Of a stretch of 25,045 nt of DNA, positions 1 to 25,045 are shown one piece after another. A program made the position numbers and the translations under genes. The notes beneath the pieces were generated by a model that was given only the letters and a program-made list of their open reading frames with translations, did not search any database and was not told the DNA's origin. Position 1 is the first letter of the stretch; the number at the start of each line of letters is the position of its first letter. Source of the stretch: a virus; the IMG/VR virus record IMGVR_UViG_3300012920_000245, positions 1 through 25,045 of that record. One strand, written 5' to 3'.

Positions 1-848
1 AACCTTAATGATGCTTGGTCATCATATATTGTAAAGCCTTGCCCATTACTTCTATGCAGTTGTATATGCGTAGATTCACCACTTGGGTCACCTACAAGTT
101 TAAGGATAGGATGCGTAGCTCCATCTATAGTTACATGATTTGTAAAAGTAGTTGGTGGATAAACAGTTAATGTACCGCTTGTATAATCTGCCCCTAATGT
201 CATTGCAGAACCATCGTGGTTTGCTGTTAATACGCCTTTAGTTCCATTGCTTGTATAAATTGAAAAATTAACTGAACCATTGTTCATGTGAGTTAATTGT
301 TCTGACCTTGAAGTGTCTCCAAGTTTTAATATATTATTCCAAGCAGAACCTTTTAAATGTGTTAACCCTGTAATAGTGGTTGTTCCTGCAACATCAAGAG
401 TTCCTCTAAGTGTAGTGTTTGCACTTGAAAAAACTGCTGATTCAACATTATTAGAACCAATAACTGTGTCACTATTTGCATAATTCCACAAATAAAGTTT
501 ACCTGTATTAACATTAGTCACTGCACTGTCTGTTCCATTGTGCCATAATGCTAAATCATCTGATGCTCCGATTCTAAAAGAATTTGTTGTATCGTGAGGT
601 ATTCTAACTGTTCCTGTAAATCTGCCACCCCCTGTAACTGTGAGCTTATCTGAACCTGATACTGCTCCACCAAGCCCAAGACTTCCCATTTGAAATCCTG
701 TGCCATCATCATCTATTTTGTTTGGAGTTACTGCGTCATTACCTAAGTCGGCAGTAGTGATTGAAGAGTCTTGTATATGAGATGCATCTATAACACCTTG
801 ACCTACGGTTACTGCTACGTCAGCAGGTTCATTACCTAAGTAACCCAT
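1..848 (-). CDS. Tail fibre-like structural protein, partial (C-terminus beyond window)
   Basis: An open frame starts at ATG 848-846 and stays open to base 1, giving 282 codons without a stop; the C-terminus lies outside the window. The start overlaps the stop of the preceding gene (TAATG), which fits translational coupling. Residues 1-50 contain a short run of the type ASHIQDSSITTADLGNDAV, a spacer repeat common in phage fibre shafts. It is followed by Gly/Thr/Ser-rich beta-type sequence with the phrases SFRIGASDDLALWHNGTDS and LDVAGTTTITG. Such phrases recur in fibre and appendage proteins of marine phages. I infer a virion surface protein that may contact the host. No enzymatic motif or chaperone domain is visible in the part present. 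It is the last member of a series of fibre-like genes. Confidence 0.75.
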   Translation of the reverse strand, partial: MGYLGNEPADVAVTVGQGVIDASHIQDSSITTADLGNDAVTPNKIDDDGTGFQMGSLGLGGAVSGSDKLTVTGGGRFTGTVRIPHDTTNSFRIGASDDLALWHNGTDSAVTNVNTGKLYLWNYANSDTVIGSNNVESAVFSSANTTLRGTLDVAGTTTITGLTHLKGSAWNNILKLGDTSRSEQLTHMNNGSVNFSIYTSNGTKGVLTANHDGSAMTLGADYTSGTLTVYPPTTFTNHVTIDGATHPILKLVGDPSGESTHIQLHRSNGQGFTIYDDQASLR

Positions 849-1189
849 TAGGTTATCTCCATTATAGATAGACTAATGTCTACAGCAGAGCCAGTTGATG
901 CTTTAGCTTTTATAGCGTCAGTAGCTTGTAAAACTAATTTATTGCCCTGCATAATCTCAAGTGTACCTCCTGATGGTATTGGTAAGTTTTTACCTAGATA
1001 AACATTTGCATTGGTTTCAGTGTCAGAAGTATCTGATATAATCTGTATATCAGCAGTAACACTGTTAGCAGAAGTATTAGCTAGTGCAATACCCAGCACA
1101 ACTGTGCTAGTCGCAGAAGGAGAAGTGTATACAGTAGCTAGTGATGTTGTGAGGTTTGCTTTTGTTTTTAATTTAAATGTATTTGCCAC
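848..1189 (-). CDS. Small beta-rich virion protein (113 aa), tail/appendage-associated
   Basis: The 113-residue protein starts MANTFKLKTKANL and has alternating hydrophobic beta-strand patterns, with phrases such as TVVLGIALANTS, LPIPSGGTLEIM and KLVLQATDAIKAKAS. Small proteins of this pattern (an Asn-Thr turn, a Pro-Ser-Gly-Gly hairpin, then a closing SIMEI strand) are familiar to me from marine phage structural regions, but I know no assigned function. The start overlaps the stop of the 74-residue gene upstream by one base, and the stop overlaps the start of the next fibre gene, so it is embedded in the coupled late operon. It is probably a jelly-roll-like or beta-sandwich virion component. 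No signal peptide or membrane segment is visible. Confidence 0.7.
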   Translation of the reverse strand: MANTFKLKTKANLTTSLATVYTSPSATSTVVLGIALANTSANSVTADIQIISDTSDTETNANVYLGKNLPIPSGGTLEIMQGNKLVLQATDAIKAKASTGSAVDISLSIMEIT

Positions 1190-1413
1190 TATCCAAGTCC
1201 TATTGCTAGAGCTATGCTTTCGTCAATAGCTGTTTGTTTTGCCTCTTCAGACTCTACAAAATATTTTAGATTGCCTGAAGAATCCTTAAAATACAATTTT
1301 CTATCTGCTGTGTTTATAGCAACCTCTCCTGCAAGCAATGTTGAACCGCCACTTACTGGAGGGGTAGCTCCAGCAGAACTACTTTTCTTTAGCTGTAGCT
1401 TATTACTAGCCAT
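1189..1413 (-). CDS. Short fibre-head module (74 aa)
   Basis: This is a 74-residue protein starting MASNKLQLKKSSSAG. It directly abuts the preceding gene (TAA then ATG) and overlaps the next by one base. Its first part resembles the N-terminus of the neighbouring 298-residue protein: MASN-x-LQ-x-K at the start, then a GE-x-A-x-N segment and a K-(L/I)-(Y/F) strand (GEVAINTADRKLYF against GELAWANNNNKIF). This module usually forms the head of longer phage fibre proteins. Here it stands almost alone, followed only by a short helical tail of about 25 residues rich in Glu and Ala. It could be a separate adaptor or trimer cap, or the remnant of a longer fibre. Confidence 0.7.
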   Translation of the reverse strand: MASNKLQLKKSSSAGATPPVSGGSTLLAGEVAINTADRKLYFKDSSGNLKYFVESEEAKQTAIDESIALAIGLG

Positions 1414-2310
1414 TTAGAAAGTACCGCACTCAATTGTAGCGTCAGTAATAGCTGTTGCTTTAATTGATGCGAACTCTGCGTTACCTACAGAGCCTGAAAA
1501 AACTTCAGATGTGTTTGTAGCGTCAGGAATATACCTAAACACTTGGTCTGTATCATCCATACCAAAGAATCCTACTTTAGCAGAGCCATTATAATATCTA
1601 AATTCTATACCTCTATCTTTGTTATCATCTGATGATGGGGCTGTATCTCCACCCAATGTGAAAACTGGGTCAGAAATATTTACAACCGTACTGTCAACAG
1701 TGGTAGTTGTGCCTTGTACTTCTAAATTACCTGAGATAGTAACATTACCAGTCAATGTTGGGTTAGATACAATGCCATATGTAACTGTACCGCCTGAAAC
1801 ATTTACATCAGTTTCGTTAGCTACACCTGCAAATGTTAAGGTGTTTCCTAAGGATATATTGCTTGATGTGCTACCATCAGTAACTGCAAATGTTGAGTTA
1901 GCTAATTTAGCGTTAGCAATAGAGCCTGCTAACATGGCGTTGGTGATACCTGATGCCTTAACTCTTATTGAATCATTATTAGTTTCTATAGAGCTATCGT
2001 CCACATTAATAGAAACTACACCACTGCTATAGGCTAGACCGTCTCCAGCAATACTAGATGTAACGCTCAGTGTAAGTGTATTATCTCCATTTCCTGAGCC
2101 TAAAGTAGCAGTAATACCGTCTCCACCAGTAATGTCGCTAGTAGTCCCTAAGTGAAATGGTGTGGTTGTTCCCCCACTGTTAGTTTGTTTACCAACAAAA
2201 ATTTTATTATTGTTATTTGCCCAAGCTAGCTCTCCATATGCCAGTGACGAAGGATTGCTTGAGCTATCATAGGCTGAATTTCTTTTAATTTGTAAAGTGT
2301 TTGATGCCAT
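1414..2310 (-). CDS. Tail fibre-like protein (298 aa)
   Basis: The 298-residue protein has a MASN-LQIK-type fibre-head module at residues 1-50 (GELAWANNNNKIFVG). It continues with Gly/Thr/Ser/Asn-rich beta sequence typical of fibre shafts, such as DITGGDGITATLGSG and LTGNVTISGNLEVQGTTTTV. The C-terminal part (about residues 215-298) is more globular, with RGIEFRYYNGSAKVGFFG, and ends in IECGTF. The LEVQGTTTTVDST phrase is widespread in fibre proteins of T4-like cyanophages and other marine phages. The frame starts by a one-base overlap with the upstream gene and abuts the downstream gene. I infer a surface fibre component; the receptor is unknown and no depolymerase motif is visible. Confidence 0.8.
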   Translation of the reverse strand: MASNTLQIKRNSAYDSSSNPSSLAYGELAWANNNNKIFVGKQTNSGGTTTPFHLGTTSDITGGDGITATLGSGNGDNTLTLSVTSSIAGDGLAYSSGVVSINVDDSSIETNNDSIRVKASGITNAMLAGSIANAKLANSTFAVTDGSTSSNISLGNTLTFAGVANETDVNVSGGTVTYGIVSNPTLTGNVTISGNLEVQGTTTTVDSTVVNISDPVFTLGGDTAPSSDDNKDRGIEFRYYNGSAKVGFFGMDDTDQVFRYIPDATNTSEVFSGSVGNAEFASIKATAITDATIECGTF

Positions 2311-2648
2311 TATGTAAATGTACCCCCATCAACTGTTTTATTATTTAAACTTTGCGTAGCGTTCAACGTAACTACATCACTGCTATCCCCAAAGTTTCTA
2401 CCTGACAGGTTGTTTAGCTCTGACGCATCAGTAGTAACTCTAACTCCATTTAATAAAAGACCTGTGCTATTGCCATGTCCATTTACATTAACATCTACTG
2501 TACTGATTTGCAAAGCGGACTGTACCCCTTCACCGTCTTCTATAGGTTTTACAGTCGCCTCAAGACCTTCATTGGTGTTGCTTTCATTGTGAACAGTCAA
2601 TAGGTCTTTATACGTAGTTGCTGGAGTTTTACTTTGTAAGCCTGCCAT
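2310..2648 (-). CDS. Fibre-associated protein (112 aa)
   Basis: The 112-residue protein begins MAGLQSKTPATTYKDLLTV and has a beta-rich middle with the phrase VRVTTDASELNNLSG. It ends with SLNNKTVDGGTFT. The closing NNKT-x-DGGTF phrase is a common element of phage fibre proteins, where it often joins repeat units, and the next gene ends in a comparable ECGTF. The protein therefore looks like one segment of a fibre encoded as several short polypeptides. It starts 35 bases after the stop of the giant ejection gene and overlaps the next gene by one base. Its function beyond a virion role cannot be read from sequence. Confidence 0.7.
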   Translation of the reverse strand: MAGLQSKTPATTYKDLLTVHNESNTNEGLEATVKPIEDGEGVQSALQISTVDVNVNGHGNSTGLLLNGVRVTTDASELNNLSGRNFGDSSDVVTLNATQSLNNKTVDGGTFT

Positions 2649-2683
2649 ATTAGTGTTAATCTTTCACTTTTTATACGTTTAAA

Positions 2684-5600
2684 CTAATTTTTCCGTTGTT
2701 CTCGTTTTTCTTTAGCTTGTCTTTTTTCTAGACTAATTCTACCAGCACCTTTAGCAAACAACGGACTTATCCTATTTAAGACTTCTGCTAATCCTGCAAT
2801 GAACCCACTTTCTTTCTTTGGGTTTTGCCAGTATAAATGTTTACCAAATACTGGTATATGCTTAATCCATCTTGCTCCACGTTTTTCGAAATCCCTCATA
2901 GCAAATTTCCATGCGTTCTGAGTATTTTTATATCTATCCAATCTGCCTTTAATGAATTTATAATCTAACCATGGGTCATCTATATAATCAAATGGTGGAA
3001 AAAAGAATTTCGCTACAGCCTTAGATGGTTCACTGTTAATTACATTGTAGTAGTGATACCTAGAGAAACCTATTAACTTTAACAAGTTAGCCTCTACTAA
3101 CTCCCCTAATGGTGTTTTCCTACCAGCCATCCAGTCTTTGATTGTATCTGCACTAGCCTCTGCTGACGCTAATATAAAACCTAAGAAAAATAAATTAGTA
3201 ATTGCTTGCACAGGCTTACCTTGTTTTACAAGCCTTTGCGTTTCATTTACATATATGTCAAATCTTTTTAACATAAAAGTTTTCAACATATAAAATATTC
3301 TACCATTTGGGTGACGCATATACCCTACAGGCACTTCAGAACGTGCAACTGGTTGTATATCTAACAGCTCACTGTAAGCTAGTAATTCTGTTAACTCAGT
3401 TACTTTACCTCTTGACAAGTCTCTAATAACCTGCTCTGTTTCATTCCTGTCAAACTTGCTACCAATTCTAGACCGTAAGTCTTTTACAGCCTTATTGTTT
3501 TTGCCTTTTATAGCTTGCTTAGATGCCGTTTCATATCTTTTCATTACACTATTCATGTAAGATTCTTTACCAACTTTGTCAAAAGTTTTTAATAAACTCA
3601 AACTAAACACAATGCTAGTAATTCTTTGCAACACTGTTTGATTGTCGCTCAACTCTTGCAGTACTTTGTTATCAATGCCTAAATTTTTCAACTTGTATTT
3701 ATTTAGATTAGTAAGACTTTTAAACACTTCGCTTAAAATCCTAGTGTAAGTAGAAGGTCTAAACAAGCCTAACGTCCTACCTTGTGCTTGTCTGTATATA
3801 GAAACACCTAAATCGCCTAACTGCGTTATAGCACTAAAAATGCTACCCATTGACGATAAGTAGCCAAGATTTCTAAATCCACTAAAAAACCAATGACTAG
3901 AGTCGTTACTAAAATAATCTTCCATTAGCTTTTGCAGTCTTTGTACTTGTGGCTGATTTAACGGTACACGAGTCTGTATATCTATAATCATATTGCCAAT
4001 TTGGTCTTTTGTGCTAAGATATGGCAATCCGTTTCTTTCTTGCTCTAGCATGCGTAGAGCCTCTAAGTAATTACCAATAGCTGGGTCTCTTCTATTTTGA
4101 AAAACTATAAGACCGTTTTCATCTTGATAGAACTGCCTAATTTTATTATCGTATATACCAAGACCCTTAGCTTTTAATTCTTTTGGTAATTTTCGTATAC
4201 TATATCTATTGGGTCTACCACCTAAAAATTGTGCTTGTGCTATTCTTTTTGACATACCATTAGCATACCTAGCTAACGTATTATGAGGGTCGTCATAAAA
4301 TTTTAATATATCAGGTGTAACTACATCAATCTTTCTTGGTTTCGTCCAATTAACATTAGCTGTAGTTAAAACTCCATTTTCATTTTTTAATAATGTGTTA
4401 GCAAGACTGACTTTTTCTACGTCTGTTAAAGTTCTACCAATCTTAGTCTGAGCATCTATTATAGCCTCAGTTAATTTACTTTTCTTGCCTACTGTAGTTT
4501 TACCAGTAGCCCATTTTAAATATGAATCATACGCTACCACTTCTCTAGGAAAGTGGTTATCTATGTGACCCATATCCAAACCTACAGCTAAGGCTTGTTC
4601 GTGTAGTTTTTCGTGTGCGGTTTTCCATGTCTGATACTGCTTGTACTGTCTGCCTGTCAGTATCTTGCTGACTGTATCTGTATCTCCATTTAGTAAAGCA
4701 AGCTTTAATGCGGTGTAGGTTGCCTTTGTTTTTTTAGTAGCAAGGCGTTTACCGCTACGAGTACTTAGTCTTTTTAGGGTTTTAGCAAATGGCTCACTAG
4801 CCTTTGTGTATTCCCTTAATATATCAGATTCTCTTTTTTGGAATCTGCGAAATAGCTCAGTAATTTTAGGGTCAATCCTATTGACTTGAGATGACCATGT
4901 CCTTACATAATCTCTTGTTTGTTTAGGCTTGAATTGTTTAGCCTCTTTTTCGTCTCTCTTAATTTGCCTTCTTGATAGGCTGTCATCGTAAATCTTTGCA
5001 TAACGATTTACATCTTCATTGCTTAAGCTAAATCCTTCTGTAGCTCCTCTTTCATCACTTCTTTGACCTTGCCTATTACGTCCTTGTCCAGCATCCCCTT
5101 GTTCTTCATTTGTATTAATGTTTTCAACACCTGTGGATGCGGTAGGGAACTGTCTCCCAAGAGCTTGTTGTCTTCTTTTTGCGACATCTAAATAACTTTC
5201 TCCCTTCTCAGGCTTTACGCCTGCTTGAATATACGTTTCTTTTTCGATATACCAAAGGACTGCTTGCACTTGGTCTACACCCCAGTCCATACCTGTAGTT
5301 TTTTCTAATTTTTTAGCAATACGTGATATAGCGTTATTCATTACTTTTAATTTTTGACTTGAAAAATCAGGAGTCACTGCACCAGTATACCTGTCAAACA
5401 TTCGAGCCATCCAAACATCTAAAACAGCCTCTTCATGCACACCATGCATGTTTACTATATATGCTCCTATTTTTTTGCCAAAAATCCGTGCTCCGAAGTA
5501 ATTTCCTTCAGGAGTTGACTTGGCTAAACCGTATTTACTTTTTAATGTTTTACTATCAAATTTTGTAAGTAAAAAATCAGTTAGCTTTTTACCTTTTCCA

Positions 5601-8239
5601 AATTCATTTACTAAGACTTGTAACTGTTCTCCCTGAGATGTAACATTATCAGCTCTTACCCCACCAAAAGGTTTACCTGTCTTGCTTAATCCACCAAACG
5701 CATCAAAAGTTTTGCCTTTATCACTTGTATAGGAAACAAAGGGCAGTTGGTCACCATCTGTATTGCCGTACACTTCCATAGCTTGATTATAATTTATTGC
5801 TACTGGCTGACCATTGCTTAATATACCAAGCAGTGTTTTAAAATATGATTCATTCTCTCTAATATCAGGCATTTCTTGCTCAGCAATTGAAATAGTATTT
5901 TCTATATCTTCCCTGTACCAACTCCTAGGTTTAGTTACAACATCAGGGTCTTGTTCGCTAAACTTAGCAATATCAGCAGTTCCACGAGTAACAATTCTAC
6001 TAGCTAACTTTTTAAATGTATCAGGTTTTATTGTTTCGCCTTTTTGTATAATAGGCTTATTAGAACGCAACCTGTCTAATACTTCTTGTGTTGATGCAAA
6101 AGCAAAACCCTCTTCAACCTCTACAGGCTTTTCAGCTTGTTTACGCTCAATTGGCTTAGTTTCTCTTTGATTTATAATAGACATATCAAAACCGTCTATA
6201 AGGTTGCTACCATCATCTTCACTAAGCTCTTCTTTAAAACTATTTAATAAATCATCAGGCAAGACCGTATAATCAGGCAGAGCTACATTGTTAGTAGACA
6301 CATCATAGCCTAAGCTATTTAAAAATGATTTGCTAAATAACTCTGCCCCACTATATGGTAACTCTTCCCCACGAACTAGGGATTCGTTTTCGACACCTTC
6401 TATCCAGCCTGCAATATCAAGTGCAAGTTCTGAGTTATTCTCAGGTAATCTTGCAAAGACAGCCTCTGCGGTATCTTCAAGGAAATCAGCTTGGTTTGCG
6501 TCTTTCGATAAGAGGATTCGTCGTGTTCCGTCCTCGTGTTCATAATTGGTTGCTCGGACTGGTATGCGATACCGATTCGCTCCATCGTCGACATAGTCAT
6601 TTTCTCCTTCCTTGATTCTGAGTTGCTCAAATTGACTTGGATTGTATCCAAGCCTATTCAATTCTTGTTCGGAAAAAACTTCTTCTATTGGTGCTGAAGA
6701 AAAACCAATAGATATTTTATCTTTATAATTCTTTAAACCGACAACACGGTCTGAGTATAATTGCTCAACATCGTTAGATGGTTCTTGTAACTGCTTATTT
6801 TTAGCAGATATTAAATCTTGTACTAATGGGTCGTTTTCAGGCACTTCTATAGAGTTACCATTTGTAAATACTAAATTAACTGTTCCCTCCACAGTTCCTT
6901 GAGCTATTTCAACAACTGATTCGGCAAATATTGCAGGTATATTAAATCCTTCTTGAAATGGCTCGTCCATCTGCAAACCTTGCCCTGTAAATTCACCTAA
7001 TCCACCTAAGCCTGCTTGCTCTAACATCTCTCGACCCCTTGCTGTTATAACAGGGGTTCCTGCCCTTCTTGCAGTAGCTATTACCCTTCCAGCTATACCA
7101 GCACTTAAAGCATCTAGTAAAGCAATAGGTATTGCTTTTAGATTAGCTTTTCTTTTGATTGTTGCCATTAATTCTTCATTAGCAAATGCCATAGCTAATT
7201 CATCTTCGTCAGTAACATCTACACCGTTCTCACGCATTAACTGTATAGTTTCATGTGCCATCTCAATAGAATATGATGCTAAGCCACTTGCTGTCATATT
7301 GCCAACAATAGCTCCTGCTCCACCGCCTAAGAGTGCTCCAGTAGGAACAGCAACTGACGCTAAAGGTGCGTATGTCGGCATAAACTGCACCATACTTTCT
7401 GTCCACAATTGTGAAACTATCTCAAAAGGGTCTCCTCCAAATTCATCTAATGTTTCTCCAAAAGTATTGTTTGGGTTCATCATTCTTTGCATTGCCTCTG
7501 TAGCAGGAATGCCTTGTGCTGTTGCCTGTGCAACTGCTAAATCTTTTACATGGTCTGCTGGGTCTTTTCCTAAAGTAATAGCGGTAGTATGATACAGACT
7601 TTTTACATTCTCTATACCTCTAAGAAGTGCGTTTTTAACACCAACAGCCTCATCATCTATACCCATGTATGTCATAGATTCTTTAAAAGTCTGATACATC
7701 TTATCAGTAAATTCTGTTTTTTCTTTAGTCTTGTTTAACTCATCTCTTATACCATCTATATTGTAAAGACCAGTATCAATAAGTTTATCAACTTGTTTTT
7801 CTTTAGTAGGAAACTCTGCGTACAAATCTTCTTTTTTCTTTTGTAAAGCAAGGTTGTTGTTTACACGTTGTTTTGCACCTTCAAGGTTTTGAAGGTTTTT
7901 TCTCCTATCTATTTCCCTTGCATAGTTAATTACTATTTCGTTCTGTTCAGGTAATCCAGTATGTATAGATGCAAACCTTAGGGCATTGCCTTCAGATTTA
8001 TCCCATATAGAATCTATAACTGCTTTAGATGCTAATTCGCCAGCCTCAGGAGTGTCGTAAAATGCAGTATAGTAAGTGCGACCATCGGTGCCTATAAAGG
8101 GTTCGCCTTTTTTCGCACCAAACTCTTCTGCTACACGAGGTGTCCATATATGTGCATTAAAATTTTGATGTGATTTTGCTCTTCTTGATTCCTCAAAAAG
8201 TGCGGTGGTGTCATACAGAAAAGAGTTTTTCTCTGACAT
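2684..8239 (-). CDS. Giant internal virion / DNA-ejection protein, polyvalent (1851 aa)
   Basis: The largest gene of the window abuts its upstream neighbour exactly (TAA then ATG). Residues 1-200 are helical and charged. Residues about 290-325 hold an Ala/Gly-rich membrane-like stretch (LLGGGAGAIVGNM), with a second at about 366-392; glycine-zipper segments of this sort are typical of ejection proteins that form channels in the host envelope. Residues about 800-1030 resemble enzyme-like or associated domains of phage polyvalent proteins (EAVLDVWMARMFDRYTG, then VDQVQAVLWYIEKETY). After a Gln/Gly/Arg-rich linker (about 1045-1068) comes a long helical half with the phrase GHIDNHFPREV near 1224, seen in other large phage internal proteins. 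Hydrophobic segments recur at about 1448-1485 and 1680-1697, and the C-terminus is strongly basic. By size and position it corresponds in role to T7 gp16-type proteins. No lytic transglycosylase motif is evident, so that activity is not claimed. Confidence 0.75.
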   Translation of the reverse strand: MSEKNSFLYDTTALFEESRRAKSHQNFNAHIWTPRVAEEFGAKKGEPFIGTDGRTYYTAFYDTPEAGELASKAVIDSIWDKSEGNALRFASIHTGLPEQNEIVINYAREIDRRKNLQNLEGAKQRVNNNLALQKKKEDLYAEFPTKEKQVDKLIDTGLYNIDGIRDELNKTKEKTEFTDKMYQTFKESMTYMGIDDEAVGVKNALLRGIENVKSLYHTTAITLGKDPADHVKDLAVAQATAQGIPATEAMQRMMNPNNTFGETLDEFGGDPFEIVSQLWTESMVQFMPTYAPLASVAVPTGALLGGGAGAIVGNMTASGLASYSIEMAHETIQLMRENGVDVTDEDELAMAFANEELMATIKRKANLKAIPIALLDALSAGIAGRVIATARRAGTPVITARGREMLEQAGLGGLGEFTGQGLQMDEPFQEGFNIPAIFAESVVEIAQGTVEGTVNLVFTNGNSIEVPENDPLVQDLISAKNKQLQEPSNDVEQLYSDRVVGLKNYKDKISIGFSSAPIEEVFSEQELNRLGYNPSQFEQLRIKEGENDYVDDGANRYRIPVRATNYEHEDGTRRILLSKDANQADFLEDTAEAVFARLPENNSELALDIAGWIEGVENESLVRGEELPYSGAELFSKSFLNSLGYDVSTNNVALPDYTVLPDDLLNSFKEELSEDDGSNLIDGFDMSIINQRETKPIERKQAEKPVEVEEGFAFASTQEVLDRLRSNKPIIQKGETIKPDTFKKLASRIVTRGTADIAKFSEQDPDVVTKPRSWYREDIENTISIAEQEMPDIRENESYFKTLLGILSNGQPVAINYNQAMEVYGNTDGDQLPFVSYTSDKGKTFDAFGGLSKTGKPFGGVRADNVTSQGEQLQVLVNEFGKGKKLTDFLLTKFDSKTLKSKYGLAKSTPEGNYFGARIFGKKIGAYIVNMHGVHEEAVLDVWMARMFDRYTGAVTPDFSSQKLKVMNNAISRIAKKLEKTTGMDWGVDQVQAVLWYIEKETYIQAGVKPEKGESYLDVAKRRQQALGRQFPTASTGVENINTNEEQGDAGQGRNRQGQRSDERGATEGFSLSNEDVNRYAKIYDDSLSRRQIKRDEKEAKQFKPKQTRDYVRTWSSQVNRIDPKITELFRRFQKRESDILREYTKASEPFAKTLKRLSTRSGKRLATKKTKATYTALKLALLNGDTDTVSKILTGRQYKQYQTWKTAHEKLHEQALAVGLDMGHIDNHFPREVVAYDSYLKWATGKTTVGKKSKLTEAIIDAQTKIGRTLTDVEKVSLANTLLKNENGVLTTANVNWTKPRKIDVVTPDILKFYDDPHNTLARYANGMSKRIAQAQFLGGRPNRYSIRKLPKELKAKGLGIYDNKIRQFYQDENGLIVFQNRRDPAIGNYLEALRMLEQERNGLPYLSTKDQIGNMIIDIQTRVPLNQPQVQRLQKLMEDYFSNDSSHWFFSGFRNLGYLSSMGSIFSAITQLGDLGVSIYRQAQGRTLGLFRPSTYTRILSEVFKSLTNLNKYKLKNLGIDNKVLQELSDNQTVLQRITSIVFSLSLLKTFDKVGKESYMNSVMKRYETASKQAIKGKNNKAVKDLRSRIGSKFDRNETEQVIRDLSRGKVTELTELLAYSELLDIQPVARSEVPVGYMRHPNGRIFYMLKTFMLKRFDIYVNETQRLVKQGKPVQAITNLFFLGFILASAEASADTIKDWMAGRKTPLGELVEANLLKLIGFSRYHYYNVINSEPSKAVAKFFFPPFDYIDDPWLDYKFIKGRLDRYKNTQNAWKFAMRDFEKRGARWIKHIPVFGKHLYWQNPKKESGFIAGLAEVLNRISPLFAKGAGRISLEKRQAKEKREQRKN

Positions 8240-9616
8240 TTATCTTCTGTTCTTACGTAGAAACTCTACTAATTTATTCATTTCTTTAACGCCAACATCA
8301 GGAAACTCAGGCATTAAGTCATCTACTGTTTTTTTTCCGCTTTTTAAATCTCTAGCAGTTTCCATTAGAGTTCTTATTGGCGTAACTGTAGAATGCAATG
8401 GAACAGTGTTAATCTTTGGTCTCTCGCCTGTTTTACCTGCGGTATATACTTGCGGTATTGATTGACCTGATGCATCTGTTATGTTTGGAACCATTGTTCT
8501 GTCCATTGGCATTATACTAAGATTTGTTATAGCTGAAGGCGAAAGCATTGCTAGTTGTTCAGGGCTTAGATTAATATCGCCATATTTTTCATCTCCTAGC
8601 ATTTCTACAGTTTCAGGATTTGCTTTCATTTCATCTTGCATGGCTTTGCGTGTTGCTAGAATTTTTGCTACCTTCATGTCAACGTCTCTATTTCTGCTAG
8701 GCAGAGAAAGTCTGTCCTTACTAGGTTTTTTATTAGCCTTTGACATTGCGTCTTCATATGCCTCTGTTACAGACATATCTTTCTTTTTTTGCACACGACG
8801 CTGTAGCTCTCTTTCAAAAATATTTCGTTTTTCTTCTCTAGTTACTGGCTTGGGTGGCTCCTTGCTACGCTCTACATTTGGTGCGTATTTTACGTTGCCC
8901 TTCATATTTTTTAAAGATTGTTGATAAGCTTTTTCTGTTTCAGCTCCACCAATAGGAGATGTCTCGCCTTTCTTTTCTCCAAATATTGCTTTACTACGCA
9001 ACTTGTTACGTTTCGTACGCTCTTCATCCATTGTTCCAATTGGCTGTGTTTGAACCATATTAGTGTCGCTTACAGGCTTTGTTATGTCTGTTTTTAATGC
9101 ACCACCTCCTGCAAGATTTGACATGTTAAATCCACCCATATTGCTATTAGCCATTTGGTTTGTTTGATTTAATTGTCTACCATCAGAAAGCGTAGATAGT
9201 TTTGGAGGAGTAGAAGACTTAGCATCTGACATAATGTTTTTACCAAACCCTTTTATAGAATCTACTGCTCTTTGCATAAGGCTAGGTTTTTCAGGCTCTT
9301 TTTGTGGTGCTGTTGGCTGTATTGCTGACATGCCTAACCTTTGCCTTGCACTATTAGAAATAGCGTTTTGCTGGCTATATGCGTCGTATGTTGCCTTTGG
9401 TATTTCTACAGGTATGTAAGATTGTGATGTCCTATCAAATTCATTTAAATAGTACTTACCATCAGCATCTTGGTATATATTTTTAAAAGGAAACTGTCTA
9501 AGTGTTTGCATAGATGCTTCCTGCTCTTGTGCATCTTTTCTACGTTGGTTGTCTAGCAACTCTTGTAACGGATTCTTTTCTAACCTTCTTGTTCCAAACT
9601 GATATTGTTGTGCCAT
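8240..9616 (-). CDS. Probable internal virion protein (458 aa)
   Basis: The 458-residue protein is hydrophilic and largely helical or disordered, rich in Lys, Glu, Gln, Met and Pro, with no membrane segment. It begins MAQQYQFGTRRLEKNP; the FGTRRL phrase is nearly repeated (FGTKRL) at the start of the 80-residue protein encoded three genes upstream. Residues about 35-80 form a compact segment (FKNIYQDADGKYYLNEF), and residues about 240-320 are highly basic and helical. It lies between the 169-residue and 1851-residue ejection-type genes, abutting both. Position suggests a middle member of a three-protein ejection set like T7 gp14, gp15 and gp16, but I recognise no family from the sequence, so the role is inferred from context. 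Confidence 0.65.
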   Translation of the reverse strand: MAQQYQFGTRRLEKNPLQELLDNQRRKDAQEQEASMQTLRQFPFKNIYQDADGKYYLNEFDRTSQSYIPVEIPKATYDAYSQQNAISNSARQRLGMSAIQPTAPQKEPEKPSLMQRAVDSIKGFGKNIMSDAKSSTPPKLSTLSDGRQLNQTNQMANSNMGGFNMSNLAGGGALKTDITKPVSDTNMVQTQPIGTMDEERTKRNKLRSKAIFGEKKGETSPIGGAETEKAYQQSLKNMKGNVKYAPNVERSKEPPKPVTREEKRNIFERELQRRVQKKKDMSVTEAYEDAMSKANKKPSKDRLSLPSRNRDVDMKVAKILATRKAMQDEMKANPETVEMLGDEKYGDINLSPEQLAMLSPSAITNLSIMPMDRTMVPNITDASGQSIPQVYTAGKTGERPKINTVPLHSTVTPIRTLMETARDLKSGKKTVDDLMPEFPDVGVKEMNKLVEFLRKNRR

Positions 9617-10126
9617 TTACTGTGGTTCCCTTCTTTTATTAACCCAATCTGTTAATAAAGTACCAGCATTTGCTAAGCCTGTTCCAAAAAAGTCTGCCCT
9701 ACCTTGTCTTCTTGCTCCAGCTTGGTTTAATCTAAATTCTGCTATCTGCCTTTCAAGCTCTCTGTTTCTAGCTGTTTTTTCATTGTCAAGCTGGTTAGCA
9801 ATATTAACTAAATTTTTATTAGCCTCTGCATCAATAGCCATTCCTGCTTGGTCACCAATAATACTGTTCTCAAGACCTTTGGCTGTCATTGAGCCCATCA
9901 ATTGATTCTTGTCCATTTCTGTGCTATCAGCCAGTATACCTGCACTTTGATTTAATCTTTTGCGTAATTCCGCATCTGTCATCTTTTGATTGCGTAAAAA
10001 ATCTAAATATCTTTTCTCCGCAGGGTTTTCAATAAATGCATCCATAAATGGTGAAACAAGACCACTTACGAAAGATGCTCCTTTGCCAACTTTTCCTAAG
10101 AGACTTAATGTTGCTGGGTCTATCAT
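9617..10126 (-). CDS. Probable small ejection protein, T7 gp14-like in position (169 aa)
   Basis: The 169-residue protein begins MIDPATLSLLGKVGKGASFVSG, an amphipathic Gly/Ser/Ala-rich N-terminus resembling the start of many podoviral internal core proteins. Residues about 35-145 form a long charged helix with heptad-like hydrophobic spacing (KRYLDFLRNQKMTDAELRKR, later LERQIAEFRLNQAGARR). A short hydrophobic end (FFGTGLANAGTLLTDWV) follows. This plan of a small helical protein with terminal hydrophobic patches fits the gp14-type protein that inserts in the outer membrane during ejection. It overlaps the upstream gene by one base and abuts the next. The family assignment is inferred from layout and neighbours. 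Confidence 0.65.
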   Translation of the reverse strand: MIDPATLSLLGKVGKGASFVSGLVSPFMDAFIENPAEKRYLDFLRNQKMTDAELRKRLNQSAGILADSTEMDKNQLMGSMTAKGLENSIIGDQAGMAIDAEANKNLVNIANQLDNEKTARNRELERQIAEFRLNQAGARRQGRADFFGTGLANAGTLLTDWVNKRREPQ

Positions 10127-10368
10127 TATCCTACCTTTGTTGCTGTTATGTAATATAAAATTCCATTCTTATCACGAACATATAACCTGCCCTCATCTTT
10201 AATTGGGTCATTAGCATCCAATTGATGAGCGGTTAAACTTGTAAATCTAAATGAACCTAAGCCCATTTCTTCACTGTTGATACCTTGACTTGTAAAGTCT
10301 ATTGTATCTTGCTTTCTGTCTATATCGCTGACTAAGCGTTTTGTACCGAACTTTTTCTTATTTGGCAT
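10126..10368 (-). CDS. Small virion-region protein with FGTKRL motif (80 aa)
   Basis: The 80-residue protein starts MPNKKKFGTKRLVSDID. It ends with a short beta-hairpin-like segment, GRLYVRDKNGILYYITATK, resembling small modules at the ends of phage appendage proteins. The start lies 11 bases inside the preceding gene and the stop overlaps the next start by one base. The basic N-terminal FGTKRL phrase recurs in the 458-residue ejection-type protein, so the two may share a binding partner or packaging signal. No function is recognised. Confidence 0.6.
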   Translation of the reverse strand: MPNKKKFGTKRLVSDIDRKQDTIDFTSQGINSEEMGLGSFRFTSLTAHQLDANDPIKDEGRLYVRDKNGILYYITATKVG

Positions 10369-10765
10369 CTACTTCTACCTGCAACTTTCCTATTTCTAAT
10401 AATGTGCTTGATGATGCTGTAGTGGAGATTTCAACCAAAATACTATTAGCTCTTCTTCCAATTTTTAAGCTTGAAAACTTTGGTAACGGTTTATTATTAC
10501 TATCAAGCTTATCCGTTCCGTCAGCATTTAAATTTGCTTGAAAATGAACAAGATTGTTAGAGTCATCGTTCCATATTGGGGTTGTATCGTTTCCATCAGC
10601 GTAAATCTTAGCGGTGACCGATTCAGGACTTTTGTAACGTGCGTTCAAACGACGAATTGTTGTATTACGTGACATATCAGTAATAGGTATCCAACCTGTC
10701 CGTCGTATTGTGGAAAAACTTTCCCCATCAGCACCGCCTAAGTGATATACTGTTGAATTAGCCAT
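10358..10765 (-). CDS. Stand-alone beta-domain appendage protein (135 aa)
   Basis: The 135-residue protein matches, in the same order, the C-terminal domain of the 426-residue protein just upstream. Both have TVY(H/Q)L, then TGWI, then a (R/K)N-(T/S)-x-(I/V)RR-(L/V)N strand, then VT-x-K-(I/L)-Y with Asp, and both end with an IE/LQ-VEVD strand. It is therefore a duplicated beta-sandwich-like domain encoded as its own gene. It overlaps the upstream gene by one base (TAATG) and the downstream one by 11 bases. A carbohydrate-binding or appendage-decoration role is possible but not shown by any motif. Confidence 0.7.
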   Translation of the reverse strand: MANSTVYHLGGADGESFSTIRRTGWIPITDMSRNTTIRRLNARYKSPESVTAKIYADGNDTTPIWNDDSNNLVHFQANLNADGTDKLDSNNKPLPKFSSLKIGRRANSILVEISTTASSSTLLEIGKLQVEVDAK

Positions 10766-12045
10766 TAGTCATCGACCTCTATTTCAATTCTTTCTATTCG
10801 CACGTTGTCATTTGTAGATTGAGCGGTCTCAATCGCTATTTGAAAATACTTAATCCTTGTAGCTAACCTAATACTTCCGTGTGCAGGTGTTGATGATGAT
10901 GGAAAGGTTTTTGTGGCAAAAGGAGTACCTTTTTCATCATCCTTATACAGTTTTAAAGTTACTGGGTCTGCACTTGTGTAATCTAAATTAACTCTTCTAA
11001 CTATAGAGTTTTTAGATAGTGGCTGTGGCATAATCCATCCTGTTTTATACAAGGTGTGAATCTGCTCGTTACTATTACTACTATTCAATTGATATACGGT
11101 TCCTTGTTTTGATACCAAAAAACTAAAACTGTCACCAAAGACTAGAGCATCATTTATCTCTACTATTCTTCCTAGCGAATCTAAGTCAGCAGGAGCTAAA
11201 GTCTCAAGTATTGTTACAAACTTTTTAAAAGTTCTTGTCGTTAATGAAAATGAGTCAGATGTCGCTAATTGTTCTGCTATACTTTTTATCTTAATCCATG
11301 TTCTCTCTTGGTCACTATCACTGTCTGTTACTGATAATTGCTCAGCAATGTTTTTCACTTGTATCCACAACCTTTCTTGGTCGTCGTCACTGTCTCCAGT
11401 CAGTATTGTCTCTCCTATTATTCTTAATAAAATCCAGTTTCTTGTAGGAGCCAAAAAACTATCGCTTGTTGACAAAGTTTCATTAATGGTAGCAAACCTA
11501 ATAAAATCAGTAATATCTTTAGCCCAAACATCAGCCAAGCTTAATGTTTCGTTTATAGTCCTTGCTTTTATATATTCGTGTGATAATTGGTCAAAACTAT
11601 CAGAAGAGGTAAGGGTTTCATTGATGTTTACAATTTCAAGCCATTCGCTTGTATTAAAGGTAAAAGAATCTGAGCTTGCCAGCGTTTCATTGATTGATGT
11701 ATTTAAAGTTATGCCTGTAATAGATATAGCATTATTACTTCTATCTTTGACAGCAGAATCACCTGTCTTTCTTACCCATATATATATACTTTGTCCTGAA
11801 ACAGAAGATGGTATATTCCATGAATATGAATTAGCGTTATAGTTAAATACTATATTATTGGATGTAGAAAATGTTGTGGAGGTTGTCCAGTATAAATCTA
11901 CATTGTTAGTGAAGTTAGTTTTAGTCCAAGATATGCTTATAGATTGATTGTGGGCGAAAGTACCACTATTAGGGGAATCCAGTGTAACTGAATCAGGGTC
12001 GCTAATTGTGAATGTAGGACTAAATGCTGATACAATTTGTGGCAC
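10765..12045 (-). CDS. Tail appendage protein: Ig-like domain, 23-residue repeats, beta domain (426 aa)
   Basis: The start is GTG (12045-12043); no ATG lies near it. A GGAGG sequence 13 bases upstream, inside the end of the previous gene, is the likely ribosome site, although the spacing is long. Residues about 18-110 form an Ig-like domain (LDSPNSGTF, ISISWTKTNF, YSWNIPSSVSG). Residues 118-278 hold seven units of exactly 23 residues beginning INETL-x-x-SDSF or a close variant, followed by two shorter units to about residue 312. The last 110 residues match the separate 135-residue protein next door. This plan of binding domain, regular stalk and beta domain is that of a surface appendage. The frame is continuous with the upstream 99-residue Ig-like gene, separated only by TAA and one further codon. 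Confidence 0.8.
   Translation of the reverse strand: MPQIVSAFSPTFTISDPDSVTLDSPNSGTFAHNQSISISWTKTNFTNNVDLYWTTSTTFSTSNNIVFNYNANSYSWNIPSSVSGQSIYIWVRKTGDSAVKDRSNNAISITGITLNTSINETLASSDSFTFNTSEWLEIVNINETLTSSDSFDQLSHEYIKARTINETLSLADVWAKDITDFIRFATINETLSTSDSFLAPTRNWILLRIIGETILTGDSDDDQERLWIQVKNIAEQLSVTDSDSDQERTWIKIKSIAEQLATSDSFSLTTRTFKKFVTILETLAPADLDSLGRIVEINDALVFGDSFSFLVSKQGTVYQLNSSNSNEQIHTLYKTGWIMPQPLSKNSIVRRVNLDYTSADPVTLKLYKDDEKGTPFATKTFPSSSTPAHGSIRLATRIKYFQIAIETAQSTNDNVRIERIEIEVDD
11110..11694 (-). repeat. Coding repeat array, 69-base / 23-residue units
   Basis: Seven consecutive 23-residue units (11694 down to 11212) begin INETL, INETL, INETL, INETL, IGETI, IAEQL and IAEQL. Each carries a (S/T/A)-(D)-(S) group at unit positions 8-10 and usually an aromatic residue near unit position 18. 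Two shorter units (ILETL and INDAL) follow to about 11110. Units five and six share a DDDQER/DSDQER insert and are the most alike, suggesting a recent duplication. The constant length with diverged sequence points to a structural stalk under length constraint. Confidence 0.85.
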
Positions 12046-12048
12046 AAA

Positions 12049-12348
12049 TTAATCTAGACCTCCATCATCTCCACCATCATCGTCATCATGTGATGTTATA
12101 ACTCTTATCTGGTATCCATTATCTTCAAATATATCACTATCATTTGACGGTACAGCCCAACTATAGCTTTGCACTGAGCCTGACAAGTTCTGTACAATAT
12201 TCTTAACATAACTACCGTCTCTGTATAAATCTATTGCAACGTTACCCCAAGTACCTGATAAAGTGCTTTTACCCCAACTTATTGTATTAGTCGTTCCTTT
12301 AACAAAATTAGATGTGCCAGTAGGAGATGTTATTGTTATAGATGCCAT
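12049..12348 (-). CDS. Ig-like (Kre9/Knh1-type) domain protein with acidic tail (99 aa)
   Basis: The 99-residue protein is a single Ig-like domain: ITITSPTGTSNFVKGTTNTI then SWGKSTLSG, an AIDLYRDG strand and a YSWAVPS strand. This pattern matches the Ser-Thr-rich Kre9/Knh1-type family, which is common as a surface module in bacteria and phages. It ends in an acidic Gly-Asp tail (DDDDGGDDGG). The DNA for this tail also provides a GGAGG that may serve the next gene. The start overlaps the upstream stop by one base. The next coding region is in the same frame after TAA and one codon, so the two could once have been, or occasionally be made as, one protein. Confidence 0.7.
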   Translation of the reverse strand: MASITITSPTGTSNFVKGTTNTISWGKSTLSGTWGNVAIDLYRDGSYVKNIVQNLSGSVQSYSWAVPSNDSDIFEDNGYQIRVITSHDDDDGGDDGGLD

Positions 12349-12932
12349 TAACTAACTTCTATTGTCCAAGTAACATCAATTATATCATTCAATGCAGGTT
12401 GCACCCTTTCGTTATTTTCTAACACTACGCTTGAAAATGGCGTATCAAAATGGTCTAAACTACCATTAAGGCTTTTGCCTAGATAAAAATTTGTTATAAA
12501 AGTGCTTGTTCCATCAAGTGAACTTATAGTTGCCTCAAAGTCACTATTTTGCCATATAGCCTGAGCCTTCCACCTTGCTTTAGTAGCTGTAAATTCTGTC
12601 TTAGACTGGTTGTATTTGAATAACAAAGAGCCATCTGTTTCTGTATCGCCTCCCTGACCAGTATATGTCCCTAATTGTGGAGCATCTGCAAAGATACCAT
12701 TCTGACCTACGACTGCATGAGAAGAAGACTCGTTAGAGGTAAAAGAAGGAAATGAAAAGTTAGGCTCTAAATAAATAGCAGATGCAGTATTACCTCCTCC
12801 AGTACCACCCACCATATGATTTATAATTTTATATTTTAGACCTGATGTCAAGTTGCTAATAGCATTCTTTCTTTTTACTTCGTGTACAATTTTGCCATTT
12901 CTAATTACATTTATATCTACTATACCCTTCAT
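12348..12932 (-). CDS. Beta-rich appendage protein, paralogue of next gene upstream (194 aa)
   Basis: The 194-residue protein begins MKGIVDINVIRNGKIVHEV and soon reaches KNAISNLTSG. It ends with LNDIIDVTWTIEVS. The 177-residue protein encoded just upstream has the same frame of motifs: an N-terminal strand ending in R-x-x-G, an NAI motif near residue 25-30, a Gly/Asn/Ser-rich centre, and a closing strand with D-x-(I/L)-x-(V/I)-x-W-x-I-x-V. The two are probably old paralogues that form related virion parts. The gene starts in a four-base ATGA overlap. Proteins with the closing W-(T/E)-I strand are frequent in marine phage tail regions; the function is unknown. Confidence 0.7.
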   Translation of the reverse strand: MKGIVDINVIRNGKIVHEVKRKNAISNLTSGLKYKIINHMVGGTGGGNTASAIYLEPNFSFPSFTSNESSSHAVVGQNGIFADAPQLGTYTGQGGDTETDGSLLFKYNQSKTEFTATKARWKAQAIWQNSDFEATISSLDGTSTFITNFYLGKSLNGSLDHFDTPFSSVVLENNERVQPALNDIIDVTWTIEVS

Positions 12933-13462
12933 TGTACGCTAATCTCCCAATTTATTGTTAACTGGTCACCATTGTTTAACGTTACGGTTGACCATCCTGT
13001 ACCACTAGCTACATCCGTTTCCCATGAATTAGTATTTACAGTTTTTTTGCGTTTTAAAAATATTGCAGTAATGACATACTGCTGTAAAACCCTTACTATG
13101 CCAGTAAACAATGCTTTGTATCCTACTGTATTGCCACTGCTAGTTACAGCTTGAGGTGTAGTGTTAACTGTTGTCTGCATTCCGACATACTCGCTACCCC
13201 CTGTATTTAGCTGTATACCACTTCCGTTAACAGCGTTTACAGTCAATTGATTGGAGTTTGAGCCTTGACCACTGCCGTCATTTGTATGCATTACACTACT
13301 ATCAAACAAAAAAGAAGTGTTTTGCGAAGTAACCATAGCGTCTACAAGTGTTTGTTTAAAATCTGTTTCTATAGCATTTGGCTGTTCGTAGTTTTCTATA
13401 CTGCCATCTGCTCTAAGTATTTGTGCTTTCCATTTACCAGTAAATTTAAAATTGTCGTTCAT
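12929..13462 (-). CDS. Beta-rich appendage protein, paralogue of next gene downstream (177 aa)
   Basis: The 177-residue protein begins MNDNFKFTGKWKAQILRADG, followed by an NAIETDFKQTLVDAM helix-like segment and a long Ser/Thr/Asn/Gly-rich centre. It closes with VTLNNGDQLTINWEISVQ. It shares its opening and closing motifs with the downstream 194-residue protein. It starts two bases after the nozzle-like gene ends and overlaps the next by four bases. I infer a tail or appendage component attached near the nozzle; no catalytic motif is visible. Confidence 0.7.
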   Translation of the reverse strand: MNDNFKFTGKWKAQILRADGSIENYEQPNAIETDFKQTLVDAMVTSQNTSFLFDSSVMHTNDGSGQGSNSNQLTVNAVNGSGIQLNTGGSEYVGMQTTVNTTPQAVTSSGNTVGYKALFTGIVRVLQQYVITAIFLKRKKTVNTNSWETDVASGTGWSTVTLNNGDQLTINWEISVQ

Positions 13463-13464
13463 AT

Positions 13465-15528
13465 TTAACTTTCATTGTGTGTGGTATAAATTTTCAAATC
13501 TGCATCGATTGACAATAAATCTACAGACTTAGTAGAGGCAAATTTCAATTTATTCCACACTTCTTTACCTTGTACAATATTTAAATAATCTAATGCGTAT
13601 AAATTTTCACCATTACTGCCAAATCTAAATAAAATTCTATTTTTTAATGGGTCGTATACGCCAATTGTTTTATCTAAGTTGCTACTACCAGTGTAAACGT
13701 CTTTAACGGCAGTTGATACTGGTACACTACTCATACCTGCACCTGTCATATATATATTGTCGCTACCAGCAAAAAATATGTATTGACCTGCCTCAACTAT
13801 GCTATTACTCGCTACACACCCTACATTTATATCGCTTTCTCTTAAGTTGTAGCTATTTGGATTGCTAGATGGTACAAATAATTGAAAAACTCCTCGCTCC
13901 ATAAATACAATAAGGTTGTCATTTAGAGAACGCATAGCTTTAATAGTTCCACCTTGTGCGTCTTTTATCTGTATAAAATTAGAAACTGGTAATATGTCAG
14001 GTTTGTTTACTTGGCTAAAAATTATAAAATCTTCGTGTTTCTCTGCCTCATCATCAGGGTCTAATGTGACATTTCCTGCAAAAAATCTACCGTTCACAAA
14101 AGCACCATGAGTATAATTAACTTTATTCTTGTCTGTGGTTAGCGGATGCGTCCTGTCTGTTGTCAGTCCATTATCAACAATATTAATTTTAAATCTATTA
14201 CCACTTAATGATTCATAGTAATATCCATTCGTTAGGTCTCCTACAGTCACGCTACTACCTGTTGATGTGCTATCTGCGTTTAATTCTACTGCTCTCCCTA
14301 TACTATTTGTAACAGTTAAATATTGTGAACCAATCTTTAAAATCCAATCATTTTTTTCACTTACTGCAAAATCCCAGTTGCCTGACGTTCTAGTGTCGTA
14401 AGCCATATTCTTGCCAAAACTAACACCACTGACCGTTACACTAGGTGAGCTTTGCTGTTGACCGTTACCGTCTAAATAAGTACCCTGTATGCTGATATTT
14501 CCTTCCCATTGGTTAGAGTTTACAACATTTGAAAGGTAAATTACATTATCAGTAAAATGGTCAGAGTCACTGCCACTTACGCCATGTCCTTTTAAATCTT
14601 TTGTAAAGCCACCTATATTTACAGAAACGACCCCTTGGCTTTTATCACCAGTTGTAACTCCGTTATACACTGTAGAGATTGCACTAGATATGCCACCAGC
14701 ATGAGCGTACGCTATGGTACCTATGCGAAAGTTCGAGCCACCTGACTCTTTGTCTCTTGATGTAGACTTAGTGGCTAGGTTAATTACTTTTACTAATCTG
14801 TATACAGGGTCTAGCGTATCATCTACGCTAAAATGTCTATACAGATTTACACCTGTTATTCTAGGATTATAATCATCTGTATCAACAGTCAAAGATAATT
14901 TTATGCTGTCGTCATTGCCAGCAACAGCTTGTTTTACAAATTGTTCTTGTAATTGTACTTCTTGATTGCCATCAAACACTGGAGTTGCTTTGTAATAATA
15001 TGTTCCAGTAGCTATACTGCCTGTCTCTGTGCCCTCTACGGCTAAATCCCATGTTGTGGGGTAGTCAGGTATAGCTGAGTCGTATTTTAGGGCGTTAAAG
15101 CTGTGTGCTTCAAAAAAGAATTTTCTATTTATAAACTGTAAAAAACCAACATCTTGGTCATGCCCATTAGCAAATCTTAGGCTGTTTGCCATTGGAATTA
15201 TTTGTATATCATCAGGTGGGTTTGAAGAAAAAGTGTGCAATACAACTTTATTAGAGTAGTCTTTATTAAATTTGACTATTTGATTGCTTTGGTCTTCATA
15301 CCCAATCCAGTTTGCTCCGCCAGTAAGGTTGGCATCAGACCAGTAAAACAGTTGTGTTAGGTGAGTTCCGCTTAATGTGGCTTTTGATTCGAGTCCTTTT
15401 CTTTTGAGAATCTTCCCTGCGACATCGATGTCAAAATTCTCTGTATTCGAGCTTGCATTAAGAGGAATGTCCTCAGCATCGACGTTAGTAAGGAGCCCAC
15501 CGTCGAATATTGGAATTTCTATTATCAT
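13465..15528 (-). CDS. Tail nozzle / DNA-stabilisation-like protein (687 aa)
   Basis: The 687-residue protein begins IEIPIFDGGLLTNVDAEDIP, then SNTENFDIDVAGKILKRKGL. This opening, a Gly-Gly-containing strand followed by a (N)-x-x-x-D-x-x-G-x-(I/L)-x-x-R-x-G turn, is characteristic of short-tail nozzle and packaged-DNA stabilisation proteins (T7 gp12 / P22 gp10-like in role). The rest is beta-rich without membrane segments, with propeller-like phrases such as AMRSLNDNLIVFMERGVFQL and NIYMTGAGMSSVPVS. It follows two adaptor genes and precedes appendage genes, the expected place for a nozzle. The start lies in an ATGA overlap with the upstream gene. Structure comparison would be needed to choose between the two families. 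Confidence 0.75.
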   Translation of the reverse strand: MIIEIPIFDGGLLTNVDAEDIPLNASSNTENFDIDVAGKILKRKGLESKATLSGTHLTQLFYWSDANLTGGANWIGYEDQSNQIVKFNKDYSNKVVLHTFSSNPPDDIQIIPMANSLRFANGHDQDVGFLQFINRKFFFEAHSFNALKYDSAIPDYPTTWDLAVEGTETGSIATGTYYYKATPVFDGNQEVQLQEQFVKQAVAGNDDSIKLSLTVDTDDYNPRITGVNLYRHFSVDDTLDPVYRLVKVINLATKSTSRDKESGGSNFRIGTIAYAHAGGISSAISTVYNGVTTGDKSQGVVSVNIGGFTKDLKGHGVSGSDSDHFTDNVIYLSNVVNSNQWEGNISIQGTYLDGNGQQQSSPSVTVSGVSFGKNMAYDTRTSGNWDFAVSEKNDWILKIGSQYLTVTNSIGRAVELNADSTSTGSSVTVGDLTNGYYYESLSGNRFKINIVDNGLTTDRTHPLTTDKNKVNYTHGAFVNGRFFAGNVTLDPDDEAEKHEDFIIFSQVNKPDILPVSNFIQIKDAQGGTIKAMRSLNDNLIVFMERGVFQLFVPSSNPNSYNLRESDINVGCVASNSIVEAGQYIFFAGSDNIYMTGAGMSSVPVSTAVKDVYTGSSNLDKTIGVYDPLKNRILFRFGSNGENLYALDYLNIVQGKEVWNKLKFASTKSVDLLSIDADLKIYTTHNES

Positions 15529-16448
15529 AGTGCATCTTTTACTTGCATTGCTCCGTAGCTTTCACGACTTTGGAATTGTCCTTTAACTAAATCTCTATTA
15601 TTGACATATCTAGCCATATGCCTGTCAGATATATCATACCTGCCTACATCCTCATACAACATTGCTTTTATATAATCAATTAGCATTGGGTGATATGCTT
15701 GCAATATAGCTGGCTTATCACCAGCTCCAGCAAAACTATACAAGAGACCTGACGCATTAGCTCTAGCCCCAAGACCTATTGTATCCCAGTTAGCTAATAA
15801 ATTTTCCCAAGATGATTGCTCTTGTAAATTCATAGCTTGCTCTTCATCTATTTGCACTATTTGCTCATTAGCAGAAAATGTGCCTGATACATTAGAAAGT
15901 ACTAAAGTTCCTGTATCATTGTCATTTATATCTTCTTCTATTTTTGCAGTAGCATTATTTGTCATGCCCTGTATCTGCTTACCAACTTGCCAATAACCTG
16001 ATTTTAAAGACTTGTAATTTAATCTTTTATATGCGGTCGCACTATCATCTAAATTGTTTACAGTAGCTACGTATTCAAATAAAAGTAGACCAACAGTTGT
16101 AGGCGAGGGATATAAACATAAATTATTGCCTTTTATCTCGTAATACTCAGGTGTTCCAGTCCTAAAACTGCCATCGCTGTTCCTTTTTGGGAATAACTTG
16201 TGTTCAGGATACAATCTTAATATGCGATTGCGAAATTCTACATAGCTAGCCATTTCAATAAAATCTTCAGGTAGTTCTATCTCTCTATCGCCACTATCTA
16301 TGTATATCCCACGAGTTCTTTCGTAGGACTTGGTATGAAAGGCAAAGTCTTGCTGTGCCTCTTCGCCAAATTTCTTAGCCTTGACTTTTACTTCGTCGCT
16401 AGGCTCAAAAGGTATTGAGGCTCGGTCTACGATTTGTGACCAAAGCAT
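15525..16448 (-). CDS. Head-tail adaptor / tail tubular-like protein (307 aa)
   Basis: The 307-residue protein starts MLWSQIVDRASIPFEPSDEV. Early helices lead to GDREIELPEDFIEMASYVEF, a (E/D)-x-x-LP-x-D-(F/Y) strand-helix turn frequent in podoviral adaptors. It continues with YYEIKGNNLCLYPSPTT and LLFEYVATVNNL, again typical of adaptor cores. Residues about 165-205 look like an inserted small beta domain (GTLVLSNVSGTFSANEQIV), a module seen in several phage structural proteins. The start overlaps the upstream adaptor stop, and the gene lies directly before the nozzle-like gene. I infer a ring protein joining portal and nozzle. Confidence 0.7.
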   Translation of the reverse strand: MLWSQIVDRASIPFEPSDEVKVKAKKFGEEAQQDFAFHTKSYERTRGIYIDSGDREIELPEDFIEMASYVEFRNRILRLYPEHKLFPKRNSDGSFRTGTPEYYEIKGNNLCLYPSPTTVGLLLFEYVATVNNLDDSATAYKRLNYKSLKSGYWQVGKQIQGMTNNATAKIEEDINDNDTGTLVLSNVSGTFSANEQIVQIDEEQAMNLQEQSSWENLLANWDTIGLGARANASGLLYSFAGAGDKPAILQAYHPMLIDYIKAMLYEDVGRYDISDRHMARYVNNRDLVKGQFQSRESYGAMQVKDAL

Positions 16449-17146
16449 TATGCTCTACCCTGCGTACCAATTCCTTTAGGCTTTTCAATCTGATACCTGT
16501 CGTTTAGTGCTTTTATCTGATTAATAGCATTTGTATAAGCATTACCAGCCCTATCAGGCTTGTTATCCATTTTCCATAATTGAGATTCAGCAAAATCCAA
16601 AACAACTTCGTGCAAGGCTACGTTTAATTCGCACTCTGTGTTACCTGACGCTATAGCTGTTGGGTTTTTTAAATACCAAACATCTATACCACCTGATGGT
16701 TTTACAGGTTTGACATATATAGCCTCATTGAAGATATATGCTACAGGGTTAGAATCAGAACCTGCCAAATAAGAGTTTTCTAGCCTTTTAGCGTCTTGTG
16801 GCTCTATCATATTCGCAAAACCTAGGTCAACACTTTCATTGCTATTGTTAATGTCGTATACATTAATAGCAATAACGCCACTTCTTATTGGGTCAATGCC
16901 TAAATTAGTAAAAGTCGCTTTACCTTCTGGGTCTAAACCGTTACCAGTAGTATCATTATACACAGTGTTTGCAAATGTAGCTGTGTCTATTTCTTGTAAT
17001 TCAGTTAGGTATGCATTATCAATTAAGTTTACAACAGTTCTTTGAGCGATATTTAATGCTTTTATTTTTGTAGCTTCGGTAAAATTTGCCTCAGAAGGGT
17101 CTTCCAACCTTAATCCGAGCATATCTATCATTTCTGTTCCAGTCAT
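16448..17146 (-). CDS. Head-tail connector/adaptor protein (232 aa)
   Basis: The 232-residue protein starts MTGTEMIDMLGLRLEDPSE. A helix then runs through KIKALNIAQRTVVNLIDNAY, matching the N-terminal helical plan of phage connector proteins. The middle includes YDINNSNESVDLGFANMIEP and AYIFNEAIYVKPVKP, comparable to the small beta domain of P22 gp4/SU10-type adaptors. The C-terminus (VLDFAESQLWKMDNKPDRAG) is a helix often found at the end of this group. An AGAGG-like ribosome site (AGAGGAAG) precedes ATG 17146 by a few bases. It follows the capsid module after a 74-base gap with a stem-loop. I am confident of the general role, less of the exact family. Confidence 0.7.
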   Translation of the reverse strand: MTGTEMIDMLGLRLEDPSEANFTEATKIKALNIAQRTVVNLIDNAYLTELQEIDTATFANTVYNDTTGNGLDPEGKATFTNLGIDPIRSGVIAINVYDINNSNESVDLGFANMIEPQDAKRLENSYLAGSDSNPVAYIFNEAIYVKPVKPSGGIDVWYLKNPTAIASGNTECELNVALHEVVLDFAESQLWKMDNKPDRAGNAYTNAINQIKALNDRYQIEKPKGIGTQGRA

Positions 17147-17166
17147 TTCTTCCTCTTGATGTGCAA

Positions 17167-17208
17167 CCTAGGGGCAAGAGTGCTTTTACATGCGTGCCTG
17201 CCCCTAAG
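17167..17208 (-). other. Stem-loop between capsid module and adaptor genes
   Basis: In the minus-strand transcript, the arm complementary to 17199-17208 (CUUAGGGGCA) pairs with that complementary to 17167-17176 (UGCCCCUAGG). This gives ten pairs including one U-G, with a loop of 22 bases. No U-run follows, so it is not a standard intrinsic terminator. Its place, just after the capsid and possible decoration genes, is where many phages put a partial terminator or RNA processing/stability site. Confidence 0.6.
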
Positions 17209-17220
17209 ATTGCGGTTTTA

Positions 17221-17451
17221 TTAAGTAGCTCTAGTTACTTTTTTCCATGTACCATTTGCTACAGTGCAAATATACATTTCTGCTCCAGTAGTGTCAAGAT
17301 ACATAGAACCTTTCACACTTGCGTGGTCAGGTGCTCCTTGTCCTGAGTAAAATCTTACTCCACCAATAGCAGTGTAACAAAAACCACCTGCGTCCTTTTC
17401 AGTTAGCATTCCAACAGTTTTTTTGTCGGATGCTGATTGTGCGGTTGCCAT
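17221..17451 (-). CDS. Small protein after capsid, possible decoration protein (76 aa)
   Basis: The 76-residue protein starts MATAQSASDKKTVGMLTEKD. It has a compact beta pattern with FCYTAIGGVRFYSGQGAPDH, then KGSMYLDTTGAEMYICTV and a closing GTWKKVT strand. The phrase G-x-(M/L)-Y-(L)-D-T-T-(G)-x-x-x-Y resembles the small beta modules placed on many phage surface proteins. It lies 12 bases after the capsid gene and before a 74-base gap, so it is probably co-expressed with the capsid protein. A capsid decoration or head-fibre role is inferred from position only. Confidence 0.6.
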   Translation of the reverse strand: MATAQSASDKKTVGMLTEKDAGGFCYTAIGGVRFYSGQGAPDHASVKGSMYLDTTGAEMYICTVANGTWKKVTRAT

Positions 17452-17463
17452 AATTAACTCCTA

Positions 17464-18438
17464 TTAATATGAACTTGGTAGACCTGTTATCTTACCCATA
17501 TAGCGAGGAGCAGAACAGGTTAATGCTCCTAACCATAGAACCTTTGCAATTCGAGCGTCTTGGTTAATCGGCTTTTGGAATGGCTCAAATGTAAAGTTTC
17601 TCTTTCTGTGGTGTCTAAACTGTAAGAAGTTCTCATTTAAAAAGAACATCATACCGTCAGGACAGTGGTCGTCAGCGAATATTGGTATATCACGGAAAGT
17701 TAAATTCCTGAATCCAGCATCAGCCTCAGAACCAGCAGACGCACCAAAGCGTTTCTGTGCTACTAATGACTCTTCGTAAGCGTCTAATATAACATTTGTG
17801 GTGACTATCATAGTCGGTCTTTGACCGTCAATGGTAAGTGTACTTACACCTTTTCTCAAATGGTCTTGAATGAAGTTTGCATTAGATGAGTCAACAATAT
17901 TAGCATATGTTGGAGAACCTGATACGGTTGGTATATAACCACCACGGAACCAAGAGTAAGTACCTCTGTCAATTCCACCAAGTGTTCCAGTTGCTTTAAT
18001 AATGTGCTGTAAACCAACAAAATCATTGCCAGTTCCATCTTGTGTGCCATAAAGGGTAGTACCAAAACTATCCTTCATTGCTTTTTCTGCGTTCTTGACT
18101 TTCGCCTCTAATAAATCTATAACTCTTTCAGCACCGTCGTTCAGAGCTTCTTCCCGACCTGAAATTGAAATAGTAGCATACATCTGTTTCCATTCGTATT
18201 CTGCATCAGTAAAGGTTTCACTTGGTGCCGTATTCATTACGTCATACCCAGTGTAAAAACCCTGAGATGTATTTTTTGCATACTCTACTGGTTGCAATAC
18301 TTTCATACCGCCAGCAGTAGCTTTAGATTTTTTTAGTAAACGATGAGTCAAGACATTGCTTTCAAATATGTTATCTACTAACAAAGGAATATATTGATTC
18401 TTTGTTAAGGCAGATAAATTGTCATAATTTAGTGACAT
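17464..18438 (-). CDS. Major capsid protein, HK97-fold (324 aa)
   Basis: The 324-residue protein starts MSLNYDNLSALTKNQYIPL, with an N-terminal helix leading to NIFESNVLTHRLLKKSKAT. Residues about 85-130 (YEWKQMYATISISGREEAL, then ERVIDLLEAKVKNAEKAMKD) match the beta-strand followed by long spine helix typical of HK97-fold capsid proteins. The later part (MIVTTNVILDAYEESLVAQK, FRNLTFRDIPIFADDHCPDG) is the classic domain end found in this group, where the aligned strand and a PDG/G-turn precede the last strands. An AAAGGA ribosome site stands 7 bases before ATG. It lies after the scaffold gene and before the small protein. No protease or long N-terminal delta domain is visible, so a separate scaffold is expected. 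Confidence 0.85.
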   Translation of the reverse strand: MSLNYDNLSALTKNQYIPLLVDNIFESNVLTHRLLKKSKATAGGMKVLQPVEYAKNTSQGFYTGYDVMNTAPSETFTDAEYEWKQMYATISISGREEALNDGAERVIDLLEAKVKNAEKAMKDSFGTTLYGTQDGTGNDFVGLQHIIKATGTLGGIDRGTYSWFRGGYIPTVSGSPTYANIVDSSNANFIQDHLRKGVSTLTIDGQRPTMIVTTNVILDAYEESLVAQKRFGASAGSEADAGFRNLTFRDIPIFADDHCPDGMMFFLNENFLQFRHHRKRNFTFEPFQKPINQDARIAKVLWLGALTCSAPRYMGKITGLPSSY

Positions 18439-18461
18439 TTCTTGTCCTTTTCGTTAATTAC

Positions 18462-19367
18462 TTATTTAAATAACTGATATTCCTTTAAAGCTATTTCTCT
18501 TGCGTGGTCAAATGTAGGTGACTTCTCAACCGTTGGGCTGTGTTCACCTTTCTTATTACTGTCCACTTCAGGTATAGCCTTAAGCTCATCAGCCTCTTTC
18601 AATTTCTTCATAGCTTTCATAATTGCAGATTCTTCAGTAGCTCTAGCTTGTGCTAGGACAAAAGCGTCTTCTAAGTCCGTAATATTACGTTCTACGGCAA
18701 TATCTAACACCTCAGATACTGCATCACCATCATCCTTAAGCTCAGGGTGTGCGTTTACAAGTTGTGAAATCTCACGAGCAACCTCATCTTTCAGTTGCAT
18801 TTCTCGTACTTGAGCTTCGAGCTCTTCGACCCTAGTGTCCTGTACAGGTTCAACTTGGGTCTCCTCTGTCTTTGTTTCTGCATTGTCAGAAAACTTTACA
18901 GTAGACTCCTTAAAAAACTCATGGTCTTCACCTAATAAGTCTTTCATGGTTTCCACAACTTCATCGTCCTTCATTACACCATTAATGCGGTCAAATTCTG
19001 CTTTGAGTGCTTTTTCTTGCTGTGCAACTTCTTGAGCTTTTTGTGTATTGCTCTTTTGCCACTCTGCTTTATTGGACGAATCCCTTAAAGCCTCTTGCAG
19101 TTGTTCAGTTGTGTAGGTTACCCCATCTATTTCGATTTCTGTGAAATCAATAACTTCAGGTTCACCATCTTCTGTAGTAACTGTTTCTTCTGAACTTTCA
19201 GGTTGCTCAGTCTCCTGAGTCTCTACTTGTTCTTCAGTCGTTACTTCACTGTCGGTACTTTCGGCTGGTGCTGTCTGTTGCTCGCTTTCGCTGGGTGTAA
19301 AAAGCGAGTCAGCAACACTCGATTCTACTATTTCACCGTAAGTGCCCCCTTCTATGTTCTCACTCAT
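18462..19367 (-). CDS. Capsid assembly scaffolding protein (301 aa)
   Basis: The 301-residue protein is strongly acidic and hydrophilic. Residues about 20-75 are nearly all Glu, Thr, Gln and Ser, and are followed by a short folded unit, EIEIDGVTYTTEQLQEALRD. Helical, coiled-coil-like stretches lie at about 85-115 and 165-190 (RVEELEAQVREMQLKDEV). The C-terminus (DHAREIALKEYQLFK) is a short mixed-charge helix, the usual coat-binding end of scaffold proteins. Position between portal and capsid, composition and length all fit a scaffold. A GGAG-type site (AGGAGA) lies 11 bases before ATG, rather far. I see no protease motif. Confidence 0.8.
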   Translation of the reverse strand: MSENIEGGTYGEIVESSVADSLFTPSESEQQTAPAESTDSEVTTEEQVETQETEQPESSEETVTTEDGEPEVIDFTEIEIDGVTYTTEQLQEALRDSSNKAEWQKSNTQKAQEVAQQEKALKAEFDRINGVMKDDEVVETMKDLLGEDHEFFKESTVKFSDNAETKTEETQVEPVQDTRVEELEAQVREMQLKDEVAREISQLVNAHPELKDDGDAVSEVLDIAVERNITDLEDAFVLAQARATEESAIMKAMKKLKEADELKAIPEVDSNKKGEHSPTVEKSPTFDHAREIALKEYQLFK

Positions 19368-19445
19368 AGTTATGTTTTCTCCTATATTGTAAGAACTGTA
19401 CTGCTAGAAATTCTTTATATATATACATTTAAAATAGATAAATCG
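19368..19445 (-). other. AT-rich spacer between portal and scaffold genes
   Basis: This 78-base gap is the longest coding break upstream of the capsid genes. It contains a TATATATA-like tract (about 19420-19428) and the AGGAG site of the scaffold gene. A promoter or stability element is possible, but I find no -35 box properly spaced from a -10, and no hairpin with a U-run, so nothing firm is called. Confidence 0.4.
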
Positions 19446-21197
19446 TTACACTTGGTTCATTAAATCAGGATTATTACGCAATGTTTCATATATTTCATCT
19501 TCATTGCTACCAAGTGACTCAGGTGATGGTGGTTGCTGAGCTTGTTCTTTGTCTTCTCTAATCTTAGCTAACAACCTTTCTTTTGATGGCATTTCCATAT
19601 TTTCAACTATATACTCAGGGTCTGTTACGATTCCAAGTTGGGCAAGTTGCAATATTTTATTTTCTATGAACATCCTATTCTCAGGCAACATAGAGCCTGC
19701 CTTTGCCCTGACTATTAAATCTATATCCTTAAACATTACACCTACAAGGTCTCTAGGCTCAGATACCCCATCGTTGCCAACAAAATTCACACGTTTTACT
19801 TGATTGCCTAAATGTTTAAACATTGCAACCCATACTGTACCTAGCATAGAAATTGCTTGGTCTAAGGTACGAGATTTGAAGTCAATCTTAGTTGTACTAG
19901 CTTGGCGATATATTTGAGCTTGGACTCCACTTGTTACGTTACTGGCTTCTTTGCCTTGAGTTGCTTTATTGACTCCACTTACTGTCTCGAATACGTCGCC
20001 AAGTAGTTGATAAAAGTTAAAAACATATGATGGCATTGACGGTGGATTCTGCATTTGTACATTACCTGCACCCTTTTTGCGTATGATTTGTGCTGGTTTA
20101 TTGCTTATTTGTTGCTCAACGCCTGTAGATTCATCTACTACCCACATAGGATTAGCTGTTAGATGTATGTTATCCATAATCTGTGAACTAATTCTATCCA
20201 TTGCTAGATTGAGCGATTTGAGCCTTTTTGGCTCAGGCTTTCCCCAAAACGAATGAGGAGAACCAGTATTTTTAATCGTAACAAAAGGAAAAGGGTGGGG
20301 GCAGTGATTTTCTTTGTTGAGGAATGGGTATTTTGTTTTTCCGTCATACAGCAAAACTCCATTACTTATAATAACTTGCCTAACGCCATTAGGATATTTG
20401 TATCTTTTTTCTTCTTTACCGTCCTCTGTATAGGTATACTCCTTAGATGGGTCTCTCATGTAGCACTCAATAACTAAAGACCTTGGCTCTAAGTCTTCCA
20501 TAGCCTTGCCATAGCCTTCATAATAGTTAGTTTCTTGCCCTTTAGTATCGGTAACCTGTATCTTATCGTCACCAAACTTAGTAGTTCCTATTGTTGTAGC
20601 AGAATATTTGTCTAGGTCTGACATTGCTTTTACGTGTTCACCGTTCTCAAAACGCTCCCTTATCTCGTATATTGGCATAGCAGACGCTAAACACACCCAT
20701 TCTGCATTTTCTAATTTTGTAGCTGAAGGGTTAACATAAAAATTAAAAGGGTCTACAATGTCACAATCAGGCATATCATCTACATTATTCCATTGAGTTT
20801 TCATAATACCAGTTCCGTATACAAGATAATCCAATAAAAACTCAGGTATCATGTTTTGCATATCTCTAGTTTGCCACAGTTCATCCATAAAGGCTTGTAA
20901 CGTGTCCGCTACGTTCATTCCTCTGTTATCTCCAGTTACACTTAGGATGTCAATTTTAGGAGGTCTAGAGGTCAAAATAGGAATCATTGTGTCGATAGCA
21001 GATGCAATCAAATCTACGGTAATTTGATTTTTAAACTGAGGCATATTCATACCTTCCCAGTGATTGCCTTGGTATAAACCTTCTGCCTCTCTCCATAGTT
21101 TTGTAACCTCTGAGCGTGCTTTTCTAGCCATCTCAAACATATTTTGTGTTCTAGCGATTGTTTCTTTGTCTTGTGGTGTTGGTTTATATTTTAACAT
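19446..21197 (-). CDS. Portal protein, P22-like (583 aa)
   Basis: The 583-residue protein shows the layout of a P22-like portal. N-terminal helices include ARKARSEVTKLWREAEGLYQG followed by NQITVDLIASAIDTMIPILT. A wing and stem region includes PDCDIVDPFNFYVNPSATKL, a phrase frequent in podoviral portals (a D-P-(F)-x-(F/V)-Y-x-(N/D)-P turn). Then come HPFPFVTIKNTGSPHSFWG and LNLAMDRISSQIMDNIHLT. The C-terminal part has a Gln/Pro-rich end. It forms the dodecameric ring through which DNA is packaged and later leaves the head. It overlaps the 62-residue gene by seven bases; AGGAA lies just before the ATG. Confidence 0.85.
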   Translation of the reverse strand: MLKYKPTPQDKETIARTQNMFEMARKARSEVTKLWREAEGLYQGNHWEGMNMPQFKNQITVDLIASAIDTMIPILTSRPPKIDILSVTGDNRGMNVADTLQAFMDELWQTRDMQNMIPEFLLDYLVYGTGIMKTQWNNVDDMPDCDIVDPFNFYVNPSATKLENAEWVCLASAMPIYEIRERFENGEHVKAMSDLDKYSATTIGTTKFGDDKIQVTDTKGQETNYYEGYGKAMEDLEPRSLVIECYMRDPSKEYTYTEDGKEEKRYKYPNGVRQVIISNGVLLYDGKTKYPFLNKENHCPHPFPFVTIKNTGSPHSFWGKPEPKRLKSLNLAMDRISSQIMDNIHLTANPMWVVDESTGVEQQISNKPAQIIRKKGAGNVQMQNPPSMPSYVFNFYQLLGDVFETVSGVNKATQGKEASNVTSGVQAQIYRQASTTKIDFKSRTLDQAISMLGTVWVAMFKHLGNQVKRVNFVGNDGVSEPRDLVGVMFKDIDLIVRAKAGSMLPENRMFIENKILQLAQLGIVTDPEYIVENMEMPSKERLLAKIREDKEQAQQPPSPESLGSNEDEIYETLRNNPDLMNQV

Positions 21198-21379
21198 TGT
21201 TTTCCTATAGGGTGGTAATTTGGATTACATTGGATGTCTAGAAAGCGTGTAGCAATCATAGCAATTGCCTTTTCGTAGTCAAGCATTGAAGAATCGTCAA
21301 GCTCTACTTCAGAAGAATCATCTGTGGGTAAATTAATCTCATACTCTCCCATTTCGTCAAACAGTATGATTTTAATCAA
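21191..21379 (-). CDS. Small acidic protein between terL and portal (62 aa)
   Basis: The 62-residue frame starts with TTG (21379-21377), which overlaps the terL stop as TTGA, with AAGGA-like bases close by. The protein is acidic in its middle (PTDDSSEVELDDSSMLDYE) with a hydrophobic helix (AIAMIATRFLDIQC) and a Cys-rich end. An alternative ATG lies nine codons inside, without an evident ribosome site. Its overlap with both neighbours suggests it is translated, but I recognise no family. Confidence 0.55.
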   Translation of the reverse strand: MIKIILFDEMGEYEINLPTDDSSEVELDDSSMLDYEKAIAMIATRFLDIQCNPNYHPIGKQC

Positions 21380-22755
21380 TTCCTTACCCCCATGAACTGG
21401 TCGTCTAGTGCTAATAGCTTTTCAAGCTCCCTTTGCATAAATGGTTTTACAATATCTTTACGAGGACTACCAAGGTACATCAGTCCATATCTGAGAGCAT
21501 CCGCTCCGTGGTCTTCTTGTGTCGTGTCCAAATCCTCAGGTTTTTTTTCTGAGTGAACAAGCATAGGTAAAGTCCTAATTAAGTTTTTACAATTAGAGAA
21601 AAATTTAATACGTGGTTCAGGTTTATCCGAGTCATTCCATTCTAAATACTCACGTACAAGGTTCCATCCGTTAATTCTATCGTTATTAGCACGGTTACAG
21701 TTTATATCATTGAACTGCATTATGTCCGCTATAGACATGTGGGATGGCAATGGACTTGACCAGTTATTGGTATTCTGCGGATTCTTAATCCAGCATGCAG
21801 GGTCACCAATAGTGTTCTGATATTTTTCTTTTTCGCTTAATTCTTTGATTTTTTGAATATGGTGACTGAGGGGTTGACCTGCTTCATAATGTTCCTTGTA
21901 GACGTATGCAGTGCCGTCGTAGTCAACAGCAATCCATAGCATACAGAAAGGAGCAGACATCCCATAGTCAAAAGCACGATAACGGTGCCAGTCGTCAGGT
22001 ATTTTAAAAGGTTTAACAACGTGTTTTTCATATCTCCACTTATTAAAGTACTGCCCTGAGAATACATCCCAACTTCCGTTTAACCAAGCTTCTTGTAATT
22101 CTTCAGGTAATCCCTTAAGGGTATTTACATATTCAGGGTCGTTCTTCATAAGTGTAGGGTTATCGTATACACGAGACGGTATAAAAATCCTTTCCCTGCC
22201 AGTACGAGGGTCTTTATATTCCTTATTTCTTGCTACATCTACCCATCTTTGCTTTACCCACATATGACCAGCTCCGCCTGGATTTGTTGTGCAAAAAACC
22301 TGTGGTTGTAGACCGCTTACTGTGGAACGGCAAGTAGATATTAATCGTAAATAGTTTTCCTCGTGTGGTATAATAGTAAGCTCTTCTATAAGAATCTTTT
22401 GATATTCGTGACCAAGATACTTGTAAGTTGCGTCACTATCCGCTAGGTGACCAGTACGTATCTTAGCACCACTAGGAAAAGTAAATTCTGCTGGGTTACC
22501 TGCTACTTTTACACCTAGACTGCGATAGAACATTTTGGCTCTATCAATCCAGTCTCTCAGGTCGTCATAATTTCTACGAATTACTAAACCTCTATACTTC
22601 TCATTTTGTAGATATGAAGGCTCTATCATCCAAGCTAAACCAGCTTCGGTCTTACCACCCCCTCTTGCACCCCCATAAAGCACTTCAAATGCTGTTTGCT
22701 GTAAAGCTGTGGTCTGTGCACCTTCGTGGGGTTGCCATATTATTTTTTCAGCCAT
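21376..22755 (-). CDS. terL: Terminase large subunit
   Basis: The 459-residue protein is the packaging motor ATPase and nuclease. Walker A is GGARGGGKT at residues 28-36; Walker B is ILIEE at about 121-125; a coupling motif TTNPGG lies at 156-161. The nuclease domain shows AFDYGM with Asp at about 263, a second acidic site in IGDPA near 318, and a third in EDHGADALRYG near 415-419; together these fit the RNase H-like acidic triad. The family usually has 420-550 residues, so this one is complete. It overlaps the upstream gene by one base and the downstream by four. It would act with the small subunit and portal to pump DNA into the head and cut it. Confidence 0.95.
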   Translation of the reverse strand: MAEKIIWQPHEGAQTTALQQTAFEVLYGGARGGGKTEAGLAWMIEPSYLQNEKYRGLVIRRNYDDLRDWIDRAKMFYRSLGVKVAGNPAEFTFPSGAKIRTGHLADSDATYKYLGHEYQKILIEELTIIPHEENYLRLISTCRSTVSGLQPQVFCTTNPGGAGHMWVKQRWVDVARNKEYKDPRTGRERIFIPSRVYDNPTLMKNDPEYVNTLKGLPEELQEAWLNGSWDVFSGQYFNKWRYEKHVVKPFKIPDDWHRYRAFDYGMSAPFCMLWIAVDYDGTAYVYKEHYEAGQPLSHHIQKIKELSEKEKYQNTIGDPACWIKNPQNTNNWSSPLPSHMSIADIMQFNDINCNRANNDRINGWNLVREYLEWNDSDKPEPRIKFFSNCKNLIRTLPMLVHSEKKPEDLDTTQEDHGADALRYGLMYLGSPRKDIVKPFMQRELEKLLALDDQFMGVRN

Positions 22756-23015
22756 TAACTACAACGACATTTCCATTTACGTAAAGATAGATTTACCCTA
22801 GACTTAGGGTCATTTGCGGTTGCCCTACCAGTGCGTTTCTTCTTCATGCCACACATACGTGCACAAAAAGATTTTTTTCTAGATTTGCGTTCACCAGTAG
22901 GATTTGATTCAGTGACAGGGGGCTTTAAAGTGCCTTTTGTATAACTTGCCCTACCCTTAGCGTTTAAACCACCTGTAGGATTCTTGCCTTCTTTCCTAGT
23001 CCAAGCTTGTGACAT
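22755..23015 (-). CDS. Small basic Cys-containing protein, DUF6321-like (86 aa)
   Basis: The 86-residue protein starts MSQAWTRKEGKNPTGGLNAK, then GRASYTKGTLKPPV, and has KKSFCARMCGMKKK and ANDPKSRVNLSLRKWKC. This order of motifs matches my recollection of the DUF6321 group, which is frequent in marine phages next to terminase genes. It is strongly basic, with Cys at about 51, 55, 83 and 85 that could bind zinc. It overlaps the genes on both sides by one base. A nucleic-acid-related role in packaging is a guess from charge and position. Confidence 0.8.
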   Translation of the reverse strand: MSQAWTRKEGKNPTGGLNAKGRASYTKGTLKPPVTESNPTGERKSRKKSFCARMCGMKKKRTGRATANDPKSRVNLSLRKWKCRCS

Positions 23016-23167
23016 TAGACCATCTTAATCTTTTTTTTCTTTTTAGGTGCAAATCCACCCTGTTTCTTTTGCATCTTAGCGTAAGTCTTAGGGTCAATAG
23101 TAGTATTAGCCTTAGAACGGCTAGTACCTGCTTTTTTACGTTTATTTATGTTTTCATATAAGCTCAT
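23015..23167 (-). CDS. Very small basic protein, marine-phage conserved type (50 aa)
   Basis: This 50-residue frame starts at ATG 23167-23165, which abuts the stop of the probable small terminase, and its stop overlaps the next start (TAATG). The protein begins MSLYENINKRKKAGTSRSKA and later has PKTYAKMQKKQGG followed by a Lys-rich end. An opening like MSLY-x-NIN-x-RKKAGTSRSK recurs in many uncultured marine phages near the terminases. About a third of residues are Lys or Arg. Function is unknown. Confidence 0.75.
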   Translation of the reverse strand: MSLYENINKRKKAGTSRSKANTTIDPKTYAKMQKKQGGFAPKKKKKIKMV

Positions 23168-23479
23168 TTATGCCTCTGCTGATATATCTTTTATAACTTC
23201 TTCTGCTACCTTATCGACTTTAGTAGCCACATGGGGGGTCTTGTTTATCTTTTTTTCAGGTAAAACTATAACTCCCTGTGATATTTCCCCTTTAACATCC
23301 ATTTCTACAGATTTTAAATGTGGGGCGATACGGTCAATTAGTATGTTAACAGCTTTCCACTGGTTATCGTCGCCATCAGTCATAGCTGTATCCATAATCT
23401 TTTGTAGTAATGCAGGGGTCTGAGGATGATTTCTAATCCATTCTCCCCATGACTTTGCTAGGTTTTTCTTGTTTGCCAT
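23168..23479 (-). CDS. Probable terminase small subunit (103 aa)
   Basis: The 103-residue protein starts MANKKNLAKSWGEWIRNHPQ. A helical region (TPALLQKIMDTAMTDGDDNQ, then WKAVNILIDRIAPHLKSVEM) is followed by GEISQGVIVLPEK. The helix with (W)-x-x-(A/V)-x-x-(I/L)-(L/I)-x-(D)-R-(I/L/M)-x-P and a short VIVLPE-type strand is the usual C-terminal plan of small terminases. The typical N-terminal helix-turn-helix is not obvious, and the protein is short for the family. It is the first gene of the late run and lies two small genes upstream of terL, which supports the call. Upstream, GGA at -12 to -10 is the only weak ribosome site. Confidence 0.6.
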   Translation of the reverse strand: MANKKNLAKSWGEWIRNHPQTPALLQKIMDTAMTDGDDNQWKAVNILIDRIAPHLKSVEMDVKGEISQGVIVLPEKKINKTPHVATKVDKVAEEVIKDISAEA

Positions 23480-23652
23480 TTACAATATTCCGTGTGTCAA
23501 TAAATTAAGGTAAGAGCTGGGAACTGCGAAGTCCTGTTCAACGGATAGGGGGGTACCCTACCCTCGACAAGCCTGACACCTTTAAATCTGTGCGGATGTG
23601 CATGCAATCCTGTACTTTTTCTGTACACTTTGCTGGCTGTCCTCTAAGATTT

Positions 23653-23669
23653 AAGGGTTATGAACCCTT
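23653..23669. promoter_or_regulatory. 7-bp perfect inverted repeat
   Basis: AAGGGTT and AACCCTT flank the three bases ATG, forming a compact perfect stem. There is no U-run on either side, so a terminator is unlikely; it may be an operator or a leader RNA hairpin. Confidence 0.45.
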
Positions 23670-23678
23670 GCTCACATT

Positions 23679-23708
23679 ATCAATTAACTTGAGGCACTAT
23701 TAATTGAT
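23679..23708. promoter_or_regulatory. 9-bp inverted repeat, operator candidate
   Basis: ATCAATTAA (23679-23687) and its exact reverse complement TTAATTGAT (23700-23708) are separated by 12 bases. The two half-site centres are 21 bases apart, two helical turns, as expected for a dimeric regulator. The region lies between the divergent transcription units. Confidence 0.5.
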
Positions 23709-23774
23709 TTTTGAAATCGAAAAAACGTGCCTGAATTGGGTGCATATTAAACACTGTTACACTGCTAACCTAGT

Positions 23775-23803
23775 ATTATTGTATCTTACCTGCTCGACGA
23801 CAA
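23775..23803 (-). promoter_or_regulatory. Possible minus-strand promoter for the late run
   Basis: On the minus strand TTGTCG (23803-23798) and AATAAT (23780-23775) stand 17 bases apart, matching four and five of six sigma70 consensus bases. The transcript would have a leader of about 290 bases containing the inverted repeats. The match is modest. Confidence 0.3.
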
Positions 23804-23836
23804 ACAAACTTTTTTTAACTTTTTTTAAAAAAATAC

Positions 23837-23866
23837 TTGACATGTGTTACTTAAGTTACTTAATAT
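23837..23866 (+). promoter_or_regulatory. Sigma70-like promoter of the ardC-like gene
   Basis: A perfect -35 TTGACA (23837-23842) lies 18 bases before TAATAT (23861-23866). An A/T tract with T-runs and A-runs directly upstream (about 23809-23833) could act as an UP element. The start of transcription would fall near 23873, about 55 bases before the gene. A 9-base tandem repeat GTTACTTAA (23846-23863) covers the spacer and the first half of the -10, and a TTAAAT-g-ATTTAA palindrome (23878-23890) follows, so repression at this promoter is likely. Confidence 0.65.
23846..23863 (+). repeat. Tandem 9-base direct repeat in promoter
   Basis: GTTACTTAA occurs twice without a gap, at 23846-23854 and 23855-23863, between the -35 and into the -10 box. 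The junction of the copies also includes the CTTAAG palindrome. A protein bound here would block RNA polymerase, so this is an operator candidate. Confidence 0.65.
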
Positions 23867-23916
23867 GGTTGCGATGGTTAAATGATTTAATTACTTTTTT
23901 AGTAAAACACACACAC

Positions 23917-23922
23917 AGGAGA
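23917..23922 (+). promoter_or_regulatory. Ribosome binding site of ardC-like gene
   Basis: AGGAGA ends five bases before ATG 23928-23930. It is the strongest ribosome site in the right part of the window and fixes the start of the antirestriction gene. Confidence 0.8.
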
Positions 23923-23927
23923 ACAAA

Positions 23928-24893
23928 ATGAAAAAAGAGAACTTCGAGAAACTAATTCAACCAATCTTAAACCAAATAGACAAGGGCGTTATACCTTGGG
24001 ATAAACCATGGAATTGCGAATATGAAGGTGGCGAGCTATCCTTCGGTCTTCAACGTAGTGCTAGCACTGGTAAATTATACACTGGACTTAACAGTCTTAT
24101 CTTACAGTGCATTGCTCAGGACGCAGGCTATAAAAATAGATATTGGGCAACATATCGACAGCTTAGCAAGCTAGGCGGTCAGGTTCGCAAAGGTAGCAAG
24201 GGCACAACTGTATTCTTTTGGAAAAAAGCTAACTTTACCGTCGGTGAGAAGACATGCACTACTTGTCAAGGTGCACCAGTTTACGACGGCAATGAGTGTG
24301 GCAATTGTGATTCATCAGGACGCAATAGCTGGTTAATTAGATGCTACACTGTCTTTAACTTTGACCAGTGCGATTTTCAGGACGGTGTACCTACCAAGTT
24401 TGTACCTAAGAAAGTTGCCAAGCCTAAGAAGGTTGCCAAGACAGTTATTCACAAGCAAGCACAGAAGGTTGTAGATAATTATACTAAAAAGCTAGCAGGC
24501 GGTCTTAACCATGGTGGTGACAGTGCTTTTTACAGCCCTTTGTCTGACTCAGTGTCAGTGCCTAAGAGAACACAGTTTAAAACACCTAGTTACTACTACA
24601 GAGTGTTATTCCACGAGCTAACGCACTCAACTGGTCATAAATCTAGGCTTGACAGGTTCAAGAGCTTTGCTAGTCACCAGTTCGGTAGCGTCGAGTACAG
24701 CAAAGAAGAGTTAGTTGCTGAGTTAGGTGCTTGCGGTTTAGCTAGCCACCTAGGCATTGACCCTAAGGTAGAGCGTAAGAATTCAGTAGCTTATCTACAA
24801 TCATGGTCAAAGGCTCTTAAGGACTCACCTAAAGAGTTTGTATACGCCTCACAGCAAGCGTTTAGAGCAGTTAACTTGATACTCGCCAAGTAA
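23928..24893 (+). CDS. ardC: ArdC-like antirestriction protein: ssDNA-binding domain plus zincin metallopeptidase domain
   Basis: The 321-residue protein has an N-terminal ArdC-type single-strand DNA-binding domain (residues 1-150; VIPWDKPW at 21-28, YTGLNSLIL at 51-59, YWATYRQLSKLGGQVRKG at 72-89). A Lys-rich linker follows at about 160-180. The C-terminal domain has zincin signature HELTH at 229-233, GHKSRLDRF next to it, and YSKEELVAELGA at 257-268, which supplies the third, glutamate zinc ligand. Known ArdC proteins protect incoming DNA from restriction. An odd feature is a CxxC pair at 110/113 and another at 124/127 inside the N-terminal domain, a possible zinc ribbon. The gene reads opposite to the virion genes from its own promoter, as expected for an early function. 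Symbol by family, not by proven orthology. Confidence 0.85.
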   Translation: MKKENFEKLIQPILNQIDKGVIPWDKPWNCEYEGGELSFGLQRSASTGKLYTGLNSLILQCIAQDAGYKNRYWATYRQLSKLGGQVRKGSKGTTVFFWKKANFTVGEKTCTTCQGAPVYDGNECGNCDSSGRNSWLIRCYTVFNFDQCDFQDGVPTKFVPKKVAKPKKVAKTVIHKQAQKVVDNYTKKLAGGLNHGGDSAFYSPLSDSVSVPKRTQFKTPSYYYRVLFHELTHSTGHKSRLDRFKSFASHQFGSVEYSKEELVAELGACGLASHLGIDPKVERKNSVAYLQSWSKALKDSPKEFVYASQQAFRAVNLILAK

Positions 24894-24901
24894 TGCGAGC
24901 T

Positions 24902-24945
24902 AGCCTAAATTGGATGCAGGGCGGTTCGATTCCGCCCTTAGGCTC
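24902..24945 (+). other. tRNA-like acceptor/T-arm element
   Basis: Eight bases after the ardC-like stop, AGCCTAA (24902-24908) is exactly complementary to TTAGGCT (24938-24944). Between them GGGCGG (24919-24924) and CCGCCC (24932-24937) enclose TTCGATT, a standard T-loop. The T-arm and the acceptor 3' strand are contiguous, as in tRNA. Only ten bases (24909-24918) replace the D-arm, anticodon arm and variable region, so it is not a functional tRNA; no CCA follows. It may be a tRNA-gene-derived attachment core, a tRNA relic, or a small tRNA mimic. Confidence 0.6.
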
Positions 24946-24963
24946 TATAGCAATAAAGCTATA
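24946..24963 (+). other. Small hairpin after tRNA-like element
   Basis: TATAGC (24946-24951) and GCTATA (24958-24963) pair around AATAAA. The stem is short and AT-rich and no U-run follows, so termination is doubtful. It follows the tRNA-like element directly and might belong to the same structure. Confidence 0.4.
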
Positions 24964-24988
24964 ACATAAAACACAAAAGGAAAATACA

Positions 24989-25045
24989 ATGAGAATAGTA
25001 TCTGAAACTATAAACAACCATGATACAGAAAATGATATGATGACA
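24989..25045 (+). CDS. Start of a small early gene, partial
   Basis: ATG at 24989-24991 is preceded by AAAGGA (24976-24981) at seven bases. The frame stays open for 19 codons to the window end, beginning MRIVSETINNHDTEND. It is on the same strand as the ardC-like gene, probably in the same transcript. Too little is present to name a family. Confidence 0.6.
   Translation, partial: MRIVSETINNHDTENDMMT

Follow-up and report, generated by a model that had tools for sequence, protein, structure and literature searches.

Many unrelated phages place a miniature tRNA-like RNA element between consecutive genes, probably for cutting of the transcript by host tRNA-cutting enzymes. The open-access literature yielded no description of this mini-tRNA, which is probably undescribed. 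The copy analyzed here lies near the end of the window, i.e., the entire virus record IMGVR_UViG_3300012920_000245 (25,045 bp), which is probably a fragment since its early genes run past the end of the record. The minus strand codes for SU10/P22-like portal, capsid, and adaptor proteins, and also (positions 2684-8239) for a protein of 1851 amino acids without a Pfam match that is maybe a big internal virion protein. On the plus strand, the upstream neighbor of the element is an ardC-like anti-restriction gene (23928-24893; Pfam ArdcN and MPTase-PolyVal; PHROG anti-restriction protein, E 5e-74). A sigma-70-like promoter sequence (TTGACA-18-TAATAT, 23837-23866, plus strand) precedes both gene and element with 10 of 12 consensus matches, which is suggestive only, as the four promoter-like sites of the scanned region compare with 3.0 expected, i.e., background.

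Anatomy of the window element

The last base of the ardC stop codon is 24893, and 8 nucleotides separate it from the 5' strand of the acceptor stem (AGCCTAA, 24902-24908), which pairs with the 3' strand TTAGGCT at 24938-24944. Enclosed by these strands are a linker of 10 nucleotides (attggatgca, 24909-24918), containing the mini D-hairpin AT-TGG-AT with a G18G19-like GG (24909-24915), and the T arm GGGCGG TTCGATT CCGCCC (24919-24937; stem 24919-24924/24932-24937, loop 24925-24931). All pairs in the acceptor and T stems are Watson-Crick. An unpaired C follows at the discriminator position 73 (24945), with no CCA after it, and then a second hairpin of 6 bp (TATAGC AATAAA GCTATA, 24946-24963). 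An A-rich leader connects this hairpin to an AGGA ribosome-binding site (24978-24981) and to the ATG at 24989 of the downstream early gene (MRIVSETINN..., 24989-25045), truncated by the end of the record. All of these features are on the plus strand.

The first-pass annotation had described a perfect 7-bp acceptor and a T arm of 6 bp with the loop TTCGATT around a 10-nt linker at 24902-24945, stacked as in tRNA and directly past the ardC-like gene. The sequence bears out these coordinates, stems, and position, and the RNA fold keeps both helices coaxial. Four parts had been overlooked: the D-like hairpin of the linker, the second hairpin, the AGGA with its ATG, and the spacing from the ardC stop. 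Among 150 dinucleotide shuffles of the whole window, the combination of a T stem of at least 6 bp, an acceptor of at least 7 bp, and a TTCRANN loop occurred twice, and with the exact TTCGATT loop it occurred 0 times.

Conservation and covariation in a marine family

Relatives of the window were reached through the ArdC protein (68% identity) and the terminase. The composite was common to both sets of relatives, where it lies between consecutive early genes with differing stem sequences. A covariance model (R1) built from 11 copies, with the window left out, scored the window copy at 68.6 bits, with an E-value of about 3e-13, and recovered 34 further copies at E <= 1e-6 in 12 other related marine phage contigs. 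MAFFT alone misaligned the copies, and the alignment (A5) was made with a fixed-length seed and a covariance model. Within A5, 97.5% of cells were paired; after shuffling the figure was 68.3%, and with slid partners it was 41-49%. Double-sided changes were seen in 16 of 19 pairs, and the covariation score was 0.78 against 0.21 for shuffled data. All of these figures are biased towards the structure since A5 was fitted to the model. Covariation was present in all three helices: in both strands of the acceptor (5' strand in columns 1-7), in the T stem (helix 2), where all cells (100%) were paired and five of six pairs changed on both sides, and, independently, in the second hairpin (helix 3). 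The copy that occupies the same place after ardC in one relative (locus L003; AACTCAG...CTGAGTT) has stems different from those of the window copy, and both copies are perfectly paired. A chance structure at 24902-24945 is ruled out by these related copies; the first-pass annotation had made that reading depend on lack of conservation of the two stems in related phages together with lack of a matching host tRNA 3' end, and both stems are kept in the relatives, by covariation.

The conserved positions are A1-U72, C73 (in 35 of 35 A5 copies), the linker GG, and the T loop TTCRANT (mostly TTCGATT). In the linker, the bases at -1/+1 and -2/+2 of NN-UGG-N'N' were paired in 21 of 25 distinct copies compared with 10-11 after shuffling, a level reached in 0 of 2000 shuffles, and the remaining four are able to pair with a 4-5-nt loop in the mini D-hairpin. 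The linker is therefore a covarying mini D-hairpin, which means that the element has retained the acceptor, the D-loop GG, and the T arm and has lost the anticodon arm. The retained segments are the elbow-forming parts of tRNA. The second hairpin starts one, rarely two, nucleotides past the acceptor in the marine family, and its start falls at positions 74-77 in 30 of 31 marine copies.

Placement between early genes

Marine copies are found on the early-gene strand, with up to six in a row (contigs G002 and G005). In most of them (32 of 38) the distance between an upstream stop codon and the start of the copy is -7 to +17 nt, and 37 of 38 have an in-frame start 9-38 nt downstream of the second hairpin. 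One 42-kb contig (G011) has five copies inside 2.7 kb, and a 35-kb genome with a terminal repeat of about 119 bp (G020) has three inside 0.8 kb. A recombination-like difference was seen between two records (L065:6877-7237 versus L008:6498-6560), in which 3300037634_002664 is without one gene and one element of 3300006754_000126.

Elements in cultured mycobacteriophages

Scans of about 42-47 kb each detected plus-strand elements in the cultured Mycobacterium smegmatis phages Cuke (locus L163; 11), Fowlmouth (8), Indlulamithi (11), and MrMiyagi (9); the minus strand of the same parts had 0, as did TM4 and lambda. For all but one of the 22 elements of Cuke and Indlulamithi (21/22), the distance to an annotated stop is between -6 and +13 nt, and the gene that follows starts 28-52 nt past the element. 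An adjacent hairpin accompanies 30 of 33 distinct mycobacteriophage elements, compared with 2.1 expected; these copies have A73-C74-G75, with the hairpin mostly from about position 77. The feature tables retrieved for the cultured mycobacteriophages contained no mini-tRNA annotation. In Cuke, the annotated starts of genes 43, 44, and 52 (L476:5430-5476, 5662-5759, and 9065-9090) are located before or inside a mini-tRNA, and the nucleotide sequence suggests that the true starts are downstream, at the ribosome-binding site and start codon just past the element.

Distribution beyond the marine family

The architecture recurs in unrelated phages and prophages. As covariation computed on a scanner's own matches is circular, we swapped the flanks of matches to a sequence-only pattern (AATGGTT-N4-9-GGTTCGATTCC) in IMG/VR and GTDB genomes. 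Among the viral matches listed (124 distinct), 55 had at least 12 coaxial flank pairs compared with 0.7 after swapping of 3' flanks, and among the GTDB matches listed (126) the figures were 35 and 0.5. In a test of D-stem variants, the paired AATGGTT and CATGGTG gave at least 55 and at least 32 structured matches, respectively, versus 6 for the mismatched AATGGAA in a complete scan. In 236 loci totalling 1.96 Mb, a structure scanner detected 140 D-hairpin-bearing elements, compared with 0 in three dinucleotide shuffles.

Merging left 161 distinct elements. The split between acceptor and T stem varies (5+7, 6+6, 7+5, 6+7), and the sum is 12-13 bp in 146 of the 161, where 12 is the minimum imposed by the scan. 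CCA at positions 74-76 was encoded by three of 161, which is about the chance level, and CC at 74-75 by four. In the non-marine phage set, a hairpin starts at 74-77 in 34 of 128 elements versus 2.8 expected; some Bacteroidota copies are without it. A Lachnospiraceae contig (L320), a putative phage whose proteins gave no PHROG match, contains eight intergenic copies within 7 kb. BLAST searches with L320, L198, L147, and L146 matched no named phage. The phage crAss001 had no clear element and one marginal match, and two loci of similar size (L048 and L201) carry elements.

Arrays with few genes between copies were also observed. At L198:1626-2849 (minus) there are at least seven mini-tRNAs and few ORFs; most have 9-bp acceptors such as GTAAGCATA/TATGCTTAT, and some additional units have TGCAAAT-type T loops. 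At L106:1096-1778 (minus) there are at least five near-identical mini-tRNAs (GCGAGCC...GGCTCGC) in AT-rich sequence with no ORFs of note. A contig labelled as Bathyarchaeota (L212:778-1255), either an archaeal virus or a binning error, has three within less than 500 bp.

Comparison with known RNA classes

ARAGORN predicted no tRNA or tmRNA gene in the window, and Rfam 15 gave nothing significant in the window tail, RF00005 and the C4 family included. The snoRNA matches in that scan were due to chance, as was an antisense match to Plastid-ycf2 (20.9 bits, where the gathering score is 65.7). Across 11 element-bearing loci, no Rfam family exceeded its gathering score save one ordinary tRNA. The tRNA-Phe that ARAGORN called in L002-L004 (L003:4889-4960) overlaps a mini-tRNA and is a false tRNA call, which is to be expected in such phages. 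An intrinsic terminator was rejected, as an A-rich leader is found in place of a U tract and no plus-strand terminator-like site coincides with the window element; promoter and terminator scans stayed at background level.

Instead of an anticodon arm, 9-14 nt separate acceptor and T stem, and they are occupied by the mini D-hairpin. A degenerate tRNA, which the first-pass annotation had listed as one of three options, does not agree with up to six copies per contig that differ in stem sequence and are placed between genes, and a perfect 7-bp acceptor around a 10-nt linker is not built on a full tRNA. The tRNA-like domain of tmRNA also has an acceptor, a D-loop without a normal D stem, and a T arm. 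The mini-tRNA resembles it in these three parts, but the long P2 helix, the tag reading frame, and the CCA of tmRNA are absent here. In the early region of T7, intergenic RNase III sites split the polycistronic early mRNA into separate messages; mini-tRNAs are likewise structured and intergenic, whereas the T7 sites are long hairpins and not tRNA-like.

The closest parallels involve RNAs processed by tRNA enzymes. Plant mitochondrial t-elements are cis-encoded tRNA-like sequences that are processed by RNase P and RNase Z and set mRNA ends (PMC11658184). Like the phage elements, they are tRNA-like RNAs beside protein genes that never encode CCA (PMC11658184). However, t-elements are organellar homologues of tRNA genes with a typical tRNA-like secondary structure. 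The phage elements have only acceptor, mini D-hairpin, and T arm, are repeated in many gene gaps of a single operon, and are predicted to be processed. The tRNA-like RNA at mRNA ends or between genes that characterizes tRNA punctuation is found in the marine set and in Cuke and Indlulamithi. The element would function like tRNA punctuation or t-elements, though without homology to tRNA genes, and there is a real chance that it deserves a class of its own among tRNA-like cis elements. An acceptor-plus-T-arm hairpin is an efficient model substrate of RNase P (PMC11143913); that substrate, AT1, is synthetic, whereas the phage elements are natural, include a covarying mini D-hairpin, and have no 3' CCA. 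Host RNase P cuts several phage RNAs, i.e., the C4 antisense RNA of P1/P7, M3 RNA, and T4 gene 32 mRNA (PMC11143913), but these are single, do not occur in each intergenic gap, and are not described as having a mini-tRNA fold. The SAS/ESAS sequences of cluster K mycobacteriophages are similarly repeated just upstream of start codons; they consist of a conserved SAS and 17-bp imperfect inverted repeats, for which their authors found little support for RNA hairpins (PMC3203893). TM4, a cluster K phage bearing SAS/ESAS, is without mini-tRNAs, and the two kinds of element were compared by description.

A putative role in the processing of early mRNA

We regard it as somewhat probable that the element is a cis-acting punctuation mark of polycistronic early mRNA, cut by host RNase Z and/or RNase P. 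Structure and covariation, intergenic placement, the conserved adjacent hairpin, the lack of encoded CCA, and recurrence in unrelated phages form its observed basis, from which we infer cleavage, the enzyme responsible, and an effect on mRNA stability. A minimal tRNA of this kind would present only the features that nucleases read, i.e., the D-loop/T-loop elbow and about 12-13 bp of coaxial acceptor/T stack. For the window element, host RNase Z is the most likely enzyme and would cut after the unpaired C73 (predicted site 24945/24946), and RNase P might alternatively or additionally cut before nucleotide 1. The transcript would thereby be split between genes: the downstream mRNA would begin with the second hairpin, shielding it against 5'-end-dependent decay, and the upstream mRNA would either end just past the stop codon or retain the mini-tRNA, which would protect its 3' end. 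Since the elbow parts and the stack are kept, CCA is missing, and the hairpin lies exactly at the predicted downstream 5' end, processing is favored, with RNase Z first for the marine family. Bacterial RNase P prefers a 3' RCC. This motif (positions 73-75) is missing from marine copies, where C73 is followed by U, A, or G, and is partial in the A73-C74-G75 of mycobacteriophage copies, which together with a hairpin from about position 77 would fit RNase P somewhat better.

RNase P, RNase Z, and CCA-adding enzymes recognize the elbow and gauge how long the acceptor/T stack is (PMC4919913). RNase Z cleaves just past the discriminator, irrespective of which base it is, and CC or CCA at that place inhibits the enzyme (PMC7479834); at the level of sequence features, the element has the acceptor/T-arm stack and neither CC nor CCA past the discriminator. 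References given in PMC3997798 indicate that 5'-terminal stem-loops can stabilize mRNA. On the other hand, the RNase Z of B. subtilis, unlike two archaeal enzymes, is reported to be inactive on intron-embedded pre-tRNAs and on pre-tRNAs without D, T, or anticodon arms (PMC7479834). Processing is also less easily reconciled with the missing 3' RCC of the window-type element, the Bacteroidota copies without a second hairpin, and the L106 and L198 arrays, where few or no genes lie between copies.

Alternative explanations

An unlikely alternative is an uncut 5'UTR or 3'UTR structure that functions, free of endonucleolytic processing, as a roadblock or protein-binding leader, i.e., as a stabilizer, an insulator against Rho or upstream ribosomes, or a translation control. 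Nearly all marine copies do have a stop codon on one side and a ribosome-binding site on the other, and the structure is stable while RNase cleavage is what we infer. A plain hairpin would be enough for such a role, however, which leaves unexplained why the D-loop GG, the T-loop TTCRAYT, and the tRNA-like coaxial length are retained jointly. Two consecutive hairpins in early transcripts also make up the put RNA of HK022, and the element could similarly recur along the operon as an attenuator or as antitermination RNA of the put/nut kind. We consider this quite improbable, given that no U-tract follows the hairpins, that promoter and terminator scans did not exceed background, and that put sites number one or two per genome and not one per gene.

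A feature acting at the DNA level, such as an attP, a degenerate tRNA, or a recombination boundary between gene modules, is very improbable. Compared with G002, one contig (G004) is one gene and one element short, a difference that recombination between two elements could have produced, but copies have the structure and not the sequence in common, and their stems covary. The first-pass annotation had offered an attP as another of its options and had pointed to a nearby integrase as a check. None was recognized among the window proteins examined, no CCA is present, and the exact 25-nt core of the window element was found in no other viral contig, so that together with the multiple copies of differing sequence the attP reading falls. 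Of its three options, we favor the remaining one, a tRNA-like RNA predicted to engage host tRNA enzymes. It is improbable that the excised mini-tRNA acts in trans as a small RNA, e.g., as a decoy for tRNA-targeting defences or for tRNA-modifying or CCA-adding enzymes. The L106 and L198 arrays, whose copies are separated by little coding sequence, are in line with this role, and immunity by cleavage of tRNA tails is known from Cas12a3 (PMC12851939). Against it are the missing CCA and the strict cis position before start codons in the marine, mycobacteriophage, and Lachnospiraceae-contig sets.

Implications

Tentatively, we propose a general mRNA-processing code, made of a mini-tRNA and an adjacent hairpin in gene gaps, that is used by phages of many bacterial phyla and has either an ancient or several independent origins. 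If cis-acting punctuation is the correct reading, cutting and end protection are handed to host tRNA-maturation enzymes, as a phage counterpart of mitochondrial tRNA punctuation, and the elements constitute a large new RNA class. The element suggests that phages co-opt essential tRNA enzymes for the processing and protection of early transcripts, and would show a tRNA remainder under selection for processing signals alone, with elbow and acceptor stack but neither anticodon nor CCA. The RNA element is widespread and unannotated in phage genomes, those of publicly available cultured phages included, and its recognition is of use in annotation, where it points to apparently misplaced starts (Cuke 43, 44, and 52, with the element lying within the annotated frame) and to false tRNAs that tRNA finders can produce. 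Phages of M. smegmatis offer a ready laboratory system.

Structured leaders and a variant form

Three related phages (L065:4240-4500, the reverse strand of L067, and L070:7160-7420) have before the first early gene a leader that is structured, conserved, and about 200 nt long, with no significant Rfam match; the ardC leader of the window is without it. This leader ends in a second tRNA-like fold (GGGCTTG, AAGG-TTCAGT-CCTT, TCAG-TTCGCTA-CTGA, CAAGCCC), followed in two of the three phages by the usual hairpin. At L054:1050-1142, the mini D-hairpin GGA-CGG-TCC is accompanied by an additional, large-looped CCCGG arm at the place of the anticodon arm, and this variant is a possible intermediate between tRNA and mini-tRNA.
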